Shown: piece after piece, positions 1-64,000 of the stretch
Numbering within the stretch: position 1 is the first letter of the stretch
Layout: every line of letters starts with the position of its first letter
DNA from: Planctomycetia bacterium
Lineage (GTDB): Bacteria; Planctomycetota; Planctomycetia; Gemmatales; HRBIN36
Direction: 5' to 3'
NCBI GenBank assembly: GCA_016795155.1
Contig: JAEUIE010000032.1
Span: forward strand, 124,001-188,000
Length of the DNA stretch: 64,000 bases
Made by a program: the position numbers and the translations under genes
Notes under the pieces: model-generated
Told to the model about the DNA's origin: nothing
Databases searched by the model: none
What the model saw: only the letters and a program-made list of their open reading frames with translations

Positions 1-672
1 GTCGATCAGGCAGAAAAATCACCCGATGATGCCTGGAGAAACAATGCAGTTGCAGTTCGGGAACTGGCAAAAGCCTGTGCATCGATCAATGCAACTTTGG
101 TACATTTCAGCACCGACTATGTCTTTGGATTAAACACCAGCCGTAAAGAACCTTATTGCGAAACAGATGCACCGGGGCCGCTGTCAACCTATGGCATCAC
201 CAAGCTGGCAGGCGAATACTTCGCTCAAGCATTCTGTCCAAATCATTTGGTGATTCGAACTTGCGGCCTATATGGACATCATGGAGCAGGGGGCAAAGGC
301 ACCAATTTCGTTGAAACCATGCTGCGGTTGGCGAAGTCCGGCAAAACGATCCGTGTGGTGAATGATCAAAAGCTGATTCCGAGTTCTGCGCGTGATGTCG
401 CGAAAGCTGCCTGCTCACTTTTCCAATCCAATGCCAGGGGTTTGTACCATCTGACCAATGCAGGCGAATGTTCCTGGTTTAATTTCGCACATGCCATTTT
501 TGAATTGTCTGCAGTCAAAGCGGATCTTCAGCCAATCAGTTCGAAAGAGTATGGCAGCCTCGCAGCCAGGCCTGGCTATTCAGTTTTGCGTTCCCAGTTT
601 TCAACAACACCGGCTTTGCCACACTGGAAACAGGCTTTACAAACCTATCTGGAAAATCGGACAGCGAGTTAA
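1..672 (+). CDS. rfbD: dTDP-4-dehydrorhamnose reductase, 5' end outside window
   Basis: Reduces dTDP-4-dehydro-L-rhamnose to dTDP-L-rhamnose, the last step of dTDP-rhamnose synthesis for surface polysaccharide. The frame is open from base 1, so the gene starts before the window. The TTG at 97 lies inside the conserved core and is not the start. Visible family signatures are the STDYVFG strand motif and the short-chain dehydrogenase catalytic pair in YGITKLAGE (Tyr and Lys, YxxxK), followed by the usual RTCGLYG segment. The N-terminal NAD(P)-binding GxxGxxG is missing only because of the window edge. The TAA stop at 670-672 interlocks with the stop of the convergent permease gene (4-base overlap). 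Family assignment is firm; the rest of the rhamnose operon would lie to the left. Confidence 0.9.
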   Translation, partial: VDQAEKSPDDAWRNNAVAVRELAKACASINATLVHFSTDYVFGLNTSRKEPYCETDAPGPLSTYGITKLAGEYFAQAFCPNHLVIRTCGLYGHHGAGGKGTNFVETMLRLAKSGKTIRVVNDQKLIPSSARDVAKAACSLFQSNARGLYHLTNAGECSWFNFAHAIFELSAVKADLQPISSKEYGSLAARPGYSVLRSQFSTTPALPHWKQALQTYLENRTAS

Positions 673-1790
673 CTCTGCATGCCATCCCGGAGTGTATAGG
701 CTAGGGGACCGAAAATAAAAATGGGCATCCAACCTGCCAGTGCTGTTGAGATCATTTCACGTTCGCCCAGATATTTCCCAATCATCGTTGTCACAAAAAC
801 GCTGGCAGCGGCAGCCAGGCAGAGTCCTGTGTTCAGGAAGATATTCCTGCTCGATTCCCGTAGAATTATACCCATACCCAGGGTAATAGAAACGAGAGTC
901 ACCAAGGGGGCTGCCAGGCGCTGATGCAACTGGGTAGCCAGTGCAGGCAATTGTTGTGCGCCGGTTGATTCCATTTCCTGGATTATTTCACCCAGGCTGG
1001 CAAACTGAAACCACATCTTATTGCGTGTGATACGGCGAAAATCCATCTGCTCAATTTTCACAAAGGTCTGGCCTGTGCTGAGGGGAATCATGACTCCTCC
1101 CAAGCCACCTGCTGGTGGTTCAGCAGGCGTGGTGTTATAGAGCAGCCAGCCAGGACTGTTCTGCCTGGAGCCATCGGGCAGAATAGTGCCTTCCGGAAAG
1201 AACCGAGCTTCTTTGGCGAAGATGTGATACATGGTGCCACCAAGTTGGGTTGGCACTGTGCAACTCATATTACGAACCAGTTGCTCAGCAGGAATAGCGC
1301 GTGTTCCTTCCAGTAAAACTCCCGTTCGGTCAAATCCTCCGGTGATGGATTTCGCTTTCTGGCCCGTTGGATCCGCAGCACTGTGTTCCAGTTGGTCGGA
1401 TAGTAAAGGCATGATCAATTCACGATTAATCGTTTGCAGCGTTAGAAAGAATAGGCAGCCAATGTAAATGGGCCTGACGATGCGTCGCGTGGGTATTCCT
1501 GCGGAAAGCAGAGCGACCATTTCATTTTGTCGTTGTATCCAGGCGATGGTAAATGTACTTGCCAGCAGGAGTATCACACCGCAAAGTCGATCAAAAATCA
1601 GCACTAGTTGGTAGCTGTAATAGATGGAGAGTGTTTCCGTTATCGTCTTCTGCATGAACCGCGATGCCTGCAACAATTCCTCAAAATGGCTGAATGCATC
1701 AATGATGACGTAGAGACTGACCAGGCTGACAAAGAGCGCCAGCCAGGCTTTCACAAACGTCTTGATCAGGTAGCGGTCGAGGAGGATCAT
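669..1790 (-). CDS. LptF/LptG-family permease (YjgP/YjgQ)
   Basis: Inner-membrane permease of the type that, with LptB, extracts lipopolysaccharide for transport to the outer membrane. The 373-residue length and the architecture fit LptF/LptG: hydrophobic segments near residues 12-32, 55-80 and 95-115, a periplasmic beta-rich middle (about 120-285), and three C-terminal segments (about 295-365). The opening ILLDRYLIKTFVKAW is typical of the family. Only one of the usual LptF/LptG pair is present, so the symbol is left open. The ATG overlaps the stop of the upstream phosphatase gene by four bases (ATGA), implying translational coupling. No Shine-Dalgarno sequence is visible; a run of seven C residues lies directly before the ATG instead. 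Confidence 0.82.
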   Translation of the reverse strand: MILLDRYLIKTFVKAWLALFVSLVSLYVIIDAFSHFEELLQASRFMQKTITETLSIYYSYQLVLIFDRLCGVILLLASTFTIAWIQRQNEMVALLSAGIPTRRIVRPIYIGCLFFLTLQTINRELIMPLLSDQLEHSAADPTGQKAKSITGGFDRTGVLLEGTRAIPAEQLVRNMSCTVPTQLGGTMYHIFAKEARFFPEGTILPDGSRQNSPGWLLYNTTPAEPPAGGLGGVMIPLSTGQTFVKIEQMDFRRITRNKMWFQFASLGEIIQEMESTGAQQLPALATQLHQRLAAPLVTLVSITLGMGIILRESSRNIFLNTGLCLAAAASVFVTTMIGKYLGEREMISTALAGWMPIFIFGPLAYTLRDGMQS

Positions 1791-2413
1791 GGGGGGGTGG
1801 CAGCTTCTACCTGCGATGAGGATTGATGCATGGCATAGCGCTGTGCTCGTGGTACATAATCAACCAGGTAATTTTTGATGTAAGGATTCTTGACATGGCA
1901 CTGCTTCAGGCTGAAGCCATTGGTCATCAATTCCTGTATAGCTGCATCGGGTGTCCAGCCTTCATATTCAATGCGATAAAAAGCAGCCATCGTTCCGGTA
2001 CGGTGTAACCCTGCTTTGCAATGAAGGAGAATGGGGTAGGCGTTTTTGTCGTCACACACAGCCAGGAATTTTTCGATGGAGAGAGGTTCGCCTGAAGCTA
2101 CCAGCTTGGGTGGCATATAAACGTAATTTACGCCCATCTGCTTGCAGAAAGCAGACTCACGCATCTTCGAATCTGACAGCCGCGGATCGACATCCTCATC
2201 CTGCAGATTAATGATGGTTCGAATGCCGTATCGCTGAATGACATCTTTAAAGCCTGCCATAGTCAGTTGACCGCAACGATACATCTTGCCTTCGGTAACG
2301 ACGCGGATGCGTTTTGTTTGAACGTAGTGATAGCGATAGTAGGCCACGGGCAGCGCAAGGGTTGCCAGGGCAATCAACCCAATAAGAAAACGTGTCACCA
2401 GCAGGCGGACCAT
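1787..2413 (-). CDS. membrane-anchored tyrosine/dual-specificity phosphatase-like protein
   Basis: Probable cysteine-dependent phosphatase. An N-terminal hydrophobic anchor (residues 5-25) is followed by a domain with the segment YRCGQLTMAGFKDVIQRYG and the P-loop HCKAGLHRTG, where C132 and R138 form the CX5R active site. Asp residues in the QDEDVD segment near 71-76 may correspond to other conserved positions. These features match the DSP-like phosphatases related to DUF442. The substrate is unknown. The catalytic domain should face the periplasm if the anchor is a simple N-in signal anchor. The gene is first in a two-gene operon with the LptF/G permease, which hints at an envelope role, but that is inference from position only. 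Confidence 0.8.
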   Translation of the reverse strand: MVRLLVTRFLIGLIALATLALPVAYYRYHYVQTKRIRVVTEGKMYRCGQLTMAGFKDVIQRYGIRTIINLQDEDVDPRLSDSKMRESAFCKQMGVNYVYMPPKLVASGEPLSIEKFLAVCDDKNAYPILLHCKAGLHRTGTMAAFYRIEYEGWTPDAAIQELMTNGFSLKQCHVKNPYIKNYLVDYVPRAQRYAMHQSSSQVEAATPP

Positions 2414-2597
2414 GCGGGTATCCTTCCTAATTTACCAGATCGACATTTCCTCTAATCAAGTTGAACAACAACCAGTTTGGCAGCGAATTGTGGCGAAAAT
2501 CGGTGTTTTGGGCAAGATCATTCGATTACTGCTGCATGGTCATGTACAAATTGACAAATTTCCCAAGTTTCGTTGAAGTTGAAATTGATAGGCTGAA

Positions 2598-3038
2598 ATG
2601 CAGCCAAGAGTGGAAGATATGAAGCGGATTCATCTCATTGTGGGTTGCGGTGGGTTGGTGGCATTCATTGCCTCTGGGCTTTACATGCATTTTGGCCATG
2701 ATCATCTTCGTGGCTTGAGTGATGTACTACGACTGCAGTATCGCTCTACACATCTGTACCTGCTGTTTACATCGTTGATGAATTTGATTTTGGGAATCTA
2801 TGCCACAACACAGTCGCACTGGCGCTATTGGCTGCAACGGGCTGGTTCCGTTCGGGTCATCATCAGCCCGGTGCTGGCAGGATTGGGATTTATCTATGAA
2901 CCTGGCTTATCAGACCTTTACAGGCCATTTTCGTTCTATGCAGCGACTGCCTGTCTAGGTGGAGGGGTGCTGCATGGTTTCAGCAACATTTCATTTCAGC
3001 TTAAACGTGAAACAAGCGTACAAAAGCATCCCGATTAG
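2598..3038 (+). CDS. small integral membrane protein, function unknown
   Basis: A 146-residue protein with about four hydrophobic segments (near residues 15-30, 50-70, 85-105 and 115-135) and short charged loops. I do not recognise a named family. The start is uncertain. ATG 2598 has a weak GATAGG five bases upstream; the in-frame ATG at 2619 (starting MKRIHL) has AAGAG eight bases upstream and would give a 139-residue protein whose first helix begins immediately. It is divergent from the phosphatase/permease operon and sits 70 bases before hpd. Nothing in the sequence suggests an enzymatic motif. Confidence 0.6.
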   Translation: MQPRVEDMKRIHLIVGCGGLVAFIASGLYMHFGHDHLRGLSDVLRLQYRSTHLYLLFTSLMNLILGIYATTQSHWRYWLQRAGSVRVIISPVLAGLGFIYEPGLSDLYRPFSFYAATACLGGGVLHGFSNISFQLKRETSVQKHPD

Positions 3039-3108
3039 CTATTCCCTAGCCCCATGCTGGTGCTTAGGATGAAGTTATCAGTTCTTTATCTTACTGCGTG
3101 AGGTTCCC

Positions 3109-4218
3109 ATGTCTGCGCCAGATTCACTTCCCTTGCGTCGCATTGACCATGTCAAATTTTTTGTCGGCAATGCAAAACAATCCGCTTACTTTTATCGCAA
3201 TGCATTCGGGTTTGATGTACTGGCGTATGCCGGCTTGGAAACGAAAGTGAAGACCGAAGCCAGCTATGTGCTCAAGCAGGGACTGATTACGTTTGTTCTG
3301 ACCTCACCCCTGCATGAAGACCACCCAGAGAATTACCGGTTGATGAAACATGGCGATGGTGTTATGGACATCGCCATCGAAGTTGATGATGTTCAGAAAA
3401 CCTACGATACTGTCATCAAGCGTGGTGCCAAAAGTATCCTGGCACCCAAAACTCTTGAAGATGAGCAGGGACAGTTGGACATTGCCACGATTGCAGCATA
3501 TGGCGATACCCGACATTCATTCATCAATCGTGATCGATACAAGGGTGTATTTGCCCCGGGCTATAAAACACTTGACCCTGACCGCTACGGTCCACCACGC
3601 ATGCAACCGGTGGGACTGAAAGCTATCGACCATATAGTCGCCAACGTGGAAGAAGGTCGCATGCGCGAATGGGTGAAATGGTATGAAGACGTCATGGGGT
3701 TCTCGCTGCTGGTGAGCTTCGATGATAAAGATATCAGCACTGAGTATTCAGCTTTGATGTCCAAGGTCATGCAGAACGGCACGGGAAAGATCAAGTTCCC
3801 CATCAACGAACCAGCACAGGGAAAACGCAAATCACAGATTGAAGAGTATCTCAACTTCTATCATGGCCCTGGAGTGCAGCACATTGCTTTAGTAACTGGT
3901 GATATCGTTAAAACTGTCAGTGCCATGGTGAATAATGATGTCAGTTTCCTCAGGGTGCCTCGCGATTATTACGACACACTGACGGATCGCGTGGGTAAAA
4001 TCAACGAGGATATCGAATCCCTGGCACAACTGGGTATTCTGGTTGATCGCGATGAGGATGGATACCTGCTGCAGATTTTCACCAAACCAGTTGAAGATCG
4101 GCCCACGTTATTCTTCGAAGTGATCGAACGCCACGGTGCACGCAGCTTCGGCAAAGGTAACTTCAAAGCATTATTTGAATCTATCGAACGCGAACAGGCC
4201 AAGCGAGGCACTCTGTAA
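3109..4218 (+). CDS. hpd: 4-hydroxyphenylpyruvate dioxygenase
   Basis: Converts 4-hydroxyphenylpyruvate to homogentisate in tyrosine catabolism, using a non-haem Fe(II) centre. The 369-residue length is usual for the bacterial enzyme. Two vicinal-oxygen-chelate domains are visible. The iron ligands are readable as H175 (AIDHIVANV), H258 (GPGVQHIALV) and E337 (TLFFEVIER). The substrate-region motif FPINEPA near residue 230 and the C-terminal helix GARSFGKGNFKALFESIE are also typical. A GTGAGG ribosome-binding site precedes the ATG. No homogentisate dioxygenase or other tyrosine-pathway gene lies in the window, so downstream use of homogentisate is not shown here. Confidence 0.95.
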   Translation: MSAPDSLPLRRIDHVKFFVGNAKQSAYFYRNAFGFDVLAYAGLETKVKTEASYVLKQGLITFVLTSPLHEDHPENYRLMKHGDGVMDIAIEVDDVQKTYDTVIKRGAKSILAPKTLEDEQGQLDIATIAAYGDTRHSFINRDRYKGVFAPGYKTLDPDRYGPPRMQPVGLKAIDHIVANVEEGRMREWVKWYEDVMGFSLLVSFDDKDISTEYSALMSKVMQNGTGKIKFPINEPAQGKRKSQIEEYLNFYHGPGVQHIALVTGDIVKTVSAMVNNDVSFLRVPRDYYDTLTDRVGKINEDIESLAQLGILVDRDEDGYLLQIFTKPVEDRPTLFFEVIERHGARSFGKGNFKALFESIEREQAKRGTL

Positions 4219-4259
4219 CTTTCCGACTTCCGCAGCCTTGAAAATCCTACGGAGGGACT

Positions 4260-5648
4260 ATGCGTCAACGACACCGCACTCCGTCAATTTTCAGCATGTC
4301 CATGCTGGATGTTCTGTGTTGCGCTCTCGGTGCAGTTATTTTGCTTATGTTGTTGAATTTTGTGACTGCATACAACAAAGCTCAGGCACTCACAACCACG
4401 CAGCATGAATTGAAATCCAGCACTCAGAAACTCGAGGATCAACAGGCTAATCTGCAACTGGTCCGTTCTGACCTTTCCACCTCGCTGGAACTGGTCGATC
4501 TACTCAAATCCCAAGTCAAAGAGCTGACGAGTGAACTGGGGAAATCTCGCAACACTGCCAATACCGATAAAGCTGCTATGGAGGCCAGGCTGAAGAAACT
4601 GCAGCAGGAATTGACAACAGCGCAAGCATTATTGAAACAGGCTCAATCCGATCAGGAAGCTACCGAGGCATTGCTTGCTCAAGTAAAGACAGACCGACAG
4701 GAAGCACTCGATGCTGCCAAGTCTGCGCGTATGGAACTGAATAAAAAGGGCGAAAAACTATCTGCAACGGAAGATCGCATACCACAATTGCAGAAGTCAC
4801 TTTCCGATGCCATGAACCGTAGTGAAAAGGCTCAGGAACGCATTGTTGCCTTGGAAGCAGATCTGTTGAAATTGCGCCAACAACTGGAAACAGCAGGTCT
4901 GAAGCTTGCCAATTCTGAAAAGGAAAAGTTGGCTGCACTCGAAGTTGCCAAACTAGATGCTCAAACCCTGCGAAAACTCCTTGATGAACAACAGGCAACC
5001 AGTGGCCGATTGAGAACCCAGTTGCAAATTGCCTCCAACCGTTTCGCCGGTGTCGATCTGGCAGGCAAACGAGTCATTTTCCTGATCGACAAATCAGGCA
5101 GCATGGGTGCTATTGATTCCAACACCATGGAACCGGGAAAATGGCCAATCGTCTGCCAAACGGTTCAGCAAGTACTCAAGAGTTTGCCAGATGTCGAGAA
5201 GTTTCAAATTATTGTCTTCTCAGACAAGCCCGAATATCCCATGGGAAGTGCTGACCAGTGGATTGATTTCGATCGTGCCAAATCAGCAGACGCAGTGCTG
5301 GCAGCGTTGAATAAAGTAAAACCCGAAGGCAACACGCACATGTATTCCGCCTTCGAAACTGCCTTTAAGTTCAAGGATCAGGGATTGGATGCTGTTTATC
5401 TGTTTTCCGATGGCTTACCTAATATTGGCCCGGGCTTGCCTGCTAATCCGCCCACCGATGAAACGGCTCAGGGTTCACTCTTGGGGAATCACCTGCGTAA
5501 TGCCATACGGCAGCAGTGGAACACGGCATCCACCAAGGTGCGAATTCATGCCATTGGCTTCTTCTACGAAAGCCCCGCACTGGGTGCATTTTTGTGGGGC
5601 TTAACCAGAGAAAATGGCGGCAATTTTGTGGGTATGAGCAAACCTTAG
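4260..5648 (+). CDS. membrane-anchored coiled-coil protein with von Willebrand A domain
   Basis: A 462-residue protein in three parts. Residues 14-36 form one membrane helix preceded by SMSMLDVLCCALG, a form I associate with planctomycete VWA proteins. Residues 45-250 are long heptad-rich coiled coil (Leu/Ala with Glu/Lys/Gln). Residues about 268-460 form a VWA domain with the metal-ion-dependent adhesion site DKSGSMG near residue 276 and a later SDGLPNIG loop. The topology suggests a stalk that holds the VWA domain away from the membrane. VWA domains mediate protein contacts; the partner is unknown. A GGAGGG site lies just before the ATG. The secreted protein downstream, 57 bases away on the same strand, is a possible partner. 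Confidence 0.8.
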   Translation: MRQRHRTPSIFSMSMLDVLCCALGAVILLMLLNFVTAYNKAQALTTTQHELKSSTQKLEDQQANLQLVRSDLSTSLELVDLLKSQVKELTSELGKSRNTANTDKAAMEARLKKLQQELTTAQALLKQAQSDQEATEALLAQVKTDRQEALDAAKSARMELNKKGEKLSATEDRIPQLQKSLSDAMNRSEKAQERIVALEADLLKLRQQLETAGLKLANSEKEKLAALEVAKLDAQTLRKLLDEQQATSGRLRTQLQIASNRFAGVDLAGKRVIFLIDKSGSMGAIDSNTMEPGKWPIVCQTVQQVLKSLPDVEKFQIIVFSDKPEYPMGSADQWIDFDRAKSADAVLAALNKVKPEGNTHMYSAFETAFKFKDQGLDAVYLFSDGLPNIGPGLPANPPTDETAQGSLLGNHLRNAIRQQWNTASTKVRIHAIGFFYESPALGAFLWGLTRENGGNFVGMSKP

Positions 5649-5705
5649 CCTTCAGCCGTTTCATACATTAGCAGTACATGCTTTGTTTTAATGTGAGTAT
5701 TCACC

Positions 5706-7190
5706 ATGTTGCGTAACACCATAAGTCTGGTTGTCTTCACCCTATTTGCTGGCCTGATGCACGCTGAAGATCTCAACACGATGTTGAGCTATGTTCCCAA
5801 AGAAGCCAATGTAGTGATGGCTATCAACCTGAAGAAAATGATGGATTCACCCGTCGCACTCAAAGAAGGCTGGAAAAAGAAAGCAGAAGAAACCTTAGTA
5901 GGACTGCTCCCATTCCCCGATGCTGCCGAAACGGTGGTGGTTGCCGAGCAGCTATTGCCGGGCACGCTGCAGAACAAATGGGAACTCGTTCTGATCTCGA
6001 CGGATAGAGCATTTTCGTTTCTCGACGTAGCCCGTGCTGAGAAAGCTGAAATGGAATCGATAAGCCAGACGCCAGTGATCTTCACCAAGCGAAACACGGT
6101 CATCATTCAGCTTTCCTCCACGTTGATGGGTGTGTTCAGCCCCGCACATCGTCAGGATGTCGCCCGCTGGCTTCGTAATCACAACAACAACATGAAACTC
6201 AGCCCCAAGCTGGCAAAAGTAATGGACTACCTCAGGGCTGGTAACCAGTTCGCTTTGATCTTTGATTTCGAAGACACCCTGGAAATGAGTAAAGTAAGAC
6301 CATTTGTTGCACAGCAGAAAGAAGTGCAGGAAAAGAAACTGAATGTTGATGCGGTCAGTTCCATTTTCAGCAGCATGTCCACCGTGGTATTTACCTTGCA
6401 GGTAAGCGATGCCATTCAAGGGAAAATGCGAACGGAATTTAACACGGAACTGAATGGGAATGCAGAATTGCTGGCATCACTGGTGCTTCAGGCTTTTGAA
6501 GCCATTGGGGCTGACATGGAAGAATATCGTAATGGCAAAATGATTGCTGAATCCAGTGCACTGGAACTGCAGACGGCTTTGACCATTAAGGGATTTCGCA
6601 GCACACTCTGGATGATTCAGCCACATTCGCTGGCTCCCGATATGTCGCGTAAAGCTGCTGAGGCTAAAGATGCCGCAGCAACCGAGGCGCAGAAGGTCTT
6701 CCGTAATATTCAGAACATCGCAAACGTCGCTCACACTCAGGCGGAGAAGAGCAACAACATCGCCCGGGCGATGGTGATTTACGACAATGCAGCTACACGG
6801 CTGGATAAGCTGCCTGTCAATCATGTTGACCAGGAAATTCAGCAATTCGCTGCTGATGTCTCAAGAGCATTGCGGGAAATGGCCAGTATGCTGCATTCCG
6901 GTGTACTGGAAGTACAGACACTCGAAAGCAAAATCCGAACCAACGTGAATGTTGAATATGTGCCAATGACAGGCTTTGGGGCTAATCCCTGGGGGTTCCG
7001 TTTCTGGAATCCCATGCTTCCTCCACAACCTGTTTATAATGTTCAGACAAATCAACCTGATGTAGTTGCAGCCCAACAGGAAGCCATTGCCAAGTCAGTT
7101 CGCAATCGGAATGAGGTATGGCGAAACTTGATCGACAAAAGCGCAACTTTAAAGAAAAATCTCTCCACCAAGTACAATTTACCATTCTAA
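5706..7190 (+). CDS. secreted protein of unknown function
   Basis: A 494-residue protein with a clear signal peptide (hydrophobic residues 5-18, probable cleavage after LMHA, residue 20). The mature part has a mixed alpha/beta N-terminal half (about 25-310) and a strongly helical, Ala/Asn/Gln/Glu-rich segment (about 315-410) that probably forms a helical bundle or coiled coil. A Pro/Asn/Trp-rich stretch and a final helix follow. I recognise no enzymatic motif. The opening of the mature part, about a protein that keeps its components from being overrun (VPKEANVVMAINLKKMM), resembles planctomycete secreted proteins of unknown role. It follows the VWA gene on the same strand and may share its transcript. 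Confidence 0.65.
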   Translation: MLRNTISLVVFTLFAGLMHAEDLNTMLSYVPKEANVVMAINLKKMMDSPVALKEGWKKKAEETLVGLLPFPDAAETVVVAEQLLPGTLQNKWELVLISTDRAFSFLDVARAEKAEMESISQTPVIFTKRNTVIIQLSSTLMGVFSPAHRQDVARWLRNHNNNMKLSPKLAKVMDYLRAGNQFALIFDFEDTLEMSKVRPFVAQQKEVQEKKLNVDAVSSIFSSMSTVVFTLQVSDAIQGKMRTEFNTELNGNAELLASLVLQAFEAIGADMEEYRNGKMIAESSALELQTALTIKGFRSTLWMIQPHSLAPDMSRKAAEAKDAAATEAQKVFRNIQNIANVAHTQAEKSNNIARAMVIYDNAATRLDKLPVNHVDQEIQQFAADVSRALREMASMLHSGVLEVQTLESKIRTNVNVEYVPMTGFGANPWGFRFWNPMLPPQPVYNVQTNQPDVVAAQQEAIAKSVRNRNEVWRNLIDKSATLKKNLSTKYNLPF

Positions 7191-7201
7191 CGAACCTGCG
7201 A

Positions 7202-7229
7202 TTGACAGTACCGGCAGGCACGGTATAGA
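7202..7229 (+). promoter_or_regulatory. sigma-70-type promoter for the MazG-like/rimI pair
   Basis: A perfect -35 hexamer TTGACA (7202-7207), a 16-base spacer and TATAGA (7224-7229, five of six matches to the -10 consensus). It lies in the gap after the secreted-protein gene and about 60 bases before the TTG start of the MazG-like gene. The housekeeping consensus is assumed to hold in this organism. Confidence 0.6.
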
Positions 7230-7290
7230 GCCTTTCGTTCCTGGGCGGCAGACAAGTGCTGGACCGCCTGGGGACGGGGGAAAAAAACGA

Positions 7291-7722
7291 TTGACTCAGT
7301 CTTCCTTGCCTGACGATGCCGTCACTCCCGTGCTTTCTCTGCGCCAGGCCATGCAGGCTTTCGTGGCGGAACGAGCATGGGAACGGTTTCACAGCCCCAA
7401 GAACCTCGCCATGAGCCTGGCTATCGAGGCTGCGGAAGTGATGGAGCATGTGCAATGGCTCGACGCAGAGCAATCCTGGAAAATAGCTGGCGATGAACAG
7501 AGTAAGGCAGCGCTGGGTGAAGAGTTAGTCGATGTTTTCTGCTATCTTCTGGCACTGACCAATGTTCTGAACCTGGATCTGACTCAGATAACGCTGTCGA
7601 AACTCGAAAAAAACAGGAACAAGTATCCTGTTGAGGCGTTTCGCGGACGATATGGAGAAAAGGATCCACAGCCTGCACTTCCCCCGCAGCACGCTGATCT
7701 TGAGAGAGAACGGCGTGCCTGA
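7291..7722 (+). CDS. MazG-like nucleotide pyrophosphohydrolase (RS21-C6/dCTPase type)
   Basis: Probable housecleaning hydrolase that removes pyrophosphate from (d)NTPs. The 143-residue length suits the single-domain all-alpha RS21-C6/MazG-like group. The metal-binding acidic pairs are visible: E46-x2-E49 in EAAEVMEHVQW, and E78-x2-D81 in GEELVDVFCYL. The preceding segment (AFVAERAWERFHSPKNLAMSL) and the later KLEKNRNKYPVEAFRGRYG are strongly typical. The start is TTG at 7291, close behind a G-rich stretch; no ATG precedes the conserved region. It is likely co-transcribed with rimI, although an inverted repeat lies between them. The substrate preference cannot be read from sequence. Confidence 0.88.
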   Translation: MTQSSLPDDAVTPVLSLRQAMQAFVAERAWERFHSPKNLAMSLAIEAAEVMEHVQWLDAEQSWKIAGDEQSKAALGEELVDVFCYLLALTNVLNLDLTQITLSKLEKNRNKYPVEAFRGRYGEKDPQPALPPQHADLERERRA

Positions 7723-7756
7723 TAGGATACGGCATCTTTCGCGGGTGCTGTAAGAC

Positions 7757-7781
7757 AAAAAAACAGCCTTACCAAGGCTGT
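7757..7781 (-). terminator. hairpin with T-run, oriented as a minus-strand terminator
   Basis: An 8-base stem (7763-7770 with 7774-7781) and 3-base loop. Read on the minus strand it is followed by seven T residues. No minus-strand gene ends here. It would stop antisense transcripts that read through past valS into rimI. Read on the plus strand it has no T-run and may simply be an intergenic hairpin between the MazG-like gene and rimI. Confidence 0.4.
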
Positions 7782-7809
7782 CACTTGGGTCACGGGAAAG
7801 GGAGGTCCC

Positions 7810-8337
7810 ATGCCCATGGGCAATGCATCGACAACCGAAACACGTGTTCACATCCGCTGGATGATCCGACGCGATATGCAGGATGTCCTTCATACGGAAC
7901 AGGAGAGCTTTCAGGTTCCCTGGACCGAAGACGACTTCCTCCATTGCCTGAGGCAGCGCAACTGCATCGGCATGGTGGCAGAAAGCAGCGATCAGGTCAT
8001 CGGGTATGTGATCTATGAACTGCACCGCAACCGATTGCACATTCTGAACCTGGCTATTCATCCGCATCACCGCCGCCATCATGTCGGCGCTCAGATCATG
8101 AGCAAACTGATCGGAAAGCTCTCCAGCCATCGCCGGGCCAGAATCACACTGGAACTGCGTGAAAGCAACCTGGTGGCACAACTCTTTCTGAAAGCCCTCG
8201 GCTTCGTCGCCACAAAGGTAGTGAAGAACTACTACGAAGATACCAGCGAAGACGCCTACTTCATGGAGTATCGTCTACCTGGTGAAGTTGCGGATAGCGA
8301 TCACTACACACCGACTAATCGAATCAGCAAGTATTGA
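7810..8337 (+). CDS. rimI: ribosomal-protein-alanine N-acetyltransferase RimI-like (GNAT)
   Basis: Transfers acetyl from acetyl-CoA to a protein N-terminus; RimI acts on ribosomal protein S18. The 175-residue GNAT protein shows the RimI-type opening of the domain (EQESFQVPWTEDDF), the beta-4/alpha-3 acetyl-CoA segment LHILNLAIHPHHRRHHVGAQ, and the ELRESNLVAQLFLKALGF segment that matches the LEVRxSNxxAxxLYxxxGF motif of RimI. The motif-A RRHHVGA is a slightly unusual form of RxxGxG/A. A GGGAGG site is six bases before ATG 7810; ATG 7816 is a less well spaced alternative. The substrate assignment to S18 is by family only. Confidence 0.82.
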   Translation: MPMGNASTTETRVHIRWMIRRDMQDVLHTEQESFQVPWTEDDFLHCLRQRNCIGMVAESSDQVIGYVIYELHRNRLHILNLAIHPHHRRHHVGAQIMSKLIGKLSSHRRARITLELRESNLVAQLFLKALGFVATKVVKNYYEDTSEDAYFMEYRLPGEVADSDHYTPTNRISKY

Positions 8338-8343
8338 TAATCT

Positions 8344-8375
8344 CTAAGCCCATGCATTGCAATGCATGGGCTTAG
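8344..8375. terminator. perfect 32-base palindrome between convergent rimI and valS
   Basis: The left half (8344-8359) is exactly the reverse complement of the right half (8360-8375), giving a 16-base-pair arm with no spacer. It fills the 42-base gap between the ends of rimI (plus) and valS (minus). No T-run follows on either side, so it may work as a bidirectional transcript-end or RNA-stabilising hairpin rather than a canonical intrinsic terminator. Confidence 0.6.
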
Positions 8376-8379
8376 TCCA

Positions 8380-11300
8380 TCACCTCTTCAACATGTCCAG
8401 CGTTTCCTTTAATACCGCAATCTGCTGTTCCGTCGCCTCCTCAGATTCACGAAGCTCCGTAACCACTTCAGTAGGCGCCTTGGCCAGGAACCCGGCATTG
8501 TTCAGTTTGTTGCGGTAATTAGCCAGGTTCTTTTCTTTCTCTGCAAGCTGTTTCTCCAACCGTTTGATTTCCGCTGCAACATCGATCAGCCCAGCTAAAT
8601 GAACGTACGCGGTGAAATCAGCGTGTGTGATGACACCTGCCTGCTGAGGCCGTTCGGTGGCGGAACCCAATTGCAATTCACCAACTTTGCCAAGTGATTG
8701 GATGAATGGTTTCAAAGGCTCCAGTTCTTTTGCAACTGCATCGCTGCATTTGACCGAGACGGTAACCGTGGCCTTCTCATCAACCCGGTACTCGTTGCGG
8801 GTATTGCGGATGGACTTGATCAGGTCCTGCATGCGGGCGATCTGCGACTCGCGTTGTTTATCCTGATAGGAATCAAGCCCCGTTGGCCAATCTGCAATCA
8901 TGATGGAATCGGTCGCAGTTGCCTGAGCAGAAGGCATCAATCCCCGTTGTGGCGCAACTTCATTCAGTGCCTGCCAGATCATCTCCGTAACAAAGGGCAT
9001 CATAGGATGCAGCAGCCGCAGGATGTTATCAAGAATGCCGACGAGCATTTGCTGGGCCAAAGCCTTTTCGCCATCGATTTTCAGCCTGGCCTTGGCCATC
9101 TCGAGATACCAGTCACAGAATTCGGTCCAGGTGAAGTCGTAGAGTAGTCGAGCCGCCGCTGCAATCTCGTAGGAATCCAGATGCTGCGTGACCTGCTGTG
9201 TAACCGTAGCCAATCGCGACAGAATCCAGCGGTCTTCGAGCTTCAGGCTCTGGTTCCCCTCGTCCTCTTGGGGAGAGGGGTTAGGGCTGAGGGGTTGTGA
9301 CAGATTCATCATGACAAACCGCGATGCATTCCACAGCTTCGTCGCAAAGTTGCGGCCTAGTTCAAACTTGTCACTCGTCTGCTTAGCGGTGGGCAATTCC
9401 GCGTCTTCCGAAGGCCAGGGGCCACCAGGCCGGAACTGCTTCTTACAACTGGGGCATGCCAGCTTCTTCGTCCGCATGTACATGTGTTCTTGCTTGACCG
9501 GGACGAGCGTCTGGCAATGCGGGCAAACATTGGCGACCGGCAGGCGAGCATCCTGAGTTTCGGTGGCCATCTGGCAGATGACAAACCGCAGGGCATCGGT
9601 ACCGTAGATGGAAATGACATCGAGAGGATCAACGCCATTGCCTTTGGATTTGCTCATCCCCTCGCCGAAGCCATCGAGGACTTTGGGATGGATGTAAACG
9701 TGATTGAACGGAACCTCACCCAGGTTCGAGAGCGACATCAAAACCATGCGGGCAACCCAGAGCGTGATGATATCACGGCTGGTGACGAGGACGCTGGTAG
9801 GGTAGTAGTAAGCCATCTCCGGCGTCTTGTCAGGCCAGCCAAGCGTCGAATGGGGCCAGAGGCCGGAGGAAAACCAGGTATCGAGAACGTCGTCATCTTG
9901 CTTCGCTTCGATTTCGCTTAAGAAGTCGATCCGAACATCGTTTGCTTTTGCTGGATTTGGACAGATGCCGTAAACAGGATGACCAACTAAATCAACACCA
10001 ATTTTTTCGACATGTGCAGCATCTCCAAAGTGCGCCCGAAAGAACTCGAGCTTGTTTGCAGGTCTATCAAATGCATTAGATAGCAAAACGTATCTATCAA
10101 GTTTTTCACCTTCCTTGTTATTTGTGTCACCTGATTGAACCCGTTCGGAGTAATATTGCATTCGGTCTTTAAGTAGTTTCCAGACATGCATTTCCTCAAC
10201 ACGCCAAACCGGTATCCGATGCCCCCACCATAGTTGCCGGCTGATGCACCAGTCGCGTTTCTCGCCTAACCAGTCGAGATAGGTCTTGGCGTAACGTTCG
10301 GGGAAGAACTTGACCCGACCAGTGGTGACCGCGTCCATGGCGAGTTGGGCGAGGCCGGGGCGGCCGCCACCGCTTACTTCGTGCGCGGCTCCTTGGCCGT
10401 CTTCGTCACTCATCTTGACGAACCACTGATCACTCAGAAACGGCTCAATCGGCGTCTTGCTGCGGTCGCTGTGGGCGAGGTCGATTTCGCGGTCTTCGAC
10501 TTTTTCGAGCAGTCCTAGGGCTTCCATGTCAGCGACGACAGCCTTGCGGGCTTCGGGCATGGTCAGGCCCTGATACTTGCCGCCGACTTCGCTGATGGTG
10601 CCATCAGCCTTCATCATGCTGAGCATTTCGAGCTTGTGACGCAGGCCACACTGATAATCGTTCGGATCGTGAGCGGGGGTGACTTTGACCGCACCGGTAC
10701 CGAGGGTGGGATCGACGAGTATCCCATCGGTGATGATGGGAATGACGCGGTTAACGAGCGGACAGAGGAGTTTCTTACCATGCAGATGCTTGTACCGCTC
10801 ATCATCGGGATGGATAGCGACGGCGACATCGGCGAGCATGGTTTCAGGGCGGGTGGTGGAGAAAGTCAGGTATTCGCTGATTTGCTTGCCGGCGTCATCA
10901 ACAACGGGGTACTTGAACGTCCAGAAGTGGCCATTGGTTTTCTCGTGATAGATTTCATCGTCAGCAACGGCGGTCTGGAGATGCGTGTCCCAATTGACTA
11001 AGCGTTTGCCCCTGTAGATCAGGCCATCTTTGAAGAAATTGAAGAATGTCTGGCGGACGGCTTTACTGCACATCTCATCAAGGGTAAAGCGGGTGCGGTC
11101 CCAGTCGGCGGAGCAGCCTAGCTGTTTGAGTTGGCCGAGGATGCGGCACTCGTACTGATCCTTCCATTTCCAGATGCGTTCAACCAGCCCCTCACGGCCA
11201 ACATCGTGACGGTTCTTCTTCTCAGTTTCGAGAAGCCGCTTTTCAACAACGGCCTGGGTTGCAATGCCGGCATGATCAGTGCCGGGAATCCAGCAGGCTT

Positions 11301-11544
11301 CGTAGCCCTGCATCCTTCGCCAGCGAATGAGGACATCCTGCAAGGTGTTATCGAGAGCATGCCCCATGTGCAGCGCACCGGTGACATTGGGCGGCGGGAT
11401 GACGATGGTGAAGGGCTTTTTCCCTTCTTTCTTTCCCCGGACAGGATCGCTGTGAAAGTACCCCTTCTCATTCCAGAACTTCAGGCACCATTCCTGGGCT
11501 GCTGCGGGATCGTATTTACTCGGCAGTTCCGGCGTAGCTGTCAT
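8380..11544 (-). CDS. valS: valyl-tRNA synthetase with extra insertions
   Basis: Charges tRNA-Val. The 1054 residues exceed the roughly 880-950 usual in bacteria. Class I signatures are clear: the HIGH region NVTGALHMGHALDN near residues 53-66, an editing domain, the RDWCISRQLWWGHRIPVW segment, and the KMSKS loop GMSKSKGNG near 627-634. The C-terminal coiled-coil arm is rich in Lys/Glu. Three insertions stand out. About 105 residues of A+T-richer sequence (9890-10215) lie between RIPVW and DDDVLDTWFSS. A zinc ribbon with CPHC and CPSC (residues about 674-700) lies after the KMSKS domain. A Pro/Ser/Glu stretch near residues 751-765 is encoded by a dispersed repeat. All are in frame, so the gene looks functional. 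Confidence 0.96.
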   Translation of the reverse strand: MTATPELPSKYDPAAAQEWCLKFWNEKGYFHSDPVRGKKEGKKPFTIVIPPPNVTGALHMGHALDNTLQDVLIRWRRMQGYEACWIPGTDHAGIATQAVVEKRLLETEKKNRHDVGREGLVERIWKWKDQYECRILGQLKQLGCSADWDRTRFTLDEMCSKAVRQTFFNFFKDGLIYRGKRLVNWDTHLQTAVADDEIYHEKTNGHFWTFKYPVVDDAGKQISEYLTFSTTRPETMLADVAVAIHPDDERYKHLHGKKLLCPLVNRVIPIITDGILVDPTLGTGAVKVTPAHDPNDYQCGLRHKLEMLSMMKADGTISEVGGKYQGLTMPEARKAVVADMEALGLLEKVEDREIDLAHSDRSKTPIEPFLSDQWFVKMSDEDGQGAAHEVSGGGRPGLAQLAMDAVTTGRVKFFPERYAKTYLDWLGEKRDWCISRQLWWGHRIPVWRVEEMHVWKLLKDRMQYYSERVQSGDTNNKEGEKLDRYVLLSNAFDRPANKLEFFRAHFGDAAHVEKIGVDLVGHPVYGICPNPAKANDVRIDFLSEIEAKQDDDVLDTWFSSGLWPHSTLGWPDKTPEMAYYYPTSVLVTSRDIITLWVARMVLMSLSNLGEVPFNHVYIHPKVLDGFGEGMSKSKGNGVDPLDVISIYGTDALRFVICQMATETQDARLPVANVCPHCQTLVPVKQEHMYMRTKKLACPSCKKQFRPGGPWPSEDAELPTAKQTSDKFELGRNFATKLWNASRFVMMNLSQPLSPNPSPQEDEGNQSLKLEDRWILSRLATVTQQVTQHLDSYEIAAAARLLYDFTWTEFCDWYLEMAKARLKIDGEKALAQQMLVGILDNILRLLHPMMPFVTEMIWQALNEVAPQRGLMPSAQATATDSIMIADWPTGLDSYQDKQRESQIARMQDLIKSIRNTRNEYRVDEKATVTVSVKCSDAVAKELEPLKPFIQSLGKVGELQLGSATERPQQAGVITHADFTAYVHLAGLIDVAAEIKRLEKQLAEKEKNLANYRNKLNNAGFLAKAPTEVVTELRESEEATEQQIAVLKETLDMLKR
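9253..9294. repeat. GC-rich dispersed palindromic repeat, copy 1, inside valS
   Basis: The arms CCCCTC (9256-9261) and GAGGGG (9275-9280) enclose a partly paired centre, followed by a TTAGGGCTGAGGGG tail. The same layout (C-rich arm, G-rich arm, GGTT[A/G]GGG tail) occurs at 38998-39030 and 61457-61498. On the coding strand of valS it encodes SPNPSPQEDEG-like residues, a peptide commonly produced when this type of repeat enters genes. This copy has the least perfect stem of the three. Confidence 0.75.
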
Positions 11545-11690
11545 TGCGCATTCCTTGGCAAACGGAGGTTTGAGTCATTATGAGGAATGACCAGTGCATC
11601 GCATACAGGGGTTCGGGGGAACCGGTGGATTCTTGACTAGGAGGCGAACCGGGCGAATGATAATATGGTCTTTGTTACCTGAGGTGAACC

Positions 11691-11930
11691 ATGACAAACA
11701 AACAGATTGAAAAGCGTATAGAACAATTGGAACGCGAAGTCGCTGAACTGAAAAAGGATAGTCAATCATCCCTGAAGCCTGATGAACCTAAAAAAGGCTG
11801 GCGAGCATGGGTGGGTGCATTTTCAGGGGACCCTTTTATGAAGGAAGCTTTTGCTATTGCACAGGAATATAGGGAACGTGATCGACGAAAAGCAAAAGGT
11901 GTGAAGAAAAGAAAGAAAGCCGGCAAATGA
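11691..11930 (+). CDS. putative antitoxin, coiled-coil with basic tail
   Basis: A 79-residue protein: an N-terminal heptad helix (residues 4-24, alternating Ile/Leu/Val with charged residues), a Pro/Lys linker, a conserved-looking GWRAWVGAFSGDPFMKEAF segment (35-54), an EYRERDRRK helix and a strongly basic end. It overlaps the PIN-domain gene by four bases (ATGA), the usual layout of type II antitoxin-toxin pairs. It is not a recognisable AbrB, RHH or Phd DNA-binding fold. The segment WxxxxGxFxxDPxxxEAxxxxxEYR is, as far as I know, shared by small antitoxins of PIN toxins. The ATG is preceded by GAGGTG. The antitoxin role is inferred from context. Confidence 0.65.
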   Translation: MTNKQIEKRIEQLEREVAELKKDSQSSLKPDEPKKGWRAWVGAFSGDPFMKEAFAIAQEYRERDRRKAKGVKKRKKAGK

Positions 11931-12349
11931 TCTTTCTCGATACAGATCATCTGACCATCCTGACTGATGATCGACATTCTTTGCATCACAAGCTGGTTGA
12001 TAGACTCGAACGAAATGGGACTGGCTTTCAAATACCATTAGTTTCACTGGAGGAAAGTCTGCGAGGCATACTCGCACTGATACATCGTTATCGTGAAGTT
12101 GATCGTCAACTTTATGGCTATGGAAAGATGATGCAGTTGTTGTGGCTGCTCAAGGAAGTTGAGATTATTCCATTAGACCAAAATGCAGCAGTTCATGTAA
12201 AAGAACTGCAATCAAAGAAGCTGAAAATGGGTACGCAAGATTTGAAGATAGCTGCTATAGCTAAGTCACACGATGCTCTTCTTCTTTCAAATAATCTCAA
12301 AGACTTCAAACGCATCCCCGGCTTACGAGTGGAAAGCTGGATCGCTTAA
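11927..12349 (+). CDS. PIN-domain ribonuclease, VapC-like toxin
   Basis: A PIN-fold RNase, probably the toxin of a type II pair with the preceding gene. The 140-residue length is typical. The acidic metal-binding set is visible: D5 in MIFLDTDHL, E42 in SLEESLRG, D105 in GTQDLKIAA, and D126 in NNLKDFKRIPGL, a very typical PIN C-terminal motif. Such enzymes cleave tRNA or rRNA. The ATG overlaps the antitoxin stop, so translation is likely coupled. The gene converges with the small SUKH-like gene, 13 bases away. Target RNA and activity are unknown. Confidence 0.82.
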   Translation: MIFLDTDHLTILTDDRHSLHHKLVDRLERNGTGFQIPLVSLEESLRGILALIHRYREVDRQLYGYGKMMQLLWLLKEVEIIPLDQNAAVHVKELQSKKLKMGTQDLKIAAIAKSHDALLLSNNLKDFKRIPGLRVESWIA

Positions 12350-12362
12350 TACTGTTATGTAG

Positions 12363-12929
12363 CTATAAAGTGATAGCCCCAGAAAGCCATCCCTTCAAAA
12401 GCATATCGACAGACGGAGCAATTACAACAAACTCTGCATCAATTGGTGACCATTTCCACAATCCCAAATGGTCGAACCGATATCCCCAATCGATTCCATC
12501 CACACCAGGACTTCCAATGACTAGGAACAGACGTTCAGTATCCTCGTACACTCTCTCAAAAGGCCAGATGTACCAAAACTGTCCCAATTCGTCCCAGTAA
12601 CCCTGCTCGGCTAATGGCGAATTGAAGTAATCAGTGCAATTGAATCGGTGCCATCGTTCAGGAACAACTGGTTTTCCTCGATTGACCCCCGCAGAGTTAA
12701 CGACTTGGTCAACCAACTGCCGCCCGTAATCGAAGTTAAATAATCTGACAACGAGTTCATTCAAATTAAGACTTCCACTCTCATCAAATTCGTTTCTAAT
12801 AGAGTCCAAATCCGGAAGGTCGCCCAAGCCGCTATTTGCCAACTCCTCAGCTAATGGCTTAACCAATCGCGGCCAGCATTCAGTCGCCGGCAACTGCTGA
12901 AGTTCAGTAACCACGATAAGAACTGACAT
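12363..12929 (-). CDS. small cytoplasmic protein, possibly SUKH (SMI1/KNR4)-like
   Basis: A 188-residue acidic protein. The open frame extends upstream to 13115 but would then overlap the S9 peptidase gene; the ATG at 12929 (starting MSVLIVVTELQ) avoids this. The C-terminal half reads FWYIWPFERVYEDTERL, then FLVIGSPGVDGIDWGYRF, a tryptophan-rich strand pair, then FVVIAPSVDMLLKGWLSG. The pattern of a hydrophobic strand with G-x2-GID, and a final strand with S-x3-hLxG, resembles SMI1/KNR4 (SUKH) proteins, which often act as immunity proteins. No toxin gene with a polymorphic-toxin layout is beside it. Family call is tentative; no good ribosome-binding site is seen. Confidence 0.5.
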   Translation of the reverse strand: MSVLIVVTELQQLPATECWPRLVKPLAEELANSGLGDLPDLDSIRNEFDESGSLNLNELVVRLFNFDYGRQLVDQVVNSAGVNRGKPVVPERWHRFNCTDYFNSPLAEQGYWDELGQFWYIWPFERVYEDTERLFLVIGSPGVDGIDWGYRFDHLGLWKWSPIDAEFVVIAPSVDMLLKGWLSGAITL

Positions 12930-13006
12930 TGAAAGTCCGATTACTTGTGACTGCAATCCGAACTCGCCAACATACTCTGGCGAGGTCGTTGTGGAAACCG
13001 AACGAT

Positions 13007-15112
13007 TTATTCCGAAATCCCCATCTGCTTCATAATGAACGCAAATGCAAACACCTGTTCTTTCAGGGCATCGTATCTTCCTGATGCTCCGCCGTGCCCG
13101 GCTGCCATATTGCATTTGAAGAGCAACGGTTCACTACCCTGCTTGAGCGTACGCAACTTGGCGACATACTTGGCTGGTTCCCAGTACATGACCTGACTGT
13201 CGTTAAGGCTGGTGCGAATCAGCATGGCAGGATAGGTGCGCTGCGACAGGTTGGTGTAAGGGCAATAACTCTTCATGTACTCGTAGTGTTCCTTGTTTTT
13301 CGGATTGCCCCATTCAAGGAATTCGCCAACCGTTAAAGGCAGCGTTTCATCCATCATGGTGTTGATCACATCTACAAAAGGCACTTCGAGTACTGCTGCC
13401 TTGCAGAATCCTGGTTCAGCCAGGTTGAGAGTGGCTCCGACAAGCAAACCACCGGCGGAACCACCCATGATCGCCAGCTTGTTGTGTGCAGTGTATTTCT
13501 TGTCACACAGCCAATTGCCACAGTCGATGAAATCGAAGAAAGTATTTTTCTTCTTGAGCATTTTGCCATCGTCATGCCAGGCTTCGCCCATTTCGTTTCC
13601 GCCGCGAATGTGGGCGGTTGCATAGACAAAGCCACGATCCAGCAGGCTTAGTCGAGCAGGCGAGAAGGTCGCCGACATCCCTAAGCCATAAGAACCATAA
13701 CCATAGAGCAAGCAGGGTGCAGTACCATCAAGTTTGGTGCCCTTTTTGTAGACCAGAGAGATGGGAACTTTCACGCCGTCTCGTGCTGTCACCCAGACAC
13801 GTTCAGACTGATACTGGTCTTGATCGTATCCACCTAGCACATCCTGTCGTTTCAGCAGCGTCTGTTCCCGCTTCGCCAGGTCGTAATCGTAAACGGACAT
13901 AGGCGTGGTGTAAGAGGTGTACATATAACGGAAGGTCCTGGAATCGAACTCCGGATTGCCTGCTCCGCTTAGAGTGTAAGTGGGTTCCTTCATTTCAATC
14001 TGATGTGTATCGCCGGAGTTCAGATCGCGAACAGAGAAGCGATCCAGTCCGTTGGTTTTTTCTTCCACAACCATGTAATTCTTGAAAATGGTGATCGATT
14101 CAAGCAGCACGTCAGCTCGGTGTGGGATAACATCACTCCAGTTGCCGGTCTGTGTGTCGGAACATTTGACAAGTTTGAAGTTCTTCGCGTTCTGATTGGT
14201 TTTGATGAAAAACTCGCCATTGCGGTGGCCAACGATCTGATAACGGTGCTTCTCCTCTCGTGGTCGGACAATCTTCCACTCGCCCGTGGGCTGATCGCTC
14301 GGCAGAATGCGCATCTCGCTCGATTCAGAACTGCCTATCATCAATACCAGGTACTTACGATCAAGGGTTCGAGTCACCATAATGCGGAAGAGTTCATCCT
14401 TTTCTTCGTAAAGCAGCACATCCTTCTGGCCATCAGATTGTCCCACTTCATGGCGGTACAGCCGATAGGAGCGCTTGGCATGATCTTCGGTGGTGTAGAA
14501 GAGGTATTTTCCATCAGCAGACCAGGTCGGGCTGTTCACTTTCTTGATGGTGTCGGGCAGTAGCTTGCCTGTCTCCAGATCCTTGATGGCTAAGGTGTAT
14601 TCACGGAAGCCGGTGGTATCGAAAGTGTAAGCCAGGTAGCGGTTGTCATTGCTAACGGACTGGGCTGCGACACTGAAGAACTTGAATGGCTTGGCCAGTT
14701 CATTGACATCCAGCATGATTTCTTCAGCGTTTTCTTTGGCCCCCTTTTTGCGACAGATAATGGAGTACTGTTTGCCTTCTTCCGTTCGGCTGTAGTACCA
14801 GTAGCCGTTGCTGAAGCTGGGCACGGAGAGATCGGTCTGCTTGATACGTCCCAGAAATTCCTTGTACAGTTTCTGCTGCAATGCCTCAGTCGATTTCATC
14901 ATCGTTTCGGTGTAGGCATTTTCCTTTTCGAGATAACTGACAACATCGGGGTTGGTCTTCTCCCGAAGGTAGAAATAGTTGTCGGTGAATTTGTCACCAT
15001 TGATCTGTACTTCTTTTGATTTGGTTTTTGCAGTTGGCGGTTGTGGCGCTTCCTGAGAATAGGCCAAAGAACCTAGCTGCAGGGCAATAAGATAAACGCA
15101 AAAACGCATCAT
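13007..15112 (-). CDS. exported S9 prolyl oligopeptidase / oligopeptidase B-like peptidase
   Basis: A serine peptidase of the prolyl oligopeptidase family with a seven-bladed propeller followed by an alpha/beta-hydrolase domain. Length 701 fits. An N-terminal signal peptide (residues 4-18, then SQEAPQPP) indicates export. The nucleophile Ser sits in GGSAGGLLVG. The acid is in RTSLNDSQV. The His is in AGHGGASGRYDALKE, which resembles oligopeptidase B (GHGGxSGR) more than classic prolyl endopeptidase. The propeller half contains YLAYTFDTTGFREYTL and related blades. It is likely to cleave short peptides in the periplasm; specificity for Pro or basic residues cannot be decided by eye. Confidence 0.88.
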   Translation of the reverse strand: MMRFCVYLIALQLGSLAYSQEAPQPPTAKTKSKEVQINGDKFTDNYFYLREKTNPDVVSYLEKENAYTETMMKSTEALQQKLYKEFLGRIKQTDLSVPSFSNGYWYYSRTEEGKQYSIICRKKGAKENAEEIMLDVNELAKPFKFFSVAAQSVSNDNRYLAYTFDTTGFREYTLAIKDLETGKLLPDTIKKVNSPTWSADGKYLFYTTEDHAKRSYRLYRHEVGQSDGQKDVLLYEEKDELFRIMVTRTLDRKYLVLMIGSSESSEMRILPSDQPTGEWKIVRPREEKHRYQIVGHRNGEFFIKTNQNAKNFKLVKCSDTQTGNWSDVIPHRADVLLESITIFKNYMVVEEKTNGLDRFSVRDLNSGDTHQIEMKEPTYTLSGAGNPEFDSRTFRYMYTSYTTPMSVYDYDLAKREQTLLKRQDVLGGYDQDQYQSERVWVTARDGVKVPISLVYKKGTKLDGTAPCLLYGYGSYGLGMSATFSPARLSLLDRGFVYATAHIRGGNEMGEAWHDDGKMLKKKNTFFDFIDCGNWLCDKKYTAHNKLAIMGGSAGGLLVGATLNLAEPGFCKAAVLEVPFVDVINTMMDETLPLTVGEFLEWGNPKNKEHYEYMKSYCPYTNLSQRTYPAMLIRTSLNDSQVMYWEPAKYVAKLRTLKQGSEPLLFKCNMAAGHGGASGRYDALKEQVFAFAFIMKQMGISE

Positions 15113-15207
15113 GGAGAGATTCCAGAAAACAAGACAACGAGATTAACTTAGCAGTTAGCGATTGGCCTGCCTACCAAAGGTCTGCTCCGTTCACAATAGA
15201 CTCATCT

Positions 15208-16260
15208 TTACGAGGCAGGTTTCAATATCGGCTCTCTTGTCCAGCCATGCAGGGAGATGCTGCGTAATTCCCTTCCCAGATCCATAAAGCATCTCCAATT
15301 CAACGGGAACTCCAGAAACACATGGAGAAAACTGAGCGTGTAAAGGGCAATGAAGCCTGTGGTGTAGTCTATCCAGTAAAGCAGGACAGCTACCAGCCAG
15401 AGGACAACAATCACCGATAGTCGCAATGCATCTACCTTATGCCATTTGATAATCGAAGTTTTAGAAAACCAGTTCAAATAATGATAGGAGTAGGCAAAGG
15501 CAATAAATCGCATCAGGGCAACACCCATCGCAGATTGATATGCCTGATCAGGATTTGCCAGTTCATGGCCTAGGAGCCGGGCCAGCCAGCGGTTGAGTTC
15601 CACAAAGAAATGATAATGGTGCCGTACTTCATTGGAGACGATTGCAATAACATCAGGCCGATACCAGAGCAGAAATGCACCGATGCCAAGCAGAAGCAGA
15701 AACGATAATAGGCCGGGTATGCTACGATTCTTCATGGCACCCAACAGCATAAATGCGGCAGTAAAGACGAAAACGTGCACCAGGGTTGGTAAAAACACCA
15801 CAAAAAACAGCACCCAGGTTTGCACATTGATGAGGGCAACCAGAAACAATCCAGCAATCAGCATAAACCAGCACTTGGATTTTAAACTGCGAAACGCCGT
15901 CATGGCTAGTGCTGCCATGAAAGCCAGGTAGATGATGACAGCCCCCGACTGGTTCATGAACTGTCCGAATTCCTGCTTGGTCTGCAAAGGTGCATTCTCT
16001 GCAGGAGCCAGAAATCTGGGTACCACAACCGAAAACCCGAAAAGAAGAAAACCCAGAAACACTAAAACCACAGCGTCGCGTGCTCCCGTGGTGAAGTATT
16101 TCCGTTCATGCAGCCAGGATATTTCAGTGAGGTAATGAAGCGGACCGAGAACTGCATACGAAAAAAGAAACACCTCAAAAGGCAATACAAACGCTGCTGC
16201 TGCAGAAACCAGCATGAGCGCGATATTCAGCCAGTCAATGTGTGCTGTTGTCAATTTCAT
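15208..16260 (-). CDS. polytopic membrane protein with conserved-looking histidines, function unknown
   Basis: A 350-residue protein with about nine or ten membrane helices covering most of its length. Several histidines sit at helix ends or in short loops: GPLHYLTEISWLHERKY (about 38-55), TLVHVFVF, a HHYHFF segment, FAYSYHYLNWFSK with IIKWHKV, and FLHVFLEFPLNW. This spacing of His, Trp and Tyr within helices suggests a membrane-embedded metal or cofactor site, loosely like Brp/Blh-type or fatty-acid desaturase-type enzymes, but I cannot match the motifs to either family. It begins three bases after the PQQ-propeller gene stop, so it is probably translated from the same transcript. Function unassigned. 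Confidence 0.65.
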   Translation of the reverse strand: MKLTTAHIDWLNIALMLVSAAAAFVLPFEVFLFSYAVLGPLHYLTEISWLHERKYFTTGARDAVVLVFLGFLLFGFSVVVPRFLAPAENAPLQTKQEFGQFMNQSGAVIIYLAFMAALAMTAFRSLKSKCWFMLIAGLFLVALINVQTWVLFFVVFLPTLVHVFVFTAAFMLLGAMKNRSIPGLLSFLLLLGIGAFLLWYRPDVIAIVSNEVRHHYHFFVELNRWLARLLGHELANPDQAYQSAMGVALMRFIAFAYSYHYLNWFSKTSIIKWHKVDALRLSVIVVLWLVAVLLYWIDYTTGFIALYTLSFLHVFLEFPLNWRCFMDLGRELRSISLHGWTREPILKPAS

Positions 16261-16263
16261 CCA

Positions 16264-17853
16264 TTACTCGGTTGCAAGTTGCAAAAGAACCGCTTCATAA
16301 TGATTGCGGAGCAGTAACAGATCATCAGCCAGGGCTGGGGCATTCCAGACCTTGCCGCCTGGCAACATAGGCACCTTGGCCAGTTCCCGATGTACTTTCG
16401 GATCAGCTGCGACCAGAACCAGATCGCCCGCTTCACCCATGATGACGAGCACATCGTTTCTCAACAGCAGTTGCCCATGACCATACCGGCCAGCTTTCCA
16501 TTTACGTTCACCCGTTTTGGCATCCAGGCAGGCCAAAATGCCATCATCCATGCCGTAAAGAAAACCCTCATGGAATACTGCAGAACTCATCTTGCACTTG
16601 AGCCGCTTGTTCTGCCAGATCGGCGTCGCTGTCCATGCCCCTCCATCCTTCTTGATTTGCAACATCACTGCCCCGGCATCATAACCTGCGGAGACAAAGA
16701 CCTGATCGCCCGGTAATGCCAATGGCTGTGCCACGTTGATCTTGTTGGTGTTCCCAAATGCAAATCGCCAGAGTTCTTTCCCGGTAGCCAGTTCATGACC
16801 GGCAACTCCCTCGGCATCAAAAATCAGAACCGTTTCAACATCAGCCAGCTTGGCCAGCACGGGCGATGCATAGGAGGCGCGATTCTTGCCTGCATGCCAC
16901 ACAGCTTTGCCCGTGGCACGATCATAAGCAACCACCCCGAAATCATTCGTACCACCGGGGTTTACGATTACCTTGTTACCCACCACCAGCGGTGCGCCAC
17001 TCATACCCCACTGTATATTGCTGATGGAGGCATCTTCGAGAATGTTGGTTTTCCATTTCTCCTGACCAGAAGCCAGATCAAGACAGGTCAGCAAACCGCT
17101 GGCGCCTAGTGCAAATACTTCATTGTTGGAAATGGTTGGCGTGGCACGCGGGCCATTACCACCCAGGCTTTCCTTAAAATGTCCCGGGTAGCCTCGCGTC
17201 CACCGTTCCTGTCCTGTTTTCAGATCATAGGCTACTACCATTTCTTCTTCACCACGCTGTTCGATGGTAACTGCCAATCCGCCGGCAAGCACACAACTGG
17301 CGTATCCACCACCAACAGGCCGCCGCCAGAGTTCCTTTGGTGCGTGCTGTTTCAAATCAAATTTCAACTTGGAGCCGGGAACAACCCCATCGCGCTGTGA
17401 GCCAAGAAAATCTGTCTGTGTGGGTGCATTGGCAACCAGTTCGTTGCTACCCAAACCAGGCTTGTTGATCAGCAGATACTGCTGCAAACGCTGTTCCTGT
17501 GTTGGTTCCCAGCGGAAATGAAAAACATAATTGTTGTTGCCGGTGTTCTCGATTTCCCGGATGGAAGCAGCAAACAAACCTGCTGCAATCGCCAGTATGC
17601 CAAAAGTGTAATACTTGATCTTGCGACTGACTTGGCGAGTGAAGAGCAGCCAGATGAGCAGCAATCCGCCAAAGAGAAGTACCAGGTTTCTTCCTACCAC
17701 CACCTGTGCAGAACTGGCAAAACGGGGGATGAGTTGTTCCGAGACAAGGTTAGTGGTCCAATTGACCGCTTCTGCAATTGCAAAGACGGTGATTAGAGTA
17801 ATGGGTATCCAGAAACGACGGAGATATGATTTTTCGTTTGAATGTACTGACAT
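16264..17853 (-). CDS. membrane-anchored PQQ-type beta-propeller protein
   Basis: A 529-residue protein with three N-terminal membrane helices (about residues 15-35, 50-67 and 75-93). A large periplasmic propeller follows. Propeller repeats show the PQQ-enzyme pattern of A-x-D-x2-TG-x2-W, for example VAYDLKTGQERWTRGY, TCLDLASGQEKWK, VAYDRATGKAVWH, and ACLDAKTGERKWKAG. No catalytic residues of a quinoprotein dehydrogenase are evident, so a binding or scaffold role like BamB is as likely as catalysis. It sits between rimO (16 bases upstream) and a His-containing membrane protein (3 bases downstream) in a minus-strand run. Confidence 0.8.
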   Translation of the reverse strand: MSVHSNEKSYLRRFWIPITLITVFAIAEAVNWTTNLVSEQLIPRFASSAQVVVGRNLVLLFGGLLLIWLLFTRQVSRKIKYYTFGILAIAAGLFAASIREIENTGNNNYVFHFRWEPTQEQRLQQYLLINKPGLGSNELVANAPTQTDFLGSQRDGVVPGSKLKFDLKQHAPKELWRRPVGGGYASCVLAGGLAVTIEQRGEEEMVVAYDLKTGQERWTRGYPGHFKESLGGNGPRATPTISNNEVFALGASGLLTCLDLASGQEKWKTNILEDASISNIQWGMSGAPLVVGNKVIVNPGGTNDFGVVAYDRATGKAVWHAGKNRASYASPVLAKLADVETVLIFDAEGVAGHELATGKELWRFAFGNTNKINVAQPLALPGDQVFVSAGYDAGAVMLQIKKDGGAWTATPIWQNKRLKCKMSSAVFHEGFLYGMDDGILACLDAKTGERKWKAGRYGHGQLLLRNDVLVIMGEAGDLVLVAADPKVHRELAKVPMLPGGKVWNAPALADDLLLLRNHYEAVLLQLATE

Positions 17854-17868
17854 GGTTTTCTCTCTGAA

Positions 17869-19326
17869 TTACGCTTTCCCCAGCAAATCATACCCCTCTG
17901 CTGCAGTAATCTTCACCGGTACCAAATCACCAGGTCCAATCTTTTTGCTTTTCACTTTGACTATCGGATCAATATCTGGAGCATCGGCATAAGATCGGCC
18001 CAGCCACCAGCCTGGCGTTTCGGGATCTGGGCCATCAATCAAGACATCCAGAGTTTGTCCCACCTGTGCCTGGCTCCAGGCAAATGCCACCTTTTGTTGT
18101 GTCTTCATCAATCGATCACGACGCTCATTCTTGACTTCTTCAGGCAGATGATCCGGCAGTTTCGTTGCCGGAGTTCCGGGTTCAAATGAATAGGTAAAGA
18201 CACCCGCACGTTCAAAGTGCATCTCAGTCGCGAAAGCACACAACTCCTGGAATTGCTCTTCCGTCTCTCCTGGAAAGCCAACGATAAACGTGGTTCGTAA
18301 TACCAGGTTGGGTATGTGTTCCCGCAACTTCTGCACCAGATCAACTGTCTGCTTGCGATTGACCTTGCGGCTCATGCGCTTCAGCATCGTATCGTTGATG
18401 TGCTGCAAAGGCATATCGATGTAAGGTACAATCTTCTTCGCTGAGCCAAGAACCTTCAGCAATGAATCCGTCAGGTACATAGGGTAGACATACAGCACAC
18501 GAATCCAGTCGATACCTTTGACTTTGTTCAGTTCCAGCAGCAAATCATCCAATCGTGGTTTGCCGTAGAGATCCATGCCGTAGTAGGTGGAATCCTGCGC
18601 AACGATATTCAACTCCCGCACGCCGTCTCTGGCCAGTTCCTTTGCTTCAGCTACCACCTGTTCAATGGGTTTGGTAGCATGTTTGCCGCGCATGCCGGGA
18701 ATTGCGCAGAAGGTGCAGAGTCTGTCGCAACCTTCACTGATCTTGAGATAAGCAAAATGCCTTGGGGTAATGCGAAGCCGGGCGTCGTCAGGCAAAGCTC
18801 GCACTGGTGCTGGTTTGAAAAGTGTTCGTTGTTCCTTCAGTAAGTCAGGCTTGGGTGGTGCAAGATTCAAACTAAGTTTGCGGCTTGGTTTAATAATCTC
18901 TTTCTTTCGCTTGCTGAGCGATTTATCATTGGCAGGCCGAGGCAGTTTTCCATCCAGCACCTTGTCGCAAACTGCGGTGATCTCTTCCCTGCCAAAGACC
19001 CCCACCAGATGATCAATGCCCGGTACTTCGTCCAGCAATGTTTCTTTCTTGCGTTCGGCCAGGCAACCAGCAACTACCACGGCTTTGAGTTTGCCCTGGT
19101 CTTTCAGATCGATCATTTCACGAATGACTCCCAGCGATTCCTGCCGGGCAGCTTCAATGAACCCGCAGGTATTCACAACAACAACATCCGCACCATTTGC
19201 TTCAGGTACTATGGCATAGCCATCCACTGCCAGGTGGCCCAGCATCCGTTCAGAATCTACCAGGTTCTTGGCACAACCCAGTGTTACAAAAGCAAGCGTA
19301 CCCTTCACAGGCGGAGGTGTTGGCAT
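17869..19326 (-). CDS. rimO: ribosomal protein S12 methylthiotransferase
   Basis: A radical-SAM methylthiotransferase that adds a methylthio group to Asp of ribosomal protein S12. The first cluster ligands are C18 (LGCAKNLVDSE), C54 (NTCGFIEAA) and C88 (AGCLAER). The radical-SAM cluster is C200-x3-C204-x2-C207 in SEGCDRLCTFCAIPGMRGKH. The LGCAKNLVDSE and ISEGC spelling favours RimO over MiaB. A C-terminal TRAM domain ends the protein. At 485 residues it is about 40 longer than the E. coli enzyme because of a Lys/Pro-rich linker (about 130-185) between the two domains. It leads the run with the PQQ propeller and membrane protein genes. Confidence 0.95.
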   Translation of the reverse strand: MPTPPPVKGTLAFVTLGCAKNLVDSERMLGHLAVDGYAIVPEANGADVVVVNTCGFIEAARQESLGVIREMIDLKDQGKLKAVVVAGCLAERKKETLLDEVPGIDHLVGVFGREEITAVCDKVLDGKLPRPANDKSLSKRKKEIIKPSRKLSLNLAPPKPDLLKEQRTLFKPAPVRALPDDARLRITPRHFAYLKISEGCDRLCTFCAIPGMRGKHATKPIEQVVAEAKELARDGVRELNIVAQDSTYYGMDLYGKPRLDDLLLELNKVKGIDWIRVLYVYPMYLTDSLLKVLGSAKKIVPYIDMPLQHINDTMLKRMSRKVNRKQTVDLVQKLREHIPNLVLRTTFIVGFPGETEEQFQELCAFATEMHFERAGVFTYSFEPGTPATKLPDHLPEEVKNERRDRLMKTQQKVAFAWSQAQVGQTLDVLIDGPDPETPGWWLGRSYADAPDIDPIVKVKSKKIGPGDLVPVKITAAEGYDLLGKA

Positions 19327-19561
19327 GAGACATCACAAAGGTTAAGATCAGCACTATCTTATGGATGAGCTGAACACGAGAAATGAGCATGCGACGCAAT
19401 ATTACCCATTTATGAGCGAATTATGAAGGAGAAGGCAGTTTGGTGGTCTGAAACAAAGCTTAAAATAGACATGGTATCATTCCAAGCGACTCTAAAAGCA
19501 CTATTCAGAACGAATCTGATAAGATATGGTATCCCTGCCTGATCATGTTGAGGTTGCCAGA

Positions 19562-20782
19562 ATGAATGAAACAGTCGCAGCCAACCCTACCAACGCGTCC
19601 TTGAAGGAACGGGTTCAATCTCTTCGACTAGGGCAGGAAGTCCGCGTGCCACCACGTCGAAGCAGCAAGTTATTTTGGCTGATCATCCTCGGCGTTTTGG
19701 TAGGTGGTGGTTCATGGTTATGGCTGAAGTATGGCGCTTCACTCAGGCAGGCCCTAAGTACCTCCACAGCACCACAATCCACTGTAACGGCTACCGCACC
19801 GGCACCTGAAAAGGAAAAACTGGCTAGTAACATCGCACTCGAAGCTGGAGGCTACATTGTTCCTTTTCAGAAGGTACAGGTTAGTCCCAAGGTAGGTGGG
19901 CAGGTTAAGAAACTTTACATCGAGGAAGGGCAATACGTCAAGAAAGGTGAAGTTCTGGCTGAGTTGGAAACTGAAGAATACGACTTTGAATACAATCGTG
20001 CCCTGGCTATCTCACAGTTAGCTAAGGCCAAGTTGGATGAAGCCGAGAAAGGCAGCCGGGTTGAAGAGATACTTCAAGCCGAAGCTGCTGAGAAAGAAGC
20101 AACAGAATCACTGAAGCAATCCAAAGATGAACTCGCCAAGCTGAAGGCCTCTGGCAGTGCGATCACCCGAGATGAACTTGACAAGGCACAGAGCAGGGTA
20201 CTGATCGCTGAACAGAAACTGGAGCAACAGCGAGCCTTGAACTCGATGATGAAGAAAGGCGTTCGTGATGAACGCAAGGCAGCAGCCAAGGCCGAATACG
20301 ATCAAGCTTGTGCTGAAATGGCCAAGGCTAAATGGCGGCTCGATAACTGTAAAGTCATTGCACCCATAGCCGGCAAGATTCTCGAAAAGAAAACCGAATT
20401 GGGGAATACAGTAAGGCCTGAAGCCTTTTCCAACGGTCTTTCAGCGAATCTCTGCGATATGGCTGATTTGAAAAACCTCGAAGTCGAAGTAGACATCAGT
20501 GAACGTGACATCCGTCAAATCGCCAAAGGTCAGAAATGTACCATCACAACAGAAGCGTTCAAAGACAAGAAATATACCGGCAAAGTAGCACGCATCATGC
20601 CTGTTGCCAGCCGCAGCAAAGCCAGTGTAACTGTACGGGTAAAAATTGATGTTCCCGATGATGAAATGGATCTGCGACCCGAAATGCGTGCTCGTGTACA
20701 GTTTTTGAAGGATGGCATCCCTGCGGCTCCGACACAGACTGCTGTAACATCGACAGAACCCAAACCAGCTGTGAAAAATTAA
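19562..20782 (+). CDS. HlyD/RND-type periplasmic adaptor (membrane fusion protein)
   Basis: The adaptor of an ABC efflux system. A membrane helix (about residues 38-56) is followed by a lipoyl/biotinyl half-motif (GGYIVPFQKVQVSPKVGGQV), a coiled-coil hairpin of about 110 residues rich in Ala/Glu/Lys, the second lipoyl half (VIAPIAGKILEKKTELGNTV) and a beta-barrel domain (EVEVDISERDIRQIAKGQ). I take ATG 19562 as the start because GAGG lies eight bases upstream; ATG 19526 would add twelve residues. The next gene, 14 bases on, encodes the ATPase. The order adaptor, ATPase, two FtsX-type permeases is like DevBCA or MacAB-type exporters. Cargo unknown. Confidence 0.87.
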   Translation: MNETVAANPTNASLKERVQSLRLGQEVRVPPRRSSKLFWLIILGVLVGGGSWLWLKYGASLRQALSTSTAPQSTVTATAPAPEKEKLASNIALEAGGYIVPFQKVQVSPKVGGQVKKLYIEEGQYVKKGEVLAELETEEYDFEYNRALAISQLAKAKLDEAEKGSRVEEILQAEAAEKEATESLKQSKDELAKLKASGSAITRDELDKAQSRVLIAEQKLEQQRALNSMMKKGVRDERKAAAKAEYDQACAEMAKAKWRLDNCKVIAPIAGKILEKKTELGNTVRPEAFSNGLSANLCDMADLKNLEVEVDISERDIRQIAKGQKCTITTEAFKDKKYTGKVARIMPVASRSKASVTVRVKIDVPDDEMDLRPEMRARVQFLKDGIPAAPTQTAVTSTEPKPAVKN

Positions 20783-20796
20783 TCCACGAGAAAATC

Positions 20797-21519
20797 ATGA
20801 GCAGTGCTATTGTTCGCTGTCAGGATGTCGTCAAATATTTTCAGCGAGGCGGCGAACGCATTGACGTATTACATCACCTGAACCTCGAAGTACAGGAAGG
20901 TGAATTTGTTGCACTCATGGGCCCGTCTGGCTCTGGTAAAACGACGCTGCTCAACATGATTGCAGGGCTGGATACACCCAGCGAAGGAAACATCTGGGTG
21001 GGAGATGACCTCGTCTCAGATATGAACGAAGAAGAACTGTCCCGCTGGCGGACCCGCAGCATTGGCTTTGTGTTCCAGTTCTATCATCTGCTGCCGGTGC
21101 TGACGGCATACGAAAATGTGGAGATGCCTTTGCTGCTTCTGCCGCTTTCGGCATCAGAGCGGAAACGGCAGATTTATACAGCCATGGAACTGGTCGGCCT
21201 GACCGATCGCATGTGGCATCGTCCCGGACAACTCTCCGGCGGGCAACAGCAACGTGTTGGCATTGCACGGGCTTTGGTCACCGATCCTACCTTAATTGTC
21301 GCAGATGAACCAACCGGTGATCTCGACTCCAAAAGTGCTGATGAAATCCTGACTCTCATGCAGGAACTGCCTCGGTCGTTGGGAAAGACTATCATTATGG
21401 TGACGCACGATCCGCATGCTGCCGAGCGTGCCCAGCGACTTGTTCGTCTTGAGAAGGGCAAACTGGTTGAGGATGCCTACGTCACCACGAAAACGGGTGC
21501 AGTTGTTTCCATCAGTTGA
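20797..21519 (+). CDS. ABC transporter ATPase, LolD/MacB type
   Basis: A 240-residue nucleotide-binding subunit. Walker A GPSGSGKTT is at residues 42-50, the signature LSGGQ at 146-150, Walker B LIVADE at 166-171, the D-loop GDLDS just after, and the H-loop in IIMVTHDPHAA. The sequence EEELSRWRTRSIGFVFQFYHLLP is typical of the LolD/MacB/FtsE group, which works with FtsX-type permeases, and two such permeases follow. It likely powers mechanotransmission across the envelope rather than classic substrate channelling. It is cotranscribed with the adaptor gene 14 bases upstream. Confidence 0.94.
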   Translation: MSSAIVRCQDVVKYFQRGGERIDVLHHLNLEVQEGEFVALMGPSGSGKTTLLNMIAGLDTPSEGNIWVGDDLVSDMNEEELSRWRTRSIGFVFQFYHLLPVLTAYENVEMPLLLLPLSASERKRQIYTAMELVGLTDRMWHRPGQLSGGQQQRVGIARALVTDPTLIVADEPTGDLDSKSADEILTLMQELPRSLGKTIIMVTHDPHAAERAQRLVRLEKGKLVEDAYVTTKTGAVVSIS

Positions 21520-21620
21520 GATGCAGATGCTGAATTGATGCTGGTAATATGTTTATCGGCTTACCATGGAAATATGATGTTGGTTGATTCTTTCGCGTGA
21601 AGGTGGCATAGGGGAATGGG

Positions 21621-22847
21621 ATGAAACTGCTGAAGCTGATTGTCAAAAACCTGATGAGAAACAAAGTCAGAAGCATCCTGACCCTGCTGGCTATTTTCTT
21701 CCTGGTTGCCATCTTCACACTGATTGCCACCGTCATCCGATTTCTTGATGATCAGATGACTGAGCAATCCAAAGACGTGCTGGCGGTCATTACCGAACGC
21801 CATCGTATTCCCAGCCGGTTTGATCGTAAGTACATGGACGATATCAGCAGCACTGGCAGTATCCTGAATTCCAATCTTTCCAACATCGAAGGATTTCGCA
21901 GTGACAAAACTAACATCTGGCATTTTGTCATTTTCACGCTCGATCCTGCGATGAAGGATCCTGACAAGATATTCTTTTCCATCGCTTGCATTCCGGAAAA
22001 GATAGGGACAATGACTGATGGCTTGAAAGGTTTCGATCCCGAAGGCAAAATCTGTCAGATGATGAAGAATCCACCTGTTTCAAATGTGGACAATATCGGC
22101 ATTGTTATGGGTCCGGAACGTATGAAAAAACTGGGCAAACAGATTGGCGATGTTTTTAAAGCCCAGACTATTCTCCATCGAGGGTCGGATGGAAAGCCCA
22201 TTGAATTTGAAGTGGAGATTGTCGGCGAGTTGCCGGGCGGTAATCGATGGGCACAGGCTGCATTTATGGATTACGAGTATCTCAGTCGAACGCTTAAGGC
22301 GGTTGGCTCCGAACTTGATGGCAAAGTCAATCTCGGTTGGATCATGACGGACAATCAGCAGTCGGCGATTCAAACCGGGGGAACCATCGAAACCTATCTG
22401 CCTGACGTGAAGTGCGAAACCCTCTCAGCAGCTATCGGTCGGTTTCTGGAACCGTTCAAGGACATTCTCTGGGGTGTAAAATGGCTGCTGGTACCTGCTA
22501 TCTTCGCAGTGATGACCGTTATCGTAGCTAATGCGATCAGTATTACGGTACGTGAACGACGCATGGAGATTGCAGTGCTGAAAGTGCTCGGCTTCAGTCC
22601 CAACCAGATCATGTTTCTGATTCTGGGTGAAGGTGTACTTCTAGGCGCCTTGGCTGGAGGCATCAGTGCTGCCAGTGTGGTTTACATCTCACGGAATGTT
22701 TCTATCCTGGCAGGTTTCAACGTTCCCGATGCTGCTATCAGTTGGGGTTTTCTGGCTGGTGCCGGCACAGCATTCATAGGCAGCCTGTTTCCTGCTATTT
22801 CCGCCAGAACAGTCAAAGTAGTTGATGTCTTTTCGCGAGTGGCCTGA
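21621..22847 (+). CDS. FtsX/MacB-type ABC permease, first of a pair
   Basis: A 408-residue permease with the MacB/FtsX layout: one N-terminal helix (about 18-40) after KLLKLIVKNLMRNKVRS, a large periplasmic domain (about 45-280), and three C-terminal helices (about 290-315, 340-365 and 375-400). The ISITVRERRMEIAVLKVLGFSP segment, linking helices 2 and 3 in the cytoplasm, is the usual coupling region that contacts the ATPase. Its stop TGA overlaps the ATG of the second permease by one base. The two permeases are equal in length but diverged, so they probably form a heterodimer. Confidence 0.88.
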   Translation: MKLLKLIVKNLMRNKVRSILTLLAIFFLVAIFTLIATVIRFLDDQMTEQSKDVLAVITERHRIPSRFDRKYMDDISSTGSILNSNLSNIEGFRSDKTNIWHFVIFTLDPAMKDPDKIFFSIACIPEKIGTMTDGLKGFDPEGKICQMMKNPPVSNVDNIGIVMGPERMKKLGKQIGDVFKAQTILHRGSDGKPIEFEVEIVGELPGGNRWAQAAFMDYEYLSRTLKAVGSELDGKVNLGWIMTDNQQSAIQTGGTIETYLPDVKCETLSAAIGRFLEPFKDILWGVKWLLVPAIFAVMTVIVANAISITVRERRMEIAVLKVLGFSPNQIMFLILGEGVLLGALAGGISAASVVYISRNVSILAGFNVPDAAISWGFLAGAGTAFIGSLFPAISARTVKVVDVFSRVA

Positions 22848-24073
22848 TGATACCAGTAAGTTACAACTACCGAAATCTGATGGTGCGCTGGCGAACCACC
22901 ATGCTGACTGCCATTGGTTTCACCCTCGTCGTCTCGCTGCTCGTAGTCATGCTTGCCTTTGTGCGTGGCCTGGCTGCATTGGCAGAAAACTCCGGCCACC
23001 CAGGCAATGTTATCATCTTGAAGGATGGCACTAACGATGAACTGTTCAGTGAAATCAACATCGACGATGTTCACAAAACCCTTTTCTCGCTCTGGAGCGG
23101 TGATTCACTCGTGCAGCGAGATCCAGATGGCACCGTATGGGTGAGCAAGGAAGTCTATGGCATTGCCACGCAGGAAATTCCCAGCCCCACTCCTGGCGGG
23201 CGGCCGAGCTATCGTTTCATTCAGATTCGTGGCATGGAAGATCCCGATATGGCAGGCAAAGTACACAGCCTGAATCTCCAACCGGGTGGTGAGTGGTTTA
23301 ACCGCAGCGGCACCCAGTGTGTTCTGGGTGATGGGATCGCCCGCATGCTGGGATTGAAAGTGGGTGATACCTTCAGGCCTCGCCCCGGCTTGCCACCTTT
23401 ATGGCAAGTGATGGGGATACTCGATTCAGCTGGTTCACCTTTTGATTCGGAAATCTGGGCCAAGCGAGAAGATGTTGGTAAGTACTTTGGTAAAGATAAC
23501 GAAGAAACAAAACAGAGTCTTTACACGACCATTGTGCTGCGGCTTCCCAGCTATGAGATTGCATCGAAAGCCTGTGAGTACTACCGAGGCTTGCCTGACA
23601 TCAAAGTCAATGCCATGCCAGAGAAAGACTATTACCAGAAGCTGACGGAAAACACGAAAACCTTTCAGGTATCAGCCATCGTCATTGCCATCATTATGGC
23701 CATCGGTGGGTGTTTTGGTTTGATGAACACCATGTTTGCAGCGGTGGCTCAGCGAATCAAAGATATCGGCGTCCTGAGAATCATTGGCTATTCGAAACTG
23801 CAGATTCTCCTGTCGTTTCTGCTGGAATCCATCTTAATCGCTTTTCTGGGGGGAATACTGGGTGTTCTGATTGGATTGGGAGTAAACGGTATTGAACAGA
23901 AAGGGCAACTAAGCTCAGGGCAGGGTAGTGGAAAAACAGTTGTGTTCAAAATGGTGGTGGACGAAGAAGTTATCAAGGTAGCAGCCATCTTCACCATTTT
24001 CATGGGGCTGATTGGCGGTATCATACCTGCAGTATCGGCCATGCGCATCAAGCCTCTCGATGCGGTGCGATAA
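22847..24073 (+). CDS. FtsX/MacB-type ABC permease, second of a pair
   Basis: A 408-residue permease with an N-terminal helix (about 20-45) after VSYNYRNLMVRWRTTML, a periplasmic domain (about 50-270) and three C-terminal helices (about 280-305, 325-350 and 370-395). The coupling segment AVAQRIKDIGVLRIIGYSKLQ and the end ISAMRIKPLDAVR type of signature are typical of this family. It starts on the last base of the preceding permease stop. hom follows 14 bases later and may be transcribed from the same message, though it has no functional link to export. Confidence 0.88.
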   Translation: MIPVSYNYRNLMVRWRTTMLTAIGFTLVVSLLVVMLAFVRGLAALAENSGHPGNVIILKDGTNDELFSEINIDDVHKTLFSLWSGDSLVQRDPDGTVWVSKEVYGIATQEIPSPTPGGRPSYRFIQIRGMEDPDMAGKVHSLNLQPGGEWFNRSGTQCVLGDGIARMLGLKVGDTFRPRPGLPPLWQVMGILDSAGSPFDSEIWAKREDVGKYFGKDNEETKQSLYTTIVLRLPSYEIASKACEYYRGLPDIKVNAMPEKDYYQKLTENTKTFQVSAIVIAIIMAIGGCFGLMNTMFAAVAQRIKDIGVLRIIGYSKLQILLSFLLESILIAFLGGILGVLIGLGVNGIEQKGQLSSGQGSGKTVVFKMVVDEEVIKVAAIFTIFMGLIGGIIPAVSAMRIKPLDAVR

Positions 24074-24087
24074 ACAGCGAGAAAGAT

Positions 24088-25392
24088 GTGTATATGAAGC
24101 CTTTAGGCGTTGCCCTGTTAGGGTGTGGTGTCGTTGGCAGCGGCGTTGTCAGACTGCTGATCGAACAGGCAACGAGACTTGCCCAGCGTGCCGGCAGACC
24201 ACTGCAACTTCGCCACGTTGTTGTCCGTGATGCTGAAAAAGAACGATTATTCGCAGTTCCTCCACAGTTGGTTTCCACTCGGGACGAAGTGGTTTATCAG
24301 GACCCTGATGTGGAAGTGGTCGTTGAACTGATGGGAGGTCTCGAACCGGCACGAACACGCATCCTCAATTGTTTCAAACACCGCAAGCATGTGATTACCG
24401 CAAACAAAGCCGTTCTGGCAACGCATGGCGATGAACTCTTTCGGGCAGCACATGATGCAGGCTGCACTCTCGGCTTTGAAGCAAGCGTCGGTGGCGGTAT
24501 TCCCATTGTTCATGCATTGTCGCAGGGGCTAGCTGCCAACGACATAATTGCAATTAAAGCCATTCTCAACGGCACCACCAATTTCATTCTGACATCCATG
24601 TCGGAGAAGAACATTTCCTATTCCGATGCACTACTCGAAGCACAACGGCTTGGCTATGCCGAAGCTGATCCGACACTCGATGTCAGCGGGATGGATTCAG
24701 CACAGAAACTAGCTGTGCTTTCCCGTATTTGTTTCGGTGTCAGCATTCAGGGAGATGCCATCGAGCGACGAGGCATACAAGGCATAGAACTGGTCGATAT
24801 CCAATACGCCCGCATCATGGGATATGCCATCAAACTGGTGGCGGAAGCCTGGATGAGCGAGCATCGCGTGGCATTGCACGTTGAGCCGACTCTCGTACAT
24901 CGGTTTGATCCGCTGGCCCAGATGCCTGGTCCTTACAATGCCATTGAAGTAGTGGGCGATGTGGTGAAGGACACTTTGCTCTGTGGTCCGGGTGCGGGGC
25001 AAATGCCAACCGCCAGCGCCGTGGTTTCTGATTTGATTGACCTGGCTTTGGGACATGCTGCCATCAATTTCAATAGCATGCGATTGTGGTCGCCTGATAA
25101 GGGCATTGGATTACGTTCGCCTTCCGAAATTGAAAGCCGATTTTATTTGAGAGTGAATGCTGAAGAACGGCCTGGCAGTCTGGCTCAGGTGGCTGGTATT
25201 CTTGGCAAAGAGAAAATCAGTGTTGCTTCCATTGTCCAGCACGAGCAGCTTGAAACCCAGCGAGGCTTGGCTGTTCCCATTGTAATCAGCACGCACGCAA
25301 CTAATCTGGGAGCTATTAGAAGGGCTGTATTTGCCATTGATGAGCTTACCAGTTGCTTGACCCCAAGTATTTATATGCCCATAGCTGAATAA
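24088..25392 (+). CDS. hom: homoserine dehydrogenase
   Basis: Reduces aspartate semialdehyde to homoserine with NAD(P)H, the branch point to Thr, Met and Ile. The Rossmann motif GCGVVGSGV is at residues 12-20 and the TANKA signature at 104-108 (K107). The catalytic region FEASVGGGIPI and NGTTNFIL is followed by ADPTLDVSGMDSAQKLAVL, where D203 and K207 match the catalytic Asp and Lys. A C-terminal ACT domain (about 355-430) begins at YLRVNAEERPGSLAQVAGIL and is expected to give allosteric control by threonine. Length 434 is normal. Downstream thrB/thrC are absent from the window. Confidence 0.96.
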   Translation: MYMKPLGVALLGCGVVGSGVVRLLIEQATRLAQRAGRPLQLRHVVVRDAEKERLFAVPPQLVSTRDEVVYQDPDVEVVVELMGGLEPARTRILNCFKHRKHVITANKAVLATHGDELFRAAHDAGCTLGFEASVGGGIPIVHALSQGLAANDIIAIKAILNGTTNFILTSMSEKNISYSDALLEAQRLGYAEADPTLDVSGMDSAQKLAVLSRICFGVSIQGDAIERRGIQGIELVDIQYARIMGYAIKLVAEAWMSEHRVALHVEPTLVHRFDPLAQMPGPYNAIEVVGDVVKDTLLCGPGAGQMPTASAVVSDLIDLALGHAAINFNSMRLWSPDKGIGLRSPSEIESRFYLRVNAEERPGSLAQVAGILGKEKISVASIVQHEQLETQRGLAVPIVISTHATNLGAIRRAVFAIDELTSCLTPSIYMPIAE

Positions 25393-25504
25393 ATTGCGAT
25401 GCCAGTAATTTGATGGTGTGCCAAAAATAAACTAAGCTGGATAAGTTGTGTTCCCTCTCGATATGATTGAGGGTGCTCTGAACTGACATACGCAGGAAGT
25501 TATT

Positions 25505-27163
25505 GTGTCGCAAAGCGAGCATGTGCTTGATCCACATTTTGTTTCCAAGGATGAAGAATCCCAGCCAACAGAGACTGGGTTGCAATACCTTTCCAGGCTC
25601 AGCTTCTCTCCATTGATGGAAATCTGGAAGGCAAGGTCTGCTGATGGTCAGTTAAGGCAGGTTAAAATTCTCAAGGGACTTTCCAGAAAACGAACCTTAA
25701 CCGACAAGGAACTGGAAAAGATTGCCTATTTGAAATATCTGAAACATCCCCGGCTGGCACCTATCGACGACATTCATTTTGATGCAGGCCGGGTACAACT
25801 GGTTGGACCTTTGCCTGAATTAACCCTTTTTGATCGATGGAAACAATTACGAGCCCAGGGCAAGCAGGGCATTGAACGCAAGGAACTGTTGCAGTACCTG
25901 GCAATTGTTACTGAAGCTCTCGATTTCCTAAGTCGGCATGCCAATCTGCTGCACCTGTGCCTCAGCCCGCATTGCCTTTATTACTTCAGTGGTCGACTGC
26001 GTGTGGCTGACTACTGTCTGGCTCAACTCGCCTGGATTCCCGCAGGCCAGCAACTCGATCAGGTCACTTTGAAATACGCGGCACCTGAATTGTCTGAGGG
26101 TTTGTATCACGACCATTCCGATCAATACAGTCTGGCGCTGATCTACATTGAAATGCTGACAGGCCAGTTGCCGTTCCACGGCAATACGTTGCATCAGTGG
26201 CGTGAACAGCGTCGGGCCATGCAATTTGATTTCAAACTGCTGCCGGGCCATGAGCATGAAGTGCTGTATCGCGCGATGGAGTTTGAACCAGGCAAGCGGT
26301 TTGCCAATGCCACCAGCTTTCTGGAAAACCTGATCCAGTCGCAGGCATCAGCCAGTGGCTTCAGAAGTAAATTGCTCGATCCCTCCGTCGCAGAGTCATC
26401 ACTTCTGTTGACAGGTGAAACCGTACCGGTGATTCCTCGTGAGGAAGTGGAAGCCATTCTCCGCCGACTGATTCAAGTCGTTTCCATGAAGACGGTCTCC
26501 AATCAGGACCAGGGCATTCGCTTCATGATCAGTGATGAAGGCGAAGTCATTCATCGTTGTGCAGCGTGGCTGCCGGGGGGCCTGGCGATTGATAAACTTA
26601 AAGGCTTTGCTCACGAGTGGGATGCGAAACTCGTGCAGGTTGACAAGGTCACTTCTGAATACACTTTCCAGATTCAGATGCAGCAGAATCTCTGGCAGAA
26701 GTTGCTGGGCCGCAAAGCTGAATTCATCGAAATACGAATCAAGCTAACCCCTCCTACGGAAGTTAACGTCAAGCAAACCGAAGTTGATATCCGTATTCGC
26801 TACACGGATTCCAAACCCGAAAACGAGCGTGACCGACTCGAAATTATTGTTCCTGCCTTGCTGTGCAGTTTGCGTACCTATCTGCTGGCGAAAAATGAAA
26901 CCAGAACTGCTGAACGATTTCGTTATGAATCCAAAGTTTATCTTTACCCCATCTACGTGAACTGTGTTGGAGAGCCTCTGGTCTGCCAGTCACGTGATAT
27001 CAGCAGCACCGGTCTGCGAGTGGTTGGCCCTGCGGAATTCACATCCAGCGATTGCATTGTACAATTGCATACGCAGGAATTTGGTTCGGTGATTCTGCCA
27101 GCCCGCGTGCAACGTTGTGAGCCACTTTCCACAGGCATGTATGATATCGGTCTGAAAATATAA
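25505..27163 (+). CDS. pseudokinase with C-terminal PilZ domain
   Basis: A 552-residue protein. Residues about 25-295 have a Ser/Thr kinase fold with a recognisable beta-3 lysine (K54 in RQVKILKG), a conserved APE-like motif (AAPEL 192-196) and the DxYSLALIYIEMLTGQLPF helix. The catalytic HRD-x4-N loop reads HLCLSPHC: C152 replaces Asp, S154 replaces Lys and C157 replaces Asn. DFG reads D169-Y-C, and the Gly-rich loop is missing. It is therefore most likely a pseudokinase. Residues about 305-460 form an unassigned alpha/beta region. Residues about 470-552 form a PilZ domain with R-x3-R (RTAER) and DISSTG, able in principle to bind cyclic di-GMP. GTG start with AGGAAG six bases upstream. Confidence 0.8.
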   Translation: MSQSEHVLDPHFVSKDEESQPTETGLQYLSRLSFSPLMEIWKARSADGQLRQVKILKGLSRKRTLTDKELEKIAYLKYLKHPRLAPIDDIHFDAGRVQLVGPLPELTLFDRWKQLRAQGKQGIERKELLQYLAIVTEALDFLSRHANLLHLCLSPHCLYYFSGRLRVADYCLAQLAWIPAGQQLDQVTLKYAAPELSEGLYHDHSDQYSLALIYIEMLTGQLPFHGNTLHQWREQRRAMQFDFKLLPGHEHEVLYRAMEFEPGKRFANATSFLENLIQSQASASGFRSKLLDPSVAESSLLLTGETVPVIPREEVEAILRRLIQVVSMKTVSNQDQGIRFMISDEGEVIHRCAAWLPGGLAIDKLKGFAHEWDAKLVQVDKVTSEYTFQIQMQQNLWQKLLGRKAEFIEIRIKLTPPTEVNVKQTEVDIRIRYTDSKPENERDRLEIIVPALLCSLRTYLLAKNETRTAERFRYESKVYLYPIYVNCVGEPLVCQSRDISSTGLRVVGPAEFTSSDCIVQLHTQEFGSVILPARVQRCEPLSTGMYDIGLKI

Positions 27164-27260
27164 TCATTTTCATTTTGAGTCCTTTGTGGTTGTGCCAGTC
27201 TGACTAATAACAGTATGATGACATTCTGCTGGTTTTCGCATGCCCCGATAAATACCTGCC

Positions 27261-30182
27261 ATGATTGGTCAGATCACAGCCTGCATAACCTTAATGACGT
27301 TGATCTGGTTGGCATCAATCCAACCTGGTGTGCTTATTCCTGCAGTTACTAAGCAGGACAGCAAATCAGTTGAGTACTTCGAAACACACATCAGGCCTAT
27401 GCTGGTACAGCGTTGTCAGAGTTGCCATGGCCCGGATAAGCAAAAGGGTGGTTTGCGGTTGGATCAGCCTGAGTGGATCAGCCAGGGTGGTGAATCGGGC
27501 AAGATCATCGTTCAAGGCAAAGCTTCCGACAGCTTGTTGTTTCAGGCGGTCAGCTATCAGCATGATACTTTGAAAATGCCGCCACGTGGCAAGCTGGCCG
27601 ATGAACAGATACAGCATGTGAAACAGTGGATTGATTCCGGCGCCGTTATGCCTGCAGCATCTGCTTCGACGTCGTCGGCACCAACAACTAGCTTCAACCT
27701 CGATGAACGATTGAAACACTGGTGTTACCAGCCTCTGAACAAAGTAAATGTGCCAATCGCAATCGATCCTGCGACTGTAATAACAAGCATCGATCCATTC
27801 TTTCAGCAAGCCTGGAAAACACAACAACTGCAGCCATCACCTGCTGTTTCCAAATCAGCCTGGCTTCGGCGTGTGACTTTTGACCTGATTGGCCTGCCTC
27901 CCACGCTCGATGAATTGGATGCATTTGAGAAGGATACATCCGATAAGGCATATGCATCGGTGGTTAATCGTTTACTTGCACGAAAAGAGTACGGCGAACG
28001 ATGGGCCAGGCATTGGCTTGACCTGATGCGATATGCAGACACCCTGGGACACGAGTTTGATTATGATTTGCCTAACGCCTGGCGATATCGTAATTACGTC
28101 ATTCGTGCACTCAATGATGATGTCTCGTACCGTCAACTGGTGCTGGAACACCTGGCAGGTGACCTGTTGCCTGAGCCTCGAATCAATCAGAAAGAGCAGT
28201 GGAATGAATCGATCCAAGGGACCGGTTTTCTCTGGCTGGGTGAAGCCAAGCACGGCCCGGTTGATATCAGACAGGAGCAAGCCGATCGTATTGACAACCA
28301 GATCGATGTTATCGGCAAAGCGTTTCTGGGGCAAACCATTGCCTGTGCCCGCTGTCACGATCACAAATTTGATGCCATTGCCACTCGCGATTATTATGCA
28401 CTGTACGGTGTACTGCAAAGCTCACGTTTTCAGGAAGCATTGATTGATACTCCTGAACGCCGGGGGAACTTGATTGCGGACTTGAAACGCGTCAATCGTG
28501 AACTCTCTGCATTCCTGGAGCAGTCGCCAGAGAAGAAAATTACTGAGGAGCAGCCATCCGCACAGACAAAATCAGTTGTTTTCGATATCAGCACGTGCAG
28601 ACCGCAAGGTGAAGCCTGGAATTGGAATGCAGAGAAAACCAGAACGGCATATTTCGATTCGAAAGCTAAATCATGGATGGTTCGTTCAGTGCCGGCCGGG
28701 TGTTGGGACAGTGGCCAGTTCAGCCAGAAGTTGGAAGGTTCTCTCCAAACTGTCAGTTTTACTATTCAGAACCGCTATCTGCATATACTGGCTGCTGGCA
28801 TGAATGGTCGAGTCAGAGTCATCGTTGATGGCTTTGTGGTCATTCGCGATCCCATCTATGGAAGCTTGCGACGGGTCGTTTCCTCGCCAGTTTCACACTG
28901 GCAGACATTTGACCTGAACATGTGGCAAGGCCGGCAGGCTTATGTTGAATTCCTGGACGATGGGCCTGAAGAAATCAGCATGACACCAGATCAGGGTAGC
29001 CAGGGAATGTCCTGGCTGCAGGTCAGTGGAATGGTCGCCAGCAATGAAGCCAAGCCGCCGGAATTGCCGAAGGAAAAGTCCGTTCCGCCTGTTGCAATCA
29101 TCCATGCAGAAGCACTGAAGTTGCTGCAGGAACGCAAAGCCTGCGAAGACAGAATGCAAGCACCACGATACAGCATTGCGACAGCAGATGGAAATGGATT
29201 AGATGAACACATTTTTATTCGAGGCAATCACCGCAGCCCGGGGGAACGGGTGCCACGAGGCCTCTCCAGTGTTTACTGTGGCCAACAGGAGTTGAAAACC
29301 AACCAGGGGTCTGGACGATTGGCATTGGCCGAAAGGCTGGTTGATCCCAACCAGAATCCACTTATTGTTCGAGTCATCGTCAACCGCGTCTGGAAGCACC
29401 ATTTTGGCGAAGGGTTGGTCAAATCGGTTGATGATTTCGGTCGCATGGGGGCTGAACCAACAAGCATGGAACTGCTCGATTACCTGGCAGACTGGTTTGT
29501 GAAAGAGGGTTGGTCGCTAAAGAAGCTGCATCGCGAACTGGTGCTGAGTCATCTCTATCGTCAGTCTTCATCCCAGACTGACCAGGAAATCAGCAAACGT
29601 GATCCACAAAACGCATGGCTTTCTCGCATGCCTCTGAGAAGACTGGAAGCAGAGAGCCTGCGTGATGCCATGCTGGCCATCTCCGGGAGATGGAACCGCA
29701 AAAGTTATTTGGAAGGCAGCAAGATGCCTTATCTCACCAGTCTGATGCAGGGACGCGGCAAACCTTCTGCACAAGGTGAACTGGATGGCGATGGCTATCG
29801 CAGTATTTACCTCAGCATCAGGCGGAATTTCTTGTCCCCTTTTCTGACATCTTTTGATTTCCCCACGCCGTTTACCGCCATTGGGAAACGTTCCGTTTCC
29901 AATACGCCTGCTCAAGGATTGGCCCTCATGAACGATCCGCTGGTAAAAGAGTTATCATCGCAGTGGGCTTGCAAGCTATTCGAGCAGACAATGTCAGACC
30001 AGGAACGGATCGATCGAATGTACCGAATGGCCTATACGCGAAGTGCAACGAAGGATGAGTTGCAACTTGCTCAAGAATTTCTTGGCGAACAAATGAAGCA
30101 GCATCAACATCACGAACAAAAAGCATGGGCTGAATTGGCCCATGCTGTGTTCTGCAGCAAAGAGTTCTTTTTCATCCCTTGA
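27261..30182 (+). CDS. planctomycete cytochrome (PSCyt1) / DUF1549 / DUF1553 (PSD1) protein
   Basis: A 973-residue exported protein found mainly in Planctomycetes and Verrucomicrobia. A signal-like hydrophobic stretch (about 5-28) is followed by the cytochrome-like PSCyt1 domain with C52-x2-C55-H56 in RCQSCHGPDKQKGG, then DUF1549 with the typical KSAWLRRVTFDLIGLPPT and WARHWLDLMRYADT signatures, a beta-sandwich-like middle (about 455-640), and DUF1553 (from LAERLVDPNQNPLIVRVIVNR to the end). Family members are often paired with a DUF1501 protein; none is here. Suggested roles in the field involve polysaccharide degradation, but no reaction is established. The last 11 bases overlap the convergent rtcB. 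Confidence 0.9.
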   Translation: MIGQITACITLMTLIWLASIQPGVLIPAVTKQDSKSVEYFETHIRPMLVQRCQSCHGPDKQKGGLRLDQPEWISQGGESGKIIVQGKASDSLLFQAVSYQHDTLKMPPRGKLADEQIQHVKQWIDSGAVMPAASASTSSAPTTSFNLDERLKHWCYQPLNKVNVPIAIDPATVITSIDPFFQQAWKTQQLQPSPAVSKSAWLRRVTFDLIGLPPTLDELDAFEKDTSDKAYASVVNRLLARKEYGERWARHWLDLMRYADTLGHEFDYDLPNAWRYRNYVIRALNDDVSYRQLVLEHLAGDLLPEPRINQKEQWNESIQGTGFLWLGEAKHGPVDIRQEQADRIDNQIDVIGKAFLGQTIACARCHDHKFDAIATRDYYALYGVLQSSRFQEALIDTPERRGNLIADLKRVNRELSAFLEQSPEKKITEEQPSAQTKSVVFDISTCRPQGEAWNWNAEKTRTAYFDSKAKSWMVRSVPAGCWDSGQFSQKLEGSLQTVSFTIQNRYLHILAAGMNGRVRVIVDGFVVIRDPIYGSLRRVVSSPVSHWQTFDLNMWQGRQAYVEFLDDGPEEISMTPDQGSQGMSWLQVSGMVASNEAKPPELPKEKSVPPVAIIHAEALKLLQERKACEDRMQAPRYSIATADGNGLDEHIFIRGNHRSPGERVPRGLSSVYCGQQELKTNQGSGRLALAERLVDPNQNPLIVRVIVNRVWKHHFGEGLVKSVDDFGRMGAEPTSMELLDYLADWFVKEGWSLKKLHRELVLSHLYRQSSSQTDQEISKRDPQNAWLSRMPLRRLEAESLRDAMLAISGRWNRKSYLEGSKMPYLTSLMQGRGKPSAQGELDGDGYRSIYLSIRRNFLSPFLTSFDFPTPFTAIGKRSVSNTPAQGLALMNDPLVKELSSQWACKLFEQTMSDQERIDRMYRMAYTRSATKDELQLAQEFLGEQMKQHQHHEQKAWAELAHAVFCSKEFFFIP

Positions 30183-31644
30183 TGACGCCGATTGGCCTCA
30201 ACCTGGCGACCTTGGTTGAGATACCTGACTGATGCACGACTTCGACAACATGATCGACATTCTTGTACGCATCAGGCTGTTCTTCTGCCAGGCCTTTCCA
30301 ACTGCGTGCACGGGCTATGACACCACGTAACTCAAGTTCCTTGTCGATGCGTCTACCTTGAGCATGCTTGATGGCAGCAGTACGGCTCATGCATCGCCCC
30401 GCGCCATGGCATGTGCTGCCGAACGATTTTTCCATGCTGCCTGGCTTACCCGCCAGCACCCAACTGGCCCGTCCCATGTCTCCCGGAATTATCACTGGTT
30501 GGCCAATGCCACGATACTGACTGGGCACTTCGGGATGTCCCGGAGGAAACGCCCGGGTAGCGCCCTTGCGGTGTACCCAGACTTTCTTCTGTCGGTTATT
30601 GACGGTATGCTCCTCCAGCTTGGCGATGTTATGTGCAACATCGTACAGCAAGGTCATGCGAAGCTCTTCCCAGGTTTTGCCAAGTACCGAGGCAAATGCT
30701 TCACGAGCCTGCCACATCAGGAGCTGGCGATTGCACCAGGCGAAATTGGCTGCAGCTCGCATGGCACCCAGATAATGCTGCCCTTCCGGGCTGGACACTG
30801 GTGCACAGGCGAGTTGTCGATCAGGGAGCGTAATCCCATATTTTTCAGGGACACCACGCAATGAAGTCAATGCATCATCGCATACCTGGTAGCCGAGGCC
30901 GCGTGAACCGCTGTGAATCATGATGACCACCTGGCTGGGAAACAGTCCCATGGTCTGGCAAGCTGCTTCATCATGAATCTGATCAACTACCTGCACTTCG
31001 AGAAAATGGTTTCCCGAACCAAGAGTACCGCACTGCTGGGCACCACGGTCGAGTGCCCTGTCGCTGACCAGATCGGGGTCAGCCCCATCAAGCCTGCCAT
31101 GTGCTTCGGTGAAATCAATATCACTCTCGGTAGCCAGCCCTCGCTTGAGCAGATAACGAGGCCCTTCCGCCATCAGTTGTCGCAATTCCGATCGATTGAA
31201 ATGATATTTCCCGGATTGTCCCACGCCAGCCGGTACCGTTCGAAACAGCGTCTCTACGATGTTGCGCAAATGTGGCCGGACGGTGTCATAATCGAGATGA
31301 GTACGAATCAGCCTCACGCCGCAATTGATATCATACCCAACCCCGCCTGGTGAAATGACTCCACTTTCATCTGGATCAGTAGCACACACACCGCCAATGC
31401 AGAAACCATATCCCCAGTGTATATCAGGCATAGCAATCGATGCCATTTGTATACCCGGCAACGTTGCAACATTGGCTACCTGTTCCGGTGCAACATCTTT
31501 TCGAATGCTATCTATCAACACATCATCGGCAAAAATAATACCATCCACTTTCATATCCGGACGATACCCTTTGGGTATTTTCCATCGTGTTTCATCAAGC
31601 CGCTCCATCGGACCTTCATATCGTTCTTTAGGCATCGTACTCAT
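30172..31644 (-). CDS. rtcB: RNA-splicing ligase
   Basis: Joins RNA 2',3'-cyclic phosphate (or 3'-phosphate) to 5'-OH ends, using GTP and Mn2+. The family signatures GGVGYDINCGVRLIRT, GSGNHFLEVQVV, IMIHSGSRGLGYQV and the guanylation-site motif CHGAGRCMSR (His near residue 413) are all present. Length 490 is at the upper end of the family range. It lies nine bases after archease, which stimulates RtcB guanylation, so the two form an RNA-repair operon. The final 11 bases overlap the convergent PSD1 gene end. Targets could be cleaved tRNA or mRNA; the PIN toxin elsewhere in the window is not evidently linked. Confidence 0.95.
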   Translation of the reverse strand: MSTMPKERYEGPMERLDETRWKIPKGYRPDMKVDGIIFADDVLIDSIRKDVAPEQVANVATLPGIQMASIAMPDIHWGYGFCIGGVCATDPDESGVISPGGVGYDINCGVRLIRTHLDYDTVRPHLRNIVETLFRTVPAGVGQSGKYHFNRSELRQLMAEGPRYLLKRGLATESDIDFTEAHGRLDGADPDLVSDRALDRGAQQCGTLGSGNHFLEVQVVDQIHDEAACQTMGLFPSQVVIMIHSGSRGLGYQVCDDALTSLRGVPEKYGITLPDRQLACAPVSSPEGQHYLGAMRAAANFAWCNRQLLMWQAREAFASVLGKTWEELRMTLLYDVAHNIAKLEEHTVNNRQKKVWVHRKGATRAFPPGHPEVPSQYRGIGQPVIIPGDMGRASWVLAGKPGSMEKSFGSTCHGAGRCMSRTAAIKHAQGRRIDKELELRGVIARARSWKGLAEEQPDAYKNVDHVVEVVHQSGISTKVARLRPIGVIKG

Positions 31645-31653
31645 CCTGAGGTG

Positions 31654-32067
31654 TTAAATATCAACGATGACTTCTGCAAGCCAGTCGCCATCAGATTGGT
31701 GTTCCAGTTTCAACTGATGATAGGTGATTGCTTTCACCTCATGCGAAGGAGGATGCCTCTGGCTGTCACAAGGTTCGCCATAAGCAACTGCTTCCAGTCC
31801 ATCAACCGATAGGATTATTTCAAACCGTGAAAAGAGCCAGTGTTGCGTTTCGAAAAGATAGAGCAGTTGATTAAGCCAGTCGAAAAGGAGTAGATCACGA
31901 TCTTTCTGTTTGAGCTGAATTGGAACAGATTGTATCGGTTTTACGTCAATGATTTTTTCTGTGATCAATTCAAATAAAGCCAATCCCGCTTCGACAAAAA
32001 TATCCTGCAGAGTTGGACAAATAACCCTGATGCCAATATCAGCAGTATGTTCAAAGTATTCACGCAT
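31654..32067 (-). CDS. archease, RtcB activator
   Basis: A small acidic protein that speeds RtcB guanylation and turnover. The 137-residue length is typical. Diagnostic sequence EHTADIGIRV is at residues 6-15 with D10 in the expected metal-binding position. The LLFDWLNQLLYLFE segment (around 82-95) and C-terminal EVKAITYHQLKLE and AEVIVDI segments match archease. It is first in the operon with rtcB (gap nine bases). A promoter-like pair lies about 45 bases upstream on the minus strand in very A+T-rich DNA. Confidence 0.93.
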   Translation of the reverse strand: MREYFEHTADIGIRVICPTLQDIFVEAGLALFELITEKIIDVKPIQSVPIQLKQKDRDLLLFDWLNQLLYLFETQHWLFSRFEIILSVDGLEAVAYGEPCDSQRHPPSHEVKAITYHQLKLEHQSDGDWLAEVIVDI

Positions 32068-32114
32068 AATAATCCAAGTTGAGTGTGCAATTCTGGCATT
32101 TCATTTAGACATAT

Positions 32115-32142
32115 ATTATCAGTTATTTGTTCAAAATGTAAA
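32115..32142 (-). promoter_or_regulatory. promoter for the archease-rtcB operon
   Basis: On the minus strand a -35 TTTACA (32142-32137), 16-base spacer and -10 GATAAT (32120-32115), each five of six to consensus. The archease ATG at 32067 is about 40 bases after the expected start site. The surrounding 150 bases are markedly A+T rich and also precede the divergent gene at 32218. Confidence 0.5.
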
Positions 32143-32217
32143 TTTATCGTAGCCGCAATAGAGAATTACTACTATTTCATCATTGGGAAATATTCACACT
32201 ATGTACAAGAGGCTAAT

Positions 32218-32583
32218 ATGAGTAAGTCAGGTGCCAAGTTGGAACGGGGAGAAAAGGCTCAGGCTATTCGCGATGCTATGAAAGCTCACCCACTTCTGAA
32301 GAATCGCGAATTGGTGGATATCCTTGCTGCCAAGGGTATCAAATGCACCACCCAGGATATAGCAAACCAGAAGGCTCGTAACAAACGCATGGAGGGTGGT
32401 GGTGCTGGCAAGCAATCGTTGACCCTGGATGATCTGCTCAAGGTTAAAAACGTGGTAGCAGAAGCAGGTGGCATCAAAGCCGTGCAGGGCAAACTGAATG
32501 AAATTGAAGAACTGGCCAAGTTGGCTGGTGGACTAGAAAAGCTTCGCAAAGGACTGGATGTGCTACCGAAGTTCAGCAGCTAA
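32218..32583 (+). CDS. small helical protein, possibly HTH-like, function unknown
   Basis: A 121-residue basic protein. The open frame reaches back to 32083, but ATG 32218 (starting MSKSGAKLERGEK) has AAGAGG at proper spacing and marks the change to normal coding composition. Residues 10-60 (KAQAIRDAMKAHP, NRELVDILAAKG, TTQDIANQKARNKR) form three helices resembling a winged or simple HTH in which the last helix is basic. The C-terminal part (about 70-121) is an amphipathic helix pair, KNVVAEAGGIKAVQGKLNEIEE and LAKLAGGLEKLRKGL. Similar small proteins are, to my knowledge, common in Planctomycetes without assigned function. Possible nucleoid or regulatory protein; uncertain. Confidence 0.7.
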   Translation: MSKSGAKLERGEKAQAIRDAMKAHPLLKNRELVDILAAKGIKCTTQDIANQKARNKRMEGGGAGKQSLTLDDLLKVKNVVAEAGGIKAVQGKLNEIEELAKLAGGLEKLRKGLDVLPKFSS

Positions 32584-32586
32584 GTG

Positions 32587-32672
32587 TGGCGCTGGTGGGA
32601 CTTGAACCCACACGGACCTTACGGTCCAAGGGATTTTAAATCCCTTGTGTCTGCCGATTCCACCACAGCGCC
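32587..32672 (-). tRNA. tRNA-Leu (anticodon UAA)
   Basis: Read on the minus strand, acceptor arms GGCGCTG and CAGCGCC pair perfectly with discriminator A. The anticodon arm AGGGA/TCCCT encloses loop TTTAAAA with anticodon TAA. A long variable arm (GGACC/GGTCC) marks it as a type II tRNA, and the T arm is GTGGG-TTCAAGT-CCCAC. The 3' CCA is not encoded. The loop has A36-A37-A38, the motif MiaA needs, and miaA is the neighbouring gene on the opposite strand. Confidence 0.97.
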
Positions 32673-32714
32673 CTGTGTCTGTAGAGAGTTACGATTACAC
32701 GCGAAAACGTCAAT

Positions 32715-32736
32715 ACCCTCTGATATCCCAGAGGGT
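32715..32736 (+). terminator. hairpin followed by T-rich run
   Basis: A stem of eight base pairs (32715-32722 with 32729-32736), a six-base loop, then TTTCTTTCT on the plus strand. It lies between the tRNA and miaA. It would end plus-strand transcripts reading from the small helical-protein gene across the antisense side of the tRNA, before miaA. Confidence 0.45.
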
Positions 32737-32796
32737 TTCTTTCTACTTACGACTGTGTTGTCAACGGACAGGTTCACTGGCCTGTATCATGAATGT

Positions 32797-33744
32797 ATGG
32801 TTGATATCACCCTTTTCGAGTGCTGTCTGATTCTGACTGGCCCCACCGCTTCCGGTAAATCTGCCGTTGCCCTCCAGCTTGCAAAAACGTTTCAGACCGA
32901 AATTATCTCCATGGACTCCATGACCATTTACCGTGGCATGGATATTGGTACGGCTAAACCTTCCGAACAGGAACAAAAAGAAATACCACATCATTTGATT
33001 GATGTTCTCGACCCCTGGGAAAAATCCTCTGTTGCCTGGTGGCTGACACAGGCTCGGTCCATTGCTGAGAAAATCCTTGCCCGTGGTAAATGCCCGATCA
33101 TCGTGGGCGGCACACCGCTCTATCTGAAGGCGATTAGGTATGGATTATTCGAAGGGCCTGAAATTGATCCTGCCATTCGGGCAGACTTGGAAACCAGAAC
33201 TAACGTTGAACTGCATCAGCAGTTATCTGAAGTAGATCAAGCTGCGGCACAACGTATCCACTTGAATGATCACAAACGCCTGGTACGAGCCTTGGAAGTC
33301 TATCTTTCAACCGGGCAGACCATAACCCATTGGCAACAACAGTTTGATCAACAGCCCAAGCCTCGTTCAGTTCCAGTCTTCTGCATCGAAGTGGATCGAC
33401 AGGAACTCTATCGCCGCATTGAAGCACGTATTGATTCCATGATGCAATCCGGCTGGCTGGATGAGGTTCAGCGACTATTATCGTTGCCTCAACCGCTCAG
33501 CAGGGAAGCATCTCAAGCGGCTGGCTATCGGGAACTTATTGAGCATCTGCAAGGCAAATGTAATCTCGATGAAGCAGTGGTAGCCATCAAGACACGAACC
33601 AGGCAACTCGCAAAAAGGCAACTCACCTGGTTTCGGCACTTTCCCGGATTGCAACATCTGACAGCTGAACAAGCGAAACATCAACTGCCCGGCTACATAT
33701 CCTCCATGACCCCTTCCATCGAGTTAGCCGGTTCGCCTTTATAA
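32797..33744 (+). CDS. miaA: tRNA dimethylallyltransferase
   Basis: Adds a dimethylallyl group to N6 of A37 in tRNAs reading codons that start with U. Walker A GPTASGKS is at residues 15-22, followed by TEIISMDSMTIYRGMDIGTAKP (substrate Asp) and the VGGTPLYLKAI motif. The C-terminal helix carries TRQLAKRQLTWFR. Length 315 is normal. The open frame extends back to 32584, but that part is only the antisense of tRNA-Leu; ATG 32797 is the first start consistent with the family. The 3' end overlaps the convergent YhaM-like gene by 52 bases, which is unusually long. Confidence 0.94.
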   Translation: MVDITLFECCLILTGPTASGKSAVALQLAKTFQTEIISMDSMTIYRGMDIGTAKPSEQEQKEIPHHLIDVLDPWEKSSVAWWLTQARSIAEKILARGKCPIIVGGTPLYLKAIRYGLFEGPEIDPAIRADLETRTNVELHQQLSEVDQAAAQRIHLNDHKRLVRALEVYLSTGQTITHWQQQFDQQPKPRSVPVFCIEVDRQELYRRIEARIDSMMQSGWLDEVQRLLSLPQPLSREASQAAGYRELIEHLQGKCNLDEAVVAIKTRTRQLAKRQLTWFRHFPGLQHLTAEQAKHQLPGYISSMTPSIELAGSPL

Positions 33745-34706
33745 AGCTTGCGATTGAGATTGGGATTGAACATAGTCCAATTGCTCTGCGTATTCTTGTC
33801 TTCCTTGATATCACGCACAAAGGCATGCGTACGAGCATCCAGATTATCAAGGTTGTAAATAAATACCGCTTCAGGTGTCATCGGCAATTTCGGACTGCCA
33901 TATTCGAGTTGGCCATGATGTGAAACGATGATGTGCTTCAAGCGATTGACCAACTCTGAAGGAAATGGCTCTTCAGTCAATTGTTCTGCCTGTTTGATTT
34001 TCTCATTGAGGATTTCGACGCCAATCACGATGTGACCAATCAACTCGCCTTCATCAGAATAATTGAAAGCGGAATCGTAGCGGAGTTCGCGTATCTTGCC
34101 GATGTCATGTAGAAAAATACCCATCAGAACAATGTCCCGGTTCAAGGCGGGATAAACCGGCATCAGGCGTTCTGCACCATCCATCATGGTCACGACATGT
34201 TCCAGCAGACCACCCAGATAGGCATGATGTTGTCTGACTCCTGCTGGGGCTTTGCAGTATTCTCGAATCAGCTTGTCGTCCATGAAGAAGGCCTGGGCCA
34301 ATGCCCGCAGATGCTGATCAGATGATTTGAACAACAGGCCTTTGAGTTTCTCCTGCAGCTTGGCGATATCCTGCTCGGTATGAGGCAGGAAATCAGTCAT
34401 ATCAAACTTCTCTCCACGCACGGATTGCACATCGGAAAGAATGATCTGCAATGCACCTTGAAACAGTTGCACTTTGCCCTTGGCTTTGATGAAATCGCCG
34501 GCGTTGATCTGCCTGGTCACACTTTCCGTGGCATTCCATAACCGGGCAACGAGCGACCCGGAACGATCACGTAATTCCAACTGCAAATAGGCTTGCCCCT
34601 GCCGATTGGTTTTCACCTGCTTGTCGGTAGCAAGAAAAATGTCATCAAACGAATCACCGTCAGTAAACTGGCGAATATAGCGTCGAGGCATAGGGAACTT
34701 TCTCAA
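33693..34706 (-). CDS. YhaM-like 3'-5' exoribonuclease (OB fold plus HD domain)
   Basis: A 337-residue protein with an N-terminal OB-fold nucleic-acid-binding domain (about 20-95: TNRQGQAYLQLELRDRSG, then GDFIKAKGKVQLFQGALQ) and an HD phosphohydrolase domain with H170 in GGLLEHVVTM and H200-D201 in FLHDIGK, then HIIVSHHGQLEYGS. This combination matches YhaM/CBF1 exonucleases, which digest RNA and single-stranded DNA. It is last in a minus-strand run after the sulfatase and DCC protein genes, 30 bases downstream of the latter. The 3' 52 bases overlap miaA. Confidence 0.87.
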   Translation of the reverse strand: MRKFPMPRRYIRQFTDGDSFDDIFLATDKQVKTNRQGQAYLQLELRDRSGSLVARLWNATESVTRQINAGDFIKAKGKVQLFQGALQIILSDVQSVRGEKFDMTDFLPHTEQDIAKLQEKLKGLLFKSSDQHLRALAQAFFMDDKLIREYCKAPAGVRQHHAYLGGLLEHVVTMMDGAERLMPVYPALNRDIVLMGIFLHDIGKIRELRYDSAFNYSDEGELIGHIVIGVEILNEKIKQAEQLTEEPFPSELVNRLKHIIVSHHGQLEYGSPKLPMTPEAVFIYNLDNLDARTHAFVRDIKEDKNTQSNWTMFNPNLNRKLYKGEPANSMEGVMEDM

Positions 34707-34736
34707 TCGAAATCATCATGATATGAATGGATGTCG

Positions 34737-35198
34737 TTATGGCTTTGGCTGTGCAGGTCGGGCGGGCAATTCGCAAACACCGTCTTTGCAGGGAACCAGT
34801 TGAAAACGGATCTTGGCAATCCAGAGGTATATCTTATTGCCCAGCCACGGTACGCCAGGCAAATAGAGAAACGGTGCAAGCAACCAGCAGGCAGGCAGCC
34901 GCCACGACATCCAGCGAAATGCTGTAAAGCCCCAGTAAATCGGATGGCCCGATGGCGGAACCAGGTGCATTTCCTCGATCATGCGGACTGGAACAAGTGG
35001 TGGCTGAGTCCTGGGCAGCTTTTCGGTTTCCCTGCAGTTTTGAAAGCTCAGCTTATTTAGCCAATCCAGTTTTCTCAGAATGGCTACGCTCTTCTGGCAG
35101 AAGGCACACTCTCCATCGAAGAGTACCAGTGCCTTGGCGTGTGCTTCAGGAATATCTGATTTGTGATCCATCACCATTATTCTACCGTGAACCTGCAT
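34737..35198 (-). CDS. DCC-family thiol-disulfide oxidoreductase-like protein (DUF393)
   Basis: A 153-residue protein with the family motif DGECAFCQKSV (YDGxCxxC-like) near residues 28-38 and a second membrane-adjacent segment with AFRWMSWRLPACWLLAPFLYLPG. The CxxC pair suggests a thioredoxin-like redox role, though the family is poorly characterised. The start is uncertain: ATG 35198 lies inside a perfect 6-5-6 inverted repeat directly after the sulfatase stop, so ATG 35177 (MVMDHKSD) may be the real start. It is cotranscribed with its neighbours by position. Confidence 0.82.
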   Translation of the reverse strand: MQVHGRIMVMDHKSDIPEAHAKALVLFDGECAFCQKSVAILRKLDWLNKLSFQNCRETEKLPRTQPPLVPVRMIEEMHLVPPSGHPIYWGFTAFRWMSWRLPACWLLAPFLYLPGVPWLGNKIYLWIAKIRFQLVPCKDGVCELPARPAQPKP

Positions 35199-35213
35199 TC
35201 ATTGCAGGACCAA

Positions 35214-36647
35214 TTACTTTTTCGCTGGCGGTATTCGTGCAAGGTCAATGGCCTGTAACGGAAATACTGCAGAGGGTACATGTTCCCTTTTCATGATGTC
35301 TTCCAGCCTGGCAAGCATTTCAGGGTGTTTACTTGATATGTCGAGTTTTTCACTCTCGTCGGCTTCAAGATCATACAGTTCTGTTTTAACGGGCTTACCA
35401 ATCTGTTTGCCAAGCTGTTGACGAACCGCCTTCCATTTGCCTGCAATAACAGCCTGCTGTCCGCCATAGCCCGGAGATTCCCAGAATAGAAAATCATGCG
35501 TTCGCTGTTGTCGCTGACCAAGGAGAGTAGGCAAGAAACTGATACCATCAGTTGGTTCAGGTAACTTTGCGGAAGTCAATTCTGCCATCGTGGGTAAAAC
35601 ATCCCAAAAAGCCCAACGGGTTTCGCACGTTGTGTTTGGTTTTATTTTTCCCTTCCAAGTTGCTATGAACGGTACACGCAATCCACCTTCATACATACTT
35701 CCCTTGAGGCCACGCAGATGCCCGGCAGATTGAAAGAAAGTTGAATCAGCTCCACCAACATGGTGTGTTGGCCCATTATCGCTGGTGAATATTATCAGCG
35801 TGTTCTCACTTAGCATTAGTTCCTCAACCAGTGCAACGATCTTGCCAACGGTCTTATCCAGTCGGCTGACCATCGCTGCATACCCGGCATGCGGGGCAGG
35901 GTGAGGAATGTAGCCTTTCTTGCCATCGTAGGGAGGATCATCTCCCAGTTTATCTCGATACTCGTTCAGTTCACTTTCAGGAACGGATATCGAAACATGT
36001 GGAATGATGTAAGGCAGATAGAGGAAGAATGGTTTTCCACGATTCTCGCGAATGAACTTCAGCGATTCTTCCTCAAGGAGATCGTGCGAATATTGATTGC
36101 CTTCTTTGAGATTGTTGCTTGGTAATTCGAAACGAGCCGCATTACGATACAGATAATTCGGGTAATGGTAATGGGCATGCCTTTGGCAGTTGTACCCGAA
36201 GAAATAATCTATGCCATGTCTGAGTGGATCACCTGTGCTGCCAAACATGCCCAGGCCCCATTTGCCGATGGCTGCGGTGGCATATCCCTGTTGTTTCATC
36301 ATGGCAGGGAGTGTGAACTCATCAGCATTAATTGGATGTTGTCCTTCTGGCCTGGCTTCGCGGTTATCGCGAATAGTGGCATGGCCTGGATGTTTGCCGG
36401 TCAACAGGCAGCAACGGGATGGTGCACAGACATTGTTACCTGCATAGAAATGTGAAAACCTGATGCCCTGGCTGGCTAATTGATCGATGTGCGGAGTTTT
36501 GATTTTCTTCTGCCCATAACATCCTAGTTCGTACGTTCCCAAATCGTCAGCGAGAATGAAGATGACATTGGGCGTACGATCTTCAGCACAAGCCAATGCA
36601 GGTAACATCAGAATGCAAGAAAGCAGAATGAACCTAGAAGCAAACAT
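35214..36647 (-). CDS. secreted sulfatase (type I, formylglycine-dependent)
   Basis: Hydrolyses sulfate esters, in Planctomycetes usually from sulfated polysaccharides. A signal peptide (residues 4-21 ending ALACA) directs export; ATG 36647 is chosen because it places this peptide at the N-terminus, whereas the open frame extends to 36719. The metal-binding Asp pair is in ILADDLG (34-35). The formylglycine motif C74-A-P-S-R78 is followed by LLTGKHPGHATIRDN. The later SDNGPTHHVGG segment and EGGLRVPFIATWKG are also typical. Length 477 is normal. No formylglycine-generating enzyme is visible in the window. The substrate is not predictable. Confidence 0.93.
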   Translation of the reverse strand: MFASRFILLSCILMLPALACAEDRTPNVIFILADDLGTYELGCYGQKKIKTPHIDQLASQGIRFSHFYAGNNVCAPSRCCLLTGKHPGHATIRDNREARPEGQHPINADEFTLPAMMKQQGYATAAIGKWGLGMFGSTGDPLRHGIDYFFGYNCQRHAHYHYPNYLYRNAARFELPSNNLKEGNQYSHDLLEEESLKFIRENRGKPFFLYLPYIIPHVSISVPESELNEYRDKLGDDPPYDGKKGYIPHPAPHAGYAAMVSRLDKTVGKIVALVEELMLSENTLIIFTSDNGPTHHVGGADSTFFQSAGHLRGLKGSMYEGGLRVPFIATWKGKIKPNTTCETRWAFWDVLPTMAELTSAKLPEPTDGISFLPTLLGQRQQRTHDFLFWESPGYGGQQAVIAGKWKAVRQQLGKQIGKPVKTELYDLEADESEKLDISSKHPEMLARLEDIMKREHVPSAVFPLQAIDLARIPPAKK

Positions 36648-36715
36648 ACTGCGATAGTCCACGTATGATTTCACAGCTTGATGGTAATCAGCTTGAAGGC
36701 TTGATACCAATAAAA

Positions 36716-36737
36716 ACAACCCGGCGAACCGGGTTGT
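36716..36737 (-). terminator. intrinsic terminator with UUCG loop
   Basis: A nine-base-pair stem (36716-36724 with 36729-36737). On the minus strand the loop reads TTCG closed by a C-G pair, a very stable tetraloop form, and is followed by TTTTTATT. It lies just after the stop of the small gene at 36766-37047 and terminates that transcript before the sulfatase gene. Confidence 0.75.
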
Positions 36738-36765
36738 TGTGTAAAGGAAGAATTATCAAAGATGC

Positions 36766-37047
36766 CTAGGCAATCATTTTCATCAGTTTCTTGGAAGCTG
36801 CTGGTACATTCAGCGTGGTGGTTTGTGTCCATTTACCCGCATCAGCTGCTCCATTCCAGCGTTGCAGTGAAATGGTTTTGATCATGGCTCGTTCGTCTTC
36901 TTCGAGAATATCGAAGTAGGCCGATGCATAGCCATCACGAATTTTCTGTGAAGACATGCCGAGATAAAGTAACGCTTCTCGGCCATCTTCGAAAATGGCT
37001 ACTGCGCGCCAGCACTGTGGTTTGGATTCGGTGAGAAATGAAGGCAT
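36766..37047 (-). CDS. small conserved-looking protein of unknown function
   Basis: A 93-residue protein with no membrane segment. ATG 37047 (starting MPSFLTESKPQ) has a strong AAGGAGG site ten bases upstream; a TTG extension to 37071 is less likely. Features include RAVAIFEDGREALLYLG, which looks like a beta hairpin, a DILEEDERAMIKTISLQRW segment, and a Lys/Ala-rich C-terminus. I do not recognise a family. It has its own strong terminator and a single-gene transcript, which suggests a well-expressed independent gene. Confidence 0.7.
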   Translation of the reverse strand: MPSFLTESKPQCWRAVAIFEDGREALLYLGMSSQKIRDGYASAYFDILEEDERAMIKTISLQRWNGAADAGKWTQTTTLNVPAASKKLMKMIA

Positions 37048-37374
37048 CGGGGGGCACCCTCCTTGGAACAAAAGATGACTGGAACTCCGCCAGTCTTTAA
37101 GTGAGATCGTATTATGTGAATCGCACTACTCGATGTCAAAAGAAATCACAAAGAATCTTGAAGATATTTTGAATTTTTTTGCCTACTTCAGCTTGACCAG
37201 GCTTACCCATAAGGCTACCATTCGCCCAATCTGTGTGTATTGTCACACAGTCTATAGCTAAAGGAATACTGCCAGGAGGAAGCCATCGCTCCCGGCATGA
37301 AGGAGAAGGAACTCCACTCAGCACATCTGAACGGATCGTTTTTCTCTTTCATGAACTGCTTCTCAGGTTGATCC
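37048..37374. other. 327-base intergenic region between divergent genes
   Basis: No credible gene. It contains the leader of the small minus-strand gene with its ribosome-binding site, a short inverted repeat at 37077-37095, a T-rich stretch near 37170-37181, a possible plus-strand promoter at 37193-37221, and an inverted repeat CTGTGTG/CACACAG at 37231-37250. Confidence 0.5.
37193..37221 (+). promoter_or_regulatory. possible promoter for ispE-spoVG
   Basis: TTGACC (37193-37198), a 17-base spacer, and TACCAT (37216-37221). The -35 matches five of six and the -10 four of six. A 7-6-7 inverted repeat at 37231-37250 sits just at the expected transcript start and could be an operator. ispE begins about 150 bases downstream. 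Confidence 0.35.
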
Positions 37375-38328
37375 ATGCCAGATGATGTGCCCGCCACTTT
37401 TCGGTTGGCCGCCCCTGCCAAAATCAATCTGTTCCTTGAAGTACTGGGTAAACGGGACGACGGTTATCACGAACTCGTTACCTGCATGGTGCCGCTGACC
37501 CTGGCTGATGAACTTACCTTCTCAGCCGATTCTCAGTTATCCATGTCGTGCAATGATCAATCACTTCCCCTGGATGAACATAATCTGGTGATGAAGGCAG
37601 CGAAGGCTCTTCAGCGCCAGACACAAAGCACGCTGGGTGCGGCGATTCACTTGAACAAGCGAATCCCATCTCCAGCAGGGCTCGGTGGAGGCAGCAGCGA
37701 TGCTGCAACCACGCTCCGCGGGCTGAATCAACTCTGGCAAACGCAACTCAGCGAGCCGGAACTGATGAACCTGGCGGCCACTATCGGAAGCGATGTCCCG
37801 TTTTTCCTGGCACAATCCGCTGCCTGGTGCAGAGGACGGGGCGAAAAGGTCACACCTTTCAGGATGGAAGAGAATCTTTACCTCCTGATAGTGTGCCCGC
37901 AACAGGGGCTGAGCACTTCAGCCGTCTATCAATCCCTGCAGGCTGCTCCTATGACAGGAAACCTGCTCCCGACAAACGGCGAAAAGGCAATGGCCGAGGC
38001 AATCAGGATGAGAAACCTTGACGCCATTTCAAATGCACTTTTCAACCGGTTGCAAGGTACAGCTGAGCGATGCCTGCCACTACTTGTCGAACTTCGCGAG
38101 ATGTTTGACAAGGCAAAAACCCTGGGCTTGTGCCTGGGAAGCCTGATGTCGGGCAGTGGCAGCAGTTATTTTGTGGTATGCCGAAGCCTGGTCGAGACCC
38201 AGCGACTGGCTCAATGGTTTCTACAACTCTGGGATGGTGGAGTAACGATACACGGCATGGGGACGATGGAAGCCAAACCCGGTTTGCACGAGCGATCAGT
38301 CAAAGTGTTTCAAACCTCGACGGTTTGA
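37375..38328 (+). CDS. ispE: 4-diphosphocytidyl-2-C-methyl-D-erythritol kinase
   Basis: Phosphorylates CDP-methylerythritol in the non-mevalonate isoprenoid pathway. GHMP-kinase features are clear: APAKINLFLEVLGKRDDGYH with K16, the ATP loop PSPAGLGGGSSDAA (98-111), D140 in GSDVPFFL, and a C-terminal GSLMSGSGSSYF. Length 317 is slightly above the E. coli enzyme. The start at ATG 37375 leaves a short PDDVPATFR extension before the first strand. spoVG follows 77 bases downstream; the same pair of genes is close together in Bacillus, where purR and yabJ lie between. Confidence 0.95.
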   Translation: MPDDVPATFRLAAPAKINLFLEVLGKRDDGYHELVTCMVPLTLADELTFSADSQLSMSCNDQSLPLDEHNLVMKAAKALQRQTQSTLGAAIHLNKRIPSPAGLGGGSSDAATTLRGLNQLWQTQLSEPELMNLAATIGSDVPFFLAQSAAWCRGRGEKVTPFRMEENLYLLIVCPQQGLSTSAVYQSLQAAPMTGNLLPTNGEKAMAEAIRMRNLDAISNALFNRLQGTAERCLPLLVELREMFDKAKTLGLCLGSLMSGSGSSYFVVCRSLVETQRLAQWFLQLWDGGVTIHGMGTMEAKPGLHERSVKVFQTSTV

Positions 38329-38405
38329 ACTTCGACATTCGCACCATGCAGCAGGGAAGTTTCCAGGGAGGCGCCCTCAGCACCGAGGATTCAAGGAGGA
38401 CAGCC

Positions 38406-38987
38406 ATGCAGATCACCGAAATCCGCATCAAACTCATGGACGACAAAGAGAGCCGCAACGAACGCTTGCTGGCGTTCTGTTCAGTCACCTTTGATCACAT
38501 GTTTGTGGTGCGCGACCTCAAAATCATCGAGGGAATCAAAGGCCTCTTTGTTGCCATGCCCAGCCGAAAGCTCACCGATCGCTGCTCCAGTTGCCATTGC
38601 AAGAATCATCTCCGTGCTCGTTTCTGCAACCAGTGCGGATTCCGCCTGATGGAAGATCGTGCACCTCGCGACGATCATGGCCGAGCCAAACTGCATGCTG
38701 ATGTTGCACATCCCATTAATGCCCAGGCACGCGAATTCGTGCAGACAGGCATTATTCGCGCATTCCACGAAGAAATGGAACGTGCCCAGCAGCCGGGCTA
38801 TGTCTGCCGATACGACGAACTCGATGCCGGCGAGGAAACCATCGGGTTGTATGAAAGCCTGGTTGGTGCTCCGATCAGCGCAGACGCCCGCACTCATCAG
38901 CCTCATCCACCCCGTGGTACACCGTTGCCCCGCAGACAGACTGCATCCGTGCAAGCACCCGGTTTTGGTTCTGGCGTCTTTGAATAA
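38406..38987 (+). CDS. spoVG: SpoVG-family protein with inserted zinc ribbon
   Basis: SpoVG proteins are small nucleic-acid-binding regulators. The N-terminal part (MQITEIRIKLMDDKE, LAFCSVTFDHMFVVRDLKII, GLFVAMPSRK) and the later DVAHPINAQAREFV match B. subtilis SpoVG well. Between PSRK and DVAHPIN, where other SpoVG proteins have only a few residues, a 40-residue insert holds C60-x2-C63 and C74-x2-C77, a zinc ribbon. The C-terminus (about 130-193) is acidic and then Pro/Arg-rich. ATG 38406 has a perfect AAGGAGG nearby; the open frame upstream overlaps ispE and is not used. Target and role in this organism are unknown. Confidence 0.88.
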   Translation: MQITEIRIKLMDDKESRNERLLAFCSVTFDHMFVVRDLKIIEGIKGLFVAMPSRKLTDRCSSCHCKNHLRARFCNQCGFRLMEDRAPRDDHGRAKLHADVAHPINAQAREFVQTGIIRAFHEEMERAQQPGYVCRYDELDAGEETIGLYESLVGAPISADARTHQPHPPRGTPLPRRQTASVQAPGFGSGVFE

Positions 38988-38997
38988 TTGTTGCTTG

Positions 38998-39030
38998 GTT
39001 CCCTCTCCCCCTCGGGGAGAGGGTTAGGGG
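38998..39030. repeat. GC-rich dispersed palindromic repeat, copy 2
   Basis: A perfect ten-base stem CCCTCTCCCC (39001-39010) with GGGGAGAGGG (39014-39023), three-base loop, then a TTAGGGG tail. It lies between the convergent ends of spoVG and the AAA protein gene. Same family as 9253-9294 and 61457-61498. Confidence 0.8.
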
Positions 39031-39059
39031 CTTCTAATATGGCGCAGCCCATCATTTTA

Positions 39060-40718
39060 TTATGCCTTCGACTCTGATTTATCACTCGTCTCAGATTCAT
39101 TCCACAAGCCAGCCCATTCGACCGTTTGAGTATGCGAGCAACCAGGGCAACGTATCGTCTGGCCTAAATGTCCTGTTTGAATTTTGATGGTCTTGGCACA
39201 GCCTACACACCAATGTTCAAATCGATCTGTATCTTGCGCGGTAATTTGCTCTACAGGTAAATCCGACAGAGAAAGATCGGCTGGTTCCAGCGAACATAAT
39301 AGTTCTTTAGAAAGCGATTTCAATTGGGCCAGGCGTGTTGCCAGCTTTCGTAACGTGGATTCGAAGATGTTACGCGCCAGGCGGCCGTTGCCAAACTTGT
39401 CATCGCGTTTCTGCCAGTAATGAGTGAAGGCCTTAATCAACGATGCTCTGGTGGATGCAGAAAGTACGTAATGATCTCGCTGGCAGAACGTGTTGAAAAT
39501 ACGGCACAGTTCAACGGGTGAATAATCAGCAAAAGTCAAGGTGCGTCCAAAGCGTGATGCCAGACCCGGATTGGTGTTGAGCAGTTGTTGCATTGGTTCA
39601 GGATAACCTGCCAGTATCACCACCAGTCGGTCACGCTGGTCTTCCATGCGTTTGAGCAGCGTCTGAACCGCTTCCGCCCCATAGGGGTCTTCGCCTTCAT
39701 GCACCAGGCTATAAGCTTCATCAATAAAGAGTACGCCATCCAGAGACTCATCCACTCGAGCGTTGGTCTTGGCTGCAGTCTGTCCCGCATATTCCGCTAC
39801 CAGTCCGCTGCGGTCTGTTTCAACCAGATGTCCCTTTTTCAGAATACCAAGTGCACCGAGTAGCTTGCCATAAATGCGGGCTACCGTGGTTTTACCTGTA
39901 CCGGGATTCCCTGAGAAAATCGCATGCAGAGAAATCGATGTAACGGGCAAGCCATGTGCCTTGCGGTGTTTCTGCATCTCCAGGAAGTGAATCAGTTCCT
40001 TGACATCACGCTTCACCGAGGCCAAGCCGGTTAAGGCATCCAGTTCAGCCAGCAGTGTATTGAGATCAATTAATTCTGCGGGCACGGGCAGAGGCTTCAG
40101 AGCTTCTGCCTGGGCTTGTGCAGTCTTGAATTGCTGACTGATTTTCTTGCTGGATCCTGTATCAGTTGATTTTGTCGCCGGTTCGGTTTCATCATCAACA
40201 ATTCGAATGGGATGCAATACTCTCTGCAATTCGCTGCGCAACCAGCCCAGGTAGTAGCTTTCTGAATCTCGTACCTGCCCATCGACATGTTTGAACAGTT
40301 CTACCAGTTTCAGTGGTATCTTTTCGGCTTCGCCAAGACGGGCTTTGAAGGGAGCCAGTCTTTCAAAAGGCCACAGAAGATCTTCCCAGCGATACGGGTC
40401 CTGCTCGCCGTGCTTCACCAATATCGAACGGACATTCCGTTCATTGAATGGCCTGTTCCATAGCTGGCTGAAAACCATGCTGCACAGGTTGATTTCTGCT
40501 TCCGTCAGCCGTTGATCAGCCAGTACTACGCCATGAATGACTTTGAGCACCAGTCCTCGAAATAAATCCTGTATCTGCGAACGGAACTCGGTAGGGTTTT
40601 CCACCGCTTTCGGGCTGTTTGTGATGTATTCTTGTGCACATTGCATATAGAGCAAGGTGCCATCGGTAATCAGCTTCCTGACTTGGGTATGGATATCGGC
40701 GGAGGAGTCCTGGCTCAT
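39060..40718 (-). CDS. CbxX/CfqX-type AAA+ ATPase with TerB-like N-terminus and C-terminal zinc ribbon
   Basis: A 552-residue ATPase of the CbbX/EccA clade. Residues about 30-180 contain LADQRLTEAEINLCSMVFSQ, similar to TerB-type helical domains. The AAA domain starts near LDALTGLASVKRDVKELI, with Walker A GNPGTGKTTV (about 270-278) and Walker B GVLFIDEAYSLV (about 326-337). A Cys-rich end (CVGCAKTIKI to IRCPGC) forms a CxxC-x17-CxxC zinc ribbon. Family members remodel partner proteins (Rubisco in CbbX; type VII secretion in EccA). No such partner gene is adjacent, so the substrate is unknown. Confidence 0.86.
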   Translation of the reverse strand: MSQDSSADIHTQVRKLITDGTLLYMQCAQEYITNSPKAVENPTEFRSQIQDLFRGLVLKVIHGVVLADQRLTEAEINLCSMVFSQLWNRPFNERNVRSILVKHGEQDPYRWEDLLWPFERLAPFKARLGEAEKIPLKLVELFKHVDGQVRDSESYYLGWLRSELQRVLHPIRIVDDETEPATKSTDTGSSKKISQQFKTAQAQAEALKPLPVPAELIDLNTLLAELDALTGLASVKRDVKELIHFLEMQKHRKAHGLPVTSISLHAIFSGNPGTGKTTVARIYGKLLGALGILKKGHLVETDRSGLVAEYAGQTAAKTNARVDESLDGVLFIDEAYSLVHEGEDPYGAEAVQTLLKRMEDQRDRLVVILAGYPEPMQQLLNTNPGLASRFGRTLTFADYSPVELCRIFNTFCQRDHYVLSASTRASLIKAFTHYWQKRDDKFGNGRLARNIFESTLRKLATRLAQLKSLSKELLCSLEPADLSLSDLPVEQITAQDTDRFEHWCVGCAKTIKIQTGHLGQTIRCPGCSHTQTVEWAGLWNESETSDKSESKA

Positions 40719-40872
40719 ATCAAATCCATCATGTGGAAGTCCTTATCCTAGCAGAGCAGCGGGTGATGCCAGTAGAGTTTTTTATGTGATCCATGCAAAA
40801 ACCATCTCCCATATTGGCATCCCGTTGGTTACCATAATAACAACTATTCAGAATTTCCGAGGTGGTATCGAC

Positions 40873-42642
40873 ATGATTCTGGTCACTCTCCTGGCTGCGG
40901 TAGTGTTGACACATCAGCCTGATGTTCCTCTAGGAACCAAAATCACCAATATCAGCTTCAAGGATATTCGCTATCTGCCTCGTTCGCTTGATGACTTTAG
41001 AGACAAAAAAGCCTATGTGCTGGTTTTTGTTGATCGCGCTTGTCCGGTAGCTGTCAAATATCTGCCCATTCTGCAGGAACTTGAAACTCAGTACGGCTCC
41101 AAAGGCATACAGTTTATTGCACTGAACCCCAGCCCCGAAGATACCATTGTCGAAATGGCTGGTCAGGCTCTCGAATACAAGATGAAGTTTCCCTTTGTAA
41201 AAGATTTTGAAGGCAAGGCTGCCAAGGCACTCGGTGTCGATCGTGTTCCCACTGCCGTCATCCTCAATGATCAGCGTGTAATGGTTTACCGTGGCCGCAT
41301 TGATGAGTCCATTCGTATTGGTGGAGCTAAGCCGGCGGCCAATAGCAGAAAAGACCTGCAACTGGCGCTCGAAGAGGTACTGGCTGGAAAGTCTGTTACA
41401 GTAGCTGAAACCACAGTCGATGGTTGTGCTATTACTTTTCCGGCAACTCCTTCCGTTACTGAAACAGTTACTTATGCCCAGCATGTCGAACCAATACTCC
41501 GCAAGCACTGTATGGAATGTCACAAGCCAGGCACGGTGGCGCCTTTCACGCTGATCAATTACGACAATGCTAAATCGCATGCATCCGCCATGGCGGAAGT
41601 GATCAAGGAAGGACGCATGCCTCCCTGGTATGCTCATCCCGAACATGGCACGTTCATCAACAAGCGTGGCTTAAGTGATGAGGAACGTAACACCATCCTC
41701 AACTGGGTCAGACAAGGCAAACCCAGTGGCGACCTATCGAAAGTTGCAGAACTGCCTGCCGAACTGAAAGAACCATCCGAATGGATTATCGGCAAGCCTG
41801 ACCTGGTGTTAAGCACAGGCACCTACGATTTGCCTGCCACTGGCGATGTCGAATACAAGTATGCCATTCTGCCTTATGTTTTCAGCCAGGATACCTGGGT
41901 GCAGGATATCCAGATCAAGCCTGATAACAACAAACTGGTGCACCACGCCAATCTCGCCTATTTCGTGGTGGGTGAGAAATTCAACATGAACAATTTCCTC
42001 ACCGGCTATGTACCCGGTGGCATCCCCATGCAACTGAAGCCAGGCACGGCAGTGAAGATTGCCAAGGGTTCGGTGCTGGGACTGCAGATTCACTTTGTGA
42101 CCACTGGCAAAACCGAGAAGGGCAAAGTCAGCGTCGGGCTGAAGTTTGCTCGTGGCGAATTGAATAAGCAGGTTCACTTCCATCTCTTTGCTGACCGTCG
42201 CTTTGCCATTCCGCCGGAAGCAACCGCACACCCGGTTGCCGCATCGTGGACCGTGCCCGATGATATCGTGGGCATCGGCCTGTTCTCCCACATGCACGTG
42301 CGAGGCCGGGATATGAGTTTCTTCATGCAACGTCCCAATGAAGAGAAGCAGCAATTGCTCATGATTCCCAACTACAGCTTCGATTGGCAAATGGCTTACG
42401 AATGGGCGCCAGGCAGCATGAAGTTCCCGCAAGGAACCAAATTCGAATGTCTCGCTCACTACGATAACTCATCTTTCAATGCCTATAATCCCAACCCCAA
42501 GGCAACCGTGCGTGAAGGGCAGCAGACACACGAAGAGATGATGAACGGCTTTTTCTTCTATGTCAAAGAAAAAGAAAAACTGGGCTATCAGATGGATGGG
42601 GCCACAGGTCGAGTCAAGAAGCAGCCTCCAACCAATCCATAA
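40873..42642 (+). CDS. exported redoxin / cytochrome c / copper monooxygenase-like fusion
   Basis: A 589-residue protein with a signal peptide (residues 1-14). Three modules follow. A thioredoxin/AhpC-like domain (about 20-180) carries a single Cys, C57, in RACPVAVKY. A haem motif C213-x2-C216-H217 lies in KHCMECHKPGTVAPF. The C-terminal part (about 330-589) resembles the Cu(II) type II ascorbate-dependent monooxygenase fold (PHM/DBM): H357-H358, H407, H473-x-H475 and Met 556/557 in EEMMNGFFFY are at expected positions for two copper sites. ATG 40873 is preferred over the open frame's earlier start because it places the signal peptide first. Substrate unknown; the order fits an electron-fed oxygenase. 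Confidence 0.86.
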   Translation: MILVTLLAAVVLTHQPDVPLGTKITNISFKDIRYLPRSLDDFRDKKAYVLVFVDRACPVAVKYLPILQELETQYGSKGIQFIALNPSPEDTIVEMAGQALEYKMKFPFVKDFEGKAAKALGVDRVPTAVILNDQRVMVYRGRIDESIRIGGAKPAANSRKDLQLALEEVLAGKSVTVAETTVDGCAITFPATPSVTETVTYAQHVEPILRKHCMECHKPGTVAPFTLINYDNAKSHASAMAEVIKEGRMPPWYAHPEHGTFINKRGLSDEERNTILNWVRQGKPSGDLSKVAELPAELKEPSEWIIGKPDLVLSTGTYDLPATGDVEYKYAILPYVFSQDTWVQDIQIKPDNNKLVHHANLAYFVVGEKFNMNNFLTGYVPGGIPMQLKPGTAVKIAKGSVLGLQIHFVTTGKTEKGKVSVGLKFARGELNKQVHFHLFADRRFAIPPEATAHPVAASWTVPDDIVGIGLFSHMHVRGRDMSFFMQRPNEEKQQLLMIPNYSFDWQMAYEWAPGSMKFPQGTKFECLAHYDNSSFNAYNPNPKATVREGQQTHEEMMNGFFFYVKEKEKLGYQMDGATGRVKKQPPTNP

Positions 42643-42718
42643 CAAGCTGGAACTCCGCTTGACGTTATGGTTTCACCTGCCGTATGCTGTGAGTCGTTGA
42701 ACAAATGAAGGAGCGTGG

Positions 42719-42750
42719 CAGGGTCGTAACTGTACTCAGTTTCGACCCTG
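42719..42750. promoter_or_regulatory. 32-base dyad before the sigma-54 activator gene
   Basis: CAGGGTCG (42719-42726) pairs with CGACCCTG (42743-42750), and inside it AACTG (42728-42732) pairs with CAGTT (42737-42741). A single T-T mismatch separates the two stems, and the loop is four bases. It is followed at once by TATAAA (42752-42757). It lies 31 bases before the GTG start and could be an operator for the activator's own Fis-type helix-turn-helix, or an RNA hairpin in the leader. Not followed by a T-run. Confidence 0.5.
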
Positions 42751-42780
42751 GTATAAACTATCGGCCAGGGAGGGCCGTGC

Positions 42781-43803
42781 GTGTTACCAGCGTCGGATGC
42801 GACTGTTCCAACTATTGAAAAAATCAGACAGGCCCTGTCAGGGTGGACGCCCAGTCTACTGCCATTGGCTGAGACGCTTGCATTGGCAACCAAACACGAT
42901 GTGACCGTCCTGCTCACCGGCGAAACGGGCACCGGCAAAACTCATCTGGCACGATTGATCCACGAACACTCTTCCCGTCGCGATCATCGCTTTGTCGCTG
43001 TACCCTGCGGAGCCTTGTCGCCTCACCTCATTGAAAGTGAACTGTTCGGCCACTGCAAAGGCGCCTTCACTGGGGCAGACCGCCACCGCAAAGGCAGGTT
43101 TTCGCTGGCAGGCTCCGGCACGCTTCTGCTCGATGAAATTGATGCATTGCCTCTTGATCAGCAGGCTAATCTGCTCCGCGTCGTCGAATCCGGCGAATAC
43201 GAGCCACTCGGTTCTGAAACGACCGAGCAATCTCATTGCCGCGTGATCGCTGCCAGCAATCGCGAACTTTTCGAGGAAGTTGCAGCAGGCCGGTTTCGTG
43301 AAGATCTCTATTATCGTTTGCATGTCATCTGCATTGCCTTGAAGCCGCTGCGTGAGCGGGTGATGGATATTCCCACGTTGGCACAGGGCATGGCACTCCG
43401 CTATGCTTTCAAGTTCTCCAAAACCATTGAAGCCATTGACGAGGAATGCCTGGCGGCGCTCCATGAATACCCCTGGCCGGGCAATGTCCGTGAACTCGAA
43501 AACGCTATCCAGATCACCGTATTGCAGTCATCGGGTTCCACGCTGCAGAAACAGCATCTGCCTATGCACATTCAACAGGGCATCCCCGATAGGGTGCTTG
43601 TGAAGATGCCTCAAACCCTCGAAGGCCAGCGCGACCAGGCCGAACTCGAATCCATCCAGGCAGCGCTCGAAGATCAGGACTACCAGCGCACCGCCGCCGC
43701 CAGGCAACTCGGAATCAGCCGGGTAACGCTCTATAAGAAGATGAAAAAGTACGGCATTCAGGAATCTAAGCAACTGTCGGTGAAGATGAAGCATTCTGCG
43801 TGA
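42781..43803 (+). CDS. sigma-54-dependent transcription activator lacking a sensor domain
   Basis: A bacterial enhancer-binding protein. Walker A GETGTGKT (47-54), the sigma-54 contact loop GAFTGA (94-99), Walker B TLLLDEID (114-121), then sensor regions, and a C-terminal Fis-type helix-turn-helix (TAAARQLGISRVTLYKKMKK). At 340 residues it has no receiver, PAS or GAF domain; only about 40 residues precede the AAA core. Similar short activators are controlled by a partner protein or by their level. The GTG start at 42781 has GGGAGGG upstream. A strong dyad at 42719-42750 precedes it. Its 3' end overlaps the convergent membrane gene by 38 bases. Confidence 0.9.
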   Translation: MLPASDATVPTIEKIRQALSGWTPSLLPLAETLALATKHDVTVLLTGETGTGKTHLARLIHEHSSRRDHRFVAVPCGALSPHLIESELFGHCKGAFTGADRHRKGRFSLAGSGTLLLDEIDALPLDQQANLLRVVESGEYEPLGSETTEQSHCRVIAASNRELFEEVAAGRFREDLYYRLHVICIALKPLRERVMDIPTLAQGMALRYAFKFSKTIEAIDEECLAALHEYPWPGNVRELENAIQITVLQSSGSTLQKQHLPMHIQQGIPDRVLVKMPQTLEGQRDQAELESIQAALEDQDYQRTAAARQLGISRVTLYKKMKKYGIQESKQLSVKMKHSA

Positions 43804-45319
43804 TGTGTCGACGGTTCAGCAAATAGACCAAAAGAAACAGACACACGATACCTGCCAATACTCCAGTCCCAAGGCTCCTCAGTGGTGAATGGAATTTCAT
43901 GGGCATAAGAAATACTTGGGCCAGACACTTTCTATCGTAAGGGTTCTTAGGGTCGTAATCGTGCACGACCAGCAGGTACTTTCCACTTTCACTGCGTTGC
44001 ATGTGTACTGATCCGTTCCAGGGGTAATGTGTGGTTTGCGACTGCCAGTCGTGTATGCCCGTTAATGGCTTACCTAGAGAAATGGAAGGTAATATCGGGA
44101 ACACTCTTCTGAGCCATTCAACAATGCCTTTCCAGTTGTTTGAATCGAATATGACGCTCTGTTGACCCTGCATCATCAACATGCCTTGATGCTGGGAATA
44201 CCAGAAATGCTCAGCCAGTTCTTCGTTGCTGTTGAAATCGTTCGTATTCATCAGTGACATTCGAATGCCCAGGGGATCGCCTCCCCTTTTCAGGTAGACC
44301 AGGTTGCCTTGTTGATCAGTTACGTTTTGTGATTTGATAAAGAAATCGGCGTTGATACGGTTCAACTGGTCCAGAATGATCCCAGTATCAGAGTTAATAA
44401 GCTGAAAACAATCATTACTGATCGCAGGACTGTATGGTAGAGGCACTAGGACCAACTGGTCGCGTAAAAACATTGCTGGATAGCTGCTTGCCGAAATGAG
44501 TTGTTCTGGAATGGTAGACAACCAGCGATGCTGTTGTGCATCCCAGAGTTTCATAAAAAAGAAAGGGATCATCATCCCATCAGTCGGCGAAGGCTCTCGG
44601 CGATTGCACACAACATACTTTCCACTCAGCGAAATGGCGATCTCTGCATAACACCATCTCCCATCCAGCACAAACTGGCTGAGCACATGCTTGTCAGGGA
44701 TTGAAACAACAGAATGGAGGCACGGTGCGTGGACTGGCTGCAAAGCCCAGACTTGATTGGCAATCAGTGATGCAGGTGATTGACAAGGCATAAAGTAATC
44801 ACTCAGCACGGAACTGAACGGTAATGGCCTGCGAATCACGCAGGCTCTATAGTTGCGATGAAGTTGCCCCTGCACCGTTTCAAATCTATCGTCCTCATCG
44901 AAGCCATGAAATTTACTGAAAGTCCGATTGTTAGCATCAAATGTGACATACCGGGTGATATCGCGTTTGCCAGCTTCATGCGAGAAAGTGAAATAATGGT
45001 TCGATTCAGTTTGCGTTGGTGCAATCTTCTGATCATGAATCATCCTGCGTTGATCTTTATCGGTTGTTGTCCAGAAATCACCATTAATGACGTGTTCTTT
45101 CCAATCGTGCAAATCATAACAGATGACAGTTCTATCGGGTGAATCAACCATCAGTTTGTCAAACATGAAGCGGATGGTTTGCCGTGGTTTGAGCGTTACT
45201 TCGAAGACTGGAACAGGCTTGAGAAAGATACCAACCTCAATTGAAACCAGCCAGCCGACAACCACAGATGTTACGGTGATCAAGATCCTTCGGAAAAATG
45301 CATTCAACCGGGTTTGCAT
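43766..45319 (-). CDS. membrane protein with large extracytoplasmic domain, function unknown
   Basis: A 517-residue protein with a hydrophobic segment at about 10-32 and another near the C-terminus (about 480-503) that together would hold a large domain outside the cytoplasm. The domain contains repeating beta-strand segments and Trp-rich stretches (for example GRWCYAEIAISLSGKYVVCNRREPS, split around 260-280) that suggest a beta-propeller. I do not recognise a family. ATG 45319 (starting MQTRLNAFF) puts the helix first; the frame extends to 45388. The 3' end overlaps the convergent activator gene by 38 bases. Confidence 0.65.
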   Translation of the reverse strand: MQTRLNAFFRRILITVTSVVVGWLVSIEVGIFLKPVPVFEVTLKPRQTIRFMFDKLMVDSPDRTVICYDLHDWKEHVINGDFWTTTDKDQRRMIHDQKIAPTQTESNHYFTFSHEAGKRDITRYVTFDANNRTFSKFHGFDEDDRFETVQGQLHRNYRACVIRRPLPFSSVLSDYFMPCQSPASLIANQVWALQPVHAPCLHSVVSIPDKHVLSQFVLDGRWCYAEIAISLSGKYVVCNRREPSPTDGMMIPFFFMKLWDAQQHRWLSTIPEQLISASSYPAMFLRDQLVLVPLPYSPAISNDCFQLINSDTGIILDQLNRINADFFIKSQNVTDQQGNLVYLKRGGDPLGIRMSLMNTNDFNSNEELAEHFWYSQHQGMLMMQGQQSVIFDSNNWKGIVEWLRRVFPILPSISLGKPLTGIHDWQSQTTHYPWNGSVHMQRSESGKYLLVVHDYDPKNPYDRKCLAQVFLMPMKFHSPLRSLGTGVLAGIVCLFLLVYLLNRRHITQNASSSPTVA

Positions 45320-45351
45320 AATAGTCTGCTTTTCATTTTCACATGAATATC

Positions 45352-46491
45352 TTACTCCAGCGGCGAACCCTCCAGCAAATACTCGCAATCCACCAGCTTC
45401 GGGCCATTCTCGTTGCAGACCGCAAACTGCCCGTAATAATAGTGCTTCAAACCCTTGGGCGGATACATGCTGACGCCGGCATACTCGCCCCGTTTGTTGA
45501 CGATGTAGAACTTCACATTGAAATTCGGCTGCCCGCGTTTGGTTTTGAGCCTCTTGTCGATGGTTGCTGTTTTGATGCGACGAAGTGCTGTCATGCCTGC
45601 GTCCTTCGGAGAACGACCTTTGCGCAGCTCCTCAATCACAAAGAACGAACTAAGCCCATAAAGATTGGTTTCACCCCGACCTGTGGAACCCGCTGCGCCG
45701 ATTTCATTATCCACATACAGACCGGCACCCAGGATCGGCGAATCACCCACCCGGCCAGGAATCTTCCACGCCAGGCCGCTCGTCGTTGTCACTCCCGCCA
45801 GGTCGCCCTTGGCATTGATGCCATTGCAGTTGATAGTGCCGTGGAGATGCTCATGGTTCAGCATCCCTTCCCGACACATTTCGATGGCTGCTTTCATTCC
45901 CGCCTCGGCACGACTGGCCGGATCAGGATAATGATCAGGATCAGTCCGCCGTTTCCATTCCAGCCAGAGTTTCCGCGAGTTCGGTGTATTCAGATCATCC
46001 TCGATCTTGAATCCCATTTGTTTTGCAAAGTCCTGAGCATCTTTACCGACCAGCAGATGATGATCGGTATGATCCATCACTGCCTTGGCTACCAGCGATG
46101 GAGTACGCACTCCTTCCAGGCACGCCACCGCACCGGCCCGCCGCTTGGGGCCATGCATCATGCTGGCATCGAGTTGCACCACGCCGTTGGCATTAGGCAG
46201 GCCACCATATCCCACGCTGTCATCTTCCGGATCAAGCTCGCAGATATTCACCCCGGCAATGAGGGCATCGAGCACATCGGTCCCTTTGGTGATGAGATCA
46301 TAAGCCAGCTCGACACAGGTCTGCTTCCCACCGTTCTTGTACATGTGGCCATTGTCAGCACTGATCACCAACGGCTTCACTTCACTGGGAATATAAATAG
46401 CCGGCGCCCGCTGTGTGCAAGTCGCCATCACGGTGGAACTGGCAGCAGTCGTGGTAAGAAATTGACGACGGGACAGGGGCGTGCGAGACAT
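45352..46491 (-). CDS. exported N4-(beta-N-acetylglucosaminyl)-L-asparaginase / Ntn-hydrolase
   Basis: An Ntn-hydrolase of the aspartylglucosaminidase/asparaginase family, which splits GlcNAc-Asn or related amide links and matures by self-cleavage before a Thr. The expected nucleophile is T219 in HGTINCNGINAKGDLAG, followed by TTTSGLAWKIPGRVGDSPI, in which the product strand and GRVGDSPI motif are highly typical. The N-terminus SRRQFLTTTAAS with a hydrophobic stretch looks like a Tat signal, so the enzyme is exported folded. Length 379 is normal. ATG 46491 is chosen over the longer frame (to 46545) to keep this signal at the start. Confidence 0.91.
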   Translation of the reverse strand: MSRTPLSRRQFLTTTAASSTVMATCTQRAPAIYIPSEVKPLVISADNGHMYKNGGKQTCVELAYDLITKGTDVLDALIAGVNICELDPEDDSVGYGGLPNANGVVQLDASMMHGPKRRAGAVACLEGVRTPSLVAKAVMDHTDHHLLVGKDAQDFAKQMGFKIEDDLNTPNSRKLWLEWKRRTDPDHYPDPASRAEAGMKAAIEMCREGMLNHEHLHGTINCNGINAKGDLAGVTTTSGLAWKIPGRVGDSPILGAGLYVDNEIGAAGSTGRGETNLYGLSSFFVIEELRKGRSPKDAGMTALRRIKTATIDKRLKTKRGQPNFNVKFYIVNKRGEYAGVSMYPPKGLKHYYYGQFAVCNENGPKLVDCEYLLEGSPLE

Positions 46492-46610
46492 ATCAATCTC
46501 CGAAATAGATGCCACAGTGTAGCGTGAGTGAAGGCGATATACCACGATATTTAATGCTACGTATCAAAGGTTGCTTGCCTGCAGGCCTTTGAACATGATA
46601 GACTGAGAAT

Positions 46611-47267
46611 ATGCCGACATTATTAACGCCGTTACAAGATGGGCCGGTAGTAACTGTGCCTGCGTGGGTCACGGATAATGCTTCGTTTTTACGCTGGGCT
46701 GAATCGGATCAAGCGCCGGAGCGGGGCAAATATGGCTTCTTCCAGGGTGAGTTGTGGGTAGATCACACTATGGAACTGCTGCTGCACAACCTCATCAAGA
46801 CAGCCATCGGTTTTGAAGTGATGACCTGGGCCAAGGCTCATGGCCTGGGGCAATTCTATTCCGATGGCATGCTCTTCAGCTGCCCGGAGATTGAACTTAG
46901 CAGCGAACCCGATGGTATCTTTGTGACCAAAGAAAGTCTGGCACTCAAGGATGTCTGGTTTAAGAATGGGCTGCATAGCAGAGTGATGTTTGGCGTACCC
47001 GATATCGTGCTGGAGGTGATTAGCAAATCGTCGGTGAAGAAGGATACGGTGACGTTGCGAAAGCTGTATCACGAAGCGGGTATTCCGGAGTACTGGCTGG
47101 TAGATAGCCGAGAGAAGGAGCCGACGCTCCAGGTACTTCGCTGGACGGAAGCGCAGTATGTGTCGGTGAAGCCACAGGCTGGCTGGATCAAGTCGAGCGT
47201 GTTGCGCGGGCGGTTTCGATTGATCGTTGATGCAGAAGCGGAGCGGGTGGAGTTGGAAGGGAAGTGA
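46611..47267 (+). CDS. Uma2-family putative restriction endonuclease-like protein
   Basis: A 218-residue PD-(D/E)xK fold protein of the Uma2 (DUF820) family, abundant in cyanobacteria and planctomycetes. The active-site pattern is visible: EPDGIFV (about 102-108), VPDIVLEVISKSS (about 126-138), and KKDTVTLRKLYHEAGIPEYWLVD, in which D, E and K fit the motif. Family members are thought to be mobile-element-associated endonucleases but function is largely unproven. No methyltransferase partner is nearby. It starts shortly after a divergent asparaginase gene and is followed by a GC-rich hairpin repeat. Confidence 0.88.
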   Translation: MPTLLTPLQDGPVVTVPAWVTDNASFLRWAESDQAPERGKYGFFQGELWVDHTMELLLHNLIKTAIGFEVMTWAKAHGLGQFYSDGMLFSCPEIELSSEPDGIFVTKESLALKDVWFKNGLHSRVMFGVPDIVLEVISKSSVKKDTVTLRKLYHEAGIPEYWLVDSREKEPTLQVLRWTEAQYVSVKPQAGWIKSSVLRGRFRLIVDAEAERVELEGK

Positions 47268-47286
47268 TTTCAGACAGTCATAATTA

Positions 47287-47311
47287 GCCCTCGGCTCTTT
47301 AAGCCGGGGGC
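47287..47311. repeat. GC-rich hairpin repeat after Uma2 gene
   Basis: A ten-base-pair stem with one G-T pair (47287-47296 with 47302-47311) and a five-base loop; the sequence GCCCTCGGCT / AGCCGGGGGC resembles a hairpin form I associate with dispersed repeats in planctomycete genomes. No T-run follows. It may be a transcript-end structure or a repeat copy. Confidence 0.55.
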
Positions 47312-47390
47312 GGGTTCACGCAAAGATGATTGCTTGACACAGTGACACTCAATGATAACGATTAGCAGTGTTCAGTTGCAATGGCCATAC

Positions 47391-47467
47391 CAGCCCGCAG
47401 CGCCAGCAAGGGGAGACGTGCAACGACTCTCAGCTATTGCAAGTTTCCCCTCGCTCGCTTCGGGCTG
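47391..47467. repeat. 77-base imperfect inverted repeat before GNAT gene
   Basis: The left arm (47391-47414, CAGCCCGCAGCGCCAGCAAG...) and right arm (47446-47467) are near-complementary over about 22 bases, with a 31-base centre. It overlaps the upstream open frame of the GNAT gene, where it produces an artefactual N-terminal peptide (SPQRQQGET and so on). Such imperfect repeats near gene starts look like MITE- or REP-type elements. Confidence 0.6.
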
Positions 47468-47493
47468 CCATCGATATGTGGCGGATCAGCACC

Positions 47494-47988
47494 ATGAACA
47501 GCTCACCTGAACCCTACACCCTCCGCCCGCATCGCCCCGACGACCTTCCCTGGGTCATCAGCAGGCATGGCGAACTCTACACCCAGGAATTCGGCTGGGA
47601 TGAGCGGTTCGAGCAATTTGTTGCAGGCATCGTCGCTGAGTTCGAAAAGAACTTCAAACCGAAGAGTGAAAAGTGCTGGATTGCGGAAGTAGATGGCAAA
47701 CGGGCAGGGTGTGTCTTTGCTGTGAAAGCGCACGAAGGCGTTGCCAAGCTGCGGATGCTGCTGGTGGAACCCTCTGCTCGCGGCCTGGGAATAGGCGACC
47801 GCCTGGTGAAGGAATGCATTGATTTTGCCAGATCAGTAGGTTACCGCAGTATGATCCTCTGGACCAGCGATGCCCTGCATGCTGCAAGAAAACTCTACGA
47901 ACGATCCGGGTTTCAACTGATCCAAGAAGAACCCCACAGCATGTTCGGCCCACGAATGATGGGGCAGACGTGGGAGTTGGGGCTATAA
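47494..47988 (+). CDS. GNAT-family N-acetyltransferase
   Basis: A 164-residue acetyltransferase. The core has YTLRPHRPDDLPWV at the start, CWIAEVDGKRAGCVFAV (strands 2-3), KLRMLLVEPSARGLGIGDRLVKE with the acetyl-CoA loop R-x2-G-x-G (RGLGIG), and SMILWTSDALHAARKLYERSGF, the common motif B. The open frame begins at 47368, but the first 42 residues derive from an inverted repeat; ATG 47494 is the better start. ATG 47476 is possible. Substrate cannot be told. Confidence 0.85.
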   Translation: MNSSPEPYTLRPHRPDDLPWVISRHGELYTQEFGWDERFEQFVAGIVAEFEKNFKPKSEKCWIAEVDGKRAGCVFAVKAHEGVAKLRMLLVEPSARGLGIGDRLVKECIDFARSVGYRSMILWTSDALHAARKLYERSGFQLIQEEPHSMFGPRMMGQTWELGL

Positions 47989-48040
47989 CCAAACAGATTT
48001 TGCAAAGCAATCAAAAGTACTTCTCGGTAGAATCGTAAAG

Positions 48041-49426
48041 ATGATGTATACGGTTCCGTTCAAAATCCCTCTGAATACAGAAGAGTTCGAGTCAGCCCTT
48101 CAGAAGGGGCAAGGTCGTACACTGTTACATGTTCGTGAAATGGGATTGGGTGAATACGAACACTCGATAATCGCTGCCTGTCTTTGCAATCAGGCGTACG
48201 ATGCGCAATGCGAAGGTTATAGGACAGACTGGCTGTTGGAGATTGTTGATGCAACCGGAGAGGCAAAACGCATTTCGCAGAAGTTGCTCCAAACACTTCA
48301 TGCCAACACAGATAATTTTTGGGATGCCTGTCAACGTTGTCAGATTGCACTTAGGTTGGCACAACGAGGTTACGAAGAGGCTCGCGCCTTCCTTTATTCA
48401 TGTTTGAGGAAATGGCCTGACACTGCTGACGTGATCGGAGCAGAAGAGATTATTAAGCTTGACGGTGCCGATGGGCTTATCAAAGTCGCTGAATACCTGG
48501 GGACACTCTTGCAGACTGAAGATAGTTTTTGGATCGATGAGGGTATGCTGAATCTGTTTGACGAAGCTCAAGGAGCAGGAGCTGGTCGTAAGGTACTTGA
48601 GACTGCTGCTGTGAATTCGCCACAAGTTTCTTTTTATCTTCAGTATCTCGATGAGCGAAGTAAGCAGAAATCAGGCAGTAGTGACATTCAACCAGGAAGT
48701 GGCTATCTGCGTCTGGATAGTGTCCAGTTCGCTGCAGATGCGCACAGCAGCCATGTGAGGAAAATGCAAGACATTACTGTTGCCTCCGTTATCAACGAGA
48801 TCGAGACTGAAGACCCAGAAAGTAATCAATACTGGTTTTCATCCTGGGGCAGACACGCCAGTGTTGATGATCTAGCGACAGTGTTTGAGTCGATGATTTT
48901 GCAATCAGATCCCGGTCGCTTGTCCAAGTATTTTAGAATATTCATGCATCAACCCTTACCGACATTTGATGCAAGAATGCTCTCTTTTGCCTGGCATGCA
49001 AATCCAGAAGTGCGGAAATCCGCTCACAAGGCCCTTTCAAACTATAGCCACACATCCGTCAGGAAGCTTGTCGTTGATAAACTGGAAGCGGGCCTATTTA
49101 TTGAGGGCGAATTGAAGCTCTTAGCAAGAAACTATGAACATGGGGATGCTGCTAAACTGGAACGTATTCTTCATGTTTCAGATGATCGCGACTTGCTTCA
49201 TGGGGTGCTATTCGACTTAGTTAAGGTATTTCAGTCAAACAAGGTAGCTGAATCGACTAACTTGATGCTCTTTGTGTATGATCAGTCGCCTTGTTCAAAC
49301 TGCCGACGCAATGCTGTTGAATTATTATTAAGCACTGGGACTGCTCCTGACTGGCTTCTAGTAGAGTGCCAATACGATTCGTCAGAAGAGATTCGGTTGA
49401 TGGTAAAGAGCATCGAAAAAAACTGA
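48041..49426 (+). CDS. alpha-helical repeat protein, function unknown
   Basis: A 461-residue protein without signal peptide or membrane segment. The C-terminal half has repeated pairs of helices: LSFAWHANPEVRKSAHKALSNY, SVRKLVVDKLEAGLF, LHGVLFDLVKVFQSNKV, which look like HEAT-type repeats, and the final segment YDQSPCSNCRRNAVELLL plus ECQYDSSEEIRLMV. I believe this ending is shared among a family of uncharacterised bacterial proteins, but I cannot name it. Polymorphic-toxin immunity has been suggested for some similar helical proteins; this is only speculation here. It is single-gene by context and converges with the large amidohydrolase gene. Confidence 0.6.
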   Translation: MMYTVPFKIPLNTEEFESALQKGQGRTLLHVREMGLGEYEHSIIAACLCNQAYDAQCEGYRTDWLLEIVDATGEAKRISQKLLQTLHANTDNFWDACQRCQIALRLAQRGYEEARAFLYSCLRKWPDTADVIGAEEIIKLDGADGLIKVAEYLGTLLQTEDSFWIDEGMLNLFDEAQGAGAGRKVLETAAVNSPQVSFYLQYLDERSKQKSGSSDIQPGSGYLRLDSVQFAADAHSSHVRKMQDITVASVINEIETEDPESNQYWFSSWGRHASVDDLATVFESMILQSDPGRLSKYFRIFMHQPLPTFDARMLSFAWHANPEVRKSAHKALSNYSHTSVRKLVVDKLEAGLFIEGELKLLARNYEHGDAAKLERILHVSDDRDLLHGVLFDLVKVFQSNKVAESTNLMLFVYDQSPCSNCRRNAVELLLSTGTAPDWLLVECQYDSSEEIRLMVKSIEKN

Positions 49427-49474
49427 TAGTTCTTACCAGTTTCATACAAGAGGTACAACTCTTCGGTCGCTCTG

Positions 49475-49503
49475 CACCCCCCGGACGATTCTCGCCGGGG
49501 GTG
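49475..49503. terminator. GC-rich hairpin between convergent genes
   Basis: Arms 49475-49484 and 49495-49503 form nine base pairs with one bulged C, and a ten-base loop (ACGATTCTCG). It separates the convergent ends of the helical-repeat gene and the triple amidohydrolase gene. No T-run. It may be a repeat-family element working as a bidirectional transcript end. Confidence 0.55.
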
Positions 49504-49513
49504 AGTGCAAATC

Positions 49514-52500
49514 CTACTTCGTCCCCAACTGTGACCTCCCCGCCTTTACATCCTGCAAACGCTCACGGTAACGTTCGTACAGCTTGGTCTGCTTGCTGGT
49601 CGGTTCAACCGGGTTGCCGCTGATGAACAGTCCCTTCACCTGGGTGGTAGGTTCGAGCATGTCGCCATCGGTAATCACCAAGTTGGCCATCTTGCCAGGT
49701 TCAATGGAACCGAGCTTGTCAGCCAGGCCGAGAATCTGTGCTGGATAAAGAGTTACTGCCTTGAGGGCCTCTTCAGCGGGTAAGCCATAGCTCACCGCCA
49801 AAGCTGCTTCGTAAGGCAGGTTGCGGGTATTGGTGCTACCTGCGGAACGGATACAATATTTGACGCCAGCCTGGTGCAGCCGGGCTGCTACGCGGAACTG
49901 AGCATCGTAGGTATCGTAACTTTCCTGAGGCATTACAGTAAAAGGTCCACACAGCACGGGGATGTTCTTCTTCTTAAGTTCATCCGCCACCTTCCAGGCA
50001 TCGACTCCGCCACTCAAAATGAGCTTCACCTTGGTTTCTTCAGCCCACTTCAAGGCTTCCAGAATATCGGCCTTGCGGTTGGCATTGACGATTACCGGCT
50101 TCTCACCGGCGGCGTAAGGCAACATGGCTTCACGACGAGGATCGAGCGGATTCTTGATGCCAGCCTTGATGGCTTCAGCATCACGCCGGGCATCGGTGAA
50201 CTGCAGCTTCAGAAACTTCAGTTTTTCTTCCCGAGCTTTCTTGGCGAAAATGCGACCAGCAGGCGGGCCATCCGGGCTGCCACTGACCAGGCCTGCCGAT
50301 GCGGGAAACTCGATATGCAGACCGAACGGGTCAACCAGTTTCATTTCCTGCGGTGTCCACCCTGCCAGGTTAACGATGGCGCCCTGACCGGAAACGGTAG
50401 CTCCGGTTGGACGGGTCACCACGGTAAGTACGCCATTGGCACGGGTAACTGGAATGAGTTCCGAATCGGGGTTAATACCAATCAGGGCTCGTAAGTCAGG
50501 CTGGAAATCGCCACCTTCGCTGAAATCCTGCGTTTCGCGGGCGGAACCGAGTTCGGTCAAACCCAGGATGGTCGCGGAATCAATCATGCCCGGGTATAGG
50601 TGCAGCCCCTTGGCATCGATCATGGTGTATTGGCCAGGCAACTCGAAATCGGATTGCTTGCCAAGGTCCTGAATCGCTTTGATTTTACCATTTTCGATTT
50701 GCACCAGGGCATGTTCGATGACAGGTCCGGATACGGGATGAACGGTGATGCCCTTGAGTGCATAACTGTTGGCGTTGTTGCGAGGCATCTTGAGATTGCC
50801 CAGTTCCGGACCGCGTGGTGCAGGGACTTTGAATTCACCTGTCCGAACGCTACCAAAACCTTCGCGCTGGAAGTAAACTTCACCTTCCACCAGGGTCATT
50901 TCGCAACGGGCATATCCACTGAGCGGATGGCCATTGAAAATAACCAGGTCTGCATCCTTGCCGACTTCAATGCTGCCTGTGCGATCCTGCAGGCTGAGCT
51001 GCGTTGCAGGGTTGATAGTAATCATCCGCAGCGCCTGTTCTTCCGAAACTCCACCATACTTCATGGCCTTGGCTGCTTCGGTGTTAAGCCGTCGCATCAG
51101 TTCGTTGCTGTCAGACTTCATCATGACCAACACGCCCGCTTCCTGGAGCAGGGCGGCATTCTGCGGGATGGCATCAAACGCTTCAATCTTGTAAGCCCAC
51201 CAATCGGAGAACGTTGAGCAGGAAGCTCCGTGGGCTGCGATTTCTGCAGCAATCTTGTAGCCTTCCAGTACGTGCTGCAGGCTCTTGACTTTGAAGCCGA
51301 AGCGATCAGCCACGCGGAGCAGCATCAGGATTTCATCAGAACGGTAGCAGTGGGAATGAACCTTGATTTCGCCTTTGAGAATATCGCTCAGCGCTTCCAG
51401 CCTCAAATCGCGGCGAGGTTCCATCTTTGGCGATGCAGAACTTTTCGATTCTTCGTATTCCTTCCACTTACGCTGATATTCCTGGGCTTCGGTGAAAGCA
51501 CGAATCATTACTGCTTCCACACCCAGACGAGTGTTGGGGAACCGGCCATCGCTTCGCTTGACATTCTCGCCCAAGGCAAACTTGACACCCTTGGTGGAAC
51601 CAATTACGAGAGACTGGGCTGGTTCGCCGTATTTCAGCTTGATGACGGCATCCTGCCCGCCAATGCAGTTGGCCGAGCCATGCAGCAATCGAGCCATGGT
51701 GACACCGCCAGCCAGTGCACGGTACATCTGCACATCGTCAGAATCAACAACGTCGCGAACACGAACTTCAGGGACTATGGACAAGGTGCCTTCGTTCACT
51801 CCGCCACTAATGCTGAAGTGGCTGTGCGTATCAATAATGCCAGGCATGACAAACAGCCCCTTGGCATCGATGACGGTTAGATTGGCAGGAGCATTGATGT
51901 TGGGTCCAACTTCTTTGATCTTGCCATCTTGCACGAGGACATCGCCGACAAAATTGCCTTTGGTAACAGTGAGTACCGTAGCCCCTTTAATCAACACATT
52001 GCGGCCCGTTTTGGTCTTGGGCTTGCGATCAACATCCACTTCGCTTGGAAGCTCCTTGGCAGCGGGGGTAACACTCTTCGTTTCCGTTTTTTTCTCTTCG
52101 GTCTTTTTGGCTTCCGGTTTTTTTTCGTCTGTCTTCTTCTCTTCAGGCTTCTTTTCTTCGGACTTTTTCTCATCTGGCTTGGCTGGCGGATTCTCCCCCT
52201 GTTTCATCAGTTTGTTCAGTTCCGCTTCATCGTCCTTCAGTTCTTTTTCAGTCTGATCCATCCGTTCCTTAAACTGGGCACGGCGGTTTTCGGGCACACG
52301 CTCCAGCATTTCCTTACCCCTTGCCATGCGTTCCTTGGTTCGCGTTATTTTTTCTTTCAATTCATTCATGCGCTCTTTGGGATCGCCAGTGGATGCAGGT
52401 TTAGTCTCGCCGCCGATTTCAAAACGATTGCCTTCAGCAAAGACGTACCGGACTTTGGCTTTCTCGTCGTTGAACTTACCTCCGGTGAATGCCACCAGGT

Positions 52501-53797
52501 GGGCAGGTTTGCCTAGTGCAATTTCGCCAAACACGCGATCTACACCAAAAAGGCTGGCAGGGTTAATGGTCAATGTCGCAAGTGCCTGCTCAGCGGGCAC
52601 GCCTTCGGAAATGACTTTCCGAACCTTCGCCAGGAACTTGTCAGTACTTTCGACATTGTGCGTAGAAAGTGAAACCTTCAAGCCAGCCTTCAGCATGCCT
52701 GAAAGGTTCTTGACTTCTTCATCATGTCGGCGTTCAAAATCCTTGACTACCTTCGTTGGCAAGTCCTTGGCTTGCACAGCGTCATCGCTGCTGGGAGCAT
52801 CGAAAATTCCAGGGCCGCCCCGGCGGCGTGCCTGCAGTTTTGCCTTGTCGGGGAATGTTAAACGAACGATGCAGGTGATATCTTCCTGCTTGAGGCGGTC
52901 AATCATACGCCAACCTTCAGCACACCCAAACAGAATAGGTTTGACGTTGAATTCCTTGCACAAATCCAGGGCACGGTTCATTTCATCGCGGCTATCAGCC
53001 TCGAGTATCAGAGGCAATTTGCCTTCAATGATAGCAGCCGTTGCATCAAGTGCAGGATCAAACGCAGGCCGTGAATTGACAGTGCCTGCCTTGTAGGCAG
53101 ATTGCATTCTGGAGTGATAGCCTGCATCATACATGAATTGACGGAAGTGGGCGACTGAACCCATCAGTGTTGATGGATATCCTCCCTGGCCACCGAGCGA
53201 GCGGATGCCACCATGCACTGCTACTTGTGACTTAACGATGGCATTACGTGGAGCAGCGCCGTTATGAACGACGAAGGCACTTTGTCCGCCTAGCAGATTG
53301 CCATCGGGTATCGCCAACCTGGCAACGATGCCCTGAGTTCGCCAACTGTTGGCAGTGTCGTCTTCGGCTTTGAGTGCCGTAGCTACATCAAATTCGGGTG
53401 TCAATCCTTTGCGATTATCAGGCTTGGTGATGGCAAGGGCATCGCTGGCCAGGTCTACGGGTTCTGCAGGCCCGCTTTCGGAACGTCGCAAAGCAGTGTC
53501 CACGCCCCAAGTGTTGCCTGCATCCAGAAAGCCTGGATAGATGACTAAATCTTTCCCATCAATCTTCTCCGCATCGGCGGGGACTTTGACATCAGCACCC
53601 AGTGCCTGGATCATGCCATCGCGAATGACCAGGTTCACCTTGGTCAATTCCGTGCCAGGTTTTGTAACAACCGTTGTGTTGGTGATGGCATATGCCGCTG
53701 GCTTCAACTTGGAAGGTGGCTGTTGTGCCACGGTTTGAGCCAGAATGAGTGTGCTGAAGAATCCCAACAACGCAAATACACGGACGTGCAGCTTCAT
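49514..53797 (-). CDS. exported protein with three amidohydrolase-like modules
   Basis: A 1427-residue secreted protein (signal residues 5-20, then AQQPP). Three tandem modules resemble imidazolonepropionase-type amidohydrolases, each starting with an N-terminal strand pair (KNxxVxxxG, PGxxD): module 1 about 25-500, module 2 about 590-1015, module 3 about 1020-1427. Between 1 and 2 lies a Lys/Glu/Pro coiled linker (about 500-590). Only module 2 shows the metal site HSH (H658, H660 in PGIIDTHSHFSISGG). In module 1 the place reads PGFLDAGNTWG and in module 3 PGMIDSATILG, with no HxH. It ends with TKLYERYRERLQDVK. ATG 53797 is chosen from the signal peptide. Substrate unknown; possibly peptide or nucleobase degradation. 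Confidence 0.86.
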   Translation of the reverse strand: MKLHVRVFALLGFFSTLILAQTVAQQPPSKLKPAAYAITNTTVVTKPGTELTKVNLVIRDGMIQALGADVKVPADAEKIDGKDLVIYPGFLDAGNTWGVDTALRRSESGPAEPVDLASDALAITKPDNRKGLTPEFDVATALKAEDDTANSWRTQGIVARLAIPDGNLLGGQSAFVVHNGAAPRNAIVKSQVAVHGGIRSLGGQGGYPSTLMGSVAHFRQFMYDAGYHSRMQSAYKAGTVNSRPAFDPALDATAAIIEGKLPLILEADSRDEMNRALDLCKEFNVKPILFGCAEGWRMIDRLKQEDITCIVRLTFPDKAKLQARRRGGPGIFDAPSSDDAVQAKDLPTKVVKDFERRHDEEVKNLSGMLKAGLKVSLSTHNVESTDKFLAKVRKVISEGVPAEQALATLTINPASLFGVDRVFGEIALGKPAHLVAFTGGKFNDEKAKVRYVFAEGNRFEIGGETKPASTGDPKERMNELKEKITRTKERMARGKEMLERVPENRRAQFKERMDQTEKELKDDEAELNKLMKQGENPPAKPDEKKSEEKKPEEKKTDEKKPEAKKTEEKKTETKSVTPAAKELPSEVDVDRKPKTKTGRNVLIKGATVLTVTKGNFVGDVLVQDGKIKEVGPNINAPANLTVIDAKGLFVMPGIIDTHSHFSISGGVNEGTLSIVPEVRVRDVVDSDDVQMYRALAGGVTMARLLHGSANCIGGQDAVIKLKYGEPAQSLVIGSTKGVKFALGENVKRSDGRFPNTRLGVEAVMIRAFTEAQEYQRKWKEYEESKSSASPKMEPRRDLRLEALSDILKGEIKVHSHCYRSDEILMLLRVADRFGFKVKSLQHVLEGYKIAAEIAAHGASCSTFSDWWAYKIEAFDAIPQNAALLQEAGVLVMMKSDSNELMRRLNTEAAKAMKYGGVSEEQALRMITINPATQLSLQDRTGSIEVGKDADLVIFNGHPLSGYARCEMTLVEGEVYFQREGFGSVRTGEFKVPAPRGPELGNLKMPRNNANSYALKGITVHPVSGPVIEHALVQIENGKIKAIQDLGKQSDFELPGQYTMIDAKGLHLYPGMIDSATILGLTELGSARETQDFSEGGDFQPDLRALIGINPDSELIPVTRANGVLTVVTRPTGATVSGQGAIVNLAGWTPQEMKLVDPFGLHIEFPASAGLVSGSPDGPPAGRIFAKKAREEKLKFLKLQFTDARRDAEAIKAGIKNPLDPRREAMLPYAAGEKPVIVNANRKADILEALKWAEETKVKLILSGGVDAWKVADELKKKNIPVLCGPFTVMPQESYDTYDAQFRVAARLHQAGVKYCIRSAGSTNTRNLPYEAALAVSYGLPAEEALKAVTLYPAQILGLADKLGSIEPGKMANLVITDGDMLEPTTQVKGLFISGNPVEPTSKQTKLYERYRERLQDVKAGRSQLGTK

Positions 53798-53910
53798 ACG
53801 AGGTACTTTCCACAAAAGATGCGACTTCGTGAAGATATTCGACTGGCGCGATGAACTCAAGGGGATAGCTACAGACTCAGTGATTTCTCAGAAAAATGAT
53901 AACAACAAAA

Positions 53911-53935
53911 AACACCCAGTATGGAACCGGGTGTT
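53911..53935 (-). terminator. intrinsic terminator of the PstS-like gene
   Basis: Stem AACACCC (53911-53917) with GGGTGTT (53929-53935) and an 11-base inner segment that has two more possible pairs. On the minus strand it is followed by TTTTTTGTTG. It lies 55 bases after the stop of the PstS-like gene. Confidence 0.7.
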
Positions 53936-53989
53936 CTTCGTTTTCTCCCCTATGTGGGAGTGGGGACAGGTTTAGTGAGTTGTTGTGCT

Positions 53990-54964
53990 TTATTTCTTCA
54001 AGCCTGCAGCCTCGAGACCCGTATCAGCCAGTTGTTGTGGAACAGGGATATAGCCATCTTTAATAACCACTTCCTGCCCTTGCTTGCTCAGCATGTATTT
54101 CACAAACTCGCGGCGAAGAGTATCAAGTGGACTGTTGGGGTTCTTGTTGATGTAAACATAAAGTACGCGTGCCAGCGGATATGTTCCATCCAGGGCAAAC
54201 TCCGGCAAAGCTTCAATCGGCTTGGTTCCAGAGCGAGGAGAGATTGCAATAGCTCGAACATCTGCTGTCTTGTAACCGATACCCGAATAACCAATGGCAT
54301 ATTTGTCGGTGGCAATCGCCTGAACCACTGCAGAACTCCCTGGCTGTTCTTTGACAGTGTCCTTGAAATCTCCATTGGCCAAGGCATGTTCCTTGAAGAA
54401 GCCATAGGTACCGGATGCAGCATTTCGGCCATAGATGCTGATGGGCTTGTTGGCCCATTCGCCTGTTAAGCCCACATCGCCCCAGGTGACGATATCTTTC
54501 GGTGCACCCCGTTTACGATTACGTGAGAAAATGGCATCGATTTGTTCCAATGACAAACTGTTCAGTGGGCAATCTTTGTGTACGTATACAGCCAGCAGAT
54601 CGATACTGCTGGGGACAGCCGTGGGTGCATAGCCGACTTTCTTCTTGAATTCATCAATTTCCTTATCTTTCATGGGTCGGCTCATCGGGCCGAACTGTGC
54701 AGTACCTTGAATCAAAGCAGGCACAGCAGTGCTGCTTCCTTTGCCTTCCACTTCGATACGAACATTCGGATAGTTCTTGCGAAAACCTTCAGCCCATAAC
54801 GTCATCAAATTCACCATGGTGTCTGAGCCGACACTTTTGATGGTGCCCGAAACTCCATCATTGGATTTCACATAATCGGGCAGGGCAGGATCAACCTTGA
54901 TCTGCCCCTGAGCTTCGTGAACCAGCAGACTGAGCAACAAGACAAAACTACAGCAATAACGCAT
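53990..54964 (-). CDS. pstS: PstS-like phosphate-binding periplasmic protein
   Basis: The solute-binding component of a high-affinity phosphate ABC importer, 324 residues with a signal peptide (residues 5-20, ending HEAQG). Family segments present are SGTIKSVGSDTMVNLMTLWAEGF, GSSTAVPALIQGTAQFGPMSRPM, the LAVYVHKDCPLNSLSLEQIDAIF stretch, and RNAASGTYGFFKEH. No pstC, pstA, pstB or phoU is next to it, so the permease and ATPase are elsewhere or the protein has another role. GGAG precedes the ATG. A strong T-tailed hairpin follows it. Confidence 0.88.
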   Translation of the reverse strand: MRYCCSFVLLLSLLVHEAQGQIKVDPALPDYVKSNDGVSGTIKSVGSDTMVNLMTLWAEGFRKNYPNVRIEVEGKGSSTAVPALIQGTAQFGPMSRPMKDKEIDEFKKKVGYAPTAVPSSIDLLAVYVHKDCPLNSLSLEQIDAIFSRNRKRGAPKDIVTWGDVGLTGEWANKPISIYGRNAASGTYGFFKEHALANGDFKDTVKEQPGSSAVVQAIATDKYAIGYSGIGYKTADVRAIAISPRSGTKPIEALPEFALDGTYPLARVLYVYINKNPNSPLDTLRREFVKYMLSKQGQEVVIKDGYIPVPQQLADTGLEAAGLKK

Positions 54965-55069
54965 ATTTCACTCCTGTTTCAATAATCACTCACAGAATTA
55001 TTATTGTTTTACATGGTCCTGCAACAGAGAAGATTCAATGAAGGTTAAACCGCACGGATTCCGTCAGTT

Positions 55070-55078
55070 TGCTATAAT
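55070..55078 (+). promoter_or_regulatory. extended -10 promoter element before the thiolase gene
   Basis: TGCTATAAT: the TATAAT hexamer (55073-55078) with the TG dinucleotide one base upstream. It lies 43 bases before the thiolase ATG. No good -35 is seen, which fits an extended -10 type. Confidence 0.55.
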
Positions 55079-55120
55079 AGAGTAAAAGCAGCAACGAAAA
55101 GTTCAGATGTCGAGGTTTCC

Positions 55121-56302
55121 ATGTCAGATGCCTTTATTGTAACCTGTGCCCGCTCGCCAATTGGCAAATTTCTCGGTGGTTTAACCGATGTCTCTGCAAC
55201 GAAACTGGGTGCACTCGCCATTGCAGAAGTCCTCAAGCGTGGCAAGGTTGATCCAACTCTGGTCGATGAAGTAATCATGGGATGTGTCATTCAGGCAGGT
55301 CTGGGTCAGAATCCCGCCCGCCAGTCAGCTATTCATGGTGGGTTGCCTGACACGATCTCGGCTGTCACAGTCAACAAGGTCTGCGGTTCAGGGTTGCAGG
55401 CAGTGATGCAGGCTGCACAATCCATTCGTGCAGGTGATAACGATGTCGTGATCGCTGGTGGCTTTGAGAACATGAGCCGGGCACCGTATCTCTTGCAGAA
55501 CGCCCGCACCGGTGGTTTCAAATATGGGGACCAGACTGCTACTGATGCCATGATCAACGATGGCTTATGGTGTGCCTTTGAAAGTTGCCACATGGGTAAC
55601 TCTGCAGAACATATCGCCAGGAAACACAGTGTAAGCAGGGAAGATCAGGATCGCTTCTCGGCCAAGAGCCAGCAACGTGCAGCAGCAGCCTGGTCTGCAG
55701 GCAACTTTGCCGAAGAAGTCTTTCCTGTTACAGTAGGATCAGGCGCCAAGGCCAAAGTGGTGGATAAAGACGAAGGCATACGCGCTGAAACAACCGCTGA
55801 AGGGCTGAGCAAGCTGAGGACAGCATTTCCAGGTGGCACTAGCGTCACTGCGGGGAATGCATCGACTATCAATGATGGATCAGCAGCGATTCTGGTAGCC
55901 AGCAGTCGCGGCCTGGAAAAACTGGGAAGCAAGCCCATCGCACGTGTTGTAGCTTACGCCACCAGCGGCGTGGCTCCCAAAGATATCTTCATCGCGCCAG
56001 TTTCAGCAGTCAACATGGTGCTGCAGAAAGCCAAGCTCACTTTGGCCGACATCGACTATTTTGAACTGAACGAAGCCTTCGCGGCCCAGATGCTGGCCTG
56101 CAACTACGACTTGAAAATTGACGAAGCAAAGCTCAATGTTAATGGTGGAGCGATAGCTTTAGGCCATCCCATTGGTGCCAGCGGAGCACGTTGCCTGGTA
56201 ACACTCCTGAGTGTGCTCAAGCAGCGAAACGCCAAGCGTGGCCTGGTCTCGCTTTGCTTAGGCGGTGGTAATGCCGTTGCGATGGTGGTAGAGAGAGTCT
56301 AA
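55121..56302 (+). CDS. acetyl-CoA acetyltransferase (thiolase)
   Basis: A type II thiolase that condenses or splits acetoacetyl-CoA. Active-site C88 lies in NKVCGSGLQAV. The later GGAIALGHPIGASGARCLVTLL holds the catalytic His, and SLCLGGGNAVAMVVE holds the second Cys. Length 393 is typical. It is followed, 32 bases on, by a CoA-transferase beta subunit gene, suggesting a short acyl-CoA pathway such as ketone or fatty-acid breakdown. The thiolase could serve acetoacetate or PHB synthesis; nothing here decides. Confidence 0.94.
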   Translation: MSDAFIVTCARSPIGKFLGGLTDVSATKLGALAIAEVLKRGKVDPTLVDEVIMGCVIQAGLGQNPARQSAIHGGLPDTISAVTVNKVCGSGLQAVMQAAQSIRAGDNDVVIAGGFENMSRAPYLLQNARTGGFKYGDQTATDAMINDGLWCAFESCHMGNSAEHIARKHSVSREDQDRFSAKSQQRAAAAWSAGNFAEEVFPVTVGSGAKAKVVDKDEGIRAETTAEGLSKLRTAFPGGTSVTAGNASTINDGSAAILVASSRGLEKLGSKPIARVVAYATSGVAPKDIFIAPVSAVNMVLQKAKLTLADIDYFELNEAFAAQMLACNYDLKIDEAKLNVNGGAIALGHPIGASGARCLVTLLSVLKQRNAKRGLVSLCLGGGNAVAMVVERV

Positions 56303-56306
56303 ATCT

Positions 56307-56334
56307 CAGCACTTAGCACTCAGGACTCAGCACT
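56307..56334. repeat. four-unit heptamer tandem repeat before CoA-transferase gene
   Basis: Four heptamers in a row: CAGCACT, TAGCACT, CAGGACT, CAGCACT. They begin five bases after the thiolase stop and end directly at the TTG start of the next gene. This type of short AGCACT tandem is seen in other bacteria with no settled function. Confidence 0.6.
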
Positions 56335-57108
56335 TTGAAATACAACCCCATGGAACTCATGATCTGCTGTGCCGCCCGGCTTCTCGAAGACGGACGTACC
56401 GTCACCGTCGGCACCGGTGGTCCCTGTGCTGCTGCCATGCTCGCTCAGCAGACCCATGCACCCAACCTGGTCATTTTCTTTGAAGCAGGTGGTGCTGCTC
56501 CCATTCTGCCAACGATGCCTGTCTCGGTGGGCGATTCACGCACTTTCCACAAAGGCCTGATGGCCAGTAGCATGGCTGAGATCATGGAAACCTGTCAGCG
56601 GGGCATGATGGACTATGCTTTCCTCGGTGGTGCACAGATTGATGCATACGGCAACCTCAACAGCACCCACATCGGCGGAACACCAGCCAAGCCGAAAGTG
56701 CGTTTGCCCGGCAGCGGTGGTGCGAACGACCTCGCCAGTTTCTGCTGGAATGTCATTACCATGACGAATCACGATAAGCGACGCTTTGTCGAGAAGCTCG
56801 ATTTTCTCACCACGCCGGGCTACCTTACCGGACCGGGTGCACGGGAAGCTGCAGGTTTGCCTGATGGTACCGGGCCATACCGTGTGGTGACCGAACTGGC
56901 TGTCATGGGCTATCATCCACAGACCAGGCGGATGCAAGTGCTGAGCCTGCATCCTGGTGTTACGATGGAGAAAGTTAAAGAAAACACCGGTTTTGAGATC
57001 GGTTGTGCCGATGCGGTGACGACGACTCCAGAGCCTGCAGAGAACGAGCTACATCTGCTGCGTACCAAGGTTGATCCGCGTCGATACATTATCGGCAGAG
57101 CTGCATGA
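56335..57108 (+). CDS. CoA-transferase beta-subunit-like protein
   Basis: A 257-residue CoA-transferase subunit of the glutaconate/3-oxoacid type (subunit B). Segments such as TVTVGTGGPCAAAMLAQQ, FFEAGGAAPILP, and GGAQIDAYGNLNSTHIGG, then LPGSGGANDLASF, are typical for beta chains. The characteristic catalytic Glu of the family is probably the E in FFEAGG. Start TTG 56335 is provisional; ATG 56350 (MELMICCAARLL) is also plausible, because an AGCACT-type tandem repeat ends at the TTG. The alpha subunit is not adjacent. The gene ends by overlapping the prepilin peptidase ATG by four bases. Confidence 0.84.
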   Translation: MKYNPMELMICCAARLLEDGRTVTVGTGGPCAAAMLAQQTHAPNLVIFFEAGGAAPILPTMPVSVGDSRTFHKGLMASSMAEIMETCQRGMMDYAFLGGAQIDAYGNLNSTHIGGTPAKPKVRLPGSGGANDLASFCWNVITMTNHDKRRFVEKLDFLTTPGYLTGPGAREAAGLPDGTGPYRVVTELAVMGYHPQTRRMQVLSLHPGVTMEKVKENTGFEIGCADAVTTTPEPAENELHLLRTKVDPRRYIIGRAA

Positions 57109-57692
57109 TAGTTTTGATTCCATGGATGGTTGCTGTGACTCCCCCATTTTTTCCTACTTCATCATTCGGTTCCCTCTTCTACGGGCTGATGCTGGCCTGT
57201 TGCCTGGCACTGGTGTTAACTGATCTCAAATCGCAAAGGCTGCCTAACCGTTTAACGGTGTCCATGCTGCTCTTGGGCATCGTCATGAACCTGGTGCGTG
57301 CCATTTGGCTTGGGGTGAATGAAGAACCCGGTCGCTACTTCGGCATGACAGGCATCTTTGGTGGATTGTTGGAAGGCTTTGCTTTCAGCCTGGCTGGCTT
57401 TGTGGTAGCCTTTATTATTTTCTCAGTCTTATGGCAACTTCAGAAATGCGGCGCTGGTGATGTCAAAATGATGGCAGCGCTCGGCGCCTGGATTGGGCCA
57501 TTCTGGTTTCTGTTCGTCTTTGCCGGCACCATTGTCGCGGTGCTGGTCATCATGATCGTATGGTGGCTGGTTGCGTATGTGATGAAACGCAACCCAGGAC
57601 TGAAAATCAGTTATGCACTCCCCGCCAGCATCAGCGTCGCAGTGCTGATGCTCTGGTTCTGGCGGGCGACGTGGTGGCAGATTATTTATTGA
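57105..57692 (+). CDS. prepilin peptidase (A24 family, TadV/CpaA-like)
   Basis: A membrane aspartic protease that trims prepilin signal peptides. The 195-residue protein has about five helices. The catalytic aspartates are in LTDLKSQRLPNRL and in the conserved GAGDVKMMAALGAW (GxGDxK). It lacks the N-terminal methyltransferase domain of PilD, so it fits the short TadV/CpaA type. Its ATG overlaps the CoA-transferase stop (ATGA). The last 11 bases overlap the convergent YdjY gene. No pilin or Tad-assembly genes are in the window. Confidence 0.88.
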   Translation: MIVLIPWMVAVTPPFFPTSSFGSLFYGLMLACCLALVLTDLKSQRLPNRLTVSMLLLGIVMNLVRAIWLGVNEEPGRYFGMTGIFGGLLEGFAFSLAGFVVAFIIFSVLWQLQKCGAGDVKMMAALGAWIGPFWFLFVFAGTIVAVLVIMIVWWLVAYVMKRNPGLKISYALPASISVAVLMLWFWRATWWQIIY

Positions 57693-58611
57693 TGTTTTGT
57701 ACCCGCTCCATGATCACCCGCACACTCGTGCCTCGTTCAGGAATTGCATTGGGGTTGGCTTTGTACCCCAGGTTGTCTCCCTGTGGATCACTGTCCACGC
57801 TTTCAAAAGGCAGATCGAGCAGAGCGCTGCCAAAGTTCGTCAGGCAAATGACTCGGCCATCGTTAGCGCCAAAGTACTCATACTCTTCGCCCATTGCGGT
57901 CCTGGCTTTGCCGTTGTAACTGCCAGCAAATACCCAGTCGCCTACCAGGGGCTTGTTATCCTTCGCTCGCGACACCCATGCTTGTGCCGGCACACAATGG
58001 TACTTCCCTTGAGCATCAGTGTACTCCACCAGCAACTTGACTACATCACCCGTAGCTGGTTTGAAATCGTACTCCCGCTGGGCGTTGATGAAGGTAGCTG
58101 GCTTGCCCGGTTTGAAACCTGCTCCCAGCATCGCTGCATGCAGGATTTTTGCATCAAACGGTGCGGACATGATCGATTCATGATCCTTGCCTGCTTCCGA
58201 TCTTGAGAGTAGATGTTCCAGGAACCCTTCACGCAATACCACCACGGCATCGATCACTACCCGGCGATCAATGCCGGATGCTCGAGATTGCCAACTGGGT
58301 AGTGGTTGAGAGGGAACTGCCTGGATGGCTACATCACCCAGTGAACAAAGACCACCCGCTTTCCGCAATGCTTCACCAACGAGCCGCGCAGCAGCAGCTT
58401 CCTGCTGCGTGACTGTTTCCAGCCAGATGCTTTGCCCTACTGCAACTCGAAAGACGGGCTGCATCGTGGTATTACTGATGTTGGCATCAGCTTGTTTCTG
58501 CACGACTGTAGACGAAGTTGCTACAGGAGCAGCAGCCTTGGAATGGGTTGCGGGTGTTTCGGTATGACAGGAGGCACTGCAAAGAATCAACAAGAAAATG
58601 CTACGAGACAT
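57682..58611 (-). CDS. YdjY-domain protein, probable lipoprotein
   Basis: A 309-residue exported protein. Residues 4-14 are hydrophobic and followed by a Cys at 15 that could be lipidated (SASC); this lipobox is not ideal. The YdjY domain (about 130-205) shows VVIDAVVVLREGFLEHLLS, then GKDHESIMSAPFDAKILHAAML, GAGFKPG, which match the family's K-x-HE and iHaALL patterns. YdjY proteins occur widely in Planctomycetes and their function is unknown. It follows the GT2 gene with one shared base, so it is cotranscribed with the methyltransferase and glycosyltransferase. Confidence 0.78.
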   Translation of the reverse strand: MSRSIFLLILCSASCHTETPATHSKAAAPVATSSTVVQKQADANISNTTMQPVFRVAVGQSIWLETVTQQEAAAARLVGEALRKAGGLCSLGDVAIQAVPSQPLPSWQSRASGIDRRVVIDAVVVLREGFLEHLLSRSEAGKDHESIMSAPFDAKILHAAMLGAGFKPGKPATFINAQREYDFKPATGDVVKLLVEYTDAQGKYHCVPAQAWVSRAKDNKPLVGDWVFAGSYNGKARTAMGEEYEYFGANDGRVICLTNFGSALLDLPFESVDSDPQGDNLGYKANPNAIPERGTSVRVIMERVQNINK

Positions 58612-59423
58612 TACGAGCCTTTCTGATAATTCATTCTGGTGAATAACTGATATATCACTGGCCCGGGCAGATTCAGCAGCAATCCTTCAGCCCAATATCG
58701 TGCCACATCTGCCCACGTCATTGTATCCCGATAATAGTGTCTCTTCACCAGTCGCGTGCCACGCAAAATTCCCTTTATTTTTTCCGATTTCATGGCTCCA
58801 GGGTGTATGCGGTAGCAAAGCAGCGGTTCATCCAGGTTTGCCAGTTGATGCCCTTTCGATGCCAGCCTGCACCATAGTTCATAATCTTCATTGGCTGGAT
58901 AATTACGATACCAGTACCCTCCGGCATTTAGCACTGCTTCCTTGCGATACATCACACTCGGATGAGCTATTGCATTGAACCGCCGCAAGCTTTTTTGAAT
59001 GGACAGTGAATCAGTGGGGTATACACGTTTTCCAACCGATTTTCCCAGGCTGTCCATAATGTTGATAGCCGTGCCCAGTACCGTCACTTCGGGATGCAGT
59101 TGCAGATAATCAAACTGTTTCTGCAATCGCTCCGGATAACTCCAGTCATCACCATCCATGCGGGCGATCAGCGGTGCCCGGGCCTGCTGCAATCCGTAAT
59201 TCAGTTGATCGACCAGTGATGCCTGGCCATGATGCGGAAGGTGAACAATTCTCTGATCATCAAACTGCTGCAGACAAGATTGCGATGAGATTTCAGATTC
59301 AGCTTCGATGAGGATCAGTTCAAACGATGGGAATGTCTGCTTGAGAATGCTGTCGATGGCGAGTTGCAGGTAATCCAGATTCGGACGATAGACCGGCAGC
59401 AGTACGGAGATGGCCGGTTGCAT
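58611..59423 (-). CDS. GT2 family glycosyltransferase
   Basis: A 270-residue glycosyltransferase with GT-A fold. The N-terminus AISVLLPVYRPNLDYLQLAIDSILKQTFPSFE and the later LIARMDGDDWSYPERL (DxD-type motif, DGDD) are classic. The HPSVMYRKEAVLNAGGY and PANEDYELWCRLA segments are also conserved, with ED as catalytic base region. ATG 59423 is chosen because the preceding gene stop is one base away; the frame extends to 59447. It probably adds a sugar to a surface glycan. It is in an operon with a SAM methyltransferase upstream and a YdjY gene downstream. Confidence 0.92.
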   Translation of the reverse strand: MQPAISVLLPVYRPNLDYLQLAIDSILKQTFPSFELILIEAESEISSQSCLQQFDDQRIVHLPHHGQASLVDQLNYGLQQARAPLIARMDGDDWSYPERLQKQFDYLQLHPEVTVLGTAINIMDSLGKSVGKRVYPTDSLSIQKSLRRFNAIAHPSVMYRKEAVLNAGGYWYRNYPANEDYELWCRLASKGHQLANLDEPLLCYRIHPGAMKSEKIKGILRGTRLVKRHYYRDTMTWADVARYWAEGLLLNLPGPVIYQLFTRMNYQKGS

Positions 59424-59424
59424 G

Positions 59425-60198
59425 TTAGCCACGCTTCCTGGCGACAATCAGAAACGCCTTGGAAATGGCCCACAGAATAGGGAAGCGTTCCAGTGCCTTG
59501 ATACCCCAGCGATAATGCCATGCTGCACCTGCTGTCGTCCACGCCAGGTTGGCGGGTAGCGCAAATCGCCAGGTCCAGGTCTTTTGTCGATTCATCAGCC
59601 GAATGATCTTGAGAAATCCCGGAGCGTAGCTGGCATCAGTGTAGTCATGACCTTTGCCTGTCCAACGCAGATACTGATTCGCCAGCGGTACAGGCAGCCA
59701 CCCAAGAAATGGCAAATGGTAGTGTACTTCTATCGGCCAGTATTTGTTGGGAACCAGCAAATACAACACGCCCCCCGGCGACAGGAGCGATTCGATACGT
59801 TTCAATGATGCGGACTGATCCGGCAGATGTTCCAGCACATTATCGAGGATGATTAGATCAAAGGTATCACTGGTCTGGAAAGTCTCCAGCGTTGCATGAT
59901 GAAAAGAAGCGTTTGTTGCTCCTTCACTCCGCTGCAACTCTTGCGCGCAATGGGCAGGCTCAGTGCAAGGCTCGATGCCAACTACGTGATGGCATGTTTT
60001 TGCAAGAGCCAGTGCTGTATGGCCGTAGCCACAACCAATATCGAGCACACGCAACATTGAAACAGGCTTGGTGAGATCTTTCGCTACTGTACCCAGAATC
60101 TGGCGGGCAAAATCTTCACCGCGCGGGCCGCGCTCAGTGAGCATGGCCCGTTCGCCAATATCGTATGCTGGGCGATCTGGAAACTGTGCAGGTTCCAT
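59425..60198 (-). CDS. class I SAM-dependent methyltransferase
   Basis: A 257-residue methyltransferase with motif I VLDIGCGYGHTALAL (about 50-64), an acidic residue after strand 2 in VVGIEPCTE, and the DLIILDNVLEHLP segment (motif II/III). The second half (LVPNKYWPIEVHYHLPFLGWLP, then DYTDASYAPGF) resembles enzymes that methylate sugars or lipids in glycan clusters. It heads the operon with GT2 and YdjY genes. Substrate unknown. Confidence 0.88.
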   Translation of the reverse strand: MEPAQFPDRPAYDIGERAMLTERGPRGEDFARQILGTVAKDLTKPVSMLRVLDIGCGYGHTALALAKTCHHVVGIEPCTEPAHCAQELQRSEGATNASFHHATLETFQTSDTFDLIILDNVLEHLPDQSASLKRIESLLSPGGVLYLLVPNKYWPIEVHYHLPFLGWLPVPLANQYLRWTGKGHDYTDASYAPGFLKIIRLMNRQKTWTWRFALPANLAWTTAGAAWHYRWGIKALERFPILWAISKAFLIVARKRG

Positions 60199-60279
60199 AC
60201 AAGGTGATGGTCAGGAAGATGAGTCTGTCAGATGTTGTCTTATGATTCGCCGTTCAAGCGACTAGCAACGTCGGAGGCA

Positions 60280-60615
60280 CTAAAATCCTGGGCCACCTGC
60301 TCCACCCATGGGCCCACCCATGCCTGCACCAATCGGTGCGCGACGCAGACCCGTTCCGGTTTCCTCATCCTTCACTTTGACTACTGGCTTGAGCAGATGT
60401 GATGGATAACTGGGAGCCTGGGTAAATCGTGGATCATCAGGTGGTGGGGATCGCATTTCTTCAGGTTGAGCAGAACCACGGTATGGGGCAAAGACATTGA
60501 ATCCCCTGCTCGTAGACGTGCAACCCATGAGCACAGGGGTAACGGAAAGAAAAAGGCACCACCGCATCCAAGGGATTGCCAACCAGTCAAGCAGATGTCG
60601 CCGGGCACCTGTCAT
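60280..60615 (-). CDS. small lipoprotein with Gly-rich tail
   Basis: A 111-residue protein with a lipobox V-L-M-G-C32 after a hydrophobic stretch (18-30), so it should be lipid-anchored. The mature part is Pro/Arg/Ser-rich with PPPDDPRFTQAPSYPS and a Lys/Glu segment, and ends with Gly/Met/Pro-rich repeats (GAGMGGPMGGAGGPGF). No domain is recognised. ATG 60615 (MTGARRHLL) is preferred; the frame reaches 60654. It is on the same strand as the neighbours but separated by about 80 bases from the methyltransferase gene. Confidence 0.55.
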   Translation of the reverse strand: MTGARRHLLDWLAIPWMRWCLFLSVTPVLMGCTSTSRGFNVFAPYRGSAQPEEMRSPPPDDPRFTQAPSYPSHLLKPVVKVKDEETGTGLRRAPIGAGMGGPMGGAGGPGF

Positions 60616-60686
60616 GCGGAACCTTTCAAACGAATCACTTCCCGTCAGGTGCATTTAGCTGAATTGCAGAATCGGTCAAGCCCAAA

Positions 60687-61439
60687 CTAGGGTCGGGCTT
60701 CCGGTGCCTGAGTCTTAATGATGGATTTGGTCTGCACTTCGACTACTTTTTCGACATTCTTACCAAAATCAGGGTTATTTAACACTGTCCAGAAGTCTTT
60801 CTTTACCTCACTTGCCACAAACTCTGGCCCCTCAATCACCACTTCAGTCATCAGGCGGCTTTGAAAATTGGCTTTGGCCAGTATTTCCACAAAAACAAAA
60901 ATACCTTGCGATTGGATTGGCATCTGTTTGAAAATCTTGCGGCGGAATAGTTTGACCGGGCATTCAGGATCCTGCATCCATAATCCAAACAGTTGGTAAG
61001 CTTTTGAGAAAAACTGCCTTCGTTGCCAGCCAGCCTGCTTGGATTGTCGTACGCCACAGACAACATCCACCTGGTCTATTTCCTTGAGGCACAACTCTAA
61101 ACTCGATGCTGGAAACCCGACTGGAAGAACAAACAGCAATGGGTGTTTGGATTGCTCAATTCCCACCCGAAGTGCCGATCCGACTCCCTGGCTAACCTTG
61201 TCATCTGCCACCAGCCTGGCTTTTCCACAACCAACAAGTGCAGATTGAAAAGTCTCTTCCATTCCTGACTCAACGGGAATCAAAACTTCGAACTCATTAC
61301 GTTTCAGTTGGTTGAGTTCTTTTTGCAATTCACTTAATGTGAGCTTCAACGAATCAGCAGAAGCATGCTCCGCCAGCACCACGATAGATAATGGTTCATG
61401 TGAAATGGCAGTGCGTTCCCAGAGTGAATTCATGATCAA
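60687..61439 (-). CDS. degenerate GT2 / dolichol-phosphate-mannose synthase-like protein
   Basis: A 250-residue protein that aligns by eye with DPM-type GT2 enzymes: LSIVVLAEHASADSL, SQGVGSALRVGIEQSKHPLLFVLP, DVVCGVRQSKQAGWQRRQFFSK, and MQDPECPVKLFRRKIFKQMP. The catalytic positions differ. The DADLQHPPE stretch of active enzymes is PVGFPASSLE here, and the D-G-S-x-D loop reads PVESGMEETF. Metal- and sugar-nucleotide-binding acids are thus missing, and the protein may be a catalytically inactive member. It has no C-terminal membrane helices. It follows a dispersed repeat and is divergent from truB. Confidence 0.7.
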   Translation of the reverse strand: MIMNSLWERTAISHEPLSIVVLAEHASADSLKLTLSELQKELNQLKRNEFEVLIPVESGMEETFQSALVGCGKARLVADDKVSQGVGSALRVGIEQSKHPLLFVLPVGFPASSLELCLKEIDQVDVVCGVRQSKQAGWQRRQFFSKAYQLFGLWMQDPECPVKLFRRKIFKQMPIQSQGIFVFVEILAKANFQSRLMTEVVIEGPEFVASEVKKDFWTVLNNPDFGKNVEKVVEVQTKSIIKTQAPEARP

Positions 61440-61456
61440 GCCTGATCGCTATTGCT

Positions 61457-61498
61457 CCCCTCTACCCTGGAGGGAGAGGGGTTGGGGGTGAGGGGGGG
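61457..61498. repeat. GC-rich dispersed palindromic repeat, copy 3
   Basis: Arms CCCCTCT-A-CCCT (61457-61468) and AGGGAGAGGGG (61471-61481) with a two-base loop and one bulged A; tail GTTGGGGGTGAGGGGGGG. Same family as 9253-9294 and 38998-39030. It lies between the divergent degenerate GT2 gene and truB. Confidence 0.75.
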
Positions 61499-61569
61499 CT
61501 CTTGTTGTTAGACACTAAGTCAGATTGCTATCTTAACACTAACAATGACAATCGCCACATGGATATGGT

Positions 61570-62457
61570 ATGCAATTAAGATCGGGATATCTGCCTGTAG
61601 ACAAACCACCCGGCATGACCAGCCGGGATGTGGTTAATCACGTTCAAGCCTGGTTTCCCAAGACGAAACTGGGGCATGCTGGTACCTTGGACCCCGCCGC
61701 CACCGGGCTCTTGATCATCGGCGTTGGCTCCATTGCCACCCGATTCATCGAATACGTGCAGGATCAGGAGAAACAGTATCGGTCTGTTTTCCAGCTAGGC
61801 AGTATAAGTACCACCGATGATGCAGATGGGGAGATTACTGAGAATACGGTTGTAGAACCACCCAGTCTGGAAATGATACAAGACCAGCTTACCAAGCAGA
61901 CTGGCGTCATTATGCAGACTCCACCTGCCTATAGTGCTGCCAGGGTGATGGGGGTCCGAGCACATACCCGTGCCAGACGCGGCGAAACGGTCGAACTGAA
62001 ACCGCGGCAAATCAGCGTCTATGAATTCCAATGTCTGCGATACCACTTTCCCGAACTTGAAGTGATGGTGAATTGCAGCAAAGGTACGTATATACGCAGC
62101 CTCGCTCGTGATCTGGGCCAAATATTACAAACCGGGGCCTATGTCAAAGCACTGCGAAGGACCCGAATTGGAAAAGTAAATGTCGAAGATGCGATAAACC
62201 TGGATAGCAGTGCCGACGAAGCAATCAAGGTCATGCTACCGGTATCTGTAGCAGTGCAGCATCTGCCTCGTTTGGTTGCCAGTGATGAAGAAACGAAAAG
62301 ATTGCGACAAGGGCAAATAATACTGACCACTTCTCAAATCACCGGCGAAATGGGTTTATGGAATCGTGACACATTTATTGGAATTGTGAAATGCGGAGAA
62401 GATCGAGTGATCACTCCAACCAAGATGATTCCTACTGATGTAACAGGATTGGACTGA
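61570..62457 (+). CDS. truB: tRNA pseudouridine-55 synthase
   Basis: Converts U55 in the T loop of tRNAs to pseudouridine. Catalytic D41 lies in GHAGTLDPAATGLLII, preceded by GYLPVDKPPGMTSRDVV. The YSAARVMGVRAHTRARRGE stretch, and KGTYIRSLARDLGQIL match the TruB fold. Length 295 is normal. It is possibly a single gene; no rbfA or infB neighbours are present. The preceding gap contains a repeat and no obvious strong promoter. Confidence 0.95.
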   Translation: MQLRSGYLPVDKPPGMTSRDVVNHVQAWFPKTKLGHAGTLDPAATGLLIIGVGSIATRFIEYVQDQEKQYRSVFQLGSISTTDDADGEITENTVVEPPSLEMIQDQLTKQTGVIMQTPPAYSAARVMGVRAHTRARRGETVELKPRQISVYEFQCLRYHFPELEVMVNCSKGTYIRSLARDLGQILQTGAYVKALRRTRIGKVNVEDAINLDSSADEAIKVMLPVSVAVQHLPRLVASDEETKRLRQGQIILTTSQITGEMGLWNRDTFIGIVKCGEDRVITPTKMIPTDVTGLD

Positions 62458-62585
62458 GTTGCCATTCTCAAGAATTCACGGTTTTTTTGCTTTTATTCGC
62501 TTTGAATACCCGTTAACATTTTCCTGCCTTGCTTTTTTTATCAGCAGGGCTTCATCTTGATGATCATCCTGAGACGGAAGAAGTA

Positions 62586-64000
62586 ATGATTCATCCTCGT
62601 CGTGCATTTCGTGTTTTCTCTCTGGCAACCACAGTTAGTTTACTCAGCGTAGTGCCGGTAGCGGCTCAAACGTTTAACTTTACAAGTGGTACCCAGAGCT
62701 GGAACAATCCCAATAACTGGACACCGATTGGTGTACCCAATGGAATTGATGCGTCAGCGACGTTTAATTCGCCAACGGGTACGCAAAGCGTTCAATTGAA
62801 TGCTGCAATCACAATCGGTTTCTTGGACATCACTCATAATGGCACTTCCAACTTTAATCTGGTGAACGGGACTGGTGGAAGTCTGACACTGGAAACTTCA
62901 GGAGGTGATGCAAGTATCGTTTATAATGGTACAAGTGCAACTACTAATGTTATTACCATTGGAGCCTCGATAACCCTTAACAGCAACACTGTTGTTAATG
63001 TTTTCAATGTTGCCCCCACAGGTACTGCTGGAATGACCTTCATCGGTGCAATATCGGGGAATGGAGATTTCATCAAAGGTGGCGATGGTAAGTTGACGTT
63101 CAGCGATGTTGCCAAGACTTATTCTGGCGCGACAATAATTGACCAAGGCAGGCTCAGATTAACCAGTGCTGGATCACCAACAGCAACTTCATCCATTACG
63201 GTCAATAATGGTGGTCAGCTGTTACTTGAGACTGGTGCAATCTGGAATCTCGGATCAGGTTTGATTTCTCTAAATGGCAATGGCTACACTGATTTTAATA
63301 CAGCTGCAAACGGTTTGGGTGCATTGCGTGTTAACAACACATCAACAATAAATAACAATCTTGACCTCGCCAGCGATTCAAGAATCCACATTGCTGGTGG
63401 CACTACAACGATTTCCGGAGCCTTTTCCGGGGCATCTGAACTAATCAAATCCGGATTGGGTACAATTGTATTCAGCAATACATCATCTTCACACACCGGC
63501 AACATTGTCATCGAACAGGGCACCATCAATTATGGTTCCGGTGTCAGCATGGGTGGTGGTACTGTCACGCTTCAGCAATTAGCAGGCACCAACACTGTCA
63601 GACTGCAACTCAACAGCAGCCAGACTATCACTAATCCTTCCACGGTTTGGACTGATACGACCGGCACCCGTACTCAGAACATCGATCTTGGGACCAATGT
63701 CAATACTGTCCTCACAATTAATCAGGATGCAGATACGTATTTTGGTAATGGTGCCATTAGCACCATTACTGGCACCATCACTGGCTCGGGTTCCATCGTG
63801 AAGAATGGTCCAGGCACACTGACACTTACTGGCAACAACACCTACAACGGCACCACTACGATTAATGACGGCTTTATCTCTGCTGATAATGAATCCTCAT
63901 TCGGTTCCAATCCAGGGAGCTTTACAGCCAATCGTATCACGCTTAATGGTGGAGGACTGCGGGCGAACCAGTTTGCACTCGATTTCTCCAGCAATCGAGG
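62586..64000 (+). CDS. exported autotransporter-type beta-strand repeat protein, 3' end outside window
   Basis: The frame opens at ATG 62586 (GGAAG five bases upstream) and stays open for 471 codons to the window edge. It has a signal peptide (residues 11-27, ending VAAQ), then a Trp/Asn-rich segment (WNNPNNWTPIGVPN) typical of planctomycete and verrucomicrobial repeat proteins, and beta-helix repeats rich in Gly, Asn, Ser and Thr. A PATR (passenger-associated repeat) unit is clear: GSIVKNGPGTLTLTGNNTYN, then GTTTINDG; an earlier, looser one is GNGDFIKGGDGKLTFSD. Very low Lys/Arg content. It is likely a surface or matrix protein; the C-terminus with any anchor or translocation domain is not seen. 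Confidence 0.88.
   Translation, partial: MIHPRRAFRVFSLATTVSLLSVVPVAAQTFNFTSGTQSWNNPNNWTPIGVPNGIDASATFNSPTGTQSVQLNAAITIGFLDITHNGTSNFNLVNGTGGSLTLETSGGDASIVYNGTSATTNVITIGASITLNSNTVVNVFNVAPTGTAGMTFIGAISGNGDFIKGGDGKLTFSDVAKTYSGATIIDQGRLRLTSAGSPTATSSITVNNGGQLLLETGAIWNLGSGLISLNGNGYTDFNTAANGLGALRVNNTSTINNNLDLASDSRIHIAGGTTTISGAFSGASELIKSGLGTIVFSNTSSSHTGNIVIEQGTINYGSGVSMGGGTVTLQQLAGTNTVRLQLNSSQTITNPSTVWTDTTGTRTQNIDLGTNVNTVLTINQDADTYFGNGAISTITGTITGSGSIVKNGPGTLTLTGNNTYNGTTTINDGFISADNESSFGSNPGSFTANRITLNGGGLRANQFALDFSSNR

Follow-up and report, generated by a model that had tools for sequence, protein, structure and literature searches.

A pseudokinase-PilZ fusion protein of planctomycetes as a candidate cyclic di-GMP-gated kinase adaptor

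Results

One chain combines kinase-like, unnamed middle and PilZ domains

The window, by which we mean the whole stretch of 64,000 nucleotides analysed here, comes from a genome assembly of 5.28 Mb in 68 contigs. On its plus strand an open reading frame with a GTG start (25505-27163) encodes a protein of 552 aa. Immediately upstream on the same strand lies the homoserine dehydrogenase gene hom (24088-25392), identified by Pfam and used here as a synteny marker only. A first-pass annotation had read the protein as a kinase-like domain followed by a middle domain and a PilZ domain, and this order was borne out by Pfam, by sequence motifs and by an AlphaFold2 (AF2) model. Pfam matched Pkinase at residues 46-278 (E 2.2e-13, above the cut-off) and PilZ (PF07238) at residues 467-551 (26903-27157; E 5.4e-6, 27.1 bits versus a cut-off of 22.5), while NCBIfam returned weak kinase matches only. 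The Pfam match, a family kinase HMM (E 2e-50), the AF2 model with its Foldseek matches and the phylogenetic tree together place the kinase-like domain at residues 25-282 (25577-26350). Between residues ~285 and 465, a region that the annotation had left without assignment, Pfam gave no match; an alpha/beta fold and profile matches delimit a middle domain that has no Pfam name at residues ~340-462 (26522-26890).

The AF2 model, computed from an alignment of 15 sequences, reached a pLDDT of 79.6 and a pTM of 0.62 over the whole chain and a pLDDT of ~90 in the kinase part. In it, a kinase fold is followed by a middle domain of alpha/beta type, and the C-terminal domain has six strands at 477-551. 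Foldseek retrieved protein kinases at E 1e-13 to 1e-16, so that the structure prediction called for by the annotation recovered both a kinase fold and a six-stranded domain at the C-terminus.

Catalytic motifs are lost in the kinase-like domain

The annotation had described the kinase motifs as degenerate and the kinase as dead, and alignment with the active kinases of the same family retained one part of each statement and amended another. The catalytic loop reads HLCLSPHC (residues 150-157; 25952-25975), that is HLC at 150-152 with S154 and C157, where all active domains of the clade have HLD[IV]KPxN. In place of D[FY]G the protein has DYC (residues 169-171; 26009-26017), and the Gly-rich loop is gone, the sequence being RLSFSPLMEIW where active relatives have LGRGGFGEVW. 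Because the active kinases carry HL in their catalytic loop and many of them carry DYG, the Arg to Leu and Phe to Tyr changes that the annotation had counted as degenerate do not represent losses and are the norm of the clade. Compared with these relatives, the telling losses are D152 to C, K154 to S, N157 to C and G171 to C, in addition to the Gly-rich loop. The beta-3 Lys K54 (25664-25666), the alpha-C Glu E69, the metal-binding DFG Asp D169 and an intact APE motif at 193-195 are kept; K54 and the APE region had been noted as such. Given that K54, E69 and D169 remain, the word dead applies to the catalytic motifs and does not extend to nucleotide binding, and the domain may have an unusual activity. 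A Hanks-type pseudokinase is recognized by a protein-kinase fold that has lost the beta-3 Lys, the HRD Asp or the DFG Asp; the 552-aa protein has the fold and is a predicted member of this class through the replacement of the HRD Asp by Cys152, and active kinase motifs are absent from its chain.

Active, tandem and pseudokinase-only forms of the family

To find relatives we searched 102 genomes of the order with a profile of the middle and PilZ domains; the named matches of the order are Gemmatales/Planctomycetota MAGs, and we refer to it as Gemmatales on that basis. A scan of genome contigs gave no match with the single protein and succeeded with a closer alignment. The profile matched in 61 of the 102 genomes, in some of them through PilZ alone, and beyond the order nearly all matches spanned PilZ only. 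Domain scans distinguished three forms. Form A has one active kinase, a linker, the middle domain and PilZ, and is mostly ~600-690 aa long; form T, which has many members, has an active kinase (K1), a pseudokinase (K2), the middle domain and PilZ, mostly in 860-960 aa; and form S, to which the window protein belongs, has the pseudokinase, the middle domain and PilZ in 544-594 aa. The search for the domain order that the annotation had proposed thus recovered the same order in six other genomes, together with forms A and T. Form S was found as full-length open frames in the window genome (G000) and in these six others of its family (G001-G006).

The window genome also encodes a T paralogue of 957 aa (L049; contig C15, 2587-5460, minus strand), so that an active domain and a pseudokinase domain share one chain in L049, whereas the window protein has a single kinase-like domain. 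The L049 gene adjoins a recG-like helicase gene. S and T occur together in G000, G003 and G004, and no tandem paralogue was detected in the remaining four S-form genomes (G001, G002, G005 and G006), indicating that a fixed partnership of the short form with a tandem protein is not general.

These distributions bear on the main rival to a role in kinase regulation, namely that the pseudokinase is only a scaffold that binds something other than a kinase, such as an enzyme of polysaccharide synthesis or secretion. The protein would then be an ordinary cyclic di-GMP effector that works without phosphorylation. PilZ proteins commonly work by target binding, S forms exist in genomes with no detected tandem paralogue, and no kinase gene was found in the immediate neighbourhood of the S-form gene in the window, all of which suit a scaffold. 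However, the pseudokinase of the T form always lies directly behind an active kinase, and a single active kinase joined to the same middle and PilZ domains exists as well. The tandem and active-only forms tie the family to kinase signalling, and we consider the scaffold rather unlikely.

Some members departed from the three forms. Two proteins with an active kinase, middle domain and PilZ (L110 in G047 and L111 in G038; 584-587 aa) have a middle domain near the tandem type and look like the T form minus K2. In G046, a tandem protein (L056, 2149-4760, minus strand) is encoded as two overlapping open reading frames, K1-K2 and then middle-PilZ, which may reflect a frameshift, an assembly error or a true split. 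The second kinase-like domains of L100 and L126 (G027 and G066) are extremely degenerate, with HALLSP and HGLLNS; since the K1 of both proteins clusters with form A, their second domains possibly represent an independent origin of a pseudokinase.

The pseudokinase is conserved and under purifying selection

For residue counts we used 44 active domains, drawn from K1 and form A, and 31 pseudokinase domains, drawn from K2 and form S; the two very divergent second domains of L100 and L126 were left out. All 44 active domains have the catalytic Asp and Lys, and neither residue occurs in any of the 31 pseudokinase domains. The pseudokinases have also gained residues: L153 is found in all 31, R96 in 28 of 31 and W177, which is not prevalent among active domains, in 30 of 31, and P179 occurs in 26 of the pseudokinase domains that have a residue at that position. 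W177 is part of a pseudokinase-specific signature in the activation segment, LAWIPAGQ (residues 175-182; 26027-26050). The loss of the same Asp and Lys in every pseudokinase relative examined argues that the degenerate motifs are not due to chance.

The same alignment was informative on whether the domain could have kept nucleotide binding or non-standard catalysis and so sense nucleotides or act as an atypical enzyme. Pseudokinase folds with other chemistry are known, SelO being an AMPylating and SidJ a glutamylating example. K54, E69 and D169 of the window protein would fit such a role, as would the DFG that several relatives keep and the loop Asn that some of them keep. On the other hand, the window protein has lost the Gly-rich loop, the HRD Asp, the loop Lys and the loop Asn all at once, several relatives have replaced the beta-3 Lys (VQ, VT, VR, AM, AL), and only 7 pseudokinase domains still have E69, indicating that these residues are not a constraint of the family. 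We therefore regard a sensor or enzyme of this kind as improbable.

A tree built from 87 kinase domains placed the K2 and S domains together (33 rows) on one side of a branch with an SH-aLRT support of 97. Constraining the seven S rows as one clade gave a likelihood 8.4 above that of the free search, with a p-AU of 0.67. The window domain sits on a long branch (0.86), and long-branch attraction may account in part for the dead domains falling together, so that the tree lends support but is not proof.

Selection was estimated from close pairs, for which some dS values were near saturation. dN/dS ranged from 0.065 to 0.214 for the pseudokinase, from 0.041 to 0.276 for the middle domain and from 0.119 to 0.274 for PilZ; the pseudokinase values are close to those of the active K1 of the same proteins (0.09 and 0.136), and pairs of short forms gave 0.04-0.21 over all three domains. 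The position of the S-form gene is kept as well. As in the window, the L128 orthologue directly follows hom; in L130, hom and then a phosphoglycerate-mutase gene precede the S-form gene, and in L131 the mutase gene lies upstream, so that the S-form gene holds its place beside hom or the mutase gene in four genomes. These results address the proposal that the gene is a former kinase-PilZ gene in decay, as its degenerate motifs and the long branch of its kinase domain might suggest. Seven family genomes have the frame open over its full length, and the low dN/dS of the short forms, the conserved neighbours and a recurrent pattern of losses accompanied by gained signature residues likewise speak against decay; the selection test largely refutes decay, which we rejected as highly improbable. 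The sequence comparisons indicate instead that the pseudokinase-PilZ protein is maintained under purifying selection. That selection keeps a dead kinase across the order, in many cases directly after an active one, suggests a regulator and not a gene in decay. The link between a dead kinase fold and cyclic di-GMP sensing that the annotation had proposed is supported in part: conservation, selection and the tandem form strengthened a regulatory role, and the annotation's wording on HL and DY, on the dead kinase and on novelty was amended.

The PilZ signature is intact and the ligand is probably made

PilZ is a class of cyclic di-GMP-binding domains. In addition to the profile match and the fold, the protein carries both motifs of the class, RxxxR and D/NxSxxG: RxxxR (R467 and R471; 26903-26917), located at the junction of the middle domain and PilZ, and DxSxxG in the form of DISSTG (residues 498-503 with D498, S500 and G503; 26996-27013). 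The intact signature reported in the annotation was thus confirmed. Of 59 family members, 52 have both motifs in full, and a few lack some motif residues. Thus in the 552-aa protein catalysis is predicted to be lost while the ligand signature is kept.

Two GGDEF proteins of the window genome have intact motifs, L208 with GGEEF and L209 with GGDEF, and cyclic di-GMP is therefore probably made by this organism. The genome further encodes three HD_5 proteins and four PilZ proteins, two of the latter being members of the pseudokinase and tandem kinase-PilZ family; no EAL protein was found in it. PilZ domains with intact motifs that do not bind the ligand exist, as reported for PlpA (PMC8316039), so that the PilZ of the window protein could likewise have given up cyclic di-GMP for protein interaction, as predicted for Pkn1 of Myxococcus xanthus. 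With both motifs complete here and in most of the family, and with cyclases encoded, loss of binding seems hardly probable.

The middle domain is shared with cyclic di-GMP-making enzymes

Searched with the whole model, Foldseek placed full-length AMPK and KA1-autoinhibited MARK1 at the top, with 450-500 alignment columns and above kinase-only matches. The middle domain resembles the KA1 domain of AMPK and MARK in its position C-terminal to a kinase and in its strand-helix-strand-strand-strand-strand-helix order; unlike KA1, it is not matched by KA1 or AdenylateSensor HMMs. Modelled in isolation, it is an alpha/beta domain with a pLDDT of 83.5, and its Foldseek matches were weak (E 2e-4 to 7e-3, TM ~0.4) and fell on BamC N-terminal, START and PYR/Bet v 1 helix-grip folds, with KA1 absent from the top 50. 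The whole model thus favours AMPK and MARK1, but the isolated domain does not. The KA1 (PF02149) and AdenylateSensor (PF16579) HMMs gave no match above chance in 14 genomes, a middle-domain profile found nothing among PDB sequences, and the isolated domain matched no Pfam family. Neither the HMMs nor the isolated-domain fold search supports an identity with KA1; on these models the likeness appears to be a resemblance only.

Across the class, a profile of the middle domain, whose conserved core is approximately LPxxxAxxKLxGF...L..SLRxYLxA, matched the C-termini of HD-PAS-GGDEF proteins of 707-874 aa and HRD-type kinases of 430-480 aa that have no PilZ. The HD-PAS-GGDEF proteins (L217-L230 and L237) belong to other orders of the class and end in ~110-130 aa of the middle domain (e.g. 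residues 570-702 of L217), and at least two of those bearing it have an intact GGEEF. The kinases that end in it are of the Ser/Thr type (L088-L090 and L232-L236). A profile made from the GGDEF-protein copies only matched the window protein at residues 351-469 (E 7e-12), the best match among 932 proteins. The presence of the domain in both GGDEF proteins and (pseudo)kinases indicates, at the level of sequence, that cyclic di-GMP-producing enzymes and effectors of the kinase or pseudokinase type carry one and the same module.

Discussion

We propose that the 552-aa protein is a catalytically inactive kinase adaptor that is gated by cyclic di-GMP and allosterically regulates a kinase, a function we infer and hold with about as much confidence as doubt. 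Cyclic di-GMP would bind PilZ, where RxxxR lies exactly at the hinge with the middle domain, and ligand binding would re-orient the middle domain and the pseudokinase, which would then bind and switch a catalytically active Ser/Thr kinase. The kinase switched by the tandem paralogues would be their own N-terminal domain, in cis; for the short form the partner would act in trans and might be the tandem paralogue L049 or another of the many Ser/Thr kinases of the genome. The adaptor is favoured by the consistent loss of catalytic residues with gain of pseudokinase-specific ones, the grouping of the dead domains, the middle domain held in common with GGDEF proteins, the tandem form, selection, the PilZ motifs, the two intact GGDEF proteins and three HD_5 proteins, and synteny. 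It is disfavoured by the lack of an adjacent partner kinase gene, the four S-form genomes with no detected tandem paralogue, the lack of EAL, the retention of K54, E69 and D169, the few losses of PilZ motifs and the possible long-branch attraction in the tree.

The first-pass annotation knew of no described system of this form. The closest known protein is Pkn1 (MXAN_1467) of M. xanthus, a Ser/Thr kinase that is important in development; its C-terminal PilZ is predicted to lack cyclic di-GMP binding (PMC8316039, PMC8844925). In both proteins a protein-kinase domain is followed by a C-terminal PilZ in one chain. However, Pkn1, compared here by its description, is an active kinase, whereas the window protein lacks the catalytic residues, has intact PilZ motifs and has a distinct middle domain in between. 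Its HLC/S/C catalytic loop makes the window protein an architectural relative of Pkn1-type Ser/Thr kinase-PilZ fusions that is itself predicted not to be a kinase. The claim of novelty consequently holds in part: an active kinase-PilZ fusion has been described (PMC8316039), and the open-access papers searched, in which Pkn1 was the only relevant result on PilZ with a pseudokinase or with planctomycete kinases, yielded neither a pseudokinase nor a tandem version; an earlier description elsewhere is possible. The reviewed bacterial pseudokinase families ActPs1-3, DLHK, GLW, CP1 and DYD share with the window protein a bacterial Hanks-type fold with losses in catalytic motifs but have other partner domains, and the text of the review contains no PilZ, cyclic di-GMP or planctomycetes (PMC12599244). 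A study of planctomycete kinomes counted as functional only domains with intact K, D and D sites and mentions neither PilZ nor pseudokinases in its text, so that proteins of this kind would not be described there (PMC11032199).

The arrangement of the tandem paralogues, with a pseudokinase beside an active kinase in one chain, recalls the JAK family, in which a pseudokinase domain controls the adjoining kinase (JH2-JH1). The planctomycete proteins differ from JAK in that the order is reversed, with the active domain first, in that the kinases are of a bacterial Ser/Thr type, and in that PilZ stands in for receptor-binding domains; moreover, the S form has no active domain. A wider and doubtful extension of the adaptor proposal is that the shared module docks makers and readers of cyclic di-GMP at one place or on one partner within a planctomycete cyclic di-GMP-gated kinase-pseudokinase system, of which the window protein would be the freestanding regulatory half of a bacterial JAK-type pseudokinase control.

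To our knowledge, bacterial pseudokinases are largely uncharacterised, and we know of few proteins that provide a direct physical link from cyclic di-GMP to Hanks-type kinase signalling. The family can be dissected through its three natural forms (active-only, tandem active-pseudo and pseudo-only) and has a readable ligand site, which makes the role of a bacterial pseudokinase directly testable. Its middle module, a domain without a name, connects cyclic di-GMP with kinase signalling.

Elsewhere in the window, the genes for RtcB RNA ligase and archease, a known functional pair, adjoin each other on the minus strand (30172-32067).
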